Source of the DNA: Methylopila capsulata
Lineage (GTDB): Bacteria > Pseudomonadota > Alphaproteobacteria > Rhizobiales > Methylopilaceae
NCBI RefSeq assembly: GCF_016907975.1
Contig: NZ_JAFBCY010000001.1
Coordinates: forward strand, 806,001 to 870,000
DNA: 64,000 nucleotides
Reading direction: 5' to 3'
Part shown: positions 1-64,000 of the stretch, in pieces
Numbering within the stretch: position 1 is the stretch's first letter
Layout of the letters: each line of letters opens with the position of its first letter
Program-made: the position numbers and the translations under genes
Notes under the pieces: generated by a model
Told to the model about the DNA's origin: nothing
Databases searched by the model: none
The model's input: the letters and a program-made list of their open reading frames with translations, nothing else

Positions 1-383
1 GCGTGATGGTGCGTCCGATCGCGAACGGCTTCGCCATGACCGTGACCGCGACGATCCGCAAGCGCGACAAGCTCGCCGCGCAGCTGACCTGGCTCGCGAA
101 CCGCAACATTCTCGGCCTTCCGGAGGACCGGCGCCACGAGCGCGTCATCCCGCGCAACCCGCGCTCCGTGCTTCAGACCGAGGACGGCGTCTCGCACGAT
201 TGCCGCATCATCGACGTCTCGCTCTCCGGCGCCGCGATCCAGATCGGCCTCGATCTGCCGATCGGCACGCCGGTGACGCTCGGCCGGACCACGGCCCGCG
301 TCGTCCGCTATCTCGAGAACGGACTGGCCGTGGAGTTCAGCCGGCCGCAGAACCTCGAAACCCTGGCGGAACAGTTCGGCTGA
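1..383 (+). CDS. PilZ domain protein, 3' part (5' end outside window)
   Basis: The visible 126 residues hold one complete PilZ domain, the fold that commonly binds cyclic di-GMP. An arginine-rich stretch (RRHERVIPR, about residues 42-50) is followed by DVSLSGAAI, the usual R...R and D/NxSxxG signature. Before it lies ANGFAMTVTATIRKRDKLAAQ, which resembles the end of a first PilZ domain in rhizobial proteins of about 200 residues carrying two such domains. The reading frame is open to the window edge, so the GTG/ATG codons at positions 3-8 are probably internal and the gene probably starts upstream. No transmembrane or output domain is visible. A Rho-independent terminator follows directly. 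Family is clear; the signalling role is inferred. Confidence 0.85.
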   Translation, partial: VMVRPIANGFAMTVTATIRKRDKLAAQLTWLANRNILGLPEDRRHERVIPRNPRSVLQTEDGVSHDCRIIDVSLSGAAIQIGLDLPIGTPVTLGRTTARVVRYLENGLAVEFSRPQNLETLAEQFG

Positions 384-408
384 CGTCACCGCCCCGAACC
401 TGAACAGG

Positions 409-434
409 AAGCCGCCGTTCGAGGCGGCTTTTTT
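409..434 (+). terminator. Rho-independent terminator after the PilZ gene
   Basis: AAGCCGCC and GGCGGCTT form an 8-bp perfect stem around a GTTCGA loop, followed by a run of T. It begins about 25 bases after the PilZ stop codon. Confidence 0.85.
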
Positions 435-744
435 GTGTCGTCTCGCCGCCGCGCCGGCTCCCGCCAGCGCCGATGGCCGGCGCCGTCTTCGCCGCATGGT
501 GAAGACTTTGTAAATGACCCCCCTCCAAAAGCTGGCCTCGTTAAGGTTTGAATGACCAAGTCATTCCTTCATCCTCTAACGACTGAAGCAGTTGGTAAAC
601 GAAATACCCACTGCAACTCTGAACAATTCGTATTCAACTTCTTTCTGAATTGCAAATCATCTCACTAAAACTCCACGTATTGATTTAGACGGACCGCAAA
701 AGGAATATGAGACGTTGCTTCCCGGGACAGGACGGGAGACGGCA
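435..744 (+). promoter_or_regulatory. AT-rich intergenic region with inverted repeat, upstream of the protease gene
   Basis: This 310-base stretch has no gene. From about 540 to 710 it is strikingly AT-rich against the surrounding GC-rich sequence, as expected for a promoter. It holds a perfect inverted repeat, GAATGAC-CAA-GTCATTC, at 550-566, and a smaller one, ACTG-AAG-CAGT, at 582-592. Either could be an operator. No specific sigma-factor motif could be assigned with confidence. Confidence 0.5.
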
Positions 745-1380
745 ATGTTTACTGAGATCAAGAAGAACGCGGTTTATATCTTGTTTGGACTTGTTGCCAC
801 CGGATTTACCATGGGCCCGGTCGAAGCGCAGACCGTGAAGGTAGCGGCGGCGAGCCCGATGCAGGTGATCGGCGGGGCGAAGGCCCCGATGGGCTGGACG
901 CAGTTCTGCGCCGACAATCCGATCGAATGCGACGTCAAGCCGATGCGGGCGACGAAGGCCAAACTGACGGCGACGAAGCTCGTCGAACTCGACAAGCTCA
1001 ACCGCAAGGTCAACGCCCAGGTGTCGCCTGTCACCGATCAGGAACTCTACGGCACCGAGGAGTTCTGGACCTACCCGACCGACAACAAGGGCGACTGCGA
1101 GGACTACGTCCTGCTGAAGCGCAAGCTGCTGATCGAGGCCGGCTGGCCCCGGCAGGCCCTGCTCATCACCGTGGTTCGCGACCTGAAGGGCGACGGCCAC
1201 GCCGTGCTCACGGTCGTCACCGACCGCGGCGACTACGCCCTCGACAACCAGGCGGACGACGTCAAGCCGTGGTTCGAGACCGGCTACACCTACGTGAAGC
1301 GTCAGTCCCAGATCGATCCCAACCAGTGGGTCCTGCTCGGCGACGGCGTGAACCCGGTCGGCGTCGCCGCCGCCCCGTAA
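745..1380 (+). CDS. Bacterial transglutaminase-like cysteine protease (BTLCP), exported
   Basis: A 211-residue protein of the BTLCP family (LapG-like fold). The start at 745 gives an N-terminal signal peptide (hydrophobic residues about 8-24, cleavage near VEAQ), and GGGAGAC lies upstream as a ribosome site; an earlier ATG at 715 would place charged residues before the signal. The catalytic triad is visible as Cys118 (GDCEDY), His152 (GDGHAVL) and Asp167 (LDNQ). LapG-type relatives cleave surface adhesins in the periplasm under cyclic di-GMP control. Rhizobial BTLCP proteins often stand alone without a LapD partner, as here, so the substrate is unknown. The PilZ gene upstream is suggestive, but the two genes are separated by a terminator. 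Confidence 0.9.
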   Translation: MFTEIKKNAVYILFGLVATGFTMGPVEAQTVKVAAASPMQVIGGAKAPMGWTQFCADNPIECDVKPMRATKAKLTATKLVELDKLNRKVNAQVSPVTDQELYGTEEFWTYPTDNKGDCEDYVLLKRKLLIEAGWPRQALLITVVRDLKGDGHAVLTVVTDRGDYALDNQADDVKPWFETGYTYVKRQSQIDPNQWVLLGDGVNPVGVAAAP

Positions 1381-1451
1381 GACCCCGAGTTCCGGAGATC
1401 TGCGCGGCCGGCCGCCTGTCCCCACCCTCCCGTCCAGGCCGGACGCACATC

Positions 1452-1485
1452 AGAGGCCGGTTCTCCGAGAGGAGAGCCGGCCTCT
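1452..1485 (+). terminator. Strong hairpin downstream of the protease gene
   Basis: Two 15-base arms pair around a GAGA loop with a single G-T wobble. There is no long T run after it, so termination is likely but not certain. Confidence 0.6.
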
Positions 1486-1498
1486 TCCCGTTCGGACG

Positions 1499-1516
1499 CC
1501 GTCACAAGGCGGTCAG
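1499..1516 (+). promoter_or_regulatory. Candidate Pho box upstream of phoD
   Basis: CCGTCAC-AAGG-CGGTCAG resembles the PhoB box CTGTCAT-N4-CTGTCAT with three or four substitutions, depending on whether T or C is accepted at position 7. It ends 46 bases before the phoD start codon. A similar site precedes the phoX-like gene, which supports the reading. Confidence 0.45.
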
Positions 1517-1562
1517 CCAGCCCGGCTATGGAATTCTTCGATTTCCAGCGGGGCTCTCAGAC

Positions 1563-3362
1563 ATGACGTCCAACAACGACGAAGCCGATCCGCGGATCGG
1601 CGCTGGCGGGCTGACGCGTCGCGAGGCGCTCCTCATGACGCTTGCGGCAGGCGCCACGGCGACCTCCATCACGCTTGCGGTCGAGGGCGCTCAGGCGGCC
1701 GCAGCGCCCTTCCTACATGGCGTCGCCAGCGGCGACCCGCAGAGCGACCGCGTCATCATCTGGACGCGCGTCACCAAACCGGGCGTGACCGCCGACATCG
1801 CCGTCACCTGGACCGTGGCGGAGGATGCGGCCTTCACCCGCGTCGTGCGGTCGGGCAAGGCCGTCGCGCGCGTCAGCCGCGACCACACGGTGAAAGTCGA
1901 CGTCGCCAATCTCGCGCCGGGCGTCGTCTATTACTATCGCTTCGGGGCGGAGCGCGCGCTGTCTCCGGTCGGACGGACGAAGACGCTGCCCGTGGGCGCC
2001 GTCGACCGACTGACGTTCGCGGTGCTCTCCTGCTCGAACTACGAACTCGGTTTCTTCAACGTCTATCAGGAGGCGGCGAAGCGGAGGGACCTCGACGCCG
2101 TTCTGCATCTCGGCGACTACATCTACGAGTACGGTCCGGGCGCCGGCGGCTACACCACGCCTGCGACCGGTCTCGGCCTCGCGCCCAAGCCGCGCGACGC
2201 CGATCTCGAGCCGCGCGCGGAGATCACCCGGCTCGACCAGTACCGGGCCCGCCATGCGCTCTACAAGACCGATCCGCACCTGCAGAAGCTCCACGCGCTG
2301 GCGCCCTTCATCAACATCTGGGACGACCACGAGGTGGCGAACGACGCCTGGACGGGCGGCGCGGAAAATCACAACCCGGGCGAAGGCTCGTGGAACGTCC
2401 GCAAGCAGCAGGGCATTCGCGCGTTCTACGAGTGGTTGCCGATCCGGGAGCCGGAAGACCGCCTGCGCATCGATCCGGCGACCGGCAACCCCGACGCGCT
2501 CTACCGCACCTTCGACTTCGGCGACCTCGCCCGCCTCGTGATGATCGACACCCGCGAGGCCGCGCGCGACCAACAGCTTGCGAGCGACGCGCTGGTCGCC
2601 GCCTATCTCGGCGCGCCTCCGGAAGGCCCCTTCCCGAAAGACGTGCGCGAGGACGGCAAACGTCGCACGCTGATGGGAGACGCGCAGGCGGCCTGGTTCG
2701 GCGAGCAGATCGTGACGTCGACCCAGACGTGGCAGCTGATCGGCAATCAGGTCCTGATGTTCTACCAAAACGCGCCGGACATCGCGGGGTCGCCGGCGCT
2801 CACCGCGGCTCAGAAGACGAGCTACAACGCGCTTCTCGACCACTTGCTCGGCGCCGGGCAAAGCGAGCAGATCGCGCGGCTGGGCGCAGCGGGGCTCCCG
2901 ACGCCGCTCGCCGCCGACGCCTGGACCGGCTATCCGACCGCCCGCGTGAAGATGCTGAAGACGCTCGCCAAGGCGAAGAGCCCGATCGTGCTGACGGGCG
3001 ACTCGCACAACGCCTGGACGGCCAACCTGGTCCTGCCGGCCAAGACCGGCTCCAAACCCGTCGCGCCGGAGTTCGGCGGCACGTCGGTGAGTTCGCCGGG
3101 GATGGAGCAGTATCTGCTCGGCGTGCCGCCGACGGTCACCGCGGCGCTTCAGGTGGACAGCAGCGCGCGCAAATCGCCCGTCGACAAGCTCATCTACACG
3201 GAACAGAGCCGCCGCGGCTTCATGCTGGTGGACGTCCGCCCGAGCTACACGGACGTGGTCCATGTCTTCGTGTCGAACGTCTTCGGGCCGGACTACACAG
3301 TCGAAAACAAGCGTTTCCGCGTTCCGCTCGGATCGCGGGAGGCGATCCCCCTGTCGTCCTGA
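1563..3362 (+). CDS. phoD: Alkaline phosphatase D family protein (PhoD-like), Tat-exported
   Basis: A 599-residue metallophosphoesterase of the PhoD family, which releases phosphate from phosphomono- or diesters outside the cytoplasm. The start at 1563 puts a twin-arginine signal (LTRREALLMTLAAG, Arg19-Arg20) at the N-terminus, with a likely cleavage site near residue 47. A PhoD_N domain (about 48-140) is followed by the catalytic domain. Metal-ligand motifs are visible: Cys157 in LSCSNYE, Asp185 in LHLGDYIY, Asp254/His256 in WDDHEVAND and Asp480/His482 in LTGDSHN. The frame stays open far upstream to 927, but that part overlaps the protease gene and is not real. A candidate Pho box precedes it, so phosphate starvation is the likely inducer. 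Confidence 0.92.
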   Translation: MTSNNDEADPRIGAGGLTRREALLMTLAAGATATSITLAVEGAQAAAAPFLHGVASGDPQSDRVIIWTRVTKPGVTADIAVTWTVAEDAAFTRVVRSGKAVARVSRDHTVKVDVANLAPGVVYYYRFGAERALSPVGRTKTLPVGAVDRLTFAVLSCSNYELGFFNVYQEAAKRRDLDAVLHLGDYIYEYGPGAGGYTTPATGLGLAPKPRDADLEPRAEITRLDQYRARHALYKTDPHLQKLHALAPFINIWDDHEVANDAWTGGAENHNPGEGSWNVRKQQGIRAFYEWLPIREPEDRLRIDPATGNPDALYRTFDFGDLARLVMIDTREAARDQQLASDALVAAYLGAPPEGPFPKDVREDGKRRTLMGDAQAAWFGEQIVTSTQTWQLIGNQVLMFYQNAPDIAGSPALTAAQKTSYNALLDHLLGAGQSEQIARLGAAGLPTPLAADAWTGYPTARVKMLKTLAKAKSPIVLTGDSHNAWTANLVLPAKTGSKPVAPEFGGTSVSSPGMEQYLLGVPPTVTAALQVDSSARKSPVDKLIYTEQSRRGFMLVDVRPSYTDVVHVFVSNVFGPDYTVENKRFRVPLGSREAIPLSS

Positions 3363-3383
3363 GCTGGAGCAGGGTTGGCGCGC

Positions 3384-3415
3384 GACGTCCGCGCGCCGGC
3401 CCCGCTGCGGACGTC
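3384..3415. terminator. Hairpin between convergent phoD and nusB
   Basis: GACGTCCGC and GCGGACGTC form a 9-bp stem with a 14-base loop in the short gap between the two convergent stop codons. The right arm touches the nusB stop. No clear T run is present on either strand. Confidence 0.4.
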
Positions 3416-3875
3416 AACCCTTCGCCAGATCCTCGGCGCGGACGTTGCGGGCGATGGCGTCGAGCACCGCGTTGACCATGCCGGCCTCGTCGCGGTCGAA
3501 GAAGGCGTGGGCGATGTCGACGTACTCGCTGATCACCACCTTGACCGGGACGTCCTTGCGCTTGCCGAGCTCGAAGGCGCCGGAGCGCAGGATCGCCCGC
3601 ATGATCGCCTCGACGCGCTTCAGCGGCCAGCCGGCCTGCAGGGTCTGGTCGATCAGCGGGTCGAGCGTGCGCTGCTGCTTCAGCACGCCGCCGACGAGGT
3701 CGCGGAAGAACGCGGCTTCGGCGGGCTTGTACTCGTCGCCGTCGACCACCTTGCCCATCCAGTGGGACTCGAACTCGGCCAGCGTGTCCGGCAGCGACGT
3801 GCCGGCGATGTCCATCTGGTAGAGCGCTTGGACGGCTGCGAGCCGTGCCGCGGAGCGCTGTTCGCCCTTGGCCAT
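3414..3875 (-). CDS. nusB: Transcription antitermination factor NusB
   Basis: A 153-residue all-helical NusB. With NusE (ribosomal protein S10) it binds boxA of rRNA leaders and forms the antitermination complex. The N-terminal RSAARLAAVQALYQMD and the region DRDEAGMVNAVLDAIA near the C-terminus are characteristic. It is the last gene of the glyA-nrdR-ribD-ribE-ribH-nusB unit, starting one base after the ribH stop codon. The ribH-nusB pairing is common in alphaproteobacteria. Confidence 0.96.
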   Translation of the reverse strand: MAKGEQRSAARLAAVQALYQMDIAGTSLPDTLAEFESHWMGKVVDGDEYKPAEAAFFRDLVGGVLKQQRTLDPLIDQTLQAGWPLKRVEAIMRAILRSGAFELGKRKDVPVKVVISEYVDIAHAFFDRDEAGMVNAVLDAIARNVRAEDLAKG

Positions 3876-3876
3876 C

Positions 3877-4362
3877 TCAGACGCACCCCGCCCAGCGCTT
3901 CAGGCGCAGCACGGCGAGCGCGGCGGCGGCGGCGTCCCCGCCCTTGTCCATCTCGGCCACGCGGGCGCGGGCGAGCGCCTGCGCCTCGTTCTCGACCGTC
4001 AGGATGCCGTTGCCGAGCGGGAGCTTCCGGGCGATGGACAGGTCCATCAGCGCGCGGGCGCTCTGTTCGGTGACGATCTCGTAGTGCGTGGTCTCGCCGC
4101 GGATCACGCAGCCGAGCGCGACGACCGCATCATAGGGCTGGTGGCAGGCCGAGGCGGCGTCGGCGAGGATCGCGATCGTGGGCGGGATTTCCAGCGCGCC
4201 GGGCACGCTGACGACGTCGAAGGCTGCGCCGGCCGCCTCGAGGCGGGCCTTCGCTCCCTTCAGCAGTTCGTCGGCAATGGCGTCGTAGAAACGCGCTTCG
4301 ACGACGAGCACGCGGGCGGGCGTCTTCTCGACGCCGCCGACGCGGCGTTGCGGTTCGGCCAT
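3877..4362 (-). CDS. ribH: 6,7-dimethyl-8-ribityllumazine synthase
   Basis: A 161-residue lumazine synthase. It condenses 5-amino-6-ribitylamino-uracil with 3,4-dihydroxy-2-butanone 4-phosphate, the penultimate step of riboflavin synthesis. Typical segments are visible: [15 protein letters not shown] (substrate-binding N-terminal part), [12 protein letters not shown], and [14 protein letters not shown] with the catalytic histidine in the last motif. Length is normal for the family. It lies between ribE (36 bases upstream) and nusB, in the same direction. Confidence 0.97.
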
Positions 4363-4398
4363 GGGGTGACGAATGCCTTCAAGATCAAGCGGAACGGC

Positions 4399-5013
4399 TC
4401 AGTAGCCGAGGCTGCGCGCCTCGGCAAGCCGTCCGGCGTAGCGCGCCATCATGTCCACTTCGAGGTTGACGCGGTCGCCGACCTGACGGTCCGCCCAGGT
4501 CGTCGCCCCGAGGGTGTGCGGGATGAGATGCACCGAGAACAGCTCGCGGTCCACCTGGTTCACGGTGAGCGAGATTCCATCGAGGCAGACCGAGCCCTTC
4601 ACGGCGATGAACTTCGCGAAATCGATCGGCGCGGCGAGCACGAAACGCGAGGTGTCGGCGCCGTCGTCACGTTCGACGATCTCGGCCGCGCCGTCGACAT
4701 GGCCTAGCACCAGGTGCCCGCCGAGCTCGTCCCCGATCTTAAGGGCGCGCTCCAGATTGAGCCGCCGTCCCACGCCCCATTCGCCGACCGTGGTCAGACG
4801 CTGGGTCTCCGGCCCCGCCTCCACGGCGAAGGCCGCGCCGAGGCCTTCGGGCTCGACGGAGACGACCGTGAGGCAGACGCCGTCGCAGGCGATCGAGGCG
4901 CCGAGGTCGATCGAGCGCGGGTCGTAGCGCGACGCGATCATGAAGCTCGTGATCTCGTCGCCGTCGTCGCGGGCGACGACTTCGCCGATGTCGGAGATGA
5001 TGCCGGTGAACAT
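4399..5013 (-). CDS. ribE: Riboflavin synthase, alpha subunit
   Basis: A 204-residue riboflavin synthase, which dismutates two lumazine molecules to riboflavin. It begins with the hallmark MFTGII and contains two tandem lumazine-binding domains (about 1-95 and 96-190), seen in the repeated patterns GASIACDGVCLTV and KGSVCLDGISLTVN. It lies 29 bases after ribD and 36 before ribH. The bifunctional ribBA step is not in this window. No FMN riboswitch is visible in the cluster. Confidence 0.97.
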   Translation of the reverse strand: MFTGIISDIGEVVARDDGDEITSFMIASRYDPRSIDLGASIACDGVCLTVVSVEPEGLGAAFAVEAGPETQRLTTVGEWGVGRRLNLERALKIGDELGGHLVLGHVDGAAEIVERDDGADTSRFVLAAPIDFAKFIAVKGSVCLDGISLTVNQVDRELFSVHLIPHTLGATTWADRQVGDRVNLEVDMMARYAGRLAEARSLGY

Positions 5014-5042
5014 TGGGGCGCCTCAGGGTGACGGCGCGCGGG

Positions 5043-6191
5043 CTACGCGCGCTCGAAGAACGTCCAGCAGTCCTCGCCGACGCGCTCGCAACTGATTTCG
5101 GCGAAGCGCGCCGCCTCGGTCAACGCGCCGAGCGGCCGGCCCTCGAGCGCGCCGATCGCGTCGGGCCCCAGCGTCGCGGGCCCCCGCGCCACCACGGCGG
5201 CGTCCACGAGGTCGGCGTCCAGCAGGCCGGCGGCGATGGTGGGACCGCCCTCCACCATCAGCCGGGTGACGCCGCGCAGCGCGAGCAGCTTGAGCGCGCG
5301 CGGCAGCGAAAGCCGTCCGTCCGGCCCGCGCTCGACGCGCATCACGTCGCAGCCTGCGGCGCGCAACGCGAGCTCGGCCTCGACGGGCGCGTCCACCGCC
5401 GCCACGATCCACGTCGGCACCTCGCCGCAGGTCGCGACCAGGCGGGAGGACAACGGCAGGCGCAGGCCGGAGTCGAGCACCACGCGCGACGGCGAGCGGT
5501 CCGCCATGCCCGGCAGCCGGCAGGTCAGCGATGGGTCGTCGGCGAGCGCGGTGCCGATCCCGACGAGGATGGCGTCCGCTTCGGCGCGCATCATGTGGAC
5601 GCGTCCGCGCGACGCCTCGCCGGTGATGGCGACCGGCCGGCGGCCCGCCAAGGCGACCTTGTCGTCGGCGGAAACCGCGAGCTTCAGCGTGACGTGCGGC
5701 CGGCCCAGGGTGACGCGGGAGACGTGGCCCGCCGCAAGCCTGAGCGCCTCCCGTCCGCAGCCGCCGATCGAGACCGCGACGCCTGCGGCGCGCAGACGAT
5801 CGACGCCGCGGCCGTCGACTCTGGGGTCGGGATCGCGCAGGGCGGCTACGACGCGCGCGACCCCCGCCGCGACCAGGCCGTCGACGCACGGCGGGGTTCG
5901 GCCATAGTGGCTGCAGGGCTCGAGCGTGACGTAGAGCGTCGCCCCCGCCGCGGCGTCGCCGGCCTGGGCGAGAGCCATGGTCTCGGCGTGCGGGCGCCCT
6001 CCGGGCTGGGTCCAGCCGCGGCCCACGACGCGCCCGTCCGGCGAGACCAGGACGGCGCCGACGGAAGGGTTCGGCGCGGTGCGCCCCAGGCCGCGCCGGG
6101 CCAGCGCCAAAGCGACCGTCATCCAGCGCGCGTCGCTCTCCGCACAGCCGTCCGGGCCGTCGAGGCGGGGGAGCGCCAGGGCGTCCATCAT
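5043..6191 (-). CDS. ribD: Bifunctional pyrimidine deaminase/reductase RibD
   Basis: A 382-residue two-domain enzyme for the second and third steps of riboflavin synthesis. The N-terminal deaminase carries the zinc site His68-Ala-Glu70 ([11 protein letters not shown]) and Cys93...Cys102 ([13 protein letters not shown]). The C-terminal NADPH-dependent reductase spans about residues 160-375, with [15 protein letters not shown] near its start. The two ATG codons at the start are equivalent choices. The gene overlaps the end of nrdR by four bases, so translation is probably coupled. Confidence 0.96.
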
Positions 6192-6676
6192 CGCGTCTCG
6201 CCCGACGCGGCGGCGGACGCGGCCTCGTCGCCCGCCAGCTCGTCAAGCAGGGTTTCGAAGTCCTTGGCTTCCCGGAAATTCTTGTAAACCGAGGCGAAGC
6301 GCACATAGGCGACGTCGTCGACGGTCTTCAGCCCCTCCATCACGAAGCGGCCGATGGTCTCGGTCGTGACCTCGGTCTCGCCGCTCGCCTCGAGCTGGCG
6401 AACGATCGCGGAGACCATCTGCTCGATGCGCTCGGGATCGACCGGGCGCTTGCGCAGGGCCACGGCGAGAGACCGGTGCAGCTTGTCGCGGTCGAACGGC
6501 ACGCGGCGACCGGAGCGCTTCGCCACCACGAGCTCGCGCAGCTGCACGCGTTCGAAGGTGGTGAAGCGCTGGCCGCAGACGCCGCAGACCCGTCGGCGAC
6601 GGATTGCGGCGTCATCTTCGGTCGGACGGGAGTCCTTGACCTGCGTGTCAGGCGCGCCGCAGTGCGGACAACGCAT
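6188..6676 (-). CDS. nrdR: Transcriptional repressor NrdR
   Basis: A 162-residue repressor of ribonucleotide reductase genes. The N-terminal zinc ribbon has Cys3, Cys6, Cys31 and Cys34; an ATP-cone domain (about residues 49-140) senses ATP/dATP. The C-terminal extension after residue 150 is alanine-rich and unremarkable. It sits 22 bases downstream of glyA and overlaps ribD by four bases. The glyA-nrdR-rib order is widespread in alphaproteobacteria and links one-carbon, nucleotide and flavin metabolism. Confidence 0.97.
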
Positions 6677-6698
6677 TCAGAACTCCCGCGGTTGCTCC

Positions 6699-8006
6699 TC
6701 AGTCCGCGTAGATGGGGAAGCGCGCCACCAGGTTCGAGACCTGCTGGCGAACCTTCGCCTCAACCGCGCTGTCCTCTTCCGTGTTGTTCTGCGAGAGCAC
6801 GTCGAGGACCTGGGCGATCATGTCGCCGATTTCCTGGAACTCCGCAACGCCGAACCCGCGGGTGGTGCCGGCCGGGGTGCCCAGGCGGATGCCGGAGGTG
6901 ACGGTCGGCTTCGCCGGGTCGAACGGGATGCCGTTCTTGTTGCAGGTGATGTGCGCGCGGCCGAGAGCGATCTCGGAGACCTTGCCCGACAGGTTCTTCG
7001 GACGCAGGTCGACGAGGATCAGGTGCGTGTCGGTGCCGCCGGAGACGAGGTCGAAGCCGTGGCTCTTGATGTTCTCGCCGAGCGCCTTGGCGTTTGCGAT
7101 GACGTTCTTGACGTAGACCTTGTAGTCCGGCTTCAGCGCCTCGCCGAAGGCCACCGCCTTCGCCGCGATCACGTGCATCAGCGGGCCGCCCTGCAGGCCA
7201 GGGAACACCGCCGAGTTGAACTTCTTGGCGAGCGCCTCGTCGTTCGTAAGGATCATGCCGCCGCGGGGGCCGCGGAGCGTCTTGTGCGTGGTCGTGGTGG
7301 CGACGTGGCAATGGTCGAGCGGGTTCGGGTGCTGGCCGCCGGCGACGAGGCCCGAGAAGTGCGCCATGTCGACCATGAAGTACGCGCCGACCGAGTCCGC
7401 GATCTTGCGGAAGGCCGCGAAGTCGATCTGGCGGGGATAGGCCGAACCGCCGGTGATGATCACCTTCGGCTTGTGCTGCTCGGCGAGCGCCGCGACCTCT
7501 TCCATGTCGATGAGGTGGGTCTCGGGGTCGACGTGGTAGTTCACCGCGTTGAACCACTTGCCCGACATCGCCGCCTTGGCGCCGTGCGTCAGGTGGCCGC
7601 CGGCGGCGAGGTCGAGGCCCATGAAGGTGTCGCCCGGCTGCATGAGCGCGAGGAACACCGCGCCGTTCGCCTGCGCGCCCGAGTGGGGCTGCACGTTGGC
7701 GAAGTCGCAGTTGAAGAGCTTCTTGGCGCGGTCGATCGCGAGCTGCTCGGCGACGTCGACGAACTGGCAACCGCCGTAGTAGCGCTTGCCCGGATAGCCC
7801 TCCGCGTACTTGTTGGTGAGCACGGAGCCCTGCGCCTCGAGCACCGCCCGCGAGACGATGTTCTCGGAGGCGATCAGCTCGATCTCGTCGCGCTGGCGGC
7901 CCAGCTCCGACTTGACGGCGTCGGCCAGCTCGGGATCGACCTCCGCGAGCGAGGCCTGGAAGAAGCGGCTTTCGGCCGCGCGGGCCTGGACGTCGGTGAC
8001 GGACAT
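6699..8006 (-). CDS. glyA: Serine hydroxymethyltransferase
   Basis: A 435-residue PLP enzyme that interconverts serine and glycine with transfer of a one-carbon unit to tetrahydrofolate; in serine-cycle methylotrophs it also assimilates formaldehyde carbon. The PLP lysine is Lys242 in [14 protein letters not shown], and [11 protein letters not shown] near residue 35 is typical. The start at 8006 is preceded by a GAGGAGGAG ribosome site; an in-frame ATG 120 bases upstream would add a poorly conserved basic extension. It is the first gene of the glyA-nrdR-ribD-ribE-ribH-nusB unit. Confidence 0.97.
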
Positions 8007-8426
8007 GGACGGCTCCTCCTCGAATTGAGCGAGCGTCCGCCGGCGCGCCGTACGCGAACCGTCGCGGACATCAACCCAGCTGAACCCGTGCGTGCGACGC
8101 GCGGGCGGCTGCGTGTTCTCGACCAACGGCTACCACATGTCGGAAAGCCCAGCCAAGCCGCGCGAGCCGGTCCTGCGACTTGGTCGCATCAGACTTTCGA
8201 AGGACTGGCATGCCAGATACCTGCGAGATTCGCTGGGGCTTTCAGCGATTCAGCGGGGTCGCATTCAGGCTTTCTGAGGCGTCCCGGACATCGCGGCTCG
8301 GTCTTGGGAATGACGGCAGGGCGTCGCGAAAGTCGCGTTTCACCGTCACGGGAACAGCACCGTCCCTGCATGTTCGACGAGCCGGGCCGGCGCGAGATTC
8401 CCTCCCCGTCCGGGCTGCAGCGCGCG
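8007..8426 (-). promoter_or_regulatory. glyA upstream region
   Basis: These 420 bases hold no convincing gene. They separate glyA from the small DUF gene, both on the minus strand, and should contain the promoter of the glyA unit. The only sharp signal is a perfect 10-bp palindrome at 8206-8215. Short open frames here are not supported by composition or family resemblance. Confidence 0.4.
8206..8215. promoter_or_regulatory. Palindrome TGGCATGCCA upstream of glyA
   Basis: A perfect palindrome, CTGGCATGCCAG with its flanking bases, lies 200 bases upstream of the glyA start codon. The identical ten-mer with the same two preceding bases (AC) occurs upstream of the oxalate transporter gene. It could be an operator of a GntR-like dimeric regulator; this is inference. 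Confidence 0.35.
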
Positions 8427-8654
8427 CTAGTCCCGCGCGAGCCGCAGCTGGAGCTTGCGCAGGGCGATCCGCTTGAGATGCTCCTGGCTGGCGTTGGTCG
8501 GGCCGACGACGACCACCTCGATCCCGGTCGCGCCGTCGATCGCGGCGCAACGGACGAAGCCGCCTCGGGTGATGAACTCGAACAGCACCTCCCCCGAAAC
8601 GCCGACTGCCGGCCCGCCGCCTTTCGAAGGCGTGCGGGGCCGGCCGTCGGTCAT
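8427..8654 (-). CDS. Small conserved hypothetical protein (possibly DUF6898)
   Basis: A 75-residue soluble protein with the pattern GEVLFEFITRGGFVRCAAID, then TGIEVVVVGP, then EHLKRIALRKLQLRLAR. I recall such short proteins in alphaproteobacteria, sometimes mislabelled as serine hydroxymethyltransferase because they neighbour glyA; assignment to DUF6898 is from memory and tentative. The start at 8654 (MTDGRP) is preferred to one 42 bases upstream. It lies 25 bases downstream of the L,D-transpeptidase gene and could share its transcript. Function unknown. Confidence 0.65.
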   Translation of the reverse strand: MTDGRPRTPSKGGGPAVGVSGEVLFEFITRGGFVRCAAIDGATGIEVVVVGPTNASQEHLKRIALRKLQLRLARD

Positions 8655-8679
8655 CGTCGCGGGTCCTGCGGCGAGGCGC

Positions 8680-9927
8680 TCAGCGCGCCATCGCAAGTTC
8701 GCCGGTGCCGTCCATGCCGTAGATGTCTTCGCGGAACTGCACGGTGCCGTCCTGCGCGCCCCAGCCCGAGATGTAGCGCCAGTAGACCGGCACGTAGGGC
8801 GTGAGGTTGATGTCGATGCGCTCGCCGGACTTGACGGCGGCGTCGATCGCGCGGCGGTCCCAGCCGGCCTGGTTCTTCGCCAGCCAGCCGACCAGTTCCT
8901 TGACGTTCTGAATGCGCACGCAGCCCGAGGAGTGGAAGCGGGCGTTCTCGCCGAACAGGTTCTTCGACGGCGTGTCGTGCATGTAGACGCCGTCCTTGTT
9001 CGGCATGTTGATGCGGACCACGCCCATCGAATTGTCGTCGCCCGGATCCTGGCGATACATGTACTGCGTCGCCTCCATCGTGTTCCAGTTGATCTGGTCG
9101 GGCTGAATCTCCTGACCCTGCTGGCTGTAGATCCGGATGTGCTTCTTCGTCAGGTACTGCGGATCCTTCTGCATCATCGGAATCAGATCTTTCCGGATGA
9201 TCGAGGCCGGCACCGTCCAGAACGGGTTGAAGTTCACCTGCTGGATCCTGGCGTCGATCACGGGCGAGGCGCGGTCCGCCTTGCCCACCACCGCCGTGTA
9301 GCGGGCCGCGACCTGGCCGTCCTCGACCGCCTCGATCTCGGCCGCCGGGATGTTGCAGAGCACGTAGCGCGCGCCGATGTTCCCGCCCGCCATGGTGCGG
9401 ATGCGCACGACGTTGGTCTCAAGCTGTCGCAGACGGGTCTCGGCCGGAATGTTGAGCGACTGCATGGTGTCGTCGCCCACGACGCCGACCGGGATCAGGC
9501 CGTGGCGGGCCTGGAAACGCTTCACCGCGCCCTCGACGTAGCTGTCGAACACCGGCGACATGCCGAGATTGGGATCGAGATCGTTGGTGGCGGCGAGGCG
9601 CTGGCGGAGCGCCATCACGCGTTCGCCGCGCGAGCCGAGCTTCATGCGTTCGCCGGCCGGGACGCGGCCCCAGCCGCCGCGGGAGACGATGCTCGTGTAA
9701 TCCTGGATCGCCCGTTCCGTCTCCTGGACGGTCGTGGGCGAGAGCAGCGGGGTGCGGGAGCCGGACGTGCGGCTGACGCGCGCCGAGGCGTCGAACCTGT
9801 CCTTCCACTCGGCCTGGCTGTCGAAGGAGAGCGACATCTCCTGCGCCGAAGCCGCCGTCGCGAAAGCGCCCGCCGCCGCGCCGACGCCGAGCCTGAGGGC
9901 GTCACGGCGCGAGACGCCGCCAAACAT
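8680..9927 (-). CDS. ldtP: L,D-transpeptidase with peptidoglycan-binding domain, Tat-exported
   Basis: A 415-residue murein L,D-transpeptidase of the YcbB-like group, which makes 3-3 cross-links or attaches proteins to peptidoglycan. The start at 9927 gives a twin-arginine signal (VSRRDALRLGVGAAAGAF); a GTG 18 bases upstream is an alternative. A peptidoglycan-binding domain lies at about residues 85-150 (VEGAVKRFQARHGL). The YkuD domain follows, with the catalytic HxxxC motif at His332 and Cys336 in FHSSGCVRI. It is next to ldtR, whose relatives regulate L,D-transpeptidase genes, hence the symbol by context. Confidence 0.85.
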   Translation of the reverse strand: MFGGVSRRDALRLGVGAAAGAFATAASAQEMSLSFDSQAEWKDRFDASARVSRTSGSRTPLLSPTTVQETERAIQDYTSIVSRGGWGRVPAGERMKLGSRGERVMALRQRLAATNDLDPNLGMSPVFDSYVEGAVKRFQARHGLIPVGVVGDDTMQSLNIPAETRLRQLETNVVRIRTMAGGNIGARYVLCNIPAAEIEAVEDGQVAARYTAVVGKADRASPVIDARIQQVNFNPFWTVPASIIRKDLIPMMQKDPQYLTKKHIRIYSQQGQEIQPDQINWNTMEATQYMYRQDPGDDNSMGVVRINMPNKDGVYMHDTPSKNLFGENARFHSSGCVRIQNVKELVGWLAKNQAGWDRRAIDAAVKSGERIDINLTPYVPVYWRYISGWGAQDGTVQFREDIYGMDGTGELAMAR

Positions 9928-10295
9928 CGAGGACCGTTCCGTCACGACCGATAGCTCCCCACTGAGGACATGCGGCGCGGGCGGATGCTCGCCCGGCGCC
10001 AACACGCAGAGTGCGCGGATCTTGGTTAACGAACCTCGACCGACCCATTCTGCACCGAGTGGAGAACGCGTGCGCATCGGACCGACCCGATCGTCTTGCG
10101 CCGCCTTAGACCCGAGAGCCCGCGCCTCCGTTTCGCCTGATCAGCCACTGGTTTGAGGCGGAACGATGTCAGGAGCGAGCGTCCGGGGCGCGCTCAACCC
10201 GACGTGATGCGCCAAGGCCGCAGCCCGCGACGCGGAACGGCCGCCGGAGGGCGTCCGGCGGCCGCGCGCAGAGCGACGGTATAAGCGGAAAGAGA
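9928..10295 (-). promoter_or_regulatory. Intergenic region between ldtR and the L,D-transpeptidase gene
   Basis: These 368 bases hold no gene. They contain the promoter expected for the L,D-transpeptidase gene and, at 10238-10264, a hairpin (CGGCCGCCGG and CCGGCGGCCG, 7-base loop) placed just after ldtR. No T run follows the hairpin on the minus strand. No clear LdtR operator could be identified by eye. Confidence 0.4.
10238..10264 (-). terminator. Hairpin downstream of ldtR
   Basis: A perfect 10-bp GC-rich stem lies about 30 bases after the ldtR stop codon. It lacks a clear U tract and is only a probable terminator. Confidence 0.4.
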
Positions 10296-10808
10296 TCAGA
10301 GGCGGAAACGGATCTGATCGGTCCAGAAGCGCTCGAGCCGGCCGAGCGCGACGTTCAGCGTCTTGAAGTCGTCGGCGTTGACGCCGCCGACCTGCTCGAT
10401 CGTGCGGATGTGCTTCGAGTAGAGCTCTTCCACGATGTTGTGGATCTCCTGGCCCAGCGGGGTCAGGCTGATGCGCACCGAGCGCCGGTCCATGCGCGAG
10501 CGCTGGTGGTGCAGGAAGCCCATCTCGACGAGCTTCTTCAGATTGTAGGAGACGTTCGAGCCGAGATAGTAGCCCCGGGTGCGGAGTTCGCCGGCGGTCA
10601 GCTCGGCGTCGCCGATGTTATAGAGCAGCAGCGCCTGGACGCTGTTGATGTCCGAACGCCCGCGGCGGTCGAACTCGTCCTTGATGACGTCCAGCAGGCG
10701 GCGGTGCAGCCGCTCCACCAGGGTGAGAGCTTCGAGGTAGAGCGGGCGGACTTCGACCTGACCCTGATCGGTGGCCGGCTTCTCCGTGCTGCGCGCGAGG
10801 TTCTTCAT
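10296..10808 (-). CDS. ldtR: MarR-family winged-helix regulator, LdtR-like
   Basis: A 170-residue MarR-family protein closely resembling LdtR of Liberibacter and Sinorhizobium, which controls L,D-transpeptidase expression and osmotic tolerance. The winged helix spans about residues 50-120: INSVQALLLYNIGDAELTAGE, then GYYLGSNVSYNLKKLVEMGF as recognition helix and RSRMDRRSVRISLTPLG as wing. The N- and C-terminal helices form the dimer interface. It lies directly upstream of the L,D-transpeptidase gene, on the same strand, 368 bases away. The upstream region is AT-rich. The family call is strong; the exact target is inferred. Confidence 0.88.
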   Translation of the reverse strand: MKNLARSTEKPATDQGQVEVRPLYLEALTLVERLHRRLLDVIKDEFDRRGRSDINSVQALLLYNIGDAELTAGELRTRGYYLGSNVSYNLKKLVEMGFLHHQRSRMDRRSVRISLTPLGQEIHNIVEELYSKHIRTIEQVGGVNADDFKTLNVALGRLERFWTDQIRFRL

Positions 10809-11067
10809 GGTGAGGCCTTCCCGTAGTCTTGACTGCTCAAGGCGTCGTCCTGTTCCGCGCCTCGTTGATCTCGAAGATAGGTCCGGGAAGTGAAAATGCG
10901 TTTAAATGACTTGCTGAAATTTCTCTTTATTTCTTAGACTGAACAAATGGTTGCGCAGCTACGTCAACGAGACGTTACGCATGCGGATGTGAATTAAGAT
11001 TCATTTGTCCTGTCGAAACCTGAACACGCGCATCTTCGATGCTGCGCACGCGACGGTCGCAGGGGGA
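10809..11067 (-). promoter_or_regulatory. AT-rich upstream region of ldtR
   Basis: About 10890-10960 is markedly AT-rich (a TTTAAAT core and a T-rich stretch around 10915-10940), as expected for the ldtR promoter. It also contains the 3' flank of the small membrane protein gene. No gene is seen. Confidence 0.4.
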
Positions 11068-12857
<1,790 letters not shown>

Positions 12858-12906
12858 CGATCCCGCCGCGGCGCTCGCCGCGCCGAGAGCCCCTATCCCA
12901 CGCCTC

Positions 12907-12946
12907 CCGACAGCGCCGAACGCAGCCCCGCGTTCGGCGCTGTCGG
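12907..12946 (+). terminator. Long perfect hairpin downstream of hemB
   Basis: Seventeen bases pair perfectly around an AGCCCC loop, starting about 50 bases after the hemB stop. There is no T run, so this may stabilise the 3' end as much as terminate. Confidence 0.55.
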
Positions 12947-13284
12947 CGTTATGACGCCCGCTTGGCGAGCCTTGGGCCGCCCCGCCAGCGGACGTCGCCC
13001 TTCAACGGCGGGATGCTGGGCTCGGGACAAACCCGGGCGGCAGCGGGGCGTGAAGCGGGGTCGCGCACGGCAGCCTCGCATGAGTCTCCAGATGGGAAAT
13101 ATTTGGAAACGTAAAGACACGTAAATCTATACTATGAAATCAACGATATTTACATCTGATCACAATAGAAACTAACTAATAATTAGACGGAAACGGCCCA
13201 TTACTTGCGACCGTAAGCTGCGGCTTCATGGCGAGGCCGTCCGCCAGCCGCTGAGCCGGCGGTCAGATTTCGGAGATCAAGACG
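12947..13284 (+). promoter_or_regulatory. Upstream region of the EF-hand gene
   Basis: No gene is seen in this gap. From about 13085 to 13205 the sequence is unusually AT-rich, suggesting the promoter of the EF-hand gene. GGAGA lies 10 bases before its ATG as the ribosome site. Confidence 0.45.
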
Positions 13285-14001
13285 ATGAGCATCGGAGCGC
13301 TAAGCGGCTCCAGCAGCTCGCAAATCGCGAGCATGCTGATGTCGAAGCTGGACGCGGATTCGAGCGGCGCCGCGTCGCTCGACGAGTTCAAGTCCGTTGG
13401 GCAAAATCTGCCGGCGGGCAATGTGGACGCCTCCGACAGCGCGATCGAGAGCGCTTTCTCGACGCTGGACGGGGACGGCGACGGCTCGCTGACCCAGAGC
13501 GAGGTCCAGAGCGGGCTTTCCAAGTTCTCGAGCGACAGCGCCTCGGCGCTGCTCGGGGCCCAGGAGAGCGCGCCCCCTCGCCCGCCGCAGGGAGGCCCGG
13601 GCGAAGGCGGATTCGAGACGGCGGACGCCGACGACAGCGGCACGGTCTCGCTCGACGAATTCGTGGCCGCGGGGCCGGACGAGGCGGGCGAAACCAAGGC
13701 CGAGGAGATGTTCTCGACCATCGACTCCGATGGCGATGGCGAGATCAGCGAGAGCGAAGACGAGGCGTTCCAGTCGGCGCAGGCCGAATCCGCCCCGCCG
13801 GCGCCCCCGCCGGGACCGCCGTCGGCCGGCGAGGGCGAGAGCGCGTCCTCGGAGGAGGAGGACGACGAGGACGAGACGACCGCCGCCAGCCTCGAGTCCA
13901 TGCTGTCGGAGCTCATGCAGACGAACGGCGCCTACGCGCAAACCAGCGCGACGTCCTATCTCGACCAGGCGCTGTCGAGCCTGTTCCAGGCCAGCGCCTG
14001 A
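13285..14001 (+). CDS. Acidic protein with four EF-hand calcium-binding motifs
   Basis: A 238-residue, strongly acidic protein. Four 12-residue EF-hand loops occur in two pairs: residues 23-34 (DADSSGAASLDE), 62-73 (DGDGDGSLTQSE), 114-125 (DADDSGTVSLDE) and 147-158 (DSDGDGEISESE). Proline/glycine-rich linkers separate the pairs at 97-109 and 170-186, and an Asp/Glu run sits at 190-197. No signal peptide is evident, although a non-classical export route is possible. The first loop has serine at loop position 5 and is probably the weakest. It is a likely calcium sensor or buffer; nothing nearby identifies a partner. Confidence 0.85.
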   Translation: MSIGALSGSSSSQIASMLMSKLDADSSGAASLDEFKSVGQNLPAGNVDASDSAIESAFSTLDGDGDGSLTQSEVQSGLSKFSSDSASALLGAQESAPPRPPQGGPGEGGFETADADDSGTVSLDEFVAAGPDEAGETKAEEMFSTIDSDGDGEISESEDEAFQSAQAESAPPAPPPGPPSAGEGESASSEEEDDEDETTAASLESMLSELMQTNGAYAQTSATSYLDQALSSLFQASA

Positions 14002-14015
14002 GCGGGGCCGATCAA

Positions 14016-14052
14016 CGAAAAACCCTCCCCGCGGCCGCAGCCGCGGAGAGGG
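14016..14052 (-). terminator. Hairpin between the convergent EF-hand and phoX genes
   Basis: CCCTCCCCGCGGC and GCCGCGGAGAGGG form a 13-base stem with one mismatch around CGCA. On the minus strand the stem is followed by TTTTT (plus-strand A run at 14018-14022), so it is a proper terminator for the phoX gene; on the plus strand it lacks the U run. Confidence 0.7.
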
Positions 14053-14074
14053 CGAGACGCCAAGCGGCGTGGCG

Positions 14075-16090
14075 TCAGACGCCGATTTCGCCGCCGTCCT
14101 TGCGCCGCACCGCGACGACCGCGGGGCGCGGCAGCTGCGATCCGGTCGGCCAGGTGCTGATCGTGTTCGGATAGCCGCCGTCTTCGCCGGGGTGCTGCAC
14201 GGCGCAGAACACCGTCCGCTCGTCATCCGCGAACTCCGGCCCGCAGATCTCGCACCCCTTCGGGCCGCTCAGGAACTGCCGGAGATAGCCGCGCTCGGCG
14301 CCGGAGGTCGGCACCACGTGCATGGCGTCGTTCGGATTGCCGATGTCGGCGTTGCCGGGCTGCCCGTCGGTGGTGATCCAGAGGTTGCCGCGGTTGTCGA
14401 AGGCGATGTTGTCCGGGGACGCGATCTTTCCGAGCTTGCTCGCGTCGGCGTAGCCCGCGAAGAAGGTCGCGTTCGCGGCGAGGCCGGGGGTGAGGTCCGC
14501 TTCGTCCGTCTTCAGGTCGATTTCGGGATTGCCGCAGAGCAGGAAGATCTCCCAGCGGAAATCCGCTGCGCCATGGTCGCCGTGGCTTTCGGTGAGCTCG
14601 ATGATATGCCCGCCGAAGTTCGGCACGCGCGGATTCGCCAATGCCGAGCCCGTGTCGGCGACGACCGATGTGCGCCGGCTGTTGTTGGTCATCGTCAGGT
14701 AGACGCGGCCGTTGACCGGGTTCGGCTGGCAGTCCTCCGGGCGGTCCATCGCGGTCGCGCCCACCATGTCCGCCGCGAGGCGGGTCTTGATCAGCAGTTC
14801 GCCCTGGCTCGAGAACTTGCCCTTCAGCTTCGGGTGGTCGAGCGTCAGCGGGATCCACACGCCCTTGTTGTTGTCGCGGAACTTCGCGACGTAGAGCACG
14901 CCGTCGTCGAGCAGATCGAAGTTCGCCCGGCGGTTGTTCGGATCGTATTTGCCGTTCGACACGAACTTGTAGACGTAGTCGAACTGCTGGTCGTCGCCGG
15001 TGTAGACCACGACGCGGCCGTCGGCGGCCAGGGCGGTGGTGGCGGCCTCATGCTTGGCCCGGCCGAGCGCGGTCCGCTTGCGCGGGCGGAAGGTCGGGTC
15101 GTAAGGGTCGATCTCGACCACCCAGCCGAAGCGGAACGGCTCGTTCGGCTCCTTGGTCACGTCGAAGCGGTCGTAGAACGCCTCCCATTTGCGCCCCGTG
15201 GCGCCTTCGGTGACGCCGTAGCGGGCGTGCGCGGCCTTGATGTCGGCGTCGGCGGTCGAGCCGTTGTTCGCGAAGTACTGGTTGAAGTTCTCCTCGCAGG
15301 TCAGCCAGGTGCCCCACGGGGTCTTGCCGCCCGAGCAGTTGTTCAGCATGCCGAGCACCTTCGTGCCCGTGGGATCCGCCGAGGTCTTCATCAGCGGCTC
15401 GCCGGAGGCAGGCCCGCTGATCCGCATCAGCGTCTCGCCGGTGATGCGCCGGTTGTATGTGTCGCTCTTCACCACGCGCCACACCGATCCGGTGCGCTCG
15501 ATCTCGACGACCGATCCGCCGTGCGCGGCGATCTCGACGTCGGCGAAGGCCTTGCTGGCGCCCGGCACGTAGCCGCGCACCATGTCCGAGCCGGTGGTGT
15601 ACTCGTGATTGACGCAGAGCAGCGCCCGGTTCGAGCTTTCCAGCGGGAAGTAGCCGACGAAGTCGCAGTTGTAGCCGAACTGGCGGCTCTGGGCTTCGGC
15701 GGTCTGGTTGTTCTTGTCGAAGTTGGGAGCGTCGGCGAAAAGCGGGTCGCCCCACTTGATCAGCACCTGGTGCTCATAGCCTTCCGGCACTACGATCTCG
15801 TCGGCGGTGGAAGGCGCGATCGGCGTGAAGGTCAGGCGACGCGGCGCGGCTTCCGCCTCGGTCGGCGCGAAGGTCGCCGTCGTGGTCATCAGCACCGGGA
15901 CCGCCGCCGCGGCGCCGAGCAGGAACGAGCGCCGCTCGATGTTGCGCGCGAGCACGGACTGGAACGGCTCGTTCAGCGGAAGCTCGCCGGCTTCGGCGTG
16001 AAGGCCCGGGCGGTCGATGCCGATCGCCTCGTCGTCCAGGATCTCGGGCGTGTCGGCGGCGCCGCGGCCGGCGGTGTCGTCGATGGTCAT
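14075..16090 (-). CDS. phoX: PhoX family phosphatase (DUF839), Tat-exported
   Basis: A 671-residue protein of the PhoX/DUF839 family, calcium- and iron-dependent phosphatases released by the Tat system. The signal sits after an N-terminal extension: Arg53-Arg54 in NIERRSFLLGAAAAVPVL, with cleavage near residue 82. Family segments include FGYNCDFVGYFPL, LCVNHEYTTGSDM, CSGGKTPWGTWLTCEEN and FCAVQHPGEDGG near the C-terminus. It would supply phosphate outside the cytoplasm together with the PhoD homologue 11 kb away. A candidate Pho box lies 51 bases upstream. It is divergent from the ABC-F gene. Confidence 0.92.
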   Translation of the reverse strand: MTIDDTAGRGAADTPEILDDEAIGIDRPGLHAEAGELPLNEPFQSVLARNIERRSFLLGAAAAVPVLMTTTATFAPTEAEAAPRRLTFTPIAPSTADEIVVPEGYEHQVLIKWGDPLFADAPNFDKNNQTAEAQSRQFGYNCDFVGYFPLESSNRALLCVNHEYTTGSDMVRGYVPGASKAFADVEIAAHGGSVVEIERTGSVWRVVKSDTYNRRITGETLMRISGPASGEPLMKTSADPTGTKVLGMLNNCSGGKTPWGTWLTCEENFNQYFANNGSTADADIKAAHARYGVTEGATGRKWEAFYDRFDVTKEPNEPFRFGWVVEIDPYDPTFRPRKRTALGRAKHEAATTALAADGRVVVYTGDDQQFDYVYKFVSNGKYDPNNRRANFDLLDDGVLYVAKFRDNNKGVWIPLTLDHPKLKGKFSSQGELLIKTRLAADMVGATAMDRPEDCQPNPVNGRVYLTMTNNSRRTSVVADTGSALANPRVPNFGGHIIELTESHGDHGAADFRWEIFLLCGNPEIDLKTDEADLTPGLAANATFFAGYADASKLGKIASPDNIAFDNRGNLWITTDGQPGNADIGNPNDAMHVVPTSGAERGYLRQFLSGPKGCEICGPEFADDERTVFCAVQHPGEDGGYPNTISTWPTGSQLPRPAVVAVRRKDGGEIGV

Positions 16091-16141
16091 GGAAAGTCCC
16101 CCGTGGGCAGATTGGAAGGCCTCTTAACTGCGTCGGCGCCC

Positions 16142-16159
16142 ATGTCAGTCGTTTGACGG
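16142..16159 (-). promoter_or_regulatory. Candidate Pho box upstream of phoX
   Basis: Read on the minus strand, CCGTCAA-ACGA-CTGACAT matches the Pho box CTGTCAT-N4-CTGTCAT at 11 of 14 positions with the correct 4-base spacer. It ends 51 bases before the phoX start codon. Confidence 0.5.
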
Positions 16160-16241
16160 ATCGCCGACAGTGATGCGACGTCGCCGCCGCGACGCGGGAG
16201 CCCGTGGACAACTTCCTTCGCAGGCGCCAAAAGCAGCGGTT

Positions 16242-18107
16242 ATGATCCAGATCACCGACCTCACCTGCCGCGTCGCCGGACGTGTGCTGCTCGACAACGC
16301 GAGCGCGTTCCTGCCCGAGGGCGCCCGCGTCGGCGTCGTCGGCCGCAACGGCACCGGCAAGACCACGCTGTTCAAGCTGATCGCGGGCGACCAGAGCCCC
16401 GACGACGGCTCGGTCAGCCTCCCGAAGAACCTGAAGCTCGGCCGCGTCGCCCAGGAGGCGCCGTCCGGCCCCGAGCCGCTGATCGACGTGGTGCTCGCCG
16501 CCGACAAGGAGCGCGCCGCGCTGATGGCCGAGTCGGAGACCTGCACCGACCCGGAGCGCATCTCCGACATCGTCACGCGCCTGATCGACATTGACGCCTA
16601 CGAGGCGCCGGCCCGCGCCGCCCGCATCCTCTCCGGCCTCGGCTTCGACGCCGAGGCGCAGCTGCGCCCCTGCTCGGACTTCTCCGGCGGCTGGCGCATG
16701 CGCGTCGCGCTCGCGGCGGTGCTGTTCTCCGAGCCCGACCTGCTGCTGCTGGATGAGCCGACGAACCACCTCGACCTCGAAGGCACGCTCTGGCTGCAGG
16801 AGTACCTGGCGAAGTACCCGCGGACGACGCTGGTCATCAGCCATGACCGCGACCTGCTGAACGCCTCCGTCGACCACATCCTGCATTTCGAGAACGGCAA
16901 GCTGAACGTCTGGAAGGGCAACTACGACGCCTTCGACCGGATGCGCCGCGAGAAGCTGAACCTCGACCTGAAGGCCGCCAAGGCCCAGGCCGACGAGCGC
17001 GCCCGCCTCGAGGCCTTCATCGCGCGCTTCAAGGCCAAGGCCTCCAAGGCGACCCAGGCCCAGTCGCGCGTCAAGCGGCTCGCCAAGATGCAGCCGATCA
17101 ACGCCGTGATCGAGCGCCACGTGGTGCAGTTCAAGATCCCGGACCCGGAGAAGGAGCTGGCGCCGCCGTTGATCGCGCTCGACGGCGTCTCGGCCGGCTA
17201 CGGCGACCGCACCATCCTGCACAAGCTGAACCTGCGCATCGATCCCGACGACCGGATCGCGCTGCTCGGCTCGAACGGCAACGGCAAGTCCACCTTCGCC
17301 AAGCTGCTGGCGGGTCGCCTGCAGGCGAGCGAGGGCCGCACCAACAAGTCCGAGAAGATCCAGGTCGGCTTCTTCGCCCAGCACCAGGTCGAGGACCTCG
17401 ATCTCGACGGCAACGCCTACGACCACGTCCGCCGCAAGATGCCCGACGCGGCCGACGCGGCCGTGCGGGGCAAGACCGCGCAGATCGGCTTCTCCGGCGA
17501 CAAGGCCAACACCAAGGTCTCGAAGATGTCGGGCGGCGAGAAGGCCCGCCTCGCCTTCGGCCTCGCCGTGTTCCACGGGCCGCACCTGCTGATCCTCGAC
17601 GAGCCGACCAACCATCTCGACATCGACAGCCGCGAGAGCCTCGCGCAGGCGCTGAACGAGTTCGCGGGCGCCGTCATCCTGGTCAGCCATGACCGGCATC
17701 TGCTGGACGCCACCGCCGATCGGCTGTGGATCGTCGGCGGCGGCGGGGTGGAGCCGTTCGAGGGCGACCTCGACGACTACCGCAAGTACATCCTCTCGGC
17801 CGAGGGCTCGGGCAAATCGAAGAAGGTCGGCAAGGGCACCGGCAAGCGGTCCGAGCCGGAGCCGAAGCGGCTCGACGTCGGCGCGCTGAAGAAGAAGATC
17901 GCCTCGCTCGAGGAGCTCATGGCGACCTGCGATCAGGAGATGGCGCGGATCGACGCGGAGCTGACCGCCAACGGCGGCTTCCCCGACAAGCCGCAGAAGG
18001 CCGCCGCGCTGGGCGCGAAGCGCGCCGAGGTGGAGCGCGCCAAGGCGGAAGCCGAAGAGACTTGGCTGGAAGCGAGCGCCAGCATCGAAAACGCCGCCGC
18101 GGCGTGA
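16242..18107 (+). CDS. ABC-F family ATPase (Uup/YheS-like)
   Basis: A 621-residue soluble protein with two ABC ATPase domains and no membrane segment. ABC-F proteins act on the ribosome. The first Walker A is GRNGTGKT (residues 34-41), followed by the signature FSGGWRMR and Walker B LLLLDEPTNHLD; the second domain has GSNGNGKST, MSGGEKAR and LLILDEPTNHLD. Between them lies a lysine- and alanine-rich linker (about 240-300). The C-terminal 90 residues form a charged coiled coil as in Uup and YheS. Which subfamily it belongs to is not certain. The start at 16242 gives the canonical MIQITDL; its stop overlaps the next gene (GTGA). Confidence 0.92.
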   Translation: MIQITDLTCRVAGRVLLDNASAFLPEGARVGVVGRNGTGKTTLFKLIAGDQSPDDGSVSLPKNLKLGRVAQEAPSGPEPLIDVVLAADKERAALMAESETCTDPERISDIVTRLIDIDAYEAPARAARILSGLGFDAEAQLRPCSDFSGGWRMRVALAAVLFSEPDLLLLDEPTNHLDLEGTLWLQEYLAKYPRTTLVISHDRDLLNASVDHILHFENGKLNVWKGNYDAFDRMRREKLNLDLKAAKAQADERARLEAFIARFKAKASKATQAQSRVKRLAKMQPINAVIERHVVQFKIPDPEKELAPPLIALDGVSAGYGDRTILHKLNLRIDPDDRIALLGSNGNGKSTFAKLLAGRLQASEGRTNKSEKIQVGFFAQHQVEDLDLDGNAYDHVRRKMPDAADAAVRGKTAQIGFSGDKANTKVSKMSGGEKARLAFGLAVFHGPHLLILDEPTNHLDIDSRESLAQALNEFAGAVILVSHDRHLLDATADRLWIVGGGGVEPFEGDLDDYRKYILSAEGSGKSKKVGKGTGKRSEPEPKRLDVGALKKKIASLEELMATCDQEMARIDAELTANGGFPDKPQKAAALGAKRAEVERAKAEAEETWLEASASIENAAAA

Positions 18108-19312
18108 CGCGGCCGCTCTTCCTCAAACATCTCTCCACGCCGCGGCCGGCGACGGCCGCGGCGCTTTTGTGTCTCGCGCCGCTCGGCGCCTGGGTCTTCG
18201 CCGTTCTGGACGGAGGTTTTGGCGACCGCAGCTGGGCGGTCATCGCCGGCGCCATCTTCGGCGTGGCGCTGCAGCGGGGCGAACTTTCGCTCGTACGCGC
18301 CTGGCGCGACCTGATGGCGTTGAAGGACGCGGGCCAGCTGCTCGGCTTCCTCGCGGCGCTCGCCGTCGCGGCCACTCTGACGCTCGGCGCGCTCGCGGTC
18401 ACGGGCGGAGGCCGGCCCGAGAACGCCCGCATCGGACCGGTCGACTGGCTGCTGCCGGTCGCGGCCTTCGTCTTCGGCGTCGGCTCCGTGATCGCCCGCG
18501 GCGGCGTGATGGTTCATCTGCGCCGCCTCAGCGAAGGCTCGCTCGTCGCCATCCCGGCGCTGGCCGCCGTGTTCCTCGGCTTCGTCGTCGCGATCGTCCA
18601 CTGGCCCTGGACCTGGGCGACCGCGATCGCCGATGCGCCGACGCCGTGGCTGCCGACCTGGCTCGGACCGGCGGGGACGCTCGCCGTCCAGCTCGCGGCG
18701 CTCGCGGGCTGCGCCGCGATGCTCTGGCGCTTTCGCCCGCCGGCCCCGGACCGCGCGCATGGGCTCGTCCACCGCGTGTTTGTGCAGCCCTGGCCCGCGA
18801 CCGCCGCCGGCGCGTTGCTCGGGTGTCTGGTCGCGGCGAGCTACGCGGCCGGAGAGCCGCTCGGGCTGATCGCCGAATGCGCCACGATCGCACGCTGGCT
18901 CACCACCATGATCGGCCTCGTCCCGCAGGAGCTGCCGGGGCTCGACGCCGGCGTCGCGGGCCTGAAGGCGCCCCTGCTGCAGGGCTTCGCGCTCACCGAG
19001 CACGTCCTGATCCTGATCGGCTTCGTACTCGGCGCCTTCGCCTGCGCGGTCGCCTCGGGCCGCTTCACGATCGAAGGCTTCACGCGCCGGGACGGCGTCG
19101 AGATGGTTTTGGGCGGGGTGATGATTGGCTGGGGAGCCATGACGGCGCTGGGCGCGGTGACGGGCGAGGCGATCGCGGGCGTCGCGGTCGGCGCGCTCTC
19201 GGGCTGGGTCTTCCTCGTGTTCACGTCGCTTGGCGTCATCGTCGCGCTGAAGCTCGACCCGCGGTCGTCCGTCACCGCCCCCGGCCCCACGCGGCCGGAA
19301 CGCGAGTCGTGA
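18104..19312 (+). CDS. YeeE/YedE-like membrane protein lacking the usual cysteines
   Basis: A 402-residue polytopic membrane protein starting with GTG in a 4-base overlap with the ABC-F gene. Its internal-repeat layout matches the YeeE/YedE (DUF395) sulfur-compound transporters: QRGELSLVRAWRDL at 57-70, FVFGVGSVIARGGVMVHLRR at 123-141, and GGVMIGWGAMTALGAVTG at 337-354. In thiosulfate transporters these positions carry functional cysteines (RxxFCF and GGC motifs); here they are Ser, Gly and Gly/Ala. Remaining cysteines lie elsewhere. The transport substrate is therefore open. Translation is probably coupled to the ABC-F gene. Confidence 0.8.
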   Translation: MTRPLFLKHLSTPRPATAAALLCLAPLGAWVFAVLDGGFGDRSWAVIAGAIFGVALQRGELSLVRAWRDLMALKDAGQLLGFLAALAVAATLTLGALAVTGGGRPENARIGPVDWLLPVAAFVFGVGSVIARGGVMVHLRRLSEGSLVAIPALAAVFLGFVVAIVHWPWTWATAIADAPTPWLPTWLGPAGTLAVQLAALAGCAAMLWRFRPPAPDRAHGLVHRVFVQPWPATAAGALLGCLVAASYAAGEPLGLIAECATIARWLTTMIGLVPQELPGLDAGVAGLKAPLLQGFALTEHVLILIGFVLGAFACAVASGRFTIEGFTRRDGVEMVLGGVMIGWGAMTALGAVTGEAIAGVAVGALSGWVFLVFTSLGVIVALKLDPRSSVTAPGPTRPERES

Positions 19313-19367
19313 TCCGCGGCGTCGCGGCGCTGGCTCTGGCGCTCGACGAGCCTCCGGCGGCGTCGAC

Positions 19368-20837
19368 CTACTTCGCCCCGAACAGCGCCTTGGCGTCCTT
19401 CAGCAGCGCCGCGCGGGAGTCGTCGCGCGCGTAGAACATGTGGCCGCCGGCATAGACCACGAGCTTCACGCGCTCGGGGTCGCCGAACGCCGGCAGCTGA
19501 TCCAGCACGATCTTGGATTCCATGTAGGGCGTGACGAGATCCGTCGCGCCGTGCGCCACCAGAACCTTGAGCTTGGGATCGAGCGCGAGCGCCTCGCGCA
19601 GGGCGCTGGTGGATTGCGGAAGCGACTGGCCCGAGCCCCATTTCCAGCCTCTGTTCACGTCGGAGGCGAGCAGCTCGTAGCGGCGGTCGACCCGGAAGCC
19701 GAGGTCGCGGGCGTAGAAGTCGACCGCCGCGCGCGTGAGTGGGGCGAGCGCGCCGTCGAGCACCGGATCCTCCCACTGCGCCCGCGCAGATGACGGGAAG
19801 GGATCGAACGCGGTGACGTTGGCGTCGTAGAGCGAGCCGACCCTGCCCTCGTCCCGCCGCGACTCGCGGGCGAAGGTCTGGATGTCGACCCGCCCGCCGA
19901 GGCGCTTCACGAAGGCGCGGTCGAGGCCGGTGAACTCCGCGACGCGGGCGGACAGTCGGTCGACGGCCTCGGCGTCGCGCGGGCCCTTCATCAAATCGGC
20001 GAGGAATTCGCCGGTGGCGTAGGCCTCGACGTCGGCGAGGTCTGCGCGTTCCACCGGCCCCTTGCGCGCGCGGACGCTCGCGGCGAGCGACGGCAGCGCC
20101 GAAACCCACGGCATCGGCGACGACCCCTCGCCGTCGCGGATCGCGAAATCCAGCACCGGCGAGATCGCGACGAGCCCGCGCACGCCGACGCCGTCGCGGG
20201 ACTGGAGCTGGCGAGCGATGCGCGGCACGCGGAAGCCGCCGTAGCTCTCGCCCACGAGATAGACTGGCGACGTCAGGCGGTTGCGCCGGGCGAGGTGCTT
20301 GGCGACGACCCGCGACAGCGTGTCGACGTCGCTCTCGACGCCCCAGAAATCCTTGGCGTCGTTGCTCCCAACCGCCCGGCTGTAGCCGGTGCCGACCGGG
20401 TCCACGAACACGAGATCGGTGAAGCCGAGCCAGGTCTCGGCGTTGTCGACGAGGTGCGGCAGGTCGGAAGGCGTCGTCCCCTCGGCGCCGAACGGCATGC
20501 GCTTCGGGCCGATCGCACCGAAGTTGAGGAAGGCGGAGGCCGCGCCCGGTCCGCCGTTGAAGGCGTAGGTGATGGGCCGCGTCTTCGCGTCCGTCCGGTC
20601 GAGCAGGTAGGAGGTCACGACGACCTCGGCGACCTTTTCGCCCTTGGGGTCGTAGAGCGGCACCGCCTCGACGCGCACGTTGTAGGCGAGCGTGCCGTCC
20701 GCCGTGACGGCGGTCTCCCGCTGCGTCGCCTCGGCCGGCAGGGCGACGGGGTTCGGCGCCTTCTCCTGCGCGCCGGCTGGAGCGAGGGAGCCGATCAGGA
20801 GCGCGGCGGCGGCGATGGAGATGATGCGGCTGGTCAT
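19368..20837 (-). CDS. S10 family serine carboxypeptidase-like peptidase, exported
   Basis: A 489-residue alpha/beta-hydrolase of peptidase family S10. A signal peptide occupies residues 1-23 (cleavage after APAGA). The oxyanion motif FNGGPGAAS is at residues 93-101, the nucleophile is Ser198 in GESYGG, and the later Asp (HGATDLVTP) and His (YAGGHMFY) complete the triad. Bacterial members are common in Hyphomicrobiales and probably trim peptides in the periplasm; physiological substrates are unknown. It converges with the YeeE-like gene and has no operon partner. Confidence 0.9.
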   Translation of the reverse strand: MTSRIISIAAAALLIGSLAPAGAQEKAPNPVALPAEATQRETAVTADGTLAYNVRVEAVPLYDPKGEKVAEVVVTSYLLDRTDAKTRPITYAFNGGPGAASAFLNFGAIGPKRMPFGAEGTTPSDLPHLVDNAETWLGFTDLVFVDPVGTGYSRAVGSNDAKDFWGVESDVDTLSRVVAKHLARRNRLTSPVYLVGESYGGFRVPRIARQLQSRDGVGVRGLVAISPVLDFAIRDGEGSSPMPWVSALPSLAASVRARKGPVERADLADVEAYATGEFLADLMKGPRDAEAVDRLSARVAEFTGLDRAFVKRLGGRVDIQTFARESRRDEGRVGSLYDANVTAFDPFPSSARAQWEDPVLDGALAPLTRAAVDFYARDLGFRVDRRYELLASDVNRGWKWGSGQSLPQSTSALREALALDPKLKVLVAHGATDLVTPYMESKIVLDQLPAFGDPERVKLVVYAGGHMFYARDDSRAALLKDAKALFGAK

Positions 20838-20882
20838 TGCGCTGACATGGGGCGCCGCGCGTCCGAGGGAAGTTCACATTCC

Positions 20883-21181
20883 CTAGAGTCCGAATGCTCG
20901 CAGCGCGACGACCGTCACGACGCCGACCGCGATGACGCCGAGCAGCGGCAGCCGCGTCGCGGCCAGAGCGGCGGCCAGCGCCGCGATGGTCTCCGCCCCG
21001 CCGGTCGCGAGCGCGGAGGGGGCGATCAGCGCGACCAGCACCGCCGGCGGCACCGCGTTGAACGCCGCCTGCGCCCGAGGGCTGAGCTTGAGACGTCCGC
21101 CGAGCAGCACGCCCGAGATCCGCGTCGCGTAGGTGATCGACGCCATCACGAGGATGGCGAGCAGAGTCCAGGGATCGACGC

Positions 21182-21185
<4 letters not shown>
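20883..21185 (-). CDS. azlD: AzlD-type branched-chain amino acid exporter subunit
   Basis: A 100-residue protein with four hydrophobic segments and the AzlD hallmark ITYATRISGVLLGGR (residues 17-31) and FNAVPPAVLVALIAP. AzlD is the small partner of AzlC in branched-chain amino acid (and analogue) efflux. Its ATG overlaps the azlC stop (ATGA). The open frame extends upstream through azlC, but only the part from 21185 is real. Confidence 0.93.
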
Positions 21186-25691
<4,506 letters not shown>

Positions 25692-25722
25692 GGGCCCTCC
25701 CGTGCGGGCGCGGCGGCCCGCG

Positions 25723-26592
25723 TCAGCCCACGACGCCCCGGAACGCGCGGCTGATCCAGGAGCCGGAGTTCTCCTGCGGCGTCAGCCCGCCGTTCGTCAC
25801 CAGCGCATAGCTCTTCTGGTACCACTCGCTGTCCGGGAAGTTGTGGCCCAGGATCGCGGCGGCGGTCTGCGCCTCGCCGGTGATGCCGAGCGCCATGTAG
25901 GCCTCGGTCAGGCGGAACAGCGCCTCTTCGATGTGGCGGGTCTGCTGGTACTGGCTGACGACGACGCGGAAGCGGTTGATCGCGCCGGTGTAGTCGCGGC
26001 GGGCGAGATAGAAGCGCCCGATCTGCATCTCCTTGCCGGCGAGCTGGTCGCGGGCGATCAGGATGCGCTTCTTCGATTCGGTCGCGTACTCGCTCTCCGG
26101 CCAGCGGCGCACGACCTCGTCGAAGGTCGCGAGCGCCTTGCGGGTGCGCTCCTGGTCGCGGCTGACGTCGGGCACTTCGTTGTAATAGGACATCGCCACC
26201 AGGTACTGCGCATAGGCCGCGTCCTGGCTGGTCGGGTGCAGCTGGACGTAGCGCGTGCCGCTGGTGATGGCTTCGGAATAGTTGCCGGAGCGGTAGTTCG
26301 CGAAGGTGGTCATCAAGATCGCCTTGCGGCCCCAGTCGGTATAGGGGTGCTGGCGGTCGACCTCGGCGAACTTCTTCTTCGCGGCGTCGTAGGAGCCGGC
26401 GTTCAGATTGGCCAGGCCCTCGTTGTAGAGCTTGTCCGCCGGTTCGTCGGGCGCGAGCACGTCCTTGTCCGACGCAAAATAGGAGCAGCCCGCCATCGGC
26501 AGAACGGCGGGCGCCGCAAGCGCGAGCACCAGAGCGAATCGAAAGCCCCGACGGCGCGCGAACGGAGTGGCGGAAGACGTACGCATGACCAT
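25723..26592 (-). CDS. bamD: Outer membrane protein assembly factor BamD (lipoprotein)
   Basis: A 289-residue lipoprotein of the BAM complex, which inserts beta-barrel proteins into the outer membrane. The lipobox LPMAGC places the acylated cysteine at residue 36. Tetratricopeptide repeats follow (LYNEGLANLNAGSYDAAKK, YRSGNYSEAITSGTRYVQL, ARRDYTGAINRFRVVVSQY). The start at 26592 has GAGG six bases upstream; an ATG two codons later is an alternative. The open frame continues upstream into lpxC on the same strand, but that is a shadow. It lies between lpxC and recN. Confidence 0.95.
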   Translation of the reverse strand: MVMRTSSATPFARRRGFRFALVLALAAPAVLPMAGCSYFASDKDVLAPDEPADKLYNEGLANLNAGSYDAAKKKFAEVDRQHPYTDWGRKAILMTTFANYRSGNYSEAITSGTRYVQLHPTSQDAAYAQYLVAMSYYNEVPDVSRDQERTRKALATFDEVVRRWPESEYATESKKRILIARDQLAGKEMQIGRFYLARRDYTGAINRFRVVVSQYQQTRHIEEALFRLTEAYMALGITGEAQTAAAILGHNFPDSEWYQKSYALVTNGGLTPQENSGSWISRAFRGVVG

Positions 26593-26762
26593 CGCGAGCC
26601 TCGTGAACGCTGAATTCGACGGTGGTTCCCCGATGACCGGACGCTTGAGCGTCGCGGCCGGCGCCGCGTGGTGAACGCGACTCCGCCGCCGTCTATAGCC
26701 GAAAGGGATCGGACGCGCCAACGTGCAAGCGGCCGGCGCGCGTTTCCGCCGCCGGCGCGCCG

Positions 26763-27716
26763 TCAGTCGACCCGCGGGCCGAACGCCGGAACGGCGCTGG
26801 CGAGCGGAGCGGCGGCGTGCCGCGGCTCGCGCTGCTCGCGGCGAACGGGCGCCTCCTCGACGATCGCATAGGCCGAGGGATCCGCCAGCAGAGCGCCGAG
26901 CACGGCGCCGTTCAGCTTGTGGCCGCCGCAGAACGAGGTGAAGCGGCCGACGAGCGGCAGGCCGGACAGCGCCAGGTCGCCGACGGCGTCCAGCGCCTTG
27001 TGGCGCACGAACTCGTCCACGAAGCGCAGGCCCTCGGGGTTCAGCACCCGGTCGTCGCCCAGCACGACCGTGTTCTCCATCGAGGAGCCGCGGGCGAAGC
27101 CGGCCGCCCACAGGCGCTCCACGTCCTTCAGGAAGCCGAAGGTGCGCGCGGCCGCGATCTCCTCGCGGAAGACCTGCGGCGTGAGCTCGAAGCGGATCTG
27201 CTGGCGGCCGATCAGGTCGGACGCGAAATCGATGGTGACGTCCATGTGGAAACCGGACGGCGCGGGCGCGAGCTCGGCGTAGCCGCGGCCCTGCTCGACG
27301 CGGACCGGCTTCAGAATCTTGAGCATCCGGCGCGGCGCCGAGAGCTTGCGCAGGCCGACCGCCTCGATCGCCTCCACGAACGGGCGCGACGAGCCGTCGA
27401 CGATCGCCACTTCCGGGCCGTCGAGGCAGACGCGGGCGTTGTCGACGCCGAGCGCGCGCAATGCCGCCATCAGGTGCTCGATGGTCGAGACGCTCGCGCC
27501 GTCGGCGTCGCCCAGCACGGTCTGCAGCTCCGTCGCCTTCACCAGATCGTGGCGCGCGGGAATCTCGTGCTCGTCGCCGTCCACGGTCGCGCGGACGAAG
27601 ACGATGCCCGTCCCGGCGTCGCCTGGCTCCAGCGTCATGACGACCGGCGCGCCGGAATGGACGCCGACGCCGTCGACGACGGCCGTTCCTGCAAGCGTGG
27701 TCTGGTGCGCAAACAT
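26763..27716 (-). CDS. lpxC: UDP-3-O-acyl-N-acetylglucosamine deacetylase
   Basis: A 317-residue zinc amidase catalysing the committed step of lipid A synthesis. A zinc histidine is His81 in STIEHLMAAL; the second site is in FVDEFVRHKALDAVGDL. The N-terminus QTTLAGTAVVDGVGVHSG and the catalytic Glu in the same first motif are canonical. The start at 27716 was chosen because the upstream in-frame part is basic and non-homologous. The gene presumably has its own promoter in the AT-rich region 27840-27910 upstream, after the ftsZ terminator. Confidence 0.96.
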   Translation of the reverse strand: MFAHQTTLAGTAVVDGVGVHSGAPVVMTLEPGDAGTGIVFVRATVDGDEHEIPARHDLVKATELQTVLGDADGASVSTIEHLMAALRALGVDNARVCLDGPEVAIVDGSSRPFVEAIEAVGLRKLSAPRRMLKILKPVRVEQGRGYAELAPAPSGFHMDVTIDFASDLIGRQQIRFELTPQVFREEIAAARTFGFLKDVERLWAAGFARGSSMENTVVLGDDRVLNPEGLRFVDEFVRHKALDAVGDLALSGLPLVGRFTSFCGGHKLNGAVLGALLADPSAYAIVEEAPVRREQREPRHAAAPLASAVPAFGPRVD

Positions 27717-27925
27717 CAACTCGAACCTCGAAATCCCGACGGCTCGGCTCGGAGCCCGTCGTATCGGCGCGTTCGTCACGCGCGAACGACCGGAACGCTG
27801 TCCGGCCTTCTTGATGCGCTGCAAACTAGGTCGGCGACCGGGGGATCCCAAATCAAGGTTCTTTACGCTTTGTAACAGGCGTACACTTCTGAAGTTGTTA
27901 ACGAAAATGGGTCTTCGAGCGGGCT
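27717..27925 (-). promoter_or_regulatory. Probable lpxC promoter region
   Basis: Between the ftsZ terminator and lpxC is a gap whose upstream part (about 27850-27912) is distinctly AT-rich, including GTTAAC and AAATCAAGG motifs. It is the likely promoter of the lpxC-bamD-recN-ligA-azlCD run. A precise -35/-10 pair could not be fixed. Confidence 0.4.
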
Positions 27926-27964
27926 TGAAAAGCCGACGGCCCGGACCGTGAGGTCCGAGCCGTC
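27926..27964 (-). terminator. Terminator after ftsZ, end of the dcw transcript
   Basis: On the minus strand GACGGCTCGGACC and GGTCCGGGCCGTC form a 13-bp stem with one G-T wobble and a TCAC loop, followed by GGCTTTTC. It lies 30 bases after the ftsZ stop codon. Confidence 0.7.
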
Positions 27965-27993
27965 GAGTCGTGTCGAGCCTTGAGGCCCGAGCG

Positions 27994-29682
27994 TCAGTTC
28001 GCCTGGCGGCGAAGGAACGCCGGGATCTCGAGCTGGTCGTCCTCGAGGCCGCGGGGGTGCTGCTGCGAGGGGGCGCGGCCCTGGGCGTCGAGGCCGCCCT
28101 GTGCGGGACGGTAGGCCGGAGCCTGGGGCCGGCGCTGGTCCGGCTGGACCGGCGCCGGACGCTGCGCCTGGACCGGCTGCACGGGGGCCGGATGGTGCGC
28201 CGGGGCGTCCTCGTCCTCGTGGTGGCGGCCGAGGCCGTTCGCGAGGCGCTGCAGCAGGGTCATGCGCTTGCGGTCCGGAGCGGGCTCGGGAGCCTGCTCG
28301 CGGCTGGCGCGGATCTGCGCCTGGGCCGGCAGCGGGAGGTCTTCGATCCGCGGCATGCGGGGGGCGCGGGCGGCGCGCTCGGCCTGCGGCGGGATGAAGG
28401 CGTGCTCGTGCTGGTCGTCCTCGTAGGCCGCAGGGGCGGCGTGCTGGGGCTCGGCCAGCGGAGCCTTCGGCGCGGCGGGACGGATGGTGACGTCCTCGAT
28501 CGCGGCGATGGCCTGCTGCTCGTAGTGCGCCTCGTAAGCCGGCTCATGCTGTTCGGGAGCCGGCGCCGGGGCCGCGTGCTGGACCGGCTGGGTCGGCGCG
28601 CGGAAGGTCGGGAGCGTCTGCGGTTCGGGCGAACGGGTCGCCGGAGCCGGCTGCTTAAAACGGTTGGTGAGCTCCGCGATGCGCTGCTCGGCCGGGCTGG
28701 TCTGGCCCGCCTCCATGATGTGGTCGATGCCGGTGGCGACGACCGACACGCGGATGATGCCTTCCAGGCTCTCGTCGAAGGTCGCGCCGAGGATGATGTT
28801 GGCTTCCGAGTCCACCTCCTCGCGGATGCGGGTGGCCGCCTCGTCGACTTCGTACAGCGTCAGGTCGTTGCCGCCGGTGATCGAGATCAGCAGGCCGCGG
28901 GCGCCCTTCATGGAGACGTCGTCGAGCAGCGGGTTGGCGATCGCCGCCTCCGCCGCCTGGACCGCGCGCTTGTCGCCCGAGGCCTCGCCCGTGCCCATCA
29001 TCGCCTTGCCCATCTCGCGCATGATCGCGCGGACGTCGGCGAAGTCGAGGTTGATCAGGCCTTCCTTGACCATCAGGTCGGTGATGCAGGCGACGCCCGA
29101 GTAGAGCACCTGGTCCGCCATGGCGAAGGCGTCGGCGAAGGTGGTGCGCTCGTTCGCGACCCGGAACAGGTTCTGGTTGGGGATGACGATGAGGGTGTCG
29201 ACCGCCTTCTGCAGTTCCTCGATGCCGGCTTCCGCCGTCTTCATCCGGCGCTGGCCTTCGAAGTGGAACGGCTTGGTCACGACGCCGACGGTCAGGATGC
29301 CGGCCTCGCGGGCGGCGCGGGCCACGACCGGGGCGGAGCCCGTGCCGGTGCCGCCGCCCATGCCGGCGGTGATGAACGCCATGTGCGCGCCCGACAGGTG
29401 ATCGCGGATCTCGTCGATCACCTCCTCGGCGGCCGCGCGGCCCACCTCAGGCTGGGAGCCGGCGCCGAGACCCTCGGTGACCTGCACGCCCATCTGGATG
29501 ATGCGCTCGGCCTTCGACAGGGTCAGCGCCTGCGCGTCGGTGTTCGCGACCACGAAGTCGACGCCCACGAGGCCGGCCTCGATCATGTTGTTCACGGCGT
29601 TGCCGCCGGCGCCGCCGACGCCGAACACGGTGATCCGCGGCTTCAGTTCCCGGATGTCCGGCATCTTCAGGTTGATCGTCAT
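27994..29682 (-). CDS. ftsZ: Cell division GTPase FtsZ
   Basis: A 562-residue tubulin homologue that forms the division ring. The GTP-binding loop GGGTGTG is at residues 109-115 and the T7 catalytic loop [15 protein letters not shown] at about 210-224. After about residue 320 comes an unusually long linker rich in Pro, Gln, Ala and Glu, typical of alphaproteobacteria, ending with the conserved tail [11 protein letters not shown] (about 549-559) that binds FtsA and other partners. It lies 106 bases after ftsA. A terminator follows. Confidence 0.98.
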
Positions 29683-29788
29683 CGCATGCCTCGTAGGTTG
29701 TCGCGCCGTCCCGGCGTTTGCCTGTCTTCACGTTCGGCGTTCGGGGGGCGCGCTCGCCCCATCTGCCCGTCGGTCGCCGATCCGACGG

Positions 29789-31114
29789 TCAGAAGCTCTC
29801 CTTCAGCCACCGCCCAACGCGGTGGATGTAAGTGTCCTTTGGCGCCGACCCGCCGCGGCGCATCCGCCGCGGATCGACGTGTTCGAGACCCGCAACCTGC
29901 GGGAAAACCAGAAGTCCGACCGGGCCCGCGAAGGCTGGCCCCTTGGCCGCCTCGGGCAGTCCGCGGGCGCCCAGCGGGCGGCCGATGCGGACGGGCCGGT
30001 CGAGAATGCGCCGCGCCAGATCGGGCAGCCCTGTCAGCTGGCACGCGCCGCCGGTGAGCACCACGCGGCGCGCTTCCGCCGCGTAGCCCGACGCCTTGAG
30101 GCGGTCGCGGACCAGCTCGAGGATCTCCTCCACCCGCGGCTTGACGATCTTCACGATCATCGACTTCGGCAGGTAGCTCGCGCCGTCGATCTCGTTCTCG
30201 CCGACCGGAGTGACCGCGATCTGCTCGCGCTCGTCAGCGAGCGCCGGAAACACGCTGGCATGCAGCGTCTTCAGCCGCTCCGCCTCGTCGAGGCTCGTCG
30301 AGAGCCCGCGGGCGAGGTCGAGGGTGACGTGATGCCCGCCGAGCGCCACCGCGTCCGAATGCACGAACTGCCCGCCCTTGAACACGGCGACCGAGGTGGT
30401 GCCGCCGCCCATGTCGACGAGCGTCACGCCCATCTCGGACTCGTCGTCGACGAGCGCCGCGAGGCCGGAGGCGTAAGGAGCGGCGACGATGGTCTCGACG
30501 TTCAGATGGCAGCGCTCGACGCACAGCATCAGGTTGCGCAGCGGCGCGCCTTCGGCCGTGACGATGTGCATGTCGACGCCGAGATGCTGGCCCACCATGC
30601 CGCGCGGATCGCGCACGCCGCGGGTCGCGTCCAGGCCGAAGCCGGTCGGGATCGAATGCACCACCGCGCGGTTGGGACGCACCGAATGGGCGCAGCCCGC
30701 CTGCAGCACGCGGCGGATGTCGCGGTCCTCCACCGGGTGGCCGGCGATCGGCACCTCGGCGTGGAAAGTCTCGGAGGCGAGCCGCCCGGCGGACACCGAC
30801 ACGATGACGCTCTCGATCTGGACGCCGGCCATGCGTTCGGCGGCGTCGACCGCGAGCCGGATCGCCTGCTCGGCGGCCTCCATGTCGACGATCTGGCCGG
30901 CCTTGACGCCGCGCGAGCGCTGGTGGCCGACGCCGATCAGCTCGACGAGATGCGAGCGGTCGGGCAGCGCGTCGCCGGCCTCGACCGGCTTCAGCCGCGC
31001 CACCAGGCACGCGATCTTGGAGGTGCCGACGTCGAGGACGGAGACCACCACAGCGCGACGCTGCGGCAGCGGCTTCATCTTCGGAACAACGCCGTAGGGG
31101 AACGCCTGACTCAT
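29789..31114 (-). CDS. ftsA: Cell division protein FtsA
   Basis: A 441-residue actin-like protein that tethers FtsZ to the membrane. The phosphate-binding loop VVVSVLDVGTSKIACLVAR (about 22-40), LVDMGGGTTSVAVFKGG and VLTGGACQLTGL are the actin-fold motifs. The C-terminal amphipathic tail (VGRWLKESF) is the membrane anchor. The start overlaps the ftsQ stop by four bases (ATGA). The 106-base gap to ftsZ could hold an additional ftsZ promoter. Confidence 0.97.
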   Translation of the reverse strand: MSQAFPYGVVPKMKPLPQRRAVVVSVLDVGTSKIACLVARLKPVEAGDALPDRSHLVELIGVGHQRSRGVKAGQIVDMEAAEQAIRLAVDAAERMAGVQIESVIVSVSAGRLASETFHAEVPIAGHPVEDRDIRRVLQAGCAHSVRPNRAVVHSIPTGFGLDATRGVRDPRGMVGQHLGVDMHIVTAEGAPLRNLMLCVERCHLNVETIVAAPYASGLAALVDDESEMGVTLVDMGGGTTSVAVFKGGQFVHSDAVALGGHHVTLDLARGLSTSLDEAERLKTLHASVFPALADEREQIAVTPVGENEIDGASYLPKSMIVKIVKPRVEEILELVRDRLKASGYAAEARRVVLTGGACQLTGLPDLARRILDRPVRIGRPLGARGLPEAAKGPAFAGPVGLLVFPQVAGLEHVDPRRMRRGGSAPKDTYIHRVGRWLKESF

Positions 31115-32142
31115 GTCGCTCCGGCCTTCTTACGCGCCTTCTCGGCGGCCTTTTCAGCCTCGGCCAGCTTGTCCGCCGCCTCGGGCGTCACCCGCACAAC
31201 GGTGCGGATGGGCGATCGAAGATCGACGATCGCAATGTCCTTGGAGAACAGATTGCGGGTGGCCTGAAGCGACTCGAGCCGGGCAAGCGCCTCGCGGAAG
31301 CCCGTCTCCGGCAGCTTCACCTCGACGCCCGACCGCAGCTTGAGATTCCAGCGCCGCTCGGCCACGAGCACCGCCGCGTAGGTCTCGGTCTTGATCTTCG
31401 GCGCGCCGTCCAGCGCGTCGAGCAGCGGCCGCGCGCGGAGGTTCGCGGAGGGTCCGACGACGAGCGGCAGATGGGCGAAGCGGGAATCCCGGAACTCGTC
31501 GATCGGCGTGCCGTCCTCGGCGAGGATCTGCACCTTGCCGTCGTGCTGCCACAGCGCGAACGGCTTACGCTCCACGAGGTGCACGGTGACCCGGTCGGGA
31601 TAGAGCTTGCGGACGGTCGCGTCCTGCACCAGCGGGTTCGCCATCAGCCGGTCGCGGGCCGCGCCCACGTCCAGGAACGGAAGCGCGGTGTTCTCGCCGA
31701 TGCCGAGCGCCAGCAGGACTTCGTCGTCGGTGAGCGCGCTCTGGCCTTCGGTCGCGACCGCGATAACGCGGAATCCGACGGCGTTGGCGACGGTGACGTG
31801 GAGGTTCTCGATCTCGCTGCGAACGGTCGGCCAATGGCCGCCGTCGATCATGCCGGTCACGCCGGTGGCGCCGAAGAACAGCACGGTGAGGGCGACGCCG
31901 AGACGGCGCCGGCGTGCGATCCGCTCGAGGCGGAAGCGCAGCGAGGTCATGCGGCTCGCGCCGATCACCTCGTCGACGTCGTCGAGGTCCGGCCGCGGCT
32001 GGCGCGCGTTCTCGCTCGCCGACCGCATGTTCGGGCCCGTCTTGAACACCCGGGTCCGGGGTGCGGCCGCTTCGCGACCGCCGCCGACCGGCGCCCTGAG
32101 GCGTCCGTCTAGCGTTCCAAGGAGGCGTCCTCCACTAGCCAT
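31111..32142 (-). CDS. ftsQ: Cell division protein FtsQ
   Basis: A 343-residue bitopic protein of the divisome. A cytoplasmic arm (1-80) is followed by a transmembrane helix (about 81-99), a POTRA domain (VNAVGFRVIAVATEGQ to TVRKLYPDRVTVHLVER) and a beta domain. The C-terminus is a lysine/alanine-rich helix. The start at 32142 lies inside the end of ddlB (34-base overlap); rhizobial FtsQ proteins usually begin with a similar GGR sequence, which supports it, though Met39 is an alternative. Confidence 0.94.
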   Translation of the reverse strand: MASGGRLLGTLDGRLRAPVGGGREAAAPRTRVFKTGPNMRSASENARQPRPDLDDVDEVIGASRMTSLRFRLERIARRRRLGVALTVLFFGATGVTGMIDGGHWPTVRSEIENLHVTVANAVGFRVIAVATEGQSALTDDEVLLALGIGENTALPFLDVGAARDRLMANPLVQDATVRKLYPDRVTVHLVERKPFALWQHDGKVQILAEDGTPIDEFRDSRFAHLPLVVGPSANLRARPLLDALDGAPKIKTETYAAVLVAERRWNLKLRSGVEVKLPETGFREALARLESLQATRNLFSKDIAIVDLRSPIRTVVRVTPEAADKLAEAEKAAEKARKKAGAT

Positions 32143-33029
32143 CGAACAAGCTCACCAAACCCTATGCCGGCATAAGCGGCGAGTTCCGGCACGAGCGACG
32201 TCTCCGTCATGCCGGGCTGCGTGTTCACTTCGAGGCAGACGAGCTCTCCCGTGCCGCCTTCGCGGTCGTCGAAACGGAAATCGGCCCGGCTTACTCCGCG
32301 GCACCCGAGAGCGTGGTGCGCCGCGAGAGCCAGTTTTCGGACCTCTTGGTAAACAAAGGGTGAAATTTTTGCCGGGAGGACGTGCTGCGAGCCGCCCTTG
32401 GCGTACTTGGCGTCGAAGTCGTACCAGGCGTCGCCGGGCACGATTTCGATCACCTCCAGCGCCTCGCCGTTCAGCACGGCGCAGGTAAGTTCTTTGCCCG
32501 CCACGAAATTTTCCGCGAGCAACAGCTCGCCGTGCTCCCAGTCCCCGCGGGTGAGCTCCTGCGGCGGATGGGCGTGATCTTCGTTAACGATTAGGACCCC
32601 GACCGACGATCCGCCGTCGACAGGCTTGAGGACGTAAGGAGGCGTTAAGACGTGCGACGCGGCGGCCTCTAAGCGTGTGACCACTTTGCCACGGGGCACG
32701 GAAACCCCCGCGGCCGCCATCACCGTCTTCGCGCGCTCCTTGTGCATGGCCAGCGAGGAGGCCAGCACGCCGGAGTGCGTGTAGGGGATCCCCATGATCT
32801 CCAGCAGGCCCTGGACGGTGCCGTCCTCGCCGAAGCGGCCGTGGAGCGCGTTGAAGCACACGTCCGGCTTCACCTTCGCGAGGACCTCGGCCAGATCGCG
32901 GCCGACGTCGATCGGCGTCACGCGGTAGCCCTCGCCTTCCAACGCCTTGGCGCAGGCCGCGCCCGACCAGAGCGACACCTGCCGCTCCGAGGACCAGCCT
33001 CCCATCAGGACGGCGACGTGTTTTGGCAT
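32109..33029 (-). CDS. ddlB: D-alanine-D-alanine ligase
   Basis: A 306-residue ATP-grasp ligase making the D-Ala-D-Ala dipeptide for MurF. It starts MPKHVAVLMGGWSSER; GRFGEDGTVQGLLEIMGIPY and KPVDGGSSVGV are family hallmarks, and LVCLEVNTQPGMTETSL supplies metal ligands. The start at 33029 is standard; a longer frame reaches into a repeat and is rejected. Several short stretches inside the gene (32335-32365, 32575-32700) use AT-rich codons such as TTA and CTA, unlike the neighbours. An 87-bp hairpin repeat lies just upstream. Confidence 0.96.
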   Translation of the reverse strand: MPKHVAVLMGGWSSERQVSLWSGAACAKALEGEGYRVTPIDVGRDLAEVLAKVKPDVCFNALHGRFGEDGTVQGLLEIMGIPYTHSGVLASSLAMHKERAKTVMAAAGVSVPRGKVVTRLEAAASHVLTPPYVLKPVDGGSSVGVLIVNEDHAHPPQELTRGDWEHGELLLAENFVAGKELTCAVLNGEALEVIEIVPGDAWYDFDAKYAKGGSQHVLPAKISPFVYQEVRKLALAAHHALGCRGVSRADFRFDDREGGTGELVCLEVNTQPGMTETSLVPELAAYAGIGFGELVRWLVEDASLER

Positions 33030-33101
33030 GGCGTTTCCCCGGAGGCGGTCGTCAGGCCGGACGGCCGAGGGCCGATCCGGAATCGTGGTCAGGATTAGGT
33101 T

Positions 33102-33188
33102 CGTCATGGTCCGGCTTGAGCGGACCATCCATCTCGGGCGTCGCGCTTAGCGTCCGAGATGGGTCCTCCGGTCAAGCCGGAGGACGAC
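33102..33188. repeat. 87-bp triple-hairpin repeat, copy A (between murB and ddlB)
   Basis: Inverse copy of the element also found at 58524-58610, 59008-59094 and 59161-59247. Its outer hairpins are ATGGTCCGG-CTTGA-type and TCCTCCGG-TCAAG-type with CCGG cores; the central one pairs CCATCTCGG with CCGAGATGG. It lies in the 208-base murB-ddlB gap and is the most diverged copy in its centre. Confidence 0.85.
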
Positions 33189-33237
33189 GACGCGCTTCAG
33201 GATCGCAGGTCAGCGTTCGACGGACATGGCGGCCGTC

Positions 33238-34151
33238 TCACGCCGCCACCCCGATCCGCTTGATCTCCCACTCGAGCTCGACGCCCGAGGTCTCCTTCAC
33301 GCGGCGGCGGACCTCTTCGCCCAGCGCCTCGATGTCGGCCGCGGTGGCGCCGCCGACGTTGATCAGGAAATTGGTGTGCAGTTCCGACACCTGCGCGCCT
33401 CCGATCGTCAGGCCGCGGCAGCCGGCCTCGTCCACGAGCCGCCACGCGGACAGGCCGGGCGGATTCTTGAAGGTCGAGCCGCCGGTGCGGCTCCGGGTCG
33501 GCTGGCTGGCCTCGCGGTGCGCGATCACGGCGTCGACCTCCGCCTTGATCGCCGCGCGCTCGCGCTGCTCGCCCCGCATCAGAGCGCCGGTGAAGATCAC
33601 GCCCTCAGGCGCCGAGGAGTGGCGGTAGGAATAGCCCATCGCCGCGTTCGAGAGCGTCACCGCGTCGCCCGCCCGGTCGAAGCCGAACACCTCGACGACA
33701 CGGTCGGAGGTCTCGGTCCCGTTCGCGCCCGCGTTCATGGCGAGCGCGCCGCCGAGCGCGCCGGGGATGCCGGCGAAAAAGGCGAACCCGCCGATCCCGG
33801 CTTCCATCGCCTCCAGCGCCACGCGCTTGTCGGCCGCCGCCGCTCCGGCCCAGAGCGTCGCGTCCCGCCCCGGCGCGATCGTGGCGAAGGGTTTTCCGAG
33901 CCGGATCGTCACCCCCGGGAGGCCGCCGTCGCGGACCAGCAGGTTCGAACCGAGGCCGATGACGCCGTAGGGAACCTCCGCAGGGAGCCGGCTGAGAAAA
34001 TAGGCGAGATCGTCCTCGTCCGCCGGGGTGAACAACGCCTCGGCCCTGCCCCCGACCCGGAACCACACGACTTCCGCGAGGCTCTGGTCGCTGAGAAGCC
34101 TGCCGCGCAGCTTCGGCAATTGAGCGGCGAGGCGTTCTGCGAGCGTGGCCG

Positions 34152-34155
<4 letters not shown>
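33238..34155 (-). CDS. murB: UDP-N-acetylenolpyruvoylglucosamine reductase
   Basis: A 305-residue FAD enzyme that reduces the enolpyruvyl group to UDP-MurNAc. FAD-binding motifs include [15 protein letters not shown] and [32 protein letters not shown] carries the catalytic serine region of type I MurB. The start at 34155 overlaps the murC stop as ATGA. The frame continues upstream through murC but that is a shadow. After the gene comes the 87-bp repeat, then ddlB. Confidence 0.96.
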
Positions 34156-35564
<1,409 letters not shown>

Positions 35565-35582
35565 GGCGGAGGCTAAAACCTG

Positions 35583-36710
35583 TCAGGACGTGAGCGAGGC
35601 GGGCGCAGGCGCGTGGAGGCCGGCGGCGGCCAATACCACATCCGCGAGCCGCGCGGCGGCGTCCGGCTTGCCGACGCGTCGCGCCGCGGCCGCCGAGGCC
35701 GAAAGCGCCGCGCCGTCGGCGAGCCGCATCGCGAGGTCGTCGGAGAGCGCCTCGGGCGTGAGGCGCGCCTGCGGCCAGACCACCGCGCCGCCCGAGAGCG
35801 CCAGCGCGTTGGCGTTGGCGAGCTGGTCGTTGTCGAGCGCGTGCGGCAGCGGCACAAGGATCGAGGGCCGGCCGATCACGGCGAGCTCCGCGACCGTCGA
35901 GGCGCCAGCGCGCGCGATGACGAAATGGGCGAGCGCCATGCGGGCGGGCATGTCGTCGAAGAAACTGGTGAGGTTCGCCTCGATGCCGGCCGCCGCATAG
36001 GCCGCGCGGGCGGCCTCGAGATCCTCGGGCCGCGCCTGCTGCGTCACGCGGAGCCGCGCCTTGAGTTGGCCGGGCAGCAGAGCGAGCGCCGCCGGAACCA
36101 CCTCGGACATCACTCGCGCGCCCTGGCTGCCGCCGAACACCAGCAGGCGGATCGGCCGATCGCCATCGGGCGCCTCGTAGGCGACGCCGCTGGCCGAGAT
36201 CACCTGCGGCCGCACGGGATTGCCCACATGGACGGTCGCGGCGCCGGACGGCGCGCCGGACACGTCGGGGAAGCCGGTCGCGATGGTGGTGGCGAACCTC
36301 GCCAGCATCCGGTTGGCGCGTCCCATCACCGCGTTCTGCTCGTGCAGCACGACCGGCACGCCGGCGAGCCGCCCCGCGACCAGAGGCGGGAACGAGGGGT
36401 AGCCGCCGAAGCCGACCACGGCCGCGGGCCGAACGCGGCGCATGAGGCCGACGCCCTTCCCCACCCCGCGGGCGAGCGTCAGCCCGAGCTTGGCGTAGGC
36501 GAGCGCGCCCGAGCCGCGCAGGGTGTCGGCCGGCAGGGCGTGCACCGCGCGGGCCGGGAACTTGGAAGCGTAGGCGAGCGCCCGCTCGTCGGTGACGAGC
36601 TCCACCGGCACCTCGCGGCGGCCGAGCTCGACCGCCAGCGCTTCCGCCGGGAAGAGGTGGCCGCCGGTGCCGCCGGCCGCCAGCAGGATGGGTCGCGGCC
36701 AGTCGGTCAT
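35583..36710 (-). CDS. murG: Undecaprenyl-PP-MurNAc-pentapeptide GlcNAc transferase
   Basis: A 375-residue GT28 glycosyltransferase that converts lipid I to lipid II on the inner face of the membrane. The N-terminal glycine loop AAGGTGGHLFPA (about 10-21), VGFGGYPSFPP and LHEQNAVMGRANR are membrane/acceptor motifs; GGSQGARVMSEVVP and ARAGASTVAELAVIGRPSIL bind the UDP-GlcNAc donor. The ATG overlaps the ftsW stop (ATGA). The reading frame runs on upstream through ftsW but that extension is not coding. Confidence 0.96.
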   Translation of the reverse strand: MTDWPRPILLAAGGTGGHLFPAEALAVELGRREVPVELVTDERALAYASKFPARAVHALPADTLRGSGALAYAKLGLTLARGVGKGVGLMRRVRPAAVVGFGGYPSFPPLVAGRLAGVPVVLHEQNAVMGRANRMLARFATTIATGFPDVSGAPSGAATVHVGNPVRPQVISASGVAYEAPDGDRPIRLLVFGGSQGARVMSEVVPAALALLPGQLKARLRVTQQARPEDLEAARAAYAAAGIEANLTSFFDDMPARMALAHFVIARAGASTVAELAVIGRPSILVPLPHALDNDQLANANALALSGGAVVWPQARLTPEALSDDLAMRLADGAALSASAAAARRVGKPDAAARLADVVLAAAGLHAPAPASLTS

Positions 36711-37882
36711 GCGCGCGCCGCGACCGGCGTCGCGCCATGGGCGCGGACGTGCCGCGCGATCTCGGAGGCGAGCGCGTCGGTGCGCGGGCGGCGGCGCGTC
36801 AGCGCGAGCAGCATGCCGACGCCGAGCGCCAGCGCGAACAGCGACGAGCCGCCGTAGGAGATGAACGGCAGCGTCATGCCCTTCGCCGGCATCAGGTGCA
36901 GGTTCACCGCCATGTTGATCGCCGCCTGCAAGCCGAACAGCATGGTGAGGCCGGCGATGGCGAGGCGGGTGAAGCCGTCCTGTTCGCGGCGGGCGTGCTG
37001 CAGCCCGCGCATGACGATGAAGCAGTAGATCGACACGATCGCGATGCAGAACAGGATGCCGAACTCCTCGGCCGTCACGGCGGCGATGAAGTCGGTGTGC
37101 CCGTCCGGGATGATGCGCTTGACGGTGCCCTCGCCCGGGCCCTTGCCGAACCAGCCGGCGGAGGCGAAGGCCTCGGTCGCCTTGTCGATCTGGAAGGTGT
37201 CGCCGGTCTCCGGGTTCATGAAGCGGTCGATGCGGCGCGCCACGTGCGGCAGCAGCTCGTAGGCCGCGACCAGTCCCACGACGCCGACGCCGCCGAGGCC
37301 CACGACCCAGATCCACGGCAGGCCCGCGAGAAAGAACAGTGCCCCCCAGACCGCGGTCGAGAGCACGGTCTGGCCGAGGTCGGGCTGCAGCACCAGCAGG
37401 CCGACGACCGAGCCCAGCAGCGCGATGGCGAGCAGATGGCCGGGCATGTCGCGCCGCTCGGAGCCCTCGGCGAACAGCCAGGCCGAGAGCACCACGAAGG
37501 CCGGCTTCACGAACTCCGACGGCTGCACCGCGAGCCCGCCGAAGCTGATCCAGCGCCGGGCGCCCTTGATCTCCATGCCGACGAACAGCGTCGCCGCCAG
37601 CATCGCCATGCCGAACGCGAACACGACCCAGGCGAGGCGCCGCACCTGACGCGGACTGAGGAACGACACGCCGACCATGATCAGCAGCGCCGGCGGCAGG
37701 AACATCACCTGCCGGTTCACGAAGTGGAACATGTCGACGCCGATGCGCTCGGCGACCGGCGGCGAGGCCGCGAGCGACAGCACGACGCCGAGCACCATGA
37801 GCGCGCCGACGGCGAACAGCAGCGCCCTGTCGACCGTCCACCACCATTCGCCGAAGACGGTGCGTTCCGCGCGGGAGATCAT
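36707..37882 (-). CDS. ftsW: Lipid II polymerase FtsW (SEDS family)
   Basis: A 391-residue SEDS protein with about ten membrane segments. It polymerises glycan strands at the septum with FtsI. Family motifs: QPSEFVKPAFVVLSAWL, GALFFLAGLPWIW, IPDGHTDFIAAVTAEEFG and LPFISYGGSSLFALALGVG. The start at 37882 gives MISRAERTVFGEWWWTVDR, typical of rhizobial FtsW. A 327-base gap with a large palindromic element separates it from murD. Confidence 0.95.
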   Translation of the reverse strand: MISRAERTVFGEWWWTVDRALLFAVGALMVLGVVLSLAASPPVAERIGVDMFHFVNRQVMFLPPALLIMVGVSFLSPRQVRRLAWVVFAFGMAMLAATLFVGMEIKGARRWISFGGLAVQPSEFVKPAFVVLSAWLFAEGSERRDMPGHLLAIALLGSVVGLLVLQPDLGQTVLSTAVWGALFFLAGLPWIWVVGLGGVGVVGLVAAYELLPHVARRIDRFMNPETGDTFQIDKATEAFASAGWFGKGPGEGTVKRIIPDGHTDFIAAVTAEEFGILFCIAIVSIYCFIVMRGLQHARREQDGFTRLAIAGLTMLFGLQAAINMAVNLHLMPAKGMTLPFISYGGSSLFALALGVGMLLALTRRRPRTDALASEIARHVRAHGATPVAARA

Positions 37883-38209
37883 GACGGCTGGCTCCGGGAG
37901 GCGAGACGGATGGCGGACGGGCCCACGGAACATGACGCCCGCGCGGACTTCGCTTCATGAACGCCGATTAGGGATGACAAAACGTAAACGCCGGGTTTCA
38001 GGGGCGCGAATCCGCCGCGGGTCGAAAGCGCGCGGGGATCCCTCCTCGCGCCGCAGGCGTGGGGAGGGTGGGGCCGGCGCGAGCCGGGGTCGGGGCCTTG
38101 GGCGTCGGGCGCGACGGGGACAGAGTTTCCTCCTGCCGCCCACCCCACCCGGCCGGGCTTCGCCCGTCCACCCTCCCCTGTCCCAGGGGAGGGACGCCCG
38201 CGCGCGCCG
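37883..38209 (-). other. ftsW-murD gap with large palindromic element
   Basis: The 327-base gap holds no gene. Its left part (37883-38030) is featureless leader sequence for ftsW; the rest is the repeat described at 38061-38193. Confidence 0.5.
38061..38193. repeat. GC-rich palindromic element in the ftsW-murD gap
   Basis: GGGGAGGGTGG at 38061-38071 is inverted as CCACCCTCCCC at 38168-38178, and CCCTCCCC at 38171-38178 also pairs with GGGGAGGG at 38186-38193. The arms could form alternative long and short hairpins. Similar CACCCTCCCC/GGGGAGGG elements are dispersed in many proteobacterial genomes; only one copy of this type is in the window. Confidence 0.65.
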
Positions 38210-39529
38210 TCAGGCCTTCGCGGATTCAAGCCCCTGCACCGCCGCGCGGAACGCGTCGCCGCGCTTCTCAAAATTCGGAAACTGGTCGAACGAGGCGCAG
38301 GCCGGCGAAAACAGCACGACGGGCTCCGCCTCGTCGGAAGCCTCGGCGTCGGCCGCGGCGGCCTCGACCGCGCGGTCGATCGTGCCGAGCTCCGCCAGCG
38401 GCACGTCGTGCGCCCGAAGCGTCGCGGCGAAGCCGGGCGAGGCCTCGCCGATGAGGTAGGCCTTCGTCACCTTCGAGAACAGCGGAACCAGAGCGTCGAT
38501 GCCGCCGGTCTTGGGCTTGCCGCCCAGGATCCAGAACACCTTCTTGAACGACGCCAGCGCCTTCTCCGCGCTGTCGGCGTTGGTCGCCTTCGAATCGTTG
38601 ATGAAGGTCGCGCGGCCGGGGCCGGCCACCTCCTCCATGCGATGGGCGAGGCCGGGGAAGGTCGCGAGGCCGGCGTAGGCGACGTCGTCCGCGACGCCGA
38701 GCGCCCGCACGGCGGCCAGCGCGACGTTGGCGTTCTGGGCGTTGTGGGCGCCGCGCAGGGCGCGGGCGGCCGACAGGTCGATCGGATCGGTCTCGGAAAC
38801 GACGACGACGCTGCGGCCGGCGGCCTTGAGCCGCTCCGCCATCGCCGCGGAGATCGCGTCGTCGCGGGCGATCACGGCGACGCCCGCGCCCGCGACCAGC
38901 CGCTCCTTGATGGCGGCGTAGTTCTCCATCGTGCCGTGCCGCTCGAGGTGGTCCTCGGAGAGGTTCAGCATCACCCCGACGCTCGGGTCGAGGCTCGGCG
39001 CGAGGTCGATCTGGTAGGACGAGCACTCGACGACGTGGACGCGGTTCGCCGACGGCGGTTCGAGATCGAGGATAGCGACGCCGATGTTGCCGCCCATCTG
39101 CGCGTCGAGGCCGGCGTGGCGGACGAGATGGGCGATCAGCGCCGTGGTGGTCGACTTGCCGTTGGTGCCGGTGATGGCGACGAAGGGCGCGCCCGGCGCG
39201 ATCGCCCGGCGCTCGCGGCAGAAGATCTCGATGTCGCCGATGATCTCGACGCCCGCGGTCTTCGCCTTCTCCACCGTCCAGTGCGGCGTCGGATGGGTCA
39301 GCGGCACGCCGGGCGCGAGCACGAGGCTGTCGAACCGGGCGAAATCCATGGCGCGCAGGTCGCCGGTCGGCAGCCCCTCGGCCGCGGCCCTCGCCACGCC
39401 CTCGGCGCTGTCGTCGAAGGCGGTCACTTGGGCCCCGCCGGCGACCAGACTGCGCACGGTGGCGCGGCCCGAGCCGCCGAGGCCGAACACCGCGACGCGC
39501 TTGGCCCGGAAGGAGGTCGCGGGCGTCAC
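38210..39529 (-). CDS. murD: UDP-N-acetylmuramoyl-L-alanine--D-glutamate ligase
   Basis: A 439-residue Mur ligase adding D-glutamate. Motifs: [17 protein letters not shown] at the N-terminus, the ATP loop [12 protein letters not shown] (about 115-126), [12 protein letters not shown] and [21 protein letters not shown] at 39529 is preferred as start because GGGGAGG lies about 9 bases upstream and relatives begin with a similar [11 protein letters not shown] sequence; an ATG 36 bases upstream is possible. Gaps with palindromic repeats flank the gene on both sides. Confidence 0.95.
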
Positions 39530-39601
39530 GAGACCCGGCCTCCCCGCTGGGCGAGGTTGATCCACAGGAAGGTTGAGCGCGCGTCAGGGTCGGCGCCCCT
39601 T

Positions 39602-39739
39602 CCCTTCTCCCCTTGCGGGAGAAGGTGGACGGCGGCGTCAGCCGACGGACGGATGAGGGGTCGTCCGGGGCAACCTGAAGCGATGGAGGTCGTCCCGGAC
39701 GCCCCCTCACCCTTACCCTCTCCCGCAAGGGGAGAAGGG
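39602..39739. repeat. Long palindromic element in the murD-mraY gap
   Basis: Two 21-base arms (39602-39622 and 39719-39739, core CTTCTCCCC...GCGGGAGA) are perfect inverted copies, and inner segments (GATGAGGGG and CCCCCTCACC, GTCCGGG and CCCGGAC) also pair. It resembles the widespread proteobacterial repeat containing CTCATCCG and CTTCTCCCGC segments. It fills most of the 292-base gap between murD and mraY. Confidence 0.8.
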
Positions 39740-39821
39740 GACCATGACGTGGCGTCCGGTTGGACGTTTCGGAGCCTAGCCCGACCGGACCAGGCCGACC
39801 GCAGATCATCCCGCATCGCGC

Positions 39822-40904
39822 TCACCGCAGCTTCAGGGTGGCGAGGCCGACCAGCGCCAGCACCACGGCCACGATCCAGAAGCGCACCACCACCTGCGGC
39901 TCCGACCAGCCGAGCTGCTCGAAGTGGTGATGGATCGGCGCCATGCGGAACACGCGCTTGCCCGTGAGCTTGAACGAGGCGACCTGGACGATCACCGAGA
40001 CCGCCTCCAGCACGAACAGGCCGCCGATGATGGCGAGCACGATCTCGTGCTTCGCGGCGACGGCCACCGCGCCCAGCATGCCGCCCATGGCGAGCGAGCC
40101 GGTGTCGCCCATGAAGATCTGCGCAGGGGGAGCGTTGAACCACAGGAAGCCGAGGCCCGCGCCCAGCACCGCGCCGCAGACCACCGCCAGTTCGCCGGTG
40201 CCGAGCGTGAAGTGGATCTGCAGGTAATCCGCGAACACCGCGTTGCCGGAGAGGTAGGCGATGAAACCGAAGCTCGCGGCCGCGATCATGACGGGCACGA
40301 TGGCGAGGCCGTCGAGGCCGTCGGTGAGATTCACGGCGTTGCCGGCGCCCACGATCACCACCGCGCCGAACAGCAGGAAGAACCAGCCGAGGTCGAGCAG
40401 GAAGTTCTTGAGGAACGGAAAGGCGAGCGAGGTGGAGAAGCCGGGCTGGCCGACGCGGGTGATGGCGTAGACCGCGGCGCCCGCGATCGCGAACTCGATC
40501 GCGAGCCGCATCTTGCCGGAGTAGCCGGCGTGGGTCTGCTTCGTGACCTTGAGGTAGTCGTCGTAGAAGCCGATCGCGCCGAAGCCGATGGTCACGAACA
40601 GCACGATCCAGACGTAGGGGTTCGCGAGGTTCGCCCACAGCAGCGTGGTGGCGACGAGGCCCGACAGGATCATCAGCCCGCCCATGGTGGGCGTGCCCCG
40701 CTTGGCGAGATGGGTCTGGGGTCCGTCGGAGCGGATCGGCTGGCCCTTGCCCTGCTTGAGGCGGAGCTGGCCAATGATCCAGGGACCGAACAGGAACACG
40801 AACAGCGCCGCGGTCATGATCGCGCCGCCGGTGCGGAAAGTGATGTAGCGGAACAGGTTCAGCCCCGGGAAGGCCCAGGACAGATCGGCGAGGAAATACA
40901 GCAT
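39822..40904 (-). CDS. mraY: Phospho-N-acetylmuramoyl-pentapeptide-transferase
   Basis: A 360-residue integral membrane enzyme that transfers phospho-MurNAc-pentapeptide to undecaprenyl phosphate, giving lipid I. About ten hydrophobic segments are visible. Key motifs: [13 protein letters not shown] (about 68-80), the Asp-rich [21 protein letters not shown] and [15 protein letters not shown]. It starts one base after the murF stop codon. Confidence 0.97.
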
Positions 40905-40905
40905 C

Positions 40906-42360
40906 TCAGAGCGACCCCGCCGCGAAGGTCTCGTCGGCGGGCGCGAAGCGGTCCCTGAGCGCCGTCACCAACGGGCCCATCCTGGAGCCGTTCGATCCCT
41001 TGATCATCACCACGTCCTTTCCTCGCAGCCGCTCGAAGAGCTTCGGCTCGAGCTCCGCCGCGGTCGCGGCCCATCCGCCGCGCCGGGCGGGCGGCAGCGC
41101 GTCGTTCAGCGCCTTCATAAGCGGTCCGGCCGTGAACACGAGGTCGATCTTCGCGTTCGCCGCCGCTTCGGCCACCTTGGCGTGCAGCGCCTCCGACTCC
41201 GGGCCGAGCTCCAGCATGTCGCCGAGCACGGCGATCCGCCGGCCGCCGGGCTGAACCGGGCTCTGGCCGAGCAGCGCGAGCGCGGCGCGCATCGAGGCGG
41301 GGTTCGCGTTGTAGCTCTCGTCGATGACGGTCAGCACGCCGCCGGGCGCGCTCAGCGCCAGCCGCTTGCCGCGTCCGGCCGGGGGCGCGAAACGGGCGAG
41401 CGCGAGCGCCGCCAGCGCGAGGTCGGCGCCGGCGAGCTTGGCGGAGAGCAGCACCGCGAGCGCGTTCTGGACGACGTGGCGGCCCGGCGCGCCGATCTTG
41501 AAGGTCACGCCTTCGCCCAGCACCGTCGCCGCGACGCAGGAGCCCTGCTCCTTCATGGCGAGCCGGTCGAGCCGGGCGTCGGACGAGACGTGCTCCCCGA
41601 AACTCCAGACCGCGGCCCCGGCCTCCGTCGCCGCCGCCTTCAGGCGCTCGTAATGGGGGTTGTCGCGGTTGATCACTGCGTGGCCGCCGTTGGCGAAGCC
41701 CTCGAACACCTCGGCCTTGGCGTCGGCGATCGCCTCCACGTTGGGAAAGGCCGCGAGATGCACCGGCTCGACGTTGGTGATCGCCGCCACGTGCGGGCGG
41801 ACCATCTTCACCAGCGGCCGGATTTCGTCGGCGTGGTTCATGCCGATCTCGAACACGCCGTAGGCGGCGGAGCGCGGCAGCCGGGCGAGCGTCAGCGGGA
41901 CGCCCCAGTGGTTGTTGTGGGACGCGGCGGAGGCGTGGGTCGGGCCGTCCTCGGCCAGCACCAGGCGCAGCGCCTCCTTGGTCGAGGTCTTGCCGACCGA
42001 ACCGGTCACCGCGACGATCCGCGCCTTCGAGCGCGCGCGCGCCGCGACGCCGGTCGCGACCAGGGCGGCGAGCACGTCCTTCACCACCAGCAGCGCGCCG
42101 GCGTCCTTCAGTTCGGCCGCATGGGCCTCGTCGATGACGGCGAGCGCCGCCCCGCGGGCGAGCGCGTCCGCGACGAACTTGTGGCCGTCGTGCACATCGC
42201 CCTTGATCGCGAAGAACACGTCGCCGCGGGCCACGGTGCGGCTGTCGATCGAGACGCCGGTCGCGGGCTCGTCGGCTCGGCCGACGACGCGGCCGGCGGT
42301 CGCGAGCGCGAGCTCCGGCGTGGTCCACAACGGCTCGGCGAACATGCTGGACGTCGTCAT
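40906..42360 (-). CDS. murF: UDP-MurNAc-tripeptide--D-alanyl-D-alanine ligase
   Basis: A 484-residue Mur ligase that adds the D-Ala-D-Ala made by Ddl. The N-terminal Mur domain has [20 protein letters not shown]; the ATP loop is [15 protein letters not shown] (about 116-130); [20 protein letters not shown] and [16 protein letters not shown] are typical of the later domains. The start overlaps the murE stop (ATGA). Confidence 0.97.
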
Positions 42361-43805
42361 GCGGCGGTCCCCTTCCGCTTGAGAGCGTCCCGGACGACGT
42401 CGTGGTCCGAGAACGGCAGCGTCCGATCTCCCACGATCTGGCCCGTTTCGTGACCTTTGCCGGCGACGACGAGAACATCGCCTGGCTGTAGCTCGGACAC
42501 CGCGGTCTCGATCGCCGTCTGGCGGTCGCCGATCTCGCGGGCGCCGGGCGCTGCCGCGAGGATCGCGGCGCGGATCGTCGCGGGGTCCTCGCTGCGCGGG
42601 TTGTCGTCGGTGACGATGACGGCGTCGGCCGCCGCGGTCGCGGCCTCGCCCATCAGCGGGCGCTTGCCCGGGTCGCGGTCGCCGCCGGCGCCGAACACCA
42701 CGACGAGACGCCCCTTCGCGAAGGGACGCAACGCCGCGAGCGCGGACGCGACCGCGTCCGGCTTGTGGGCGTAATCGACGAAGACCGCCGCGCCGTCGCG
42801 CTCGCCCACGAGTTCGAGTCGCCCGGGCACGCCCTCGAGCCGCTCCAGCGCGTCGAGCGCGACCTCGGTCGCGACGCCGGTCGCGATGGCGAGGCCGGCT
42901 GCGGTCAGGGCGTTCTGGGCCTGGAACACGCCCGCGAGCGGAAGCCGCACATCGCGCGCGCCGCCGGCCCCCTCGACGCTGAGGATCTGATCCAGCCCGT
43001 CTGTCTTAACGTCTGTTAGCCTTAACGTTTCACCCCTGGCGCCGACGGTGAACAAGCGCTGTTCCCGCTCCAGCGCGGCCTCCGCGAAGGCCGCGCCGTC
43101 CGGCGCGTCGGCCCAGACCACCGCCGTGCCATCCTCCGGGAGCAGCTCGCGGAACAGCCGCAGCTTGGCGTTGCGGTAGTGCTCGACCGTCGGATGGTAG
43201 TCCATGTGGTCGCGTGAGAGATTGGTGAAGCCGGCGGCGTTAAGGTTAACGCCGTGCAGTCTTTTTTGATCGAGGCCGTGGGACGAGGCCTCCATCGCGA
43301 GGTGGCTGACGCCCTCGGCCGCCAGCGCGTCCAGGGTCCTGTGCAGCGAGACCGGGTCCGGCGTCGTCAGGGAACCGTAGGTCGCGCCCGAGGGTCCCGT
43401 GACCCCGAGCGTGCCGAGGCTCGCGGCCTTGAACCCCGCGTGGCTCCAGATCTGGCGGAGGAAGGTGACGACCGAGCTCTTGCCGCTGGTCCCCGTCACC
43501 GCCGCGATCGTCGCGGGCTGCCGGGGGTAGAGCCGCGCCGCGGCCTTCGCCAGCGCGAGCCGGGCGTCGTCGACCCGCACCACGGGAACCGGCGCCTCGA
43601 GCGGTTGCTCGGAAAGGATCGCGGCCGCGCCCTTCTCCAGCGCCTGGGCGACGAAGCGGGCGCCGTCGGTCTTCGCGCCGGCGAGCGCGGCGAACACCGC
43701 GCCGGGCGTCACGGCCCGGCTGTCGGCGGTCAGTCCGGTGACGGGCGTGGCGGCGGCCCCGTCGTCGAGGCCGACGCCCGGAAACAGCGCTCCGAGCGTC
43801 GTCAC
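42357..43805 (-). CDS. murE: UDP-MurNAc-L-Ala-D-Glu--meso-diaminopimelate ligase
   Basis: A 482-residue Mur ligase. The ATP loop is AAVTGTSGKSSVVTFL (about 108-123), and the motif DNPR in VTDDNPRSEDPATIR specifies meso-diaminopimelate rather than lysine, so the peptidoglycan is the standard Gram-negative type. Translation starts with GTG in a 4-base GTGA overlap with ftsI. Two stretches (about 43000-43030 and 43230-43275) use AT-rich codons including AGA and CTT/CTA, which stand out from the rest of the gene. Confidence 0.96.
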   Translation of the reverse strand: MTTLGALFPGVGLDDGAAATPVTGLTADSRAVTPGAVFAALAGAKTDGARFVAQALEKGAAAILSEQPLEAPVPVVRVDDARLALAKAAARLYPRQPATIAAVTGTSGKSSVVTFLRQIWSHAGFKAASLGTLGVTGPSGATYGSLTTPDPVSLHRTLDALAAEGVSHLAMEASSHGLDQKRLHGVNLNAAGFTNLSRDHMDYHPTVEHYRNAKLRLFRELLPEDGTAVVWADAPDGAAFAEAALEREQRLFTVGARGETLRLTDVKTDGLDQILSVEGAGGARDVRLPLAGVFQAQNALTAAGLAIATGVATEVALDALERLEGVPGRLELVGERDGAAVFVDYAHKPDAVASALAALRPFAKGRLVVVFGAGGDRDPGKRPLMGEAATAAADAVIVTDDNPRSEDPATIRAAILAAAPGAREIGDRQTAIETAVSELQPGDVLVVAGKGHETGQIVGDRTLPFSDHDVVRDALKRKGTAA

Positions 43806-45631
43806 CGCACCGCGCCCACGGTCGCGCCGATCGAGGCGAGCAGGTCCTGCGCCGGCGGCGCGTCGTAGATCGGCTCGACGCCCAGCAGCGGCGCGATGCG
43901 CTCCACCATCTTGCCGCCCACCGGCACGACGTTCCAGCCGGAGGTGGCGAAGCCGTGGGTCTCGGGCAGCGCCTGCGGCTCGTCGAGCACGACGAGCATC
44001 ATGTACTTCGGCTTGTCCATCGGGAACACGGCGGTGAAGGCCGTCAGGTTCTTGTTCTTCGCGTAGCGGCCGTTGACCACCTTCTCGGCGGTGCCGGTCT
44101 TGCCGCCGACGCGGTAGCCCGGGATGTCGGCCTTCTTGGCCGAGCCCTTCTCCGCGTTCAGGCGCATGAGGTAGCGCATGGCGACGCTGGTCGAGGGCTT
44201 GAGCACCTGCACCGAGGCCGAGCGGGCCTCCGCGGCGGTGCGCTGCATGAAGGTCGGCGTCATCAGATAGCCGCCGTTCACCAGCGCGCTCACCGCCATC
44301 ACCGACTGGATCGGCGCGATCGCGAGGCCGTGGCCGAAGGAGATGGTGATGGTGTTCAGCTCGCCCCAGCGCGGCGGCAGGATCGGCCGCGCGCTTTCCG
44401 GCAGCTCGGTCTGCAGCCGGTTGAGCTGCCGCATCTTGGCGAGGAAGGCCTTGTGCGCCTCGACGCCCATGCCGAGCGCGATGCGGGCGGTGCCGATGTT
44501 CGAGGAGTGCACGAACACTTCCGGGATCGTCAGCACCCGGTTGGTCGGGTGGAAGTCGTGGATGCGGAAGCGGCCGTACTGCAGCGGCGCGCGGGCGTCC
44601 ATCCGGCTCTGCAGGTTGAACTTGCCGCTGTCGAGGCCCATCGCGATGGTGAGGGCCTTCATGGTCGAGCCCATCTCGAACACGCCGACGTTGACGCGGT
44701 TGATCCGGTCCGGCTTCAGCGCGTCGACAGGATTGTTCGGGTCGTAGTCCGGCAGCGAGACGAGGCTGACGATCTCGCCGGTCTCGACGTCGGCGATGGC
44801 GGCGGAGCCCGCAATCGCCTTGAACTTCTTCATGCCGGCCGAGAGCTCGTCACGCACCGCGTGCTGGACCTTGAGGTCGAGCGCGAGATGGATCGGCTCC
44901 ATCCGCCCGCCGTCGGCGGCGATCGCGGCGGCTTTCGCGGTCATGCCGCTGGTGTCGAGATACTTCTCGATGCCGGCGATGCCCTTGTTGTCGACGTCCG
45001 CGAAACCGAGGATGTGGGCGACGATGTCGCCGTTCGGATAGATCCGCTTGTTTTCCTGGATGAAGCCGACGCCGGGGATGCCGAGGCGGAACACCGCCAC
45101 CTGCTCGCGCGGCGTCACCTCGCGCTTCAGCCAAACGAAGCCCTTCTTCGTCGACAGCCGGGCGCGCAGCTCGTCGCGGTTCAGTTCCGGCAGCGCGCCG
45201 GAAAGCAGCTCCACCGCTTCGTCCACGTCGATGATGTTCTTCGGCTCGGCGTAGAGCGACGACACCTTGATGTCGGTCGCGAGCACCTGGCCGTTGCGGT
45301 CCACGATGTCGGGGCGGGAGATCGCCGCGACCTGCTGGCTCGCCTTCGCGACCGCGCCGACGTCGGGCGCCACCGCGTATTGCACCATCCGACCGACGAT
45401 CGTCAGGTAGACGATCCCGAAGGCGAGCATGGCGATGCGCAGCCGCCCGTTGGTGAGGCCGAGGCCCTCGCCGCGGCCGACCAGCAGGAAGAACAGCTTC
45501 TTCAGCAGGCGGAACAGACCGCGCAGGCCGAAGACCGCCCAGCGGCCCGAAGTGACGGCGGCGCGGCCGACGGCGCGGGCCGAGGCGCCGCCCCCGCGTG
45601 CGACGGCGCTCAGGAAGGCGTCGCGGTTCAT
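43802..45631 (-). CDS. ftsI: Septal peptidoglycan transpeptidase FtsI (PBP3)
   Basis: A 609-residue class B penicillin-binding protein with a single transmembrane helix near residues 62-82 after a long basic cytoplasmic arm. The transpeptidase motifs are S322-T-M-K325, S376-S-N378 and K511-T-G513. The pedestal domain includes [20 protein letters not shown]. It cross-links septal murein together with FtsW. It overlaps ftsL upstream and murE downstream by four bases each. Confidence 0.97.
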
Positions 45632-46170
45632 CGCAGAAGCCCCGGGTTCTGACGCAGGAAGTCGGTGATGTTCAACGGCTGGCCGACCTTCGGCGTCGCC
45701 GGCTTCTGCGGCGCCGGGCGGTTGACGGGCGCCCTCAGCTGCGAGGTCGGCTTGACCGCGATCGTGGTCTTCTTCGCCGGCGCGGCCGCCGCCTTCTTGG
45801 CTTCGCCCGACGCGTCGGTCGCGAGGCTCGTGTCGGCGCCCATGAGGCCGAGCGCCTCCAGCTTGTGTCCGATCTCGTCGACCGGCGCCGGGCGATCCGG
45901 CAGGGACGCCACGGTGAGGGTCTGGCCCTGGCGCAGCGGCTTCAGCTCGAGGTGGCGTTCGGCGAAGGCCTGGATGCGGTCAGGGCGCGCGAGAAAGGAC
46001 CACTCGGCCTTCAGCACCGCGATCGTGTCCTTCTCCTGCGCGATCTGGCGCTTGAGCTTGGCGACGTGCTCGGAGTGCATCGTGGCGTCGTATTTGATGC
46101 GGTAGACGGTGACCGCCGCGCCGACGAGCGCCAGCACCGCGACCACGTTGAGCACGCGGGCGATCTTCAC
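45628..46170 (-). CDS. ftsL: Cell division protein FtsL
   Basis: A 180-residue bitopic protein: short cytoplasmic tail, membrane helix (about 4-23), then a leucine-zipper-like coiled coil (about 30-75; [20 protein letters not shown]). A long Ala/Pro/Lys-rich C-terminal extension (about 115-180) is characteristic of alphaproteobacteria. Identification rests on topology and position between rsmH and ftsI, both overlapping it by four bases. Confidence 0.92.
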
Positions 46171-47207
46171 GAGCCGGCTCCTTCAAGTCCGCCGAGCGGC
46201 AGACGCGGCACGCCGAAGGCGAAGGCGTCGCCCCCGCGCGCCGACGCCTCGGTGCGGACGGCGGCGCGCAGCCGCGCGGACCGCGCGCGCGGGTTGGTCT
46301 CGACCTCCTCGTCGGAGGGCTTCACGACCCCGCGCGACAGCGCCTGGAACGTCGCGGGCGGGACGGTGGCGGCCGGCATGTGACGCGAGCCGCCGGGAAC
46401 CGTGCGCGTGCGGTCGGCGAGGAAGGTCTTGACGATGCGGTCCTCGAGCGAGTGGAACGCCACGACGACCAGCCGGCCGCCAGGGTTCAGCCGGCTCTCG
46501 GCCGCGAACAGCGCGCGGCCGAGTTCGCCGAGTTCGTCGTTCACCGCGATGCGCAGCGCCTGGAAGGTGCGGGTGGCGGCGTGGATGCCGTCGTAGGATT
46601 TGCCCAGAACGCCCTCGACCACGTCGGCGAGACGCAGCGTCGTCGTGATCGGCTCGGTCTCGCGCGCGGCGCAGATGCCGCGGGCGACCGCGCCGGCGCG
46701 GCGCTCCTCGCCCAGCGTCCGGAGCACGGCGGCGAGCTCCTTGTCGTCGAGTTCGGCCACGAGGTCGGCGGCGCTCGGGCCCTCGCCGCCCATGCGCATG
46801 TCGAGCGGGCCGTCGTTGCGGAAGGAGAAGCCGCGCGCGGCCTGGTCGAGCTGCATCGAGGAGACGCCGACGTCGAGCACCACGCCGTCGATCCCGTCGA
46901 GGCCGAGCTGGTCCAGCACGTGCGACAGATTGGAGAAGCGGTCCTCGACCAGCGTCAGCCGGCCCTTGAATTCGGAGACCATGGCGTAGCCGGCGGCGAT
47001 CGCCGTCGGGTCGCGGTCGGTCGCGATCACGCGGCAGTCGGCGGCCTCGAGGATCGCGCGGGTGTAGCCGCCGGCGCCGAAGGTGCCGTCGAGATAGGTT
47101 TCGCCGTCCTTGGGCGCGAGCGAGGCCAGAACCTCGGGCAGCATCACGGGAAGGTGCGGACGGGCGTCCGCAGGATCGCGCTCCGGGCGGCGGTCGCGGC
47201 GGGCCAT
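46167..47207 (-). CDS. rsmH: 16S rRNA (cytosine(1402)-N(4))-methyltransferase
   Basis: A 346-residue SAM-dependent methyltransferase (MraW). Motifs: [31 protein letters not shown] (SAM site, about 39-54), [20 protein letters not shown] and [16 protein letters not shown]. The start overlaps the mraZ stop by one base (TGATG). The open frame continues upstream through mraZ, but that extension is a shadow. Confidence 0.97.
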
Positions 47208-47677
47208 CACGACGCCGGCTCCAGCGGCGGCGTCGGCGCGCCGAGCCGGCGCTTCAGGCCGCGCACGGTCTCCCGGGCGCTTGCGAGATGCGCCTGGAAG
47301 CTCTCCGGCTCCCAGATCTGAAACTTCCGCCCCTGCCCCACGAAGGTCACCTGATCCTTGATCCCGGCATAGGTCTTCAGGCTCTCGGTGAGGATGACGC
47401 GTCCCTCCCCGTCCGCCTTCAGCACCTCGCTCGTGCCCAGCAGCGCCGTCGCCAGGCTGTCCCGCTCGTCGGAATAGAGCGACAGCGTCTCCAGCAGGCG
47501 GTCGATGTCCGACAACAGCGCGTTGCCGCCCGCGTCGAGCGCCGCGAGGTCCAGAGAGGGATGCACGTAAAGCCCTTCGAAGCCGTCGCGCGCCAGCACC
47601 GCCCGGAACGGCGCGGGGATCGACACCCTGCCCTTCGCATCCAGGCGATTGGTGAAATTGGACACGAAGCGGTCCAT
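47207..47677 (-). CDS. mraZ: Transcriptional regulator MraZ
   Basis: A 156-residue MraZ with two AbrB-like repeats (about 1-75 and 76-145). It begins [20 protein letters not shown], and the second repeat carries [18 protein letters not shown]. MraZ proteins form rings that bind TGGGN repeats in their own promoter and repress the dcw operon. Such a triplet occurs at 47842-47866. The start at 47677 matches the family; an ATG 12 bases upstream is also possible. First gene of the dcw run. Confidence 0.96.
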
Positions 47678-48141
47678 AGCCCCCCACATCGCCGCGGAAG
47701 GCGGCGCTCCGACCGCCCTCGCCTGAAACCTCAGGCGAAAGCCGCACGTCTCCAGCCGCGCGCGCAGCGCGGAACGCTGCGACGCCGATCGCCGGGGATC
47801 CCCCGAGAGAACCTCCAGCCTGTCGCTTCGACGGGATGATTTGGGATATCATGGGGCCGTATGGGCGTCAACGAAACGGGGTTCGCGGCCCCGCTCGACG
47901 CGGCCCAGGACGCATCACCTGACAAGGGCCGCGTCGCGCCGGTACGCGACGCCGTCAGTAGAACTTCCTTAGGGTTAAGAACCCGTTGCGCACCGTCGTT
48001 CGTCGGCCGCCGTTGGTCGTTCTGATCAGACGAAAATGTAAGATGACGACGCGCGGACGCGGACATCGCCGGCGGGCGCGGGGCTCCGCGGGCGCGAATC
48101 GCCCAGCGGAGCCGCTCGAGCGCTCGCTGCGGGAGGCGGAA
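47678..48141 (-). promoter_or_regulatory. dcw leader and promoter region
   Basis: The 464 bases between rnpB and mraZ hold no gene. They contain an 8-bp hairpin at 47719-47738 (TCGCCTGA and TCAGGCGA around AACC) about 42 bases before mraZ, the candidate MraZ operator at 47842-47866, a small inverted repeat GGGTT-AAG-AACCC at 47972-47984, and an AT-richer stretch around 47955-48050. The transcription start of the dcw run should lie between these. Confidence 0.5.
47842..47866 (+). promoter_or_regulatory. Candidate MraZ operator (three TGGGN repeats)
   Basis: TGGGA, TGGGG and TGGGC occur in a row, each separated by exactly five bases, giving 10-bp periodicity. This matches the MraZ operator described for E. 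coli. They read on the plus strand, opposite to mraZ, and lie 165-190 bases before the mraZ start. Confidence 0.6.
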
Positions 48142-48556
<415 letters not shown>

Positions 48557-48617
48557 GCCCTTGTGGGCGGCGACGTCGCCGGGGTCAAGCCGAGGGTCGG
48601 AACGACGCCAGCCGGGC

Positions 48618-49574
48618 TCAGGACTTCGGCTGAGCGGCCGCCGCATCCGCCGTCTGGCGGCCCGAGGCCGGAACGCCCTCGGCCATGAAGCGCTTGACCT
48701 TGGCGCAGTAGACCGCGCCGGCGCGGGTGACGCCGCGGACGCCGTGGCCACCCTGGTACTTCGACACCGCCGCGCAGGTGTTGCCGCCGGACTTGGCGAC
48801 CGCGCCCGCAAGGTACTTCATGCCGTAGGTCAGGTTGTTGCGCGGTTCGTAGAGCGCCTGCCGGCTGCCGCGGAAGCCCATGCCCTTGGCGGTCTGGTAG
48901 CTCAGCTGCATCAGGCCGATGTAGCCGCCCCGGCCGGTGGCGTTCGGGCGATAGCGCGACTCCACCTTGACGACCGCATGGGCGAGCGCGGGGCTGACGC
49001 CCTGGGCGCGGGCCATGGCGGTGACCATGGAGGGGATCGAGCCGGTCGGCAGGTTCGCCGCCGACGCCTCGGCGCCGGGCTTCGGCGCGTCGGGAAGCTC
49101 GACGTCGCGCTGGAGAGCGACGGTGTCGGTCTTGGCGGCGAGCGCCGCCGTGCGACGGGCCTTGCGGGACCTGAAGGCCTGACGCGTCTTGGCGACCTCG
49201 CGGGTCCGCGCCTGCCGGACTGCTTTGCGTGAGGCCTTGCGGGTCTCGTTCGCCGCAGGCGCCGCGGCGGCCTGGGCCGGAATGGGCGCCGCGACCCGCA
49301 TGGGAAGGCCGCCGCCCTTGGAGGGCGAGCCCGCCGAGCGGGCGGAGGTGAAGGCGGCCGCGCCGGCCGCCACGGGCGCAGGAGCGGCTTTTGCGGGAAC
49401 GTTCGCGTTAACCGAACGTTTAGATGTCGTTATCGTTGAGGAAGTGGAATTACGGACGTCTTGAGACTTGGTGGATTGGCTCGCCCCCCGGGCAAGTCGT
49501 TCAGAAACCGGCGCAGCGTTGGCCGAGGCGACGGTCGCCGCAAAGATGGCGGCGACAAGCGTCGTCTTACGCAT
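48618..49574 (-). CDS. Lytic transglycosylase (SLT domain), exported
   Basis: A 318-residue protein with a signal peptide (about 1-20), a low-complexity Ala/Ser/Lys/Arg-rich middle (25-160) and a C-terminal SLT domain (about 183-300). The catalytic glutamate is Glu205 in VKVESRYRPN, followed by GYIGLMQLSYQTAKGMG and NLTYGMKYLAG. It would cleave the glycan backbone of murein with anhydro-sugar formation. The Arg/Lys-rich linker may bind the wall. It stands alone between rnpB and the amidase gene. Confidence 0.92.
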   Translation of the reverse strand: MRKTTLVAAIFAATVASANAAPVSERLARGASQSTKSQDVRNSTSSTITTSKRSVNANVPAKAAPAPVAAGAAAFTSARSAGSPSKGGGLPMRVAAPIPAQAAAAPAANETRKASRKAVRQARTREVAKTRQAFRSRKARRTAALAAKTDTVALQRDVELPDAPKPGAEASAANLPTGSIPSMVTAMARAQGVSPALAHAVVKVESRYRPNATGRGGYIGLMQLSYQTAKGMGFRGSRQALYEPRNNLTYGMKYLAGAVAKSGGNTCAAVSKYQGGHGVRGVTRAGAVYCAKVKRFMAEGVPASGRQTADAAAAQPKS

Positions 49575-49693
49575 ATGCTTACTCCCCTATGCGTTTCGCA
49601 TGGGGGAACCTAAAGCAGTGCGAACATGACCTCGGCTCGACCGGGGCGCGTTCGCTTCTTGACGGTGGTGTGACGAGACTGAGGCGGGGCAGC

Positions 49694-50455
49694 TCAGCGC
49701 GCCGGGAGTCGCCGCAGCAGGTTGCGCAGCGTGCGGGACGTGGAAAAATCCGCGATTCCATCGACGCGGGCGGGTCGGAAATGCCGCTGGAAGGCGCGCA
49801 CGACGGCCAGCATGGTCTCGCCGTAGAACCCGTCGATCTCGAGCCCATAGCCATAGAGACTGAGCAGAGTCTGGAGCTGTTCGACCGGCTCGCCCTCGTC
49901 GCCGGGCCCCAGCGCCGTGGTGTTCTCGATCGGCGTCGGCGTGACCCAATGACCGACCCCCGCCGCCGCAAGTCGGCCCCACGGAAATTTCTCTCCCGGA
50001 TCGTCCTTGCGCAGCGGCGCGACGTCGGAATGCGCCAATACGCGCTCCGGTTGAATCCCCCGGCGTGCGGTAATGTCGCGGGCGAGTTCAATCACGGCCG
50101 CGATCTGTTCCGGTGGAAAGTCGGGATAGCCGTGATCGTGGCCGGGATTGGCGATTTCAACGCCGATCGACCGCGAATTGACGTCGGTCTCGTCCTCCCA
50201 CGACGACCGACCGGCATGCCAGGCGCGCCGCTCCTCGGGCACGAGCTGCAGGATGCGGCCGTCCTCGACCACCACGTAGTGGCACGACACGCCGCTGTCG
50301 GCCGCGCACAGCTTCGCGCAGGCGGCCTCGGTCGAGGCCATGCCGGTGTAGTGCAGCAACAGGATGTCCGGCTCGCGCCCGTCCCGGCGCTCGTCGTGGT
50401 TCGCGGCCGGACGCACCTCAGCGACCAGCGGGCTGTCGGGCGGAAAGACGGTCAT
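49694..50455 (-). CDS. N-acetylmuramoyl-L-alanine amidase with peptidoglycan-binding domain
   Basis: A 253-residue zinc amidase of the amidase_2 type (AmpD/AmiD-like). Likely zinc ligands are His35 (LLLHYTG) and the histidine of LAHSDVAPLRKDDPGEKFPW; AWHAG lies between. The C-terminal 70 residues form a peptidoglycan-binding domain (YGLEIDGFYGETMLAVVRAF). No signal peptide is visible, so it probably acts on cytoplasmic muropeptides like AmpD, though AmiD-like export cannot be excluded. It overlaps the DnaJ-domain gene by four bases. Confidence 0.9.
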   Translation of the reverse strand: MTVFPPDSPLVAEVRPAANHDERRDGREPDILLLHYTGMASTEAACAKLCAADSGVSCHYVVVEDGRILQLVPEERRAWHAGRSSWEDETDVNSRSIGVEIANPGHDHGYPDFPPEQIAAVIELARDITARRGIQPERVLAHSDVAPLRKDDPGEKFPWGRLAAAGVGHWVTPTPIENTTALGPGDEGEPVEQLQTLLSLYGYGLEIDGFYGETMLAVVRAFQRHFRPARVDGIADFSTSRTLRNLLRRLPAR

Positions 50456-51189
50456 GCGAGCCCCCGTTCGCGCCGGATCATGTCCCAGGCGGCGTTGGCG
50501 GCGGCGAGCTTCTCGGTCGCGATCCGCACCGCCTCTTCGGGAAGACCGCGCGCGATCGCCCGGTCGGGGTGGGTCTCGGCCACCAGCGCCCGGTGCCGGC
50601 GCTTGAGGTCGTCGTCGCTCGCGGCGGGGTCGGCTCCGAGGATGGCGTAGGGATCGGCGACCGGAAGCTTCATGTGGCGGGCGAGCGCGCGCCGGAGCCG
50701 CGCCGCGTCCAGCTTGAAGATCGCGCCGACCTCGATCAGGTAGGCGGCCTCCGCCTCGTGCACGGCCCCGTCCGCGGCCGCGATCTGCGCGAGGCCCGAG
50801 AGCACGTCCTCGAGCGTCGCCGGATCGTCCGCGAACAGACCGGCGAGCTGGCCGGCGTAGGCGTCGAAGCCCGCGACGTCCTGCTTCGCGAGGTCGAACA
50901 GCTGGCCGACGCGCTTCAGGTCGCTCTCCTGGATGGAGAACACGCGGCGGAACGCCTCCACCTCCACGCAGGCGACCACGCCGTCCGCCTTCGCCATCTT
51001 GGCCGCGAGCGCGATCACGCCCACGGTGAAGGCGACCTCGCGCTTCTCGAGGTCGCGGGCGGCGATCGCCTCCGGGTCGGTCTCGCGATCGATGAGAAAA
51101 TGGCCGGCGACCGCGCCCGCCAAGGCGCCGAGCGGTCCGCCGAGCGCGAGCCCCGCCGCCGCTCCGCCGATCTTGCCCCAAAACCACAT
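50452..51189 (-). CDS. djlA: TerB- and DnaJ-domain protein, DjlA-like
   Basis: A 245-residue protein with an N-terminal glycine/alanine-rich membrane segment (about 5-30), a TerB-like helical domain (about 52-165) and a C-terminal J domain with the HPD motif at residues 207-209 (ETHPDRAIARG). Such proteins recruit DnaK at the inner membrane and are linked to envelope stress signalling. The start at 51189 (MWFWGKIGG) is the family start; the longer frame overlaps panB's promoter. Same transcript as the amidase. Confidence 0.88.
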   Translation of the reverse strand: MWFWGKIGGAAAGLALGGPLGALAGAVAGHFLIDRETDPEAIAARDLEKREVAFTVGVIALAAKMAKADGVVACVEVEAFRRVFSIQESDLKRVGQLFDLAKQDVAGFDAYAGQLAGLFADDPATLEDVLSGLAQIAAADGAVHEAEAAYLIEVGAIFKLDAARLRRALARHMKLPVADPYAILGADPAASDDDLKRRHRALVAETHPDRAIARGLPEEAVRIATEKLAAANAAWDMIRRERGLA

Positions 51190-51407
51190 CGCCGCCGCTC
51201 CTGATTCGGGGCGCGACTGTAGCCGCCCGCCTCCGACGACGCGAACCTCGCCCACAGCGGGGGCTTGAGCCGCAATTTTGTGCGTGGGGATGATAAAGAA
51301 CTGGAACAATCGGCCGGATGCGACCAAATCTCCGTCACAGCCGGCCCGCGACCCGCAGGGGACCCGCCGGCCGCAGGCGGCCCGGGCCGCCCGGAGGACC
51401 GAACGCC

Positions 51408-52268
51408 ATGAGCGCACACGCACGACCGCCCGTCACCGCGCCCGCCGCCAAGCCCGTCACCGTCGCCGCCATCCGCGCGGCGAAGAGCGCGACGCCGCTC
51501 GTCTGCCTCACCGCCTACACCACGCCGGTGGCCGAGGCGCTGGACGAGGCCTCCGACCTGCTGCTCGTCGGCGACAGCCTCGGCATGGTGGTCTACGGCC
51601 TGCCCAGCACGATCCCGGTCACGCTCGACATGATGATCGCCCATGGCGCCGCCGTCGTGCGCGGCGCGCGGCATGCGCTCGTCGTGGTCGACCTGCCCTT
51701 CGGCGCCTATCAGGAAAGCCCGGCGCAGGCCTTCCGCAACGCCGCCCGCATCCTGGCCGAGACCGGCTGCGGCGCCGTGAAGCTCGAGGGCGGCGCGGTG
51801 ATGGCCGAGACCATCGCCTTCCTCACCCAGCGCGGGATCCCCGTGCTCGCGCACATCGGCCTGCAGCCGCAGTCCGTGAACGCCCTCGGCGGCTACGCCG
51901 CCCGCGGCAAGCTCGCGGCCGAGGCGGAGACCATCCTCGCCGACGCCCGCGCGGTGACCGACGCGGGCGCCTTCGCGGTCGTGGTCGAGGGCGTCGTCGC
52001 TCCTCTTGCGGCCCGCATCACCGAGACCATCCGGGTGCCGACCATCGGCATCGGCGCCTCCGCCGAGTGCGACGGCCAGATCCTGGTCACCGACGACATG
52101 ATGGGCGTCACCTTCGGCCACGTGCCGAAGTTCGTGCGGAAGTACGCGGACGTGGGCGCGACCATGAAGGCGGCGGCCGAGTCTTACGCCGCCGACGTCC
52201 GCGCCCGCCGTTTCCCGGCGGAGGAGCATCTCTACGGGATGCCGAAGCCGAAGATCGCGGCGGGGTGA
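51408..52268 (+). CDS. panB: 3-methyl-2-oxobutanoate hydroxymethyltransferase
   Basis: A 286-residue PanB that transfers a hydroxymethyl group from methylene-tetrahydrofolate to 2-oxoisovalerate, the first step of pantothenate and CoA synthesis. Motifs: [32 protein letters not shown] with metal-binding Asp, VKLEGG, and [14 protein letters not shown]. The start at 51408 is preceded by GGAGG. No panC partner is in the window. Confidence 0.96.
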
Positions 52269-52640
52269 TCAGCCATCGGGCGGGTCGCTTGCATCGACGG
52301 CGTCAGCAAGATGGCGCGAAGCGTCCATACGCTCGTGCAGAACGCGGACAACGACCGTGGTTTTCGCCCCCGCGTCGTCTTCCACCTGGCGGTAATACAG
52401 AACGTGCGCGGCTGAACTCCGTCGCCGCGCTGCGACGCCGAGAGCCAAGGACCTCAATCCCTGTCTGAGGTCGGACCGCTCCCGCGAGGACGGCCGAAAC
52501 GGGTCTTCCTCCAACAGAACGATCGCCCGCCGAAACAGGGCGAGATAACCCTCGAACTGCGCCTGTCCGAAACGGCGCGCCGTCTCAGACAGGATCGCTG
52601 CGACGTCCGCCTGCGCTTCCGTCGCGAACCTGACCGTCAA
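52269..52640 (-). CDS. parE: ParE/RelE-superfamily toxin
   Basis: A 123-residue type II toxin-antitoxin protein. The pattern VRFATEAQADVAAILSETAR, then LRSLALGVAARRRSSAAHVLYYRQVED, then VVVRVLHERMDASRHL is that of ParE, which poisons DNA gyrase. It appears to start with TTG in a 4-base overlap with the antitoxin gene; no ATG or GTG fits better. Its last codon abuts the end of the convergent panB. The toxin activity is inferred from family only. Confidence 0.85.
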   Translation of the reverse strand: MTVRFATEAQADVAAILSETARRFGQAQFEGYLALFRRAIVLLEEDPFRPSSRERSDLRQGLRSLALGVAARRRSSAAHVLYYRQVEDDAGAKTTVVVRVLHERMDASRHLADAVDASDPPDG

Positions 52641-52900
52641 GCCGCAGTCTCTTTAAGAACGGCCTGCGCGATCGCGTCGAGGTCGAGTTCCGAAAATTCG
52701 CCGCGGTCCGCTTGGCGCCAGCCCACGTCGATCGCCGCCCTCAGCGCCTCGATCTTCTCACGCTCGATCTCGCGCTCACGCTGGAGCAGGCGCAGCGCGT
52801 CCCGCACCAGTTCGCTGGCCGACGCGTAGTCGCCGCTGGCCACCTCGCGGGCGACGAAATCGGCCATCTTCGACGTGAGGCTGACGTTCATCGTGGGCAT
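52637..52900 (-). CDS. parD: ParD-family antitoxin
   Basis: An 87-residue ribbon-helix-helix protein. MNVSLTSKMADFVAREVASG with YASASELVRDALRLLQRERE is the ParD DNA-binding fold; the C-terminal part (IDVGWRQADRGEFSELD) wraps the toxin. The start at 52900 has GGAGCTCC upstream; a longer frame begins 45 bases earlier. It overlaps parE by four bases and should autoregulate the pair. Confidence 0.9.
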   Translation of the reverse strand: MPTMNVSLTSKMADFVAREVASGDYASASELVRDALRLLQREREIEREKIEALRAAIDVGWRQADRGEFSELDLDAIAQAVLKETAA

Positions 52901-52971
52901 GGCGGAGCTCCTCTCGGTCGGAGGAGAACTGTCGAGGCTTGGCAAAGTTTGTCAATGCCGCCGAAGCGCCG

Positions 52972-53811
52972 TCACTCGTCCGTCTGCCAGTCCGCCGGCG
53001 GCTCGGACACGTCCCCCCGGCGGCGCTGCGCGATCGAGCCGGTCGGGCCGTCGAAGCCCTTCGTCTCCGGCGCATAGCTCACGGCGGGCTCGTCGACCTG
53101 AGGGGCGAGCTGGGGCTCCGGCGGAAGCTCGGGCATCACCGGGGTGGGCCGGCAATAGGCGCGACGGCCCTCGGGGTCATGGCGGGCGAGATCGAGGTGC
53201 AGGTGGTTTTCGTGGTGCGCGTCGCTGCCGGGGCCGAGCACGGTCTTGAAGGCCCCGCAGGCGCCGGCGTGCGCCTCGCGCAGGAAGGCCTGGGCCTCCG
53301 GCGTTCCGCCGCGCCAGTCGCGCGCGATCGAAATCTCGCGGCCGTCGGCGAGGATGAAGGCGGAGATGTCGAGCGCGTTGCCGAAACCGTGCTCGGAGAG
53401 CTTCGCGCCGCGCTTGTTGTTGCGGGTGCGGCAGCCGAACGAGGCGGCGTTCTTGATCTCCACCACGGCCACGCCGAAACGGGCCTGCGCCGCCGGCTGC
53501 ACCGTGCGCACCATCCAGTCGTTCAGCACGGCCGTCATCGGGCAACCCAGCCGCGCCGCGGGTTGCACGCCGACGGAGCCGTCGGCCACCGCGTAGATGC
53601 GGAACGGATGTTCAAGCCCGCAGACGCCGGGACCGTCGATCTCGTCGATCGGCCGGGTGAAGTCCGTCGGCGTCACGAGCTTCGCCGCGAGGCACGCGGC
53701 CTCCACCTTGCCGCGCCAGGGCTCGCGCTCCTCGCCGCCGAAAAAGCCGCAGCCACTGAGCGCCGCAGCGACGCAGCCGAGAACGAAACCATGGGCGAAC
53801 CTGAAGCGCAT
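52972..53811 (-). CDS. Extensin-like family lipoprotein
   Basis: A 279-residue exported lipoprotein: signal with lipobox LSGC, acylated Cys21. The extensin-like domain (about 40-230) shows Ser139-Glu140-His141...Asp148 (LSEHGFGNALDIS) and His203/His205 (ENHLHLDL), the zinc-ligand pattern of LAS-type D-Ala-D-Ala peptidases. Four to six cysteines probably form disulfides. The proline-rich tail after residue 225 looks disordered. It may cleave or bind murein; the family's function is not firmly established. Confidence 0.88.
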   Translation of the reverse strand: MRFRFAHGFVLGCVAAALSGCGFFGGEEREPWRGKVEAACLAAKLVTPTDFTRPIDEIDGPGVCGLEHPFRIYAVADGSVGVQPAARLGCPMTAVLNDWMVRTVQPAAQARFGVAVVEIKNAASFGCRTRNNKRGAKLSEHGFGNALDISAFILADGREISIARDWRGGTPEAQAFLREAHAGACGAFKTVLGPGSDAHHENHLHLDLARHDPEGRRAYCRPTPVMPELPPEPQLAPQVDEPAVSYAPETKGFDGPTGSIAQRRRGDVSEPPADWQTDE

Positions 53812-53958
53812 GGCCGTTAAAATGCGACGGAGTTGGTTAAGGCGCGCTTGACGGACGCCCCCCGGCGCCGCGCCGCAGCGACGAATTCGTTAGGCGGCCG
53901 AACCTCAAAGGTGGATGCTTCGTTAACGAAGCGATCCTGACTCCCTATTGTCGAGGGA
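53812..53958. promoter_or_regulatory. Intergenic region with perfect 16-bp palindrome
   Basis: GCTTCGTTAACGAAGC at 53917-53932 is a perfect palindrome 26 bases before the small ORF at 53959. It lies where an operator or promoter element for that ORF would be expected. It could also form a short hairpin. Nothing else is evident. Confidence 0.4.
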
Positions 53959-54090
53959 ATGAATCGAGTTTATCTAGGCGCAACAGTGAATTTGGGGATT
54001 TCCCACATGGGCGTCGTGAAACGAGTCGACCTGATGGCGGCGCTGGCCGCCTTCGCCTTCCTCGGCGCCATCGTCATGGGCGTGTTCTGA
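53959..54090 (+). CDS. Putative 43-residue small membrane protein
   Basis: A short frame encoding 43 residues, ending in a single hydrophobic helix (DLMAALAAFAFLGAIVMGVF). An internal ATG at 54007, with GGGG nine bases before it, would give a 27-residue version consisting of a basic N-terminus (MGVVKRVD) and the helix. It is preceded by an AT-rich region with a perfect palindrome. I recognise no family. Coding status is plausible but unproven. Confidence 0.4.
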   Translation: MNRVYLGATVNLGISHMGVVKRVDLMAALAAFAFLGAIVMGVF

Positions 54091-54216
54091 CGGCGCGCGC
54101 CACGCGTTTGGACGCGGCGTTTCCTGGCGGGCGACGCGGCGTTCCGGCCATGACGTCGATGCGACCCACAGGGGCTGCCGTCCGCGGCGGCCCTTTTTCG
54201 TTCCACGGAGAGCTTC

Positions 54217-54819
54217 ATGGCTGACGCGCCCAAGACCCTTCGCGACCTGTCCGGCGCTTCGCCCCAACCGGCGTCCCTCGCCGACGCGACGCTGGTCGTG
54301 ATCGACGCCCAGAACGAGTATGTCGAAGGGCCGATCGCCCTGCCCGGCTCCGCGCCGGCGCTCGACGCGATCTCAGATCTCCTCGCGCAGGCCCGCGCGG
54401 CGGGAACGCCGGTCGTCCACCTCGTCCACCGGGCGCCGGCGGGCATCTTCGTCGAGGGCACAAAGGGGGCCGAGATCGCGGCGCAGGCCGCCCCGCAGGG
54501 CGACGAGCCGGTGTTTTCGAAGGGGCTGCCGAACGGCTTCACCAATCCGGAGTTCGGCCCCGCGCTGAAGGCGCTCGGCCGCAAAAACCTGATCCTCGTC
54601 GGGTTCATGACGCACATGTGCGTCGACTCCACCGCCCGCGCGGCGGTCGACCTCGGCTACGGCGTGACGATCGTGGAGAACGCGACCGCGACCCGCGCCC
54701 TGCCCGGCGCCGCCGGCAAGCCGGCCCGCTCGGCCGCCGAGGTCCACGACGGCGCCCTGGCGGGACTGGCCGACCTGTTCGCGGTTGTGGCGCCGGACGC
54801 GTCGGCGCTGGGCAGGTGA
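54217..54819 (+). CDS. Isochorismatase-family cysteine hydrolase
   Basis: A 200-residue hydrolase with the isochorismatase fold. The catalytic triad is Asp30 (LVVIDAQNEY), Lys102 (FSKGLPNGF) and Cys135 (GFMTHMCVDSTAR). Members hydrolyse small amides or vinyl ethers (nicotinamide, isochorismate, carbamoyl-sarcosine); the substrate here cannot be assigned. It stands alone, convergent with the YqeY gene. The start follows a GGAGAG site. Confidence 0.88.
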   Translation: MADAPKTLRDLSGASPQPASLADATLVVIDAQNEYVEGPIALPGSAPALDAISDLLAQARAAGTPVVHLVHRAPAGIFVEGTKGAEIAAQAAPQGDEPVFSKGLPNGFTNPEFGPALKALGRKNLILVGFMTHMCVDSTARAAVDLGYGVTIVENATATRALPGAAGKPARSAAEVHDGALAGLADLFAVVAPDASALGR

Positions 54820-54823
54820 CGCC

Positions 54824-55279
54824 TCACCCGCCGGTGAGCTTCGCCTTGATCACGCCGTTCGCCGCGGCGAAGTCCAGCGCGCCGGTGTGCTTGGCCTTCA
54901 GCACGCCCATGACCTTGCCCATGTCCTTCATGCTGGCCGCGCCGGTCTCGGCGATGGCGGCGTCGATCGCCGCTTCGGTCTCGGCCGCAGACATCTGCTG
55001 CGGCAGGAACTCCTGGATCACGGCGATCTCCGCCTTCTCCTTGGCGGCGAGCTCGGGGCGCGCGTTCTCCTCGTAGATCGAGGCGCTCTCCTGGCGCTGC
55101 TTGATCATCTTGGCGAGCAGCTGCTTCAGCTCGTCGTCGGTCGCGGTCCCGTGGCCCGCGCCGCGCGCTTCGATGTCGCGATCCTTGATGGCGGCGGAAA
55201 CCAGGCGCAGCGTGCCGGTGCGCTCCGCGTCCCGGGCCTTCATGCTGTCCTTCAGGGCCGCGTTGATCGCGTCGCGCAT
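54824..55279 (-). CDS. GatB/YqeY domain protein
   Basis: A 151-residue YqeY-type protein: an N-terminal helical part (MRDAINAALKDSMKARDAER) and a tail domain related to that of the amidotransferase GatB (MSAAETEAAIDAAIAETGA, then MKDMGKVMGVLKAKHTG). The role of free-standing YqeY is not settled; a link to tRNA or amidotransferase function is presumed. It is divergent from carA, an arrangement common in alphaproteobacteria. The start at 55279 fits the family. Confidence 0.93.
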   Translation of the reverse strand: MRDAINAALKDSMKARDAERTGTLRLVSAAIKDRDIEARGAGHGTATDDELKQLLAKMIKQRQESASIYEENARPELAAKEKAEIAVIQEFLPQQMSAAETEAAIDAAIAETGAASMKDMGKVMGVLKAKHTGALDFAAANGVIKAKLTGG

Positions 55280-55440
55280 CGGTCGTGTCCTTAACATGCG
55301 GTCGCGCGCGCATGCCGCGCCGCGCGAGAGGGTCGATCCGTCACCGAAACGTTGACGCTGGGGGTCGCGGCGCCTAGGTTCCGGCCGCATCGGCGCGTCA
55401 GGCGTCGGCGCGTGATCGCGCGACGGGACTTAAGACAATC

Positions 55441-56670
55441 ATGGCTCATGAACAAGGCGCCGCCCAAGTCGGCGCGGGCAAAGGCGGCTGGGACGAGGCG
55501 CGCCCGACGGCGCGGCTCCTGCTCGCCGACGGCACGCTGGTCGAGGGCGACGGCCTGGGCGCGATCGGCGCCGCGGCCGGCGAGCTCTGCTTCAACACCG
55601 CCATCACCGGCTACGAGGAGATCCTGACGGATCCGTCCTACGCCGGGCAGATCATCACCTTCACCTTCCCGCACATCGGCAACGTCGGCGTGAACGACGA
55701 CGACGTCGAGACGGTGAACATGGCGGGCGCCTCCGGCGTGCGCGGCGCGGTGTTCGCCGCCGACGTCACCTCGCCCTCGAACTGGCGCGCCACCCGCGAC
55801 CTCGACGCCTGGCTGAAGGCCCGCGGCATCGTCGCGATCGCCGGCGTCGACACCCGCGCGCTGACTGCGCTGATCCGCGACAAGGGCATGCCCAACGCCG
55901 TCATCGCCCACGCGCCGGACGGCCAGTTCGACGACGCGGCGCTGAAGGCGACGCTCGACGGCTTCGAAGGGCTCGAGGGCCAGGATCTGGTGCCGCTGGT
56001 CGGCAGCCCCCAGCGCTACGGCTGGGACGAGGCCGGCTGGAGCTGGCCGGGCGCGGCCGCGCCCGGCGCCTATTCCGCGCGCGCGGAAGGAACGGCGACG
56101 AAGCGCGTGGTCGCGATCGACTACGGCCTCAAGCGCAACATCCTGCGCATGCTCACCACCGCCGGCTGCGAGGTCACCGTGGTGCCCGCGACCGCGAGCG
56201 CCGAGGACATCCTGGCGCTGAATCCGGACGGCGTGTTCCTATCGAACGGCCCCGGCGACCCGGCCGCTACGGGCAAGTACGCCGTGCCCGTGATCCAGGC
56301 GGTGCTCGAGAAGAAGATTCCGACCTTCGGCATCTGCCTCGGCCACCAGATGCTGGCGCTCGCCGTCGGCGCGACCACGTCCAAGATGCACCAGGGTCAC
56401 CACGGCGCGAACCACCCGGTGAAGGACCTCACCACCGGCAAGGTCGAGATCACCTCGATGAACCACGGCTTCGCGGTCGCCCGCGACAGCCTGCCCGCGA
56501 CCGCGCGCGAGACCCACGTCTCGCTGTTCGACGGCACCAACTGCGGGCTCGAGCTGACCGACCGCCCGGCCTTCTCCGTGCAGCACCACCCCGAGGCCTC
56601 TCCCGGCCCGCAGGACAGCCACTACCTGTTCCAGCGCTTCGTGGAGCTGATGGACCGCAAGCCGGCGTAA
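55441..56670 (+). CDS. carA: Carbamoyl-phosphate synthase, small (glutaminase) subunit
   Basis: A 409-residue CarA supplying ammonia from glutamine for carbamoyl phosphate, the precursor of pyrimidines and arginine. The N-terminal domain has FNTAITGYEEILTDPSYAGQ; the class I amidotransferase domain has the nucleophile Cys299 in FGICLGHQML and the His/Glu pair in VQHHPEASPGP. A rhizobial-type N-terminal extension (about 20 residues) precedes the core. carB is not in the window. Confidence 0.97.
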   Translation: MAHEQGAAQVGAGKGGWDEARPTARLLLADGTLVEGDGLGAIGAAAGELCFNTAITGYEEILTDPSYAGQIITFTFPHIGNVGVNDDDVETVNMAGASGVRGAVFAADVTSPSNWRATRDLDAWLKARGIVAIAGVDTRALTALIRDKGMPNAVIAHAPDGQFDDAALKATLDGFEGLEGQDLVPLVGSPQRYGWDEAGWSWPGAAAPGAYSARAEGTATKRVVAIDYGLKRNILRMLTTAGCEVTVVPATASAEDILALNPDGVFLSNGPGDPAATGKYAVPVIQAVLEKKIPTFGICLGHQMLALAVGATTSKMHQGHHGANHPVKDLTTGKVEITSMNHGFAVARDSLPATARETHVSLFDGTNCGLELTDRPAFSVQHHPEASPGPQDSHYLFQRFVELMDRKPA

Positions 56671-56675
56671 AGCGC

Positions 56676-56703
56676 CTTTCGGAAGGAGCGCTCCTTCCGA
56701 AGG
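56676..56703 (+). terminator. Near-perfect palindrome after carA
   Basis: CCTTTCGGAAGGAG and its complement meet with no loop, giving a 28-base palindrome with one G-T pair, starting six bases after the carA stop. Without a T run it is either a terminator-like hairpin or a symmetric protein-binding site. Confidence 0.45.
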
Positions 56704-56781
56704 CCTGTCGAACGCGACTCCGCTGTCGATCCCCAGACGTGGGCCGGCTATCCTCGAGCCGACCGACGCCGGGACCCACGC

Positions 56782-57336
56782 ATGACGCGCTTCGCCTTGA
56801 TCGCCTTAAGTGTCTTCACTGCGCTTCTTATTACGGCGGGGCTCTACGTCTATCTCGACGCCACGCCGGACCTCTCGGCGTCGAGCGGCAAGACCCACGC
56901 GCCCCCCGACGCGCCTGCGCCCGCCGCCCCGGCCTCGCGGACCGCCGCCGCACCGTCCGCGCCGACGCTCTACTGCCAGTTCTACGTGTTCGTGGAGAGC
57001 CAGCCGTTCGTGGCCTTTCTGTTCGAGCTCGATCGCGGCGAGCCGCCGGTCTTCGCCCAGATCTACGTGGCGAAGGCGAACGGCGAGCGCAGCGACTACG
57101 ACGGCGAGAGCGCGCGCCGTCCGCGCTGGACGCTCGACCGCGGGTCAGAGCCGGCGCGGATCGCGTCCAAAGTCACGGTGCCGGCCGCCAACCAGACGGG
57201 AACGGCGGTCGAGGACATCGCGATCGAGCTCTATGGGTTCGACCCCGCGGCGCCGGGGCAGCGCTGGTTCGAAGCGAGCCTGAAGAGCGTCTACTACCAG
57301 AACCTGCCGGGCAAATGCCGGCTGGCGGGCGCCTGA
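56782..57336 (+). CDS. Membrane-anchored periplasmic protein of unknown function
   Basis: A 184-residue protein with an N-terminal membrane segment or uncleaved signal (about 4-26), an Ala/Pro-rich spacer (30-62), and a compact domain (63-184) with two cysteines near its ends (TLYCQFYVF and GKCRLAGA) that could form a disulfide. The domain has alternating hydrophobic patterns suggesting beta strands. I recognise no family. It is convergent with the cupin gene at a 9-base gap and has no obvious partner. Confidence 0.7.
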   Translation: MTRFALIALSVFTALLITAGLYVYLDATPDLSASSGKTHAPPDAPAPAAPASRTAAAPSAPTLYCQFYVFVESQPFVAFLFELDRGEPPVFAQIYVAKANGERSDYDGESARRPRWTLDRGSEPARIASKVTVPAANQTGTAVEDIAIELYGFDPAAPGQRWFEASLKSVYYQNLPGKCRLAGA

Positions 57337-57345
57337 CGACTCAGC

Positions 57346-57891
57346 TCAGGCCGCCGGGCGCGCCAATCCCGTCCACGCTGTCCTCAGGCCGCCGTCCGGC
57401 CCGAACACCGGATCGGTGGCCGGCGTCGGCACGGCCTTGATGCGCTCCACCGCGGCGTCGTGGTCGCCGGCGTCGCGGATGAGGTCGAAGGGCTGGTCCG
57501 GCGGATAGGCGCCGACCACCTGGAAATCCTCGCTGGCGGCGACCCGGCAGTGTCCGGTGCCGGCGGGCACCACGGCCACGTCGCCGGCCTCCAGCCGCAG
57601 GGTGCGCCCGCCGCTCTCGCCGCCGAATCGCACCTCCGCCCAGCCCTGCGCCACGCCCAGCGCCTCGTGGCAGGTCGAGTGGTAGTGGTGGAACGGGTAG
57701 ATCCCGTCCCGCCAGAACCCGCCCCAGCCGTTGGCGCCGAACAGCTGTTCGGCGCTCACGGCGGGCTCCCCCGGCTCCGGCGCGAAGGCCGCGCGGTGCA
57801 CCAGCAGCTCGAAGCTGGGATGGTTCGGAATCACGCCGTCGTCGGCGAAACCGAAGCGTTCGGTCGTATGATTGTCATGCGATGAACTCAA
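57346..57891 (-). CDS. Cupin-domain protein (YjlB-like)
   Basis: A 181-residue cupin. The metal-binding motif 1 is HHYHSTCHEALGV (His69, His71, His75 region, Glu76) and motif 2 is GDVAVVPAGTGHCRV. The N-terminal GVIPNHPSFELLVHR and C-terminal VVGAYPPDQPFD match proteins of the YjlB group. The substrate is unknown. It is divergent from cspA. Confidence 0.85.
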   Translation of the reverse strand: MSSSHDNHTTERFGFADDGVIPNHPSFELLVHRAAFAPEPGEPAVSAEQLFGANGWGGFWRDGIYPFHHYHSTCHEALGVAQGWAEVRFGGESGGRTLRLEAGDVAVVPAGTGHCRVAASEDFQVVGAYPPDQPFDLIRDAGDHDAAVERIKAVPTPATDPVFGPDGGLRTAWTGLARPAA

Positions 57892-58176
57892 CGCCGTCGC
57901 CTCCCTGGGGCCAGAGTTGGCCTACGGATGACAAACGGCGCGTCGGCGTGGCGGTTCCGCCTTTTGGCCGCCGCGCGGACGCTTGACGACGCGTTTTAGC
58001 TGTGCGCCATTGTCGATCAGCAATCAGATTTTTGGACGTCCTGTCTGGCCTGCATGCGGCGACTTCGCCGAAAGCTACCGCCTTCACGACACGCACCAAA
58101 TTCGGATTGTGCCCGGCCGCGGACCCGAACGGGGAAGCGGTCAAATGCGCACATGCGCTTGTCCAGGGAGGCGATC
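57892..58176 (+). promoter_or_regulatory. cspA upstream region and probable leader
   Basis: This 285-base divergent gap holds the promoters of the cupin gene and cspA. Around 57995-58030 it is relatively AT-rich; cold-shock genes often carry a structured leader of 100-160 bases, for which there is room. AGGGAGG lies just before the cspA ATG. No gene is seen. Confidence 0.4.
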
Positions 58177-58380
58177 ATGCCGAGCGGCACCGTCAAGTTC
58201 TTCAACACCCAGAAGGGTTATGGCTTCATCCAGCCGGCCGACGGCTCGAAGGATGTCTTCGTTCACATCTCCGACGTCGAGCGTTCGGGCCTCCACACCC
58301 TCGTCGAGGGCCAGAAGGTCGCGTTCGAAGTCGTCATGGAGCGTGGCAAGACCAAGGCCGCGAACCTCCGCGCCGAGTGA
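58177..58380 (+). CDS. cspA: Cold-shock domain protein
   Basis: A 67-residue CSD protein that binds single-stranded RNA/DNA and acts as an RNA chaperone. RNP1 is KGYGFI (residues 13-18) and RNP2 VFVH (27-30). The start at 58177 follows a strong AGGGAGG site; the longer frame starting at 58054 is not homologous. A good terminator follows. Whether it is cold-induced or constitutive cannot be told. Confidence 0.96.
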
Positions 58381-58413
58381 TCGGAGCGAGCCCTTTCGGG
58401 TTCGGGTTTGACG

Positions 58414-58450
58414 AACGGGGCGTCCCTCAGGGGACGCCCCGTTTGCGTTT
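58414..58450 (+). terminator. Terminator after cspA
   Basis: AACGGGGCGTCCC and GGGACGCCCCGTT form a perfect 13-bp stem around TCAG, followed by TTGCGTTT. Confidence 0.8.
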
Positions 58451-58523
58451 GGGGGGCGTTGCCGCAGACATCCGCAGATCACCCTCGCCGCCGTCCTCTG
58501 CCCTGCTCGGGCCACCCTCCGCC

Positions 58524-58610
58524 GTCGTCCTCCGGTTCGACCGGAGGACCCAAGTTCGACGTCGAACGCCACGCCCGAAATGGATGGTCCAGTCAAGCCG
58601 GACCATGACG
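58524..58610. repeat. 87-bp triple-hairpin repeat, copy B
   Basis: Begins GTCGTCCTCCGG and ends GCCGGACCATGACG. It is the copy with the most changes in the first loop (TTCGA) and centre (CAAGTTCGACGTCGAAC, itself a good inverted repeat). Homology to copies C and D extends about 20 bases further left (CTCGGGCCACC) and into GGCGCG on the right. Confidence 0.9.
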
Positions 58611-58686
58611 GCGCGAGGGCGATAGGCGCTTGGATTCGAACGCGAGCGACGCTTCACTGACGCGCATCGCAACCGGACGCGCCTCG

Positions 58687-58980
58687 GTGAAATCGTTCTT
58701 CGTCTACATCCTGGCGAGCCAGCCGCGGGGCACGCTGTACGTCGGCGTGACGAGCGATCTCCCGAAACGGGTCTGGCGGCATCGGGAGAGCCTGGTCCGA
58801 GGGTTCACCAAAACCTACGGGGTCCACCGGCTCGTCTGGTTCGAGCCGCATGAGTCCGCGGAGAGCGCAATCCAACGCGAGAAACGCCTGAAGACCTGGC
58901 TTCGGAGCTGGAAGATCGAACTGATCGAGCAAAGCAACCCGCACTGGGACGACCTGTTCGACCGCATCGCCACCATGTGA
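58687..58980 (+). CDS. Small GIY-YIG nuclease-family protein
   Basis: A 97-residue single-domain GIY-YIG protein (UPF0213/YhbQ-like). The variant core reads VYILASQ...GTLYVGVT, followed by the arginine-containing helix DLPKRVWRHRES and EKRLKTWLRSWKIELIE. GTG at 58687 matches the family start (KSFFVYIL); a TTG 57 bases upstream would add a non-conserved leader. The gene is bracketed by copy B of the 87-bp repeat on the left and copies C and D immediately on the right. A role of the nuclease in repeat dynamics is speculative. Confidence 0.85.
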   Translation: MKSFFVYILASQPRGTLYVGVTSDLPKRVWRHRESLVRGFTKTYGVHRLVWFEPHESAESAIQREKRLKTWLRSWKIELIEQSNPHWDDLFDRIATM

Positions 58981-59007
58981 CTTACCGCCCCTCGGGCCAC
59001 CCTCCCC

Positions 59008-59094
59008 GTCGTCCTCCGGCTTGACCGGAGGACCCATCTCCGACGTCGAGCGCCACGTCCGACATGGATGGCCCGGTCAAGCCGGACCATGACG
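59008..59094. repeat. 87-bp triple-hairpin repeat, copy C
   Basis: Same orientation as copies B and D. Left hairpin TCCTCCGG-CTTGA-CCGGAGGA, right hairpin ATGGCCCGG-TCAAG-CCGGACCAT with one mismatch, separated by a central part with GACGTCGAGCGCCACGTCC. It starts 27 bases after the GIY-YIG stop codon. Confidence 0.9.
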
Positions 59095-59160
59095 GCGCGG
59101 GTGGGGTGGATGGCGTGACGTCGCCCTTGGTGAGTTCGCGCCCCTTGGGCCACCGTCTTC

Positions 59161-59247
59161 GTCGTCCTCCGGCTCGACCGGAGGACCCATCTCCGACGTC
59201 GAGCGCCACGCCGGACATGGATGGTCCGGTCAAGCCGGACCATGACG
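59161..59247. repeat. 87-bp triple-hairpin repeat, copy D
   Basis: Direct repeat of copy C with a 66-base spacer. The right hairpin ATGGTCCGG-TCAAG-CCGGACCAT is perfect. Its end lies 46 bases from the queC stop codon. Confidence 0.9.
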
Positions 59248-59292
59248 GCGCGGTGGGGGACGGCGCTGGCGCGGGGCGGACGGCGTAGCGCG

Positions 59293-60051
59293 CTATGCGC
59301 CGGACCGAAGCGACCCGGCCCGCTCGCGCCAGCGCGCAAACCCGCGCGCGCGCAGGTCGCAGGCGGGGCAGGCGCCGCAGCCGTAGCCCCAGGCATGGCG
59401 GGCGCCGCGCTCGCCGAGGTAGCAGGTGTGGCTGTCCTCGACGATCAGCGCGACCAGAGCGGCCCCGCCCAGCCCCTCCGCCAGCGCCCAGGTGTCGGCC
59501 TTGTCGAGCCACATCAGCGGCGTCTCCAGCACGAAGCGGCGCTCCATGCCGAGGTTGAGCGCGACCTGCAGCGCCTTGATCGTGTCGTCGCGGCAGTCGG
59601 GGTAGCCGGAGAAGTCGGTCTCGCACATGCCGCCGACGATGCGGCGCAGCCCCCGCCGCCAGGCGAGCGCGGCGGCGAAGGTGAGGAAGACGAGGTTTCG
59701 GCCCGGCACGAAGGTGTTGGGCAGGCCGCCCGCCTCCGCCTCGATCGCGACGTCGCGGGTCAGCGCGGTGTCGGACAGCTCGCCGAGCACCGGCAGCGCG
59801 AGCGTGTGGTCCTCGCCCAGCCGCGCCGCCCATTCCGGCTTCAGCCGCGCGAGCCCGGCGCGCAGCGCCGCGCGCTGGTCGAGCTCGACCCGATGGCGCT
59901 GGCCGTAGTCGAAGCCGAGCGTCTCGACGCGCGCGAAACGGTCCAGAGCCCAGGCGAGGCAGGTGGTCGAATCCTGCCCGCCGGAGAACAGCACGAGCGC
60001 TCCGTCGCCCTCGCCCGCCGCCCCGCCCTCCGCCTCGGCGGCCGCCGTCAT
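59293..60051 (-). CDS. queC: 7-cyano-7-deazaguanine synthase
   Basis: A 252-residue ATP-dependent enzyme converting 7-carboxy-7-deazaguanine to preQ0 for queuosine. The PP-loop SGGQDS is at residues 23-28; zinc-binding cysteines are in DSHTCYLG and [13 protein letters not shown] near the C-terminus. The start at 60051 overlaps the queD stop as ATGA; the longer frame is a shadow of queD. Last gene of queE-queD-queC. Confidence 0.96.
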
Positions 60052-60404
60052 GCCCCGTCGTGCTCCGCCCAGCAGAACGGCGTCTCGAACACCTTCACCT
60101 GCGCGAGCTGCGGCAGGTCCGGCTTCACCTTGTCCCAGATCCACAGCGCGATCAGCTCGGCCGTCGGATTCTCAAGACCCTCGATCTCGTTCAGCGTGTG
60201 ATGATCGAGCCGCTTCAGCACCGGCCCGAACGCCGCCTCGACGTCGAAGAAGTCGACGACGAAGCCGGTCACGGGATCGATCGGCCCTTCGAGCGCCAGC
60301 TCCACCCGGTAGGAGTGGCCGTGCATGCGGTGGCAGCGGTGGGTCGGCGGCACATTGGGCAGCCGGTGGGCGGCCTCGAAGGTGAAGGCCTGAACGATCC
60401 TCAT
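60048..60404 (-). CDS. queD: 6-carboxy-5,6,7,8-tetrahydropterin synthase
   Basis: A 118-residue QueD that converts 7,8-dihydroneopterin triphosphate to 6-carboxytetrahydropterin. Zinc histidines His13, His28 and His30 and the catalytic Cys24 are visible (CHRMHGH); the later DHHTLNE and GLENPTAE motifs match. It lies 10 bases after queE and overlaps queC by four. Confidence 0.96.
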
Positions 60405-60414
60405 GAAGCGCCTT

Positions 60415-61047
60415 TCACGGAATGCCGATCATCTTGTGGGTCTGCAGGCTGAGGCGCCAGCGCGGGTGGGTCAGACAGTAGGCGATGGCCGCCTGCACGT
60501 TCGCCGGCCCCTCGGGCCCGTCCATGGGCTGCAGGAAGAAATGCCGGAAGGCGAGCCCCAGGAAGGCCTCCGGGTCGACGCCCGGCTGCGGGTAGACCAG
60601 CTTCAGTTCGTCGCCGCCGTCGAGGGCGAGCGGCGCGCCGGCCTTGGGGCTGACGCACAGCCAGTCGACGCCCGCGGGCCGCGCCTGGGTGCCGTTGGTC
60701 TCCACCGCGCACTCGAAGCCCCGGGCGCGGCAGGCCGCCGTCAGCGCCGCGTCCAGCTGCAGCAGCGGCTCGCCCCCGGTGAACACCACGTAGCGGGGTC
60801 CCGGCGCCGCGCCCCAGGCGGCCTCGATCGCGGCGGCCAGCGCCTCGGCGCCCGCGAACTTGCCGCCGCCCTCGCCGTCGGTGCCGATGAAATCCGTGTC
60901 GCAGAACCGGCAGACCGCCCGCGCGCGATCGACCTCGCGGCCCGTCCACAGGTTGCAGCCGGCGAAGCGACAGAACACGGAGGCCCGACCCGCCTGGGCG
61001 CCTTCGCCCTGCAGCGTCTTGAAGATTTCCTTGACCGAGTACGTCAT
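60415..61047 (-). CDS. queE: 7-carboxy-7-deazaguanine synthase (radical SAM)
   Basis: A 210-residue radical SAM enzyme performing the ring contraction that forms the deazapurine. The iron-sulfur cysteines follow the QueE-specific spacing CX14CX2C: Cys31, Cys46 and Cys49. KEIFKTLQGEGAQAGR at the N-terminus and VFTGGEPLLQLD are family motifs. First gene of the queE-queD-queC unit. No preQ1 riboswitch is evident upstream. folE and the later tgt/queA steps are not here. Confidence 0.95.
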   Translation of the reverse strand: MTYSVKEIFKTLQGEGAQAGRASVFCRFAGCNLWTGREVDRARAVCRFCDTDFIGTDGEGGGKFAGAEALAAAIEAAWGAAPGPRYVVFTGGEPLLQLDAALTAACRARGFECAVETNGTQARPAGVDWLCVSPKAGAPLALDGGDELKLVYPQPGVDPEAFLGLAFRHFFLQPMDGPEGPANVQAAIAYCLTHPRWRLSLQTHKMIGIP

Positions 61048-61447
61048 CGCCTGTTCCGCAGGGCCTTGCGCCGGAGCCGTCGCCCGTCCGAAGCGCGCCG
61101 CCGCAGGCGCCGATACGCCAATACGGCCGCAGCCTCAAGAGCCGCCGCGCCATGGCCGCTCTGCGCCGCCCGATCACGCGCGGATTACGAAGTCGTGAAC
61201 CAAACCGGGCCCCGATGGGCTATCGCTGCGACAAACTGGCATGCCATATTTTGCATACCAGCCATGCGTGGCACAGCCGGACTCACCGGCTCATCCGCCG
61301 CTTCCCTCAGTCTCGTCCGAGAGGAGACCGAACGCCAGACAATCCCTGCGACGCCGCGGCGCCAAGGTCGAAAAACGACCACGCCGCACAAGCGAGGGCG
61401 TCCACACGGCCTTCGGGCCGAACGACACACACCGAGGAAACGCCAAA
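61048..61447. promoter_or_regulatory. Divergent queE / oxalate transporter control region
   Basis: These 400 bases hold no supported gene. They contain the promoters of both neighbours, the inverted repeat at 61236-61261, and a small hairpin CGGCCTTCGGGCCG around 61408. GAGGAAA before 61448 is the ribosome site of the transporter gene. Confidence 0.45.
61236..61261. promoter_or_regulatory. Inverted repeat with TGGCATGCCA upstream of the oxalate transporter gene
   Basis: CTGGCATGC-N8-GCATACCAG is a 26-base inverted repeat with one mismatch in 9-base arms; its left half is also the perfect palindrome TGGCATGCCA (61237-61246). The ten-mer recurs upstream of glyA. The architecture suits a dimeric regulator such as a GntR-family protein; this is inference. 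Confidence 0.45.
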
Positions 61448-62782
61448 ATGGCACAGACTTCCGACCCGGCCCTCCGGCCGAACGTCTCCGAACGCACGCG
61501 CTGGATCCAGATCATCGTCGGCGTGGTCTGCATGGTCGCGACCGCGAACATCCAGTACGCTTGGACGCTCTTCGTCCCCGAGATCCAGTCGACCTACGGC
61601 TGGGACCGCGCCTCGATCCAGATCGCCTTCACCATCTTCGTGCTGGTGCAGACCTGGCTGACGCCGATCGAAGGCTACTTCATCGACAAGTACGGCCCGA
61701 AGGTCATGGTCGCCGTCGGCGCGGTCTGCATCGGCGCCGCCTGGATCGTGAACTCGCAGGCGACCAGCCTGATGGGCTTCTACGTGGGCGCGGCCATCGG
61801 CGGCGTGGGCGTGGGCTGCATCTACGCCACCTGCATCAACAACGCGCTGAAGTGGTTCCCGGACCGCCGCGGCCTCGCGGTCGGCCTCACCGCCGGCGGC
61901 TACGGCGCGGGCTCGGCTGCGACCATCCTGCCGATCGCCGCGATGATCCAGTCCAGCGGCTTCCAGGAGACGTTCTTCTTCTTCGGCATCCTGCAGGGCT
62001 CGCTCGCCTTCGTCGCGGCCTGGTTCCTGCGCTCGCCGACCAAGGAAGAGGTCAAGGTCTCCAACAAGCTGATCCAGACCCGCAAGGACTACACGCTCAA
62101 GGAAGCCCTGAACACCAAGCTGTTCTGGCTCATGTTCCTGATGTTCATCTGCGTCGTCACCGGCGGCATGATGGCGGTCGCCCAGCTCGGCGTCATCGCG
62201 CAGGACCTCGGCGTCAAGAACTACAGCGTCAATCTCTACTTCTTCACCATGGCCGCCCTGCCGCTCGCTCTGATGCTCGACCGCGTCATGAACGGCATCT
62301 CGCGTCCGCTGTTCGGCTGGATCTCGGACAACATCGGCCGCGAGAAGACGATGGTCATCGCCTTCACGCTCGAGGGCCTCGGCATCATCGCGCTCGGCTA
62401 CTTCGGCTCGAACCCCTACGCCTTCCTGATCCTGTCGGGCGTCGTGTTCCTGGCCTGGGGCGAGGTCTACTCGCTGTTCTCGGCGCTCGCCGGCGACGCC
62501 TTCGGCACCAAGCACATCGGCAAGATCTACGGCGTGCTCTACTGCGCCAAGGGCATCGGCGCGCTGTTCGTGCCGGTCGGCAACCTGCTGATGGAGTGGA
62601 CCGGCACCTGGGCGACCGTGCTCTACACCGTCGCCGCGATGGACCTCTTCGCCGCCTTCCTCGCGATCGTCGCGCTCCGGCCGGTGCTCGCGGCCCACGT
62701 CAAACGGTCGGGCGTGGCGAACCCCGCGACCCTCGACGACGGCCCGACTGGCGCAGGCCAGCCCAAGCTCGCCGGCGCCTGA
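61448..62782 (+). CDS. oxlT: OxlT-like oxalate/formate MFS antiporter
   Basis: A 444-residue major facilitator protein with 12 predicted membrane segments, of the oxalate:formate antiporter family. Arg286 (NGISRPLFGW) and Lys368 (YCAKGIGALF) sit in membrane segments at positions matching Arg272 and Lys355 that bind oxalate in Oxalobacter OxlT. The cytoplasmic loop 2-3 motif is DKYGPKVM. The start at 61448 has GAGGAAA upstream; an upstream in-frame extension is not homologous. No oxc/frc genes are in the window. Oxalate as substrate is likely, other dicarboxylates are possible. Confidence 0.88.
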   Translation: MAQTSDPALRPNVSERTRWIQIIVGVVCMVATANIQYAWTLFVPEIQSTYGWDRASIQIAFTIFVLVQTWLTPIEGYFIDKYGPKVMVAVGAVCIGAAWIVNSQATSLMGFYVGAAIGGVGVGCIYATCINNALKWFPDRRGLAVGLTAGGYGAGSAATILPIAAMIQSSGFQETFFFFGILQGSLAFVAAWFLRSPTKEEVKVSNKLIQTRKDYTLKEALNTKLFWLMFLMFICVVTGGMMAVAQLGVIAQDLGVKNYSVNLYFFTMAALPLALMLDRVMNGISRPLFGWISDNIGREKTMVIAFTLEGLGIIALGYFGSNPYAFLILSGVVFLAWGEVYSLFSALAGDAFGTKHIGKIYGVLYCAKGIGALFVPVGNLLMEWTGTWATVLYTVAAMDLFAAFLAIVALRPVLAAHVKRSGVANPATLDDGPTGAGQPKLAGA

Positions 62783-62836
62783 CGCGCCGGCCCTGAGACC
62801 CCTGGCTTGGCCCTTTACCCCGGCCGGGCCCACCTT

Positions 62837-62877
62837 CGCAGGCTTGCGGGCGTCACAGCCCTCAAGCCTGCGCTTTT
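62837..62877 (+). terminator. First terminator after the oxalate transporter gene
   Basis: CGCAGGCTTG and CAAGCCTGCG pair, with GGGC and GCCC extending the stem inside, followed by CTTTTCG. Confidence 0.75.
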
Positions 62878-62878
62878 C

Positions 62879-62920
62879 GTGGCGGGGACGGGCGCGACCG
62901 GTCCCCGCCACGGTCGTTTT
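62879..62920 (+). terminator. Second, tandem terminator
   Basis: GTGGCGGGGAC and GTCCCCGCCAC form a perfect 11-bp stem with an 11-base loop, followed by GGTCGTTTTC. It starts two bases after the first terminator and may also protect the convergent gene. Confidence 0.7.
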
Positions 62921-62928
62921 CTGGCGCG

Positions 62929-63354
62929 TCAGCTCACGCGGGTGAGCACCTGAGTCTTGCACAGCAGCCCGCCGAGCACGCAGCCCTTCAGCTTGAGCGT
63001 GCCGTCGCCCGCGGGCGCGAGGCTGCCGGCGTAGGTCTTGCCGTCGTCGGGGTTGTAGAACGTGCCGGCCCAGCCCTCGCCCGACGGCGCCATGCCCTGC
63101 AGCAGCGAGAGCCCGATCACCGGCCGGTCGCGCTTGGCGCGGTCGGGGTTGCGCTTGTCGACCTTGGGCCGGCCCTGCTTGTCGAGCGGCTTGCGCAGCC
63201 CGACGAGGGTGGCGCAGACGCCGTCGCCGCAAGCGGCGATCCGCACCGTCGCCTTGCCCTTGGGCAGGCTCCAGACGCCCTCAGGCACGGTCGCGGCCTG
63301 CGCGCCCGCGAGACCTGCGACGAGAAGGCTTGCGGCCAGGGCGGCTCGGATCAT
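62929..63354 (-). CDS. DUF2147 family secreted protein
   Basis: A 141-residue exported protein: signal peptide (about 1-22), then the DUF2147 core starting VPEGVWSLPKGKATVRIAAC, with GLRKPLDKQGRPKVDKRNPD and WAGTFYNPDDGKTYAGSL as family segments. Cysteines at CGDGVC and GCVLGGLLC could pair. Small lipocalin-like proteins of this kind are common in the periplasm of alphaproteobacteria; function unknown. The start at 63354 gives the signal peptide. Confidence 0.85.
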   Translation of the reverse strand: MIRAALAASLLVAGLAGAQAATVPEGVWSLPKGKATVRIAACGDGVCATLVGLRKPLDKQGRPKVDKRNPDRAKRDRPVIGLSLLQGMAPSGEGWAGTFYNPDDGKTYAGSLAPAGDGTLKLKGCVLGGLLCKTQVLTRVS

Positions 63355-63602
63355 CGGACAGTCCTCCAGGGTTCGAACCCCTGAGGTAAGCGCTCGGATC
63401 ACGGCGGCAAGACGGCCCGCCCCGAGCCCGCCGCCCGTGCAGCCGCACGCCTTGCTCGGCGCCTCTGCACGGACGGCCGTGCAACCTTCCCGAGGGGGAG
63501 ACGTTTGTGGTGGGAACGATCGAGCGCGCCGCGCGGCCTCCGGAGCCCAAAGCTCCAGCGTCGCCGCGGCCGGCGCGACCACCAACGCAAGGACCATACA
63601 TC

Positions 63603-63917
63603 ATGAACAGGATCATCGCCGCAGGCGCGGCCGCGCTTCTCATCGCCGGTTCCTCCAACCTCGCCCTGGCGCAGGGCGCGGGCGGCGGAGGCGGCGCGGG
63701 CGCCGGCACCGTCGCGCAGCCGGGCGGACCGGGCAATGCGGACCAGATGAAGGACCACACCACCGGCATGACCCACGAGACGCCCTCGACCACGGGCTCG
63801 ACCGGCATGACCAAGGAGACGCCCTCCGCCTCGACCACCGAGTCGTCCGACATCAAGGGCCAGCGTCCCTCCCCGGTCGAGGGCGGCGGCGGGGCCGGCG
63901 GCGGCGGCGGTCGCTGA
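63603..63917 (+). CDS. Small secreted glycine-rich protein
   Basis: A 104-residue protein with a signal peptide (about 1-22, cleavage near ALAQG), a glycine-rich stretch (23-40), a central part with two repeats of a GMT-ETPS motif (GMTHETPSTTG and GMTKETPSAST) and a glycine-rich end. It is low-complexity and Thr/Ser-rich, with no recognised family. A terminator follows. It is divergent from the DUF2147 gene across 248 bases. Confidence 0.65.
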   Translation: MNRIIAAGAAALLIAGSSNLALAQGAGGGGGAGAGTVAQPGGPGNADQMKDHTTGMTHETPSTTGSTGMTKETPSASTTESSDIKGQRPSPVEGGGGAGGGGGR

Positions 63918-63944
63918 CGCCCGGACGCCTGTCCGAAACGATCG

Positions 63945-63973
63945 AGCCCCGGCGCCTCGCGCCGGGGCTTTTT
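63945..63973 (+). terminator. Terminator after the glycine-rich protein gene
   Basis: AGCCCCGGCGC and GCGCCGGGGCT form a perfect 11-bp stem around CTC, followed by TTTTTC. Confidence 0.85.
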
Positions 63974-64000
63974 CGTGGGCGATGTGCGTCTCTCCCCCCA

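Follow-up and report, generated by a model that had tools for sequence, protein, structure and literature searches.

Hydrolysis is the mode by which GIY-YIG enzymes cut DNA, and they lack the covalent intermediate through which HUH transposases can rejoin strands. Free-standing homing endonucleases built on the GIY-YIG catalytic domain may spread selfishly into the site that they recognise. The Ssn family, reportedly described by Chenal et al. in Nature Communications in 2025, is said to consist of GIY-YIG nucleases that act site-specifically on single-stranded DNA; its meningococcal member reportedly acts on a sequence repeated in hundreds of copies, and thousands of homologues are said to have sequences of their own. 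The RAYT of Escherichia coli cleaves the single-stranded form of its GTAG REP (PMC8266576). Another class of repeat, the CGTC-tagged REPs, was surveyed by Di Nocera et al. (2013, PMC3733652); in the portions of that survey used here they have a CGTC or TGTC head, a stem of 8–9 bp, a loop of 4–5 nt and a CCA tail, occur as opposed dimers, mostly in alphaproteobacteria, and include Neisseria CGTC-1, which is equated with dRS3. The same portions report no transposase associated with these REPs and conclude that they are without a dedicated enzyme (PMC3733652). Among the matches listed by a literature search, none dealt with GIY-YIG genes together with REPs.

The window analysed here, a stretch of 64,000 nucleotides from Methylopila capsulata, contains a small GIY-YIG gene bracketed by such repeats. 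The order at the locus is csp, one repeat copy, the GIY-YIG gene, two repeat copies and queC, and a fourth copy lies elsewhere in the window:

58177..58380, plus strand: csp, cold-shock protein gene (PF00313, E 2.4e-24), left neighbour in the empty-site test
58523..58610, plus strand: CGTC-REP dimer A, with opposed REPs at 58523–58553 (plus) and 58580–58610 (minus)
58687..58980, plus strand: GIY-YIG nuclease gene, 97 aa, GTG start (PF01541, translation and ORF list)
59007..59094, plus strand: CGTC-REP dimer B, 26 bp past the stop codon, its second REP with an imperfect stem
59160..59247, plus strand: CGTC-REP dimer C, offset by 153 bp from dimer B and with flanks in common with it
59293..60144, minus strand: queC ORF in its longest form, domain from residue 49 (PF06508, E 4.2e-67, and ORF list), right neighbour in the empty-site test
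33102..33189, minus strand: fourth dimer of the same family, not near any GIY-YIG gene

The three local copies in the same orientation and the 97-residue reading frame are found where the original prediction had placed them. The repeat, thought to be 87 bp long, is an 88-bp unit that starts one base earlier, from the C of CGTC, runs to GACG, and consists of two opposed palindromes around a variable spacer. The first typically reads CGTC-GTCCTCCGG-CTTGA-CCGGAGGAC-CCA and the opposed one CGTC-ATGGTCCGG-CTTGA-CCGGACCAT-CCA. The ends of the unit are sharp: in an alignment of 22 rows from the window's own genome (21 distinct places), column identity is 1.0 at all bases of the CGTC and GACG ends and about 0.4–0.6 outside the unit, where single edge columns reach at most 0.73. 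Means over ten bases are at least 0.79 inside the unit and about 0.4–0.5 outside, and the step falls at the tags. The homology of some 20 bases beyond the core that had also been described exists among the three local copies, which form a 130-nt family, and in part in a few others (L251, L256 and L266 have the GGCCACC-like stretch left of the unit), but not in most copies. Folded as single-stranded DNA, all four window copies are more stable than shuffled sequences (z -3.6 to -7.0), and for the three local ones (z -3.6 to -4.5) none of 200 shuffles was as good. The expected triple hairpin is obtained for three of the four, including the local copies at 58523 and 59160, whereas the minimum-energy fold of the middle copy, at 59007, is one long hairpin.

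Dimers occupy at least 42 distinct places in the window's own genome, a lower bound with 40 of 116 candidates scored, and a covariance model of the REP gives 112 matches there (119 candidates scored). Of the 42 listed copies 39 lie away from the window gene, and one of these 39 is 3 kb from a second family gene; repeats distant from GIY-YIG genes had been named beforehand as evidence against a link, and they do occur to this extent, as is expected for a dispersed REP. At the fourth dimer, the corresponding intergenic region holds a dimer in genome G011 and other sequence, with no dimer, in G007, G005 and G004; no clean empty site was found for it among the latter three. The window palindromes fit the definition of CGTC-tagged REPs given in the parts of PMC3733652 used here. 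Among the six REPs that flank the gene, three have exactly a 9-bp stem and a 5-nt loop, two have stem and loop lengths of 10/3 and 7/9, and one has an imperfect stem; all six match the REP model at 28.8 bits or more. The high copy number and the opposed-dimer arrangement agree as well, with at least 42 dimers in the genome. In one respect they depart from the published description, as far as it was available: the stem there usually opens with AT (PMC3733652), while one of the two window REPs opens with GT.

The window protein matches PF01541 (E 1e-13; 51.8 bits against a cut-off of 22.6), its sole Pfam family, and belongs to the GIY-YIG superfamily; an alternative upstream start, TTG at 58630, is possible. 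Residues Y7, G15, G20, T22, R28, H32, E65, N84, P85 and W87, among others, are invariant in 30 aligned relatives, and the invariant residues of the GIY-YIG family are presumably the catalytic ones. The gene is under purifying selection, with dN/dS of 0.07–0.21 in eight of eight family gene pairs, which are not independent and mostly have dS near 1. A sequence search of the PDB gave the UPF0213 protein 1zg2 (E 1.6e-4), and the WD40-repeat chains in the same search were taken as spurious. A phage gene was rejected as a candidate, the protein having neither a PHROG nor a phage record match; a defence gene of a kind known to PADLOC was likewise rejected. Rfam offered no RNA at the locus, only RNase P reaching the gathering score within the window (bacterial class A, 48141–48552, minus strand).

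The association of gene and repeat extends to many lineages. A scan of genome contigs confirmed 591 loci, and the best 80 of these, spread over many phyla by title and including many metagenome bins, are the named loci. In these best 80 of 591, CGTC hairpins with a perfect stem of at least 7 have a density of 3.29 per kb up to 250 bp from the gene and of about 0.1 per kb at distances over 500 bp; one lies no more than 300 bp from the gene in 63 loci, and on both sides in 33. Scanned with no tag presumed (perfect stems of at least 8), the same 80 of 591 gave 198 hairpins near the gene against 333 far from it, or 5.09 versus 0.66 per kb. Of the 256 possible flanking 4-mers CGTC came top, with 109 near (58 loci) and 34 far; next came TGTC and the complements of the tails CCAG, CCAT and CCAC. 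The scan without a presumed tag thereby recovers CGTC and the CCA tail.

Other reading frames at these loci (again from the best 80 of 591) do not share the pattern. A CGTC or TGTC REP lies within 150 bp of 69 of the 73 family genes and of 19 of the 212 other ORFs, and on both sides within that distance in 36 of 73 and 1 of 212 (Fisher p 4e-43 and 4e-24, respectively). The comparison started from 78 genes, five of which have short flanks and were left out; control ORFs had to reach 150 aa, to overlap no longer ORF, to keep clear of the locus end and to lie at least 1 kb from the gene. L092 and L095 probably duplicate L013 and L015 and were omitted here and from the pairing and arrangement counts. 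Because 69 of 73 family genes have a nearby REP against 19 of 212 ORFs, the link is not due to chance, and the co-occurrence that the original prediction asked about is real. It also gives strong support to the REP/RAYT-like layout with a GIY-YIG nuclease suggested there, through proximity in many lineages and through the co-divergence described below.

Matches to the covariance model (R1), which are near the genes partly by construction since it was trained on 45 REPs from these loci, occur within about 250 bp in 78 of the 80 named loci (best 80 of 591; all but L043 and L069) and in 45 of the 50 loci of relatives (all but L014, L020, L023, L140 and L143), the weakest of them with E 0.4. Hairpin density, the tag-free scan and the ORF comparison are independent of this model. 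Orthologues lying without repeats, the other outcome that was to count against the link, are a minority (seven loci, 2 of 80 and 5 of 50), and in most of these seven there are hairpins close by whose tags are different or imperfect. At L143, L043, L140 and L020 the flanking hairpins are headed, for example, CCTT, TGTT, CGTT or GACT, and some have a CCA tail; these may possibly be tag switches. No REP model match was found near L003, a 666-aa frame that we take to be UvrC. In Sinorhizobium meliloti pSymB the family gene (L281, 1942–2316) has gltA and lpxB as its neighbours, and near each of its ends there is a REP with the head pointing outward. The family gene on a plasmid of Planktothrix agardhii (L280, 2001–2285) lies between the type IIL restriction enzyme MmeI and the DISARM gene drmA, and this locus has no CGTC REP match. 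Repeats beside relatives in many bacteria point to an enzyme and its target rather than to coincidence.

The arrangement of the REPs has a preferred polarity. A strict REP lies within 250 bp of the gene in 107 of 129 distinct loci, on both sides in 65, and in these 65 the heads point outward in 40, inward in 16 and in parallel in 8 and 1 for the two directions. In the outward class a REP ends at a median of 21.5 bp before the start codon and the next begins 8.5 bp after the stop; start codons, here and in the survey of REPs at the glnA-puuB-like site described below, are estimates. The window locus falls in the inward class because its gene is flanked by whole dimers.

Protein and repeat co-diverge. 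The two REPs beside one gene are identical over 8 nt in 39 of 65 cases, with a mean of 0.63 mismatches against 2.69 when shuffled. Over 107 loci, protein distance correlates with REP-arm distance (Mantel r 0.26, p 2e-4), and within the genus the correlation is r 0.38 (p 4e-4, 20 loci). Still within the genus, REP-arm distance is 0.56 for paralogues in the same genome (10 pairs) and 0.13 (34 pairs) where close proteins come from different genomes: the type of REP tracks that of the nuclease rather than the genome. The second family gene of the window's own genome is a case in point: its product shares 63% identity with that of the window gene, and its REPs are of a different type. Some of this sharing of REPs reflects inheritance of genes at a single site. 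Type I, however, lies between csp and queC in G000 and beside a gene that we call ligase-like in G012, G002 and G009; members of types IV (72% identical) and V (59%) have no flanks in common, type V at 59% identity being a weak case for relocation.

We consider it likely that the small GIY-YIG nuclease recognises its cognate CGTC REP as single-stranded DNA and makes its cut at the CGTC head or next to it, and that the two are inherited together and have sometimes moved together. The enzyme would bind the REP folded on single-stranded DNA and would cut near the CGTC head; a preference for single strands is carried over from the reported work on Ssn, the Neisseria relative, and that work together with the enzyme family suggests that the hairpin is nicked. 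An enzyme that defines where the unit ends agrees with its sharp borders, the outward heads and the cognate pairing. Cutting of REPs on incoming or lagging-strand DNA while single-stranded may shape recombination there, and recombination at REPs would in turn favour the persistence of the repeats and of their gene.

The nuclease may also spread the repeats, and the evidence on this points both ways. It could be the missing spreading enzyme of the CGTC REPs, cuts at the CGTC heads releasing or copying a unit and host recombination and ligation completing the process, so that REP-gene-REP would be a selfish autonomous element and the REP dimer its non-autonomous derivative; we regard this as possible, if somewhat improbable. 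It agrees with a unit that ends exactly at CGTC and GACG, with the 40 of 129 distinct loci in which the gene lies between outward-headed REPs, a polarity shared with the dimers, and with related genes of types I, IV and V, which sit in different places beside similar REPs. Two sites occur with and without the gene. Between csp and queC, G000 has dimer-gene-dimer-dimer, G011 three dimers and a decayed fourth without the gene, and G007 neither dimers nor gene; queC was found in 12 of 13 genomes and adjoins csp only in these three; the remaining 10 of 13 gave no csp next to queC. At a glnA-puuB-like site, G000, G002, G005 and G007 have REP-gene-REP, with atypical REPs that have long loops and no CCA tail, and a bare junction, which can also be read in favour of spreading, lies between the matched parts of the neighbouring genes in G011 (14 bp) and G004 (23 bp); the neighbourhood differs in the other 7 of 13 genomes. 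The ends are precise and two genomes have a bare junction, but no target duplication was established. From G000 to G007, moreover, the family gene at this site is 94.4% identical in nucleotides and its neighbour 96.0%. Since it diverges with its neighbour, the gene has descended vertically there, and G011 and G004 may have lost it; loss in these two is at least as likely as gain. Against spreading by the nuclease there is also the chemistry, hydrolysis with no covalent intermediate able to rejoin strands, and the lack of recent multiplication of the gene, the copies within the window's own genome being 63% identical and ten same-genome pairs in the genus averaging a protein distance of 0.44.

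Copy number bears on the same question. REP model matches with E up to 1 were counted in 61 genomes, with at most 119 candidates scored per genome, and a genome was taken as gene-positive if it had a match above 60 bits, G014 and G010 being counted as negative. The median is 61 matches in 36 genomes with the gene and 10 in 25 without (p 4e-4), 36 (25 genomes) against 9 (23) outside the genus (p 0.005), and 44 (23) against 6 (20) with one genome per family (p 6e-4), the last being the sole correction for kinship. In random 20-kb stretches from 41 genomes, too sparse a sample, REP density did not differ significantly (p 0.087). The supposition that copy number follows presence of the gene thus holds for the medians and has exceptions both ways. 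Nine of the 25 gene-negative genomes have at least 28 matches, and such REP-rich genomes tell against the nuclease as mobiliser. Seven have no clear family member (G039, 93 matches; G004, 92; G048, 56; G033, 50; G013, 29, with two weaker GIY-YIG matches; G038, 29; G031, 28). G014 (99 matches) has a split family gene (L282/L285) with one weak REP match near it, and G010 (80) has only a weak partial family match (L284), near which no REP match was found. Conversely, 8 of the 36 gene-positive genomes have fewer than 20 matches (G017 and G046, 0; G027, 1; G055, 2; G015, 3; G053, 4; G018, 17; G025, 19).

An explanation of similar standing, credible although we lean against it, is that the nuclease serves the host only: a domesticated enzyme that restricts or shapes the uptake of single-stranded DNA in transformation, with the REPs kept as marks, much as is reported for Neisseria Ssn. 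The purifying selection on the gene and the small number of family genes per genome agree with this, and so does the setting of the gonococcal homologue. The latter is identical to the window protein at 54 of 90 residues (60%) and lies amid an array of CGTC REPs, with 11 model matches in 6.3 kb and the nearest REP 5 bp past the protein match. It comes from chromosome-sized records filed as plasmids: NZ_CP119142.1 (L279) and NZ_CP119140.1, Neisseria gonorrhoeae records of about 2.17 Mb in PLSDB. A purely host function is harder to reconcile with family members in lineages for which natural competence is not known, and with the close relative G004, in which no family gene was found.

It is unlikely that the gene is a passenger, a homing-type selfish gene settled in safe and abundant intergenic REPs that something else has spread. 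Dispersed REPs without the gene would be explained, as would the csp-queC gap of G011, filled by three dimers and a decayed fourth with no gene, and L036 weakly matches phage homing-endonuclease families; a passenger would not, however, be expected to have a REP type that tracks its protein type, nor paralogues in one genome beside different types, and the window protein itself matched nothing in PHROG or in phage records. Coincidence, three locally duplicated repeats that happen to flank a common small gene, can draw on the 153 bp between copies B and C and on their common flanks, but is ruled out for practical purposes by the persistence of the association in other genomes and by the Fisher values given above.

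If recognition and cutting of the cognate REP by the nuclease are combined with its spread, the GIY-YIG family would be to the CGTC REP superfamily, in bacteria at large, what RAYT is to GTAG REPs, its dedicated enzyme: a hydrolytic nuclease that maintains and spreads a tagged hairpin, each enzyme with its own REP type, REP-gene-REP being autonomous and dimers non-autonomous. We offer this tentatively and think it rather less probable than its negation. Should it be true, Neisseria dRS3 and the alphaproteobacterial REPs would form one enzyme-repeat system. The many types in the family provide natural candidates for sequence-specific single-strand nucleases. Some of these findings may already be covered by the reported work on Ssn. 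A GIY-YIG family that co-diverges with its own CGTC REP type makes the question of a dedicated enzyme, as posed in the sections of PMC3733652 used here, directly testable.

Compared with known systems, the window locus most resembles Ssn. Judged by its sequence, the window gene probably belongs to this kind, with cleavage predicted: it is close to the Neisseria homologue, which we take to correspond to meningococcal Ssn, and its cognate repeat is present in many genomic copies, both features of the family as it is reported. The GIY-YIG family and the many-copy repeat are thus common to the two systems; the general link to CGTC REPs, the polarity of REP-gene-REP, the sharply bounded 88-bp unit and the empty sites were observed in the present analysis. 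Free-standing GIY-YIG homing endonucleases share with the window protein the catalytic domain and possibly selfish spread, but have a single homing site, in contrast to the many-copy repeat and absent PHROG match here. Membership among the RAYTs was rejected, there being no HUH tyrosine transposase, GIY-YIG being the only Pfam family, and the leading tags being CGTC and TGTC, with GTAG absent from the 15 listed. The REPtrons formed by REPs and RAYT (TnpA_REP), in the sections of PMC8266576 drawn on, nevertheless pair a tagged hairpin repeat with an enzyme gene of its own, just as the window locus does, the GTAG tag and transposase there being replaced here by a CGTC tag and a GIY-YIG nuclease. 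For the CGTC-tagged REPs themselves, the published survey, in the portions used, reports no transposase (PMC3733652), whereas the enzyme associated with them here is a family of GIY-YIG genes.
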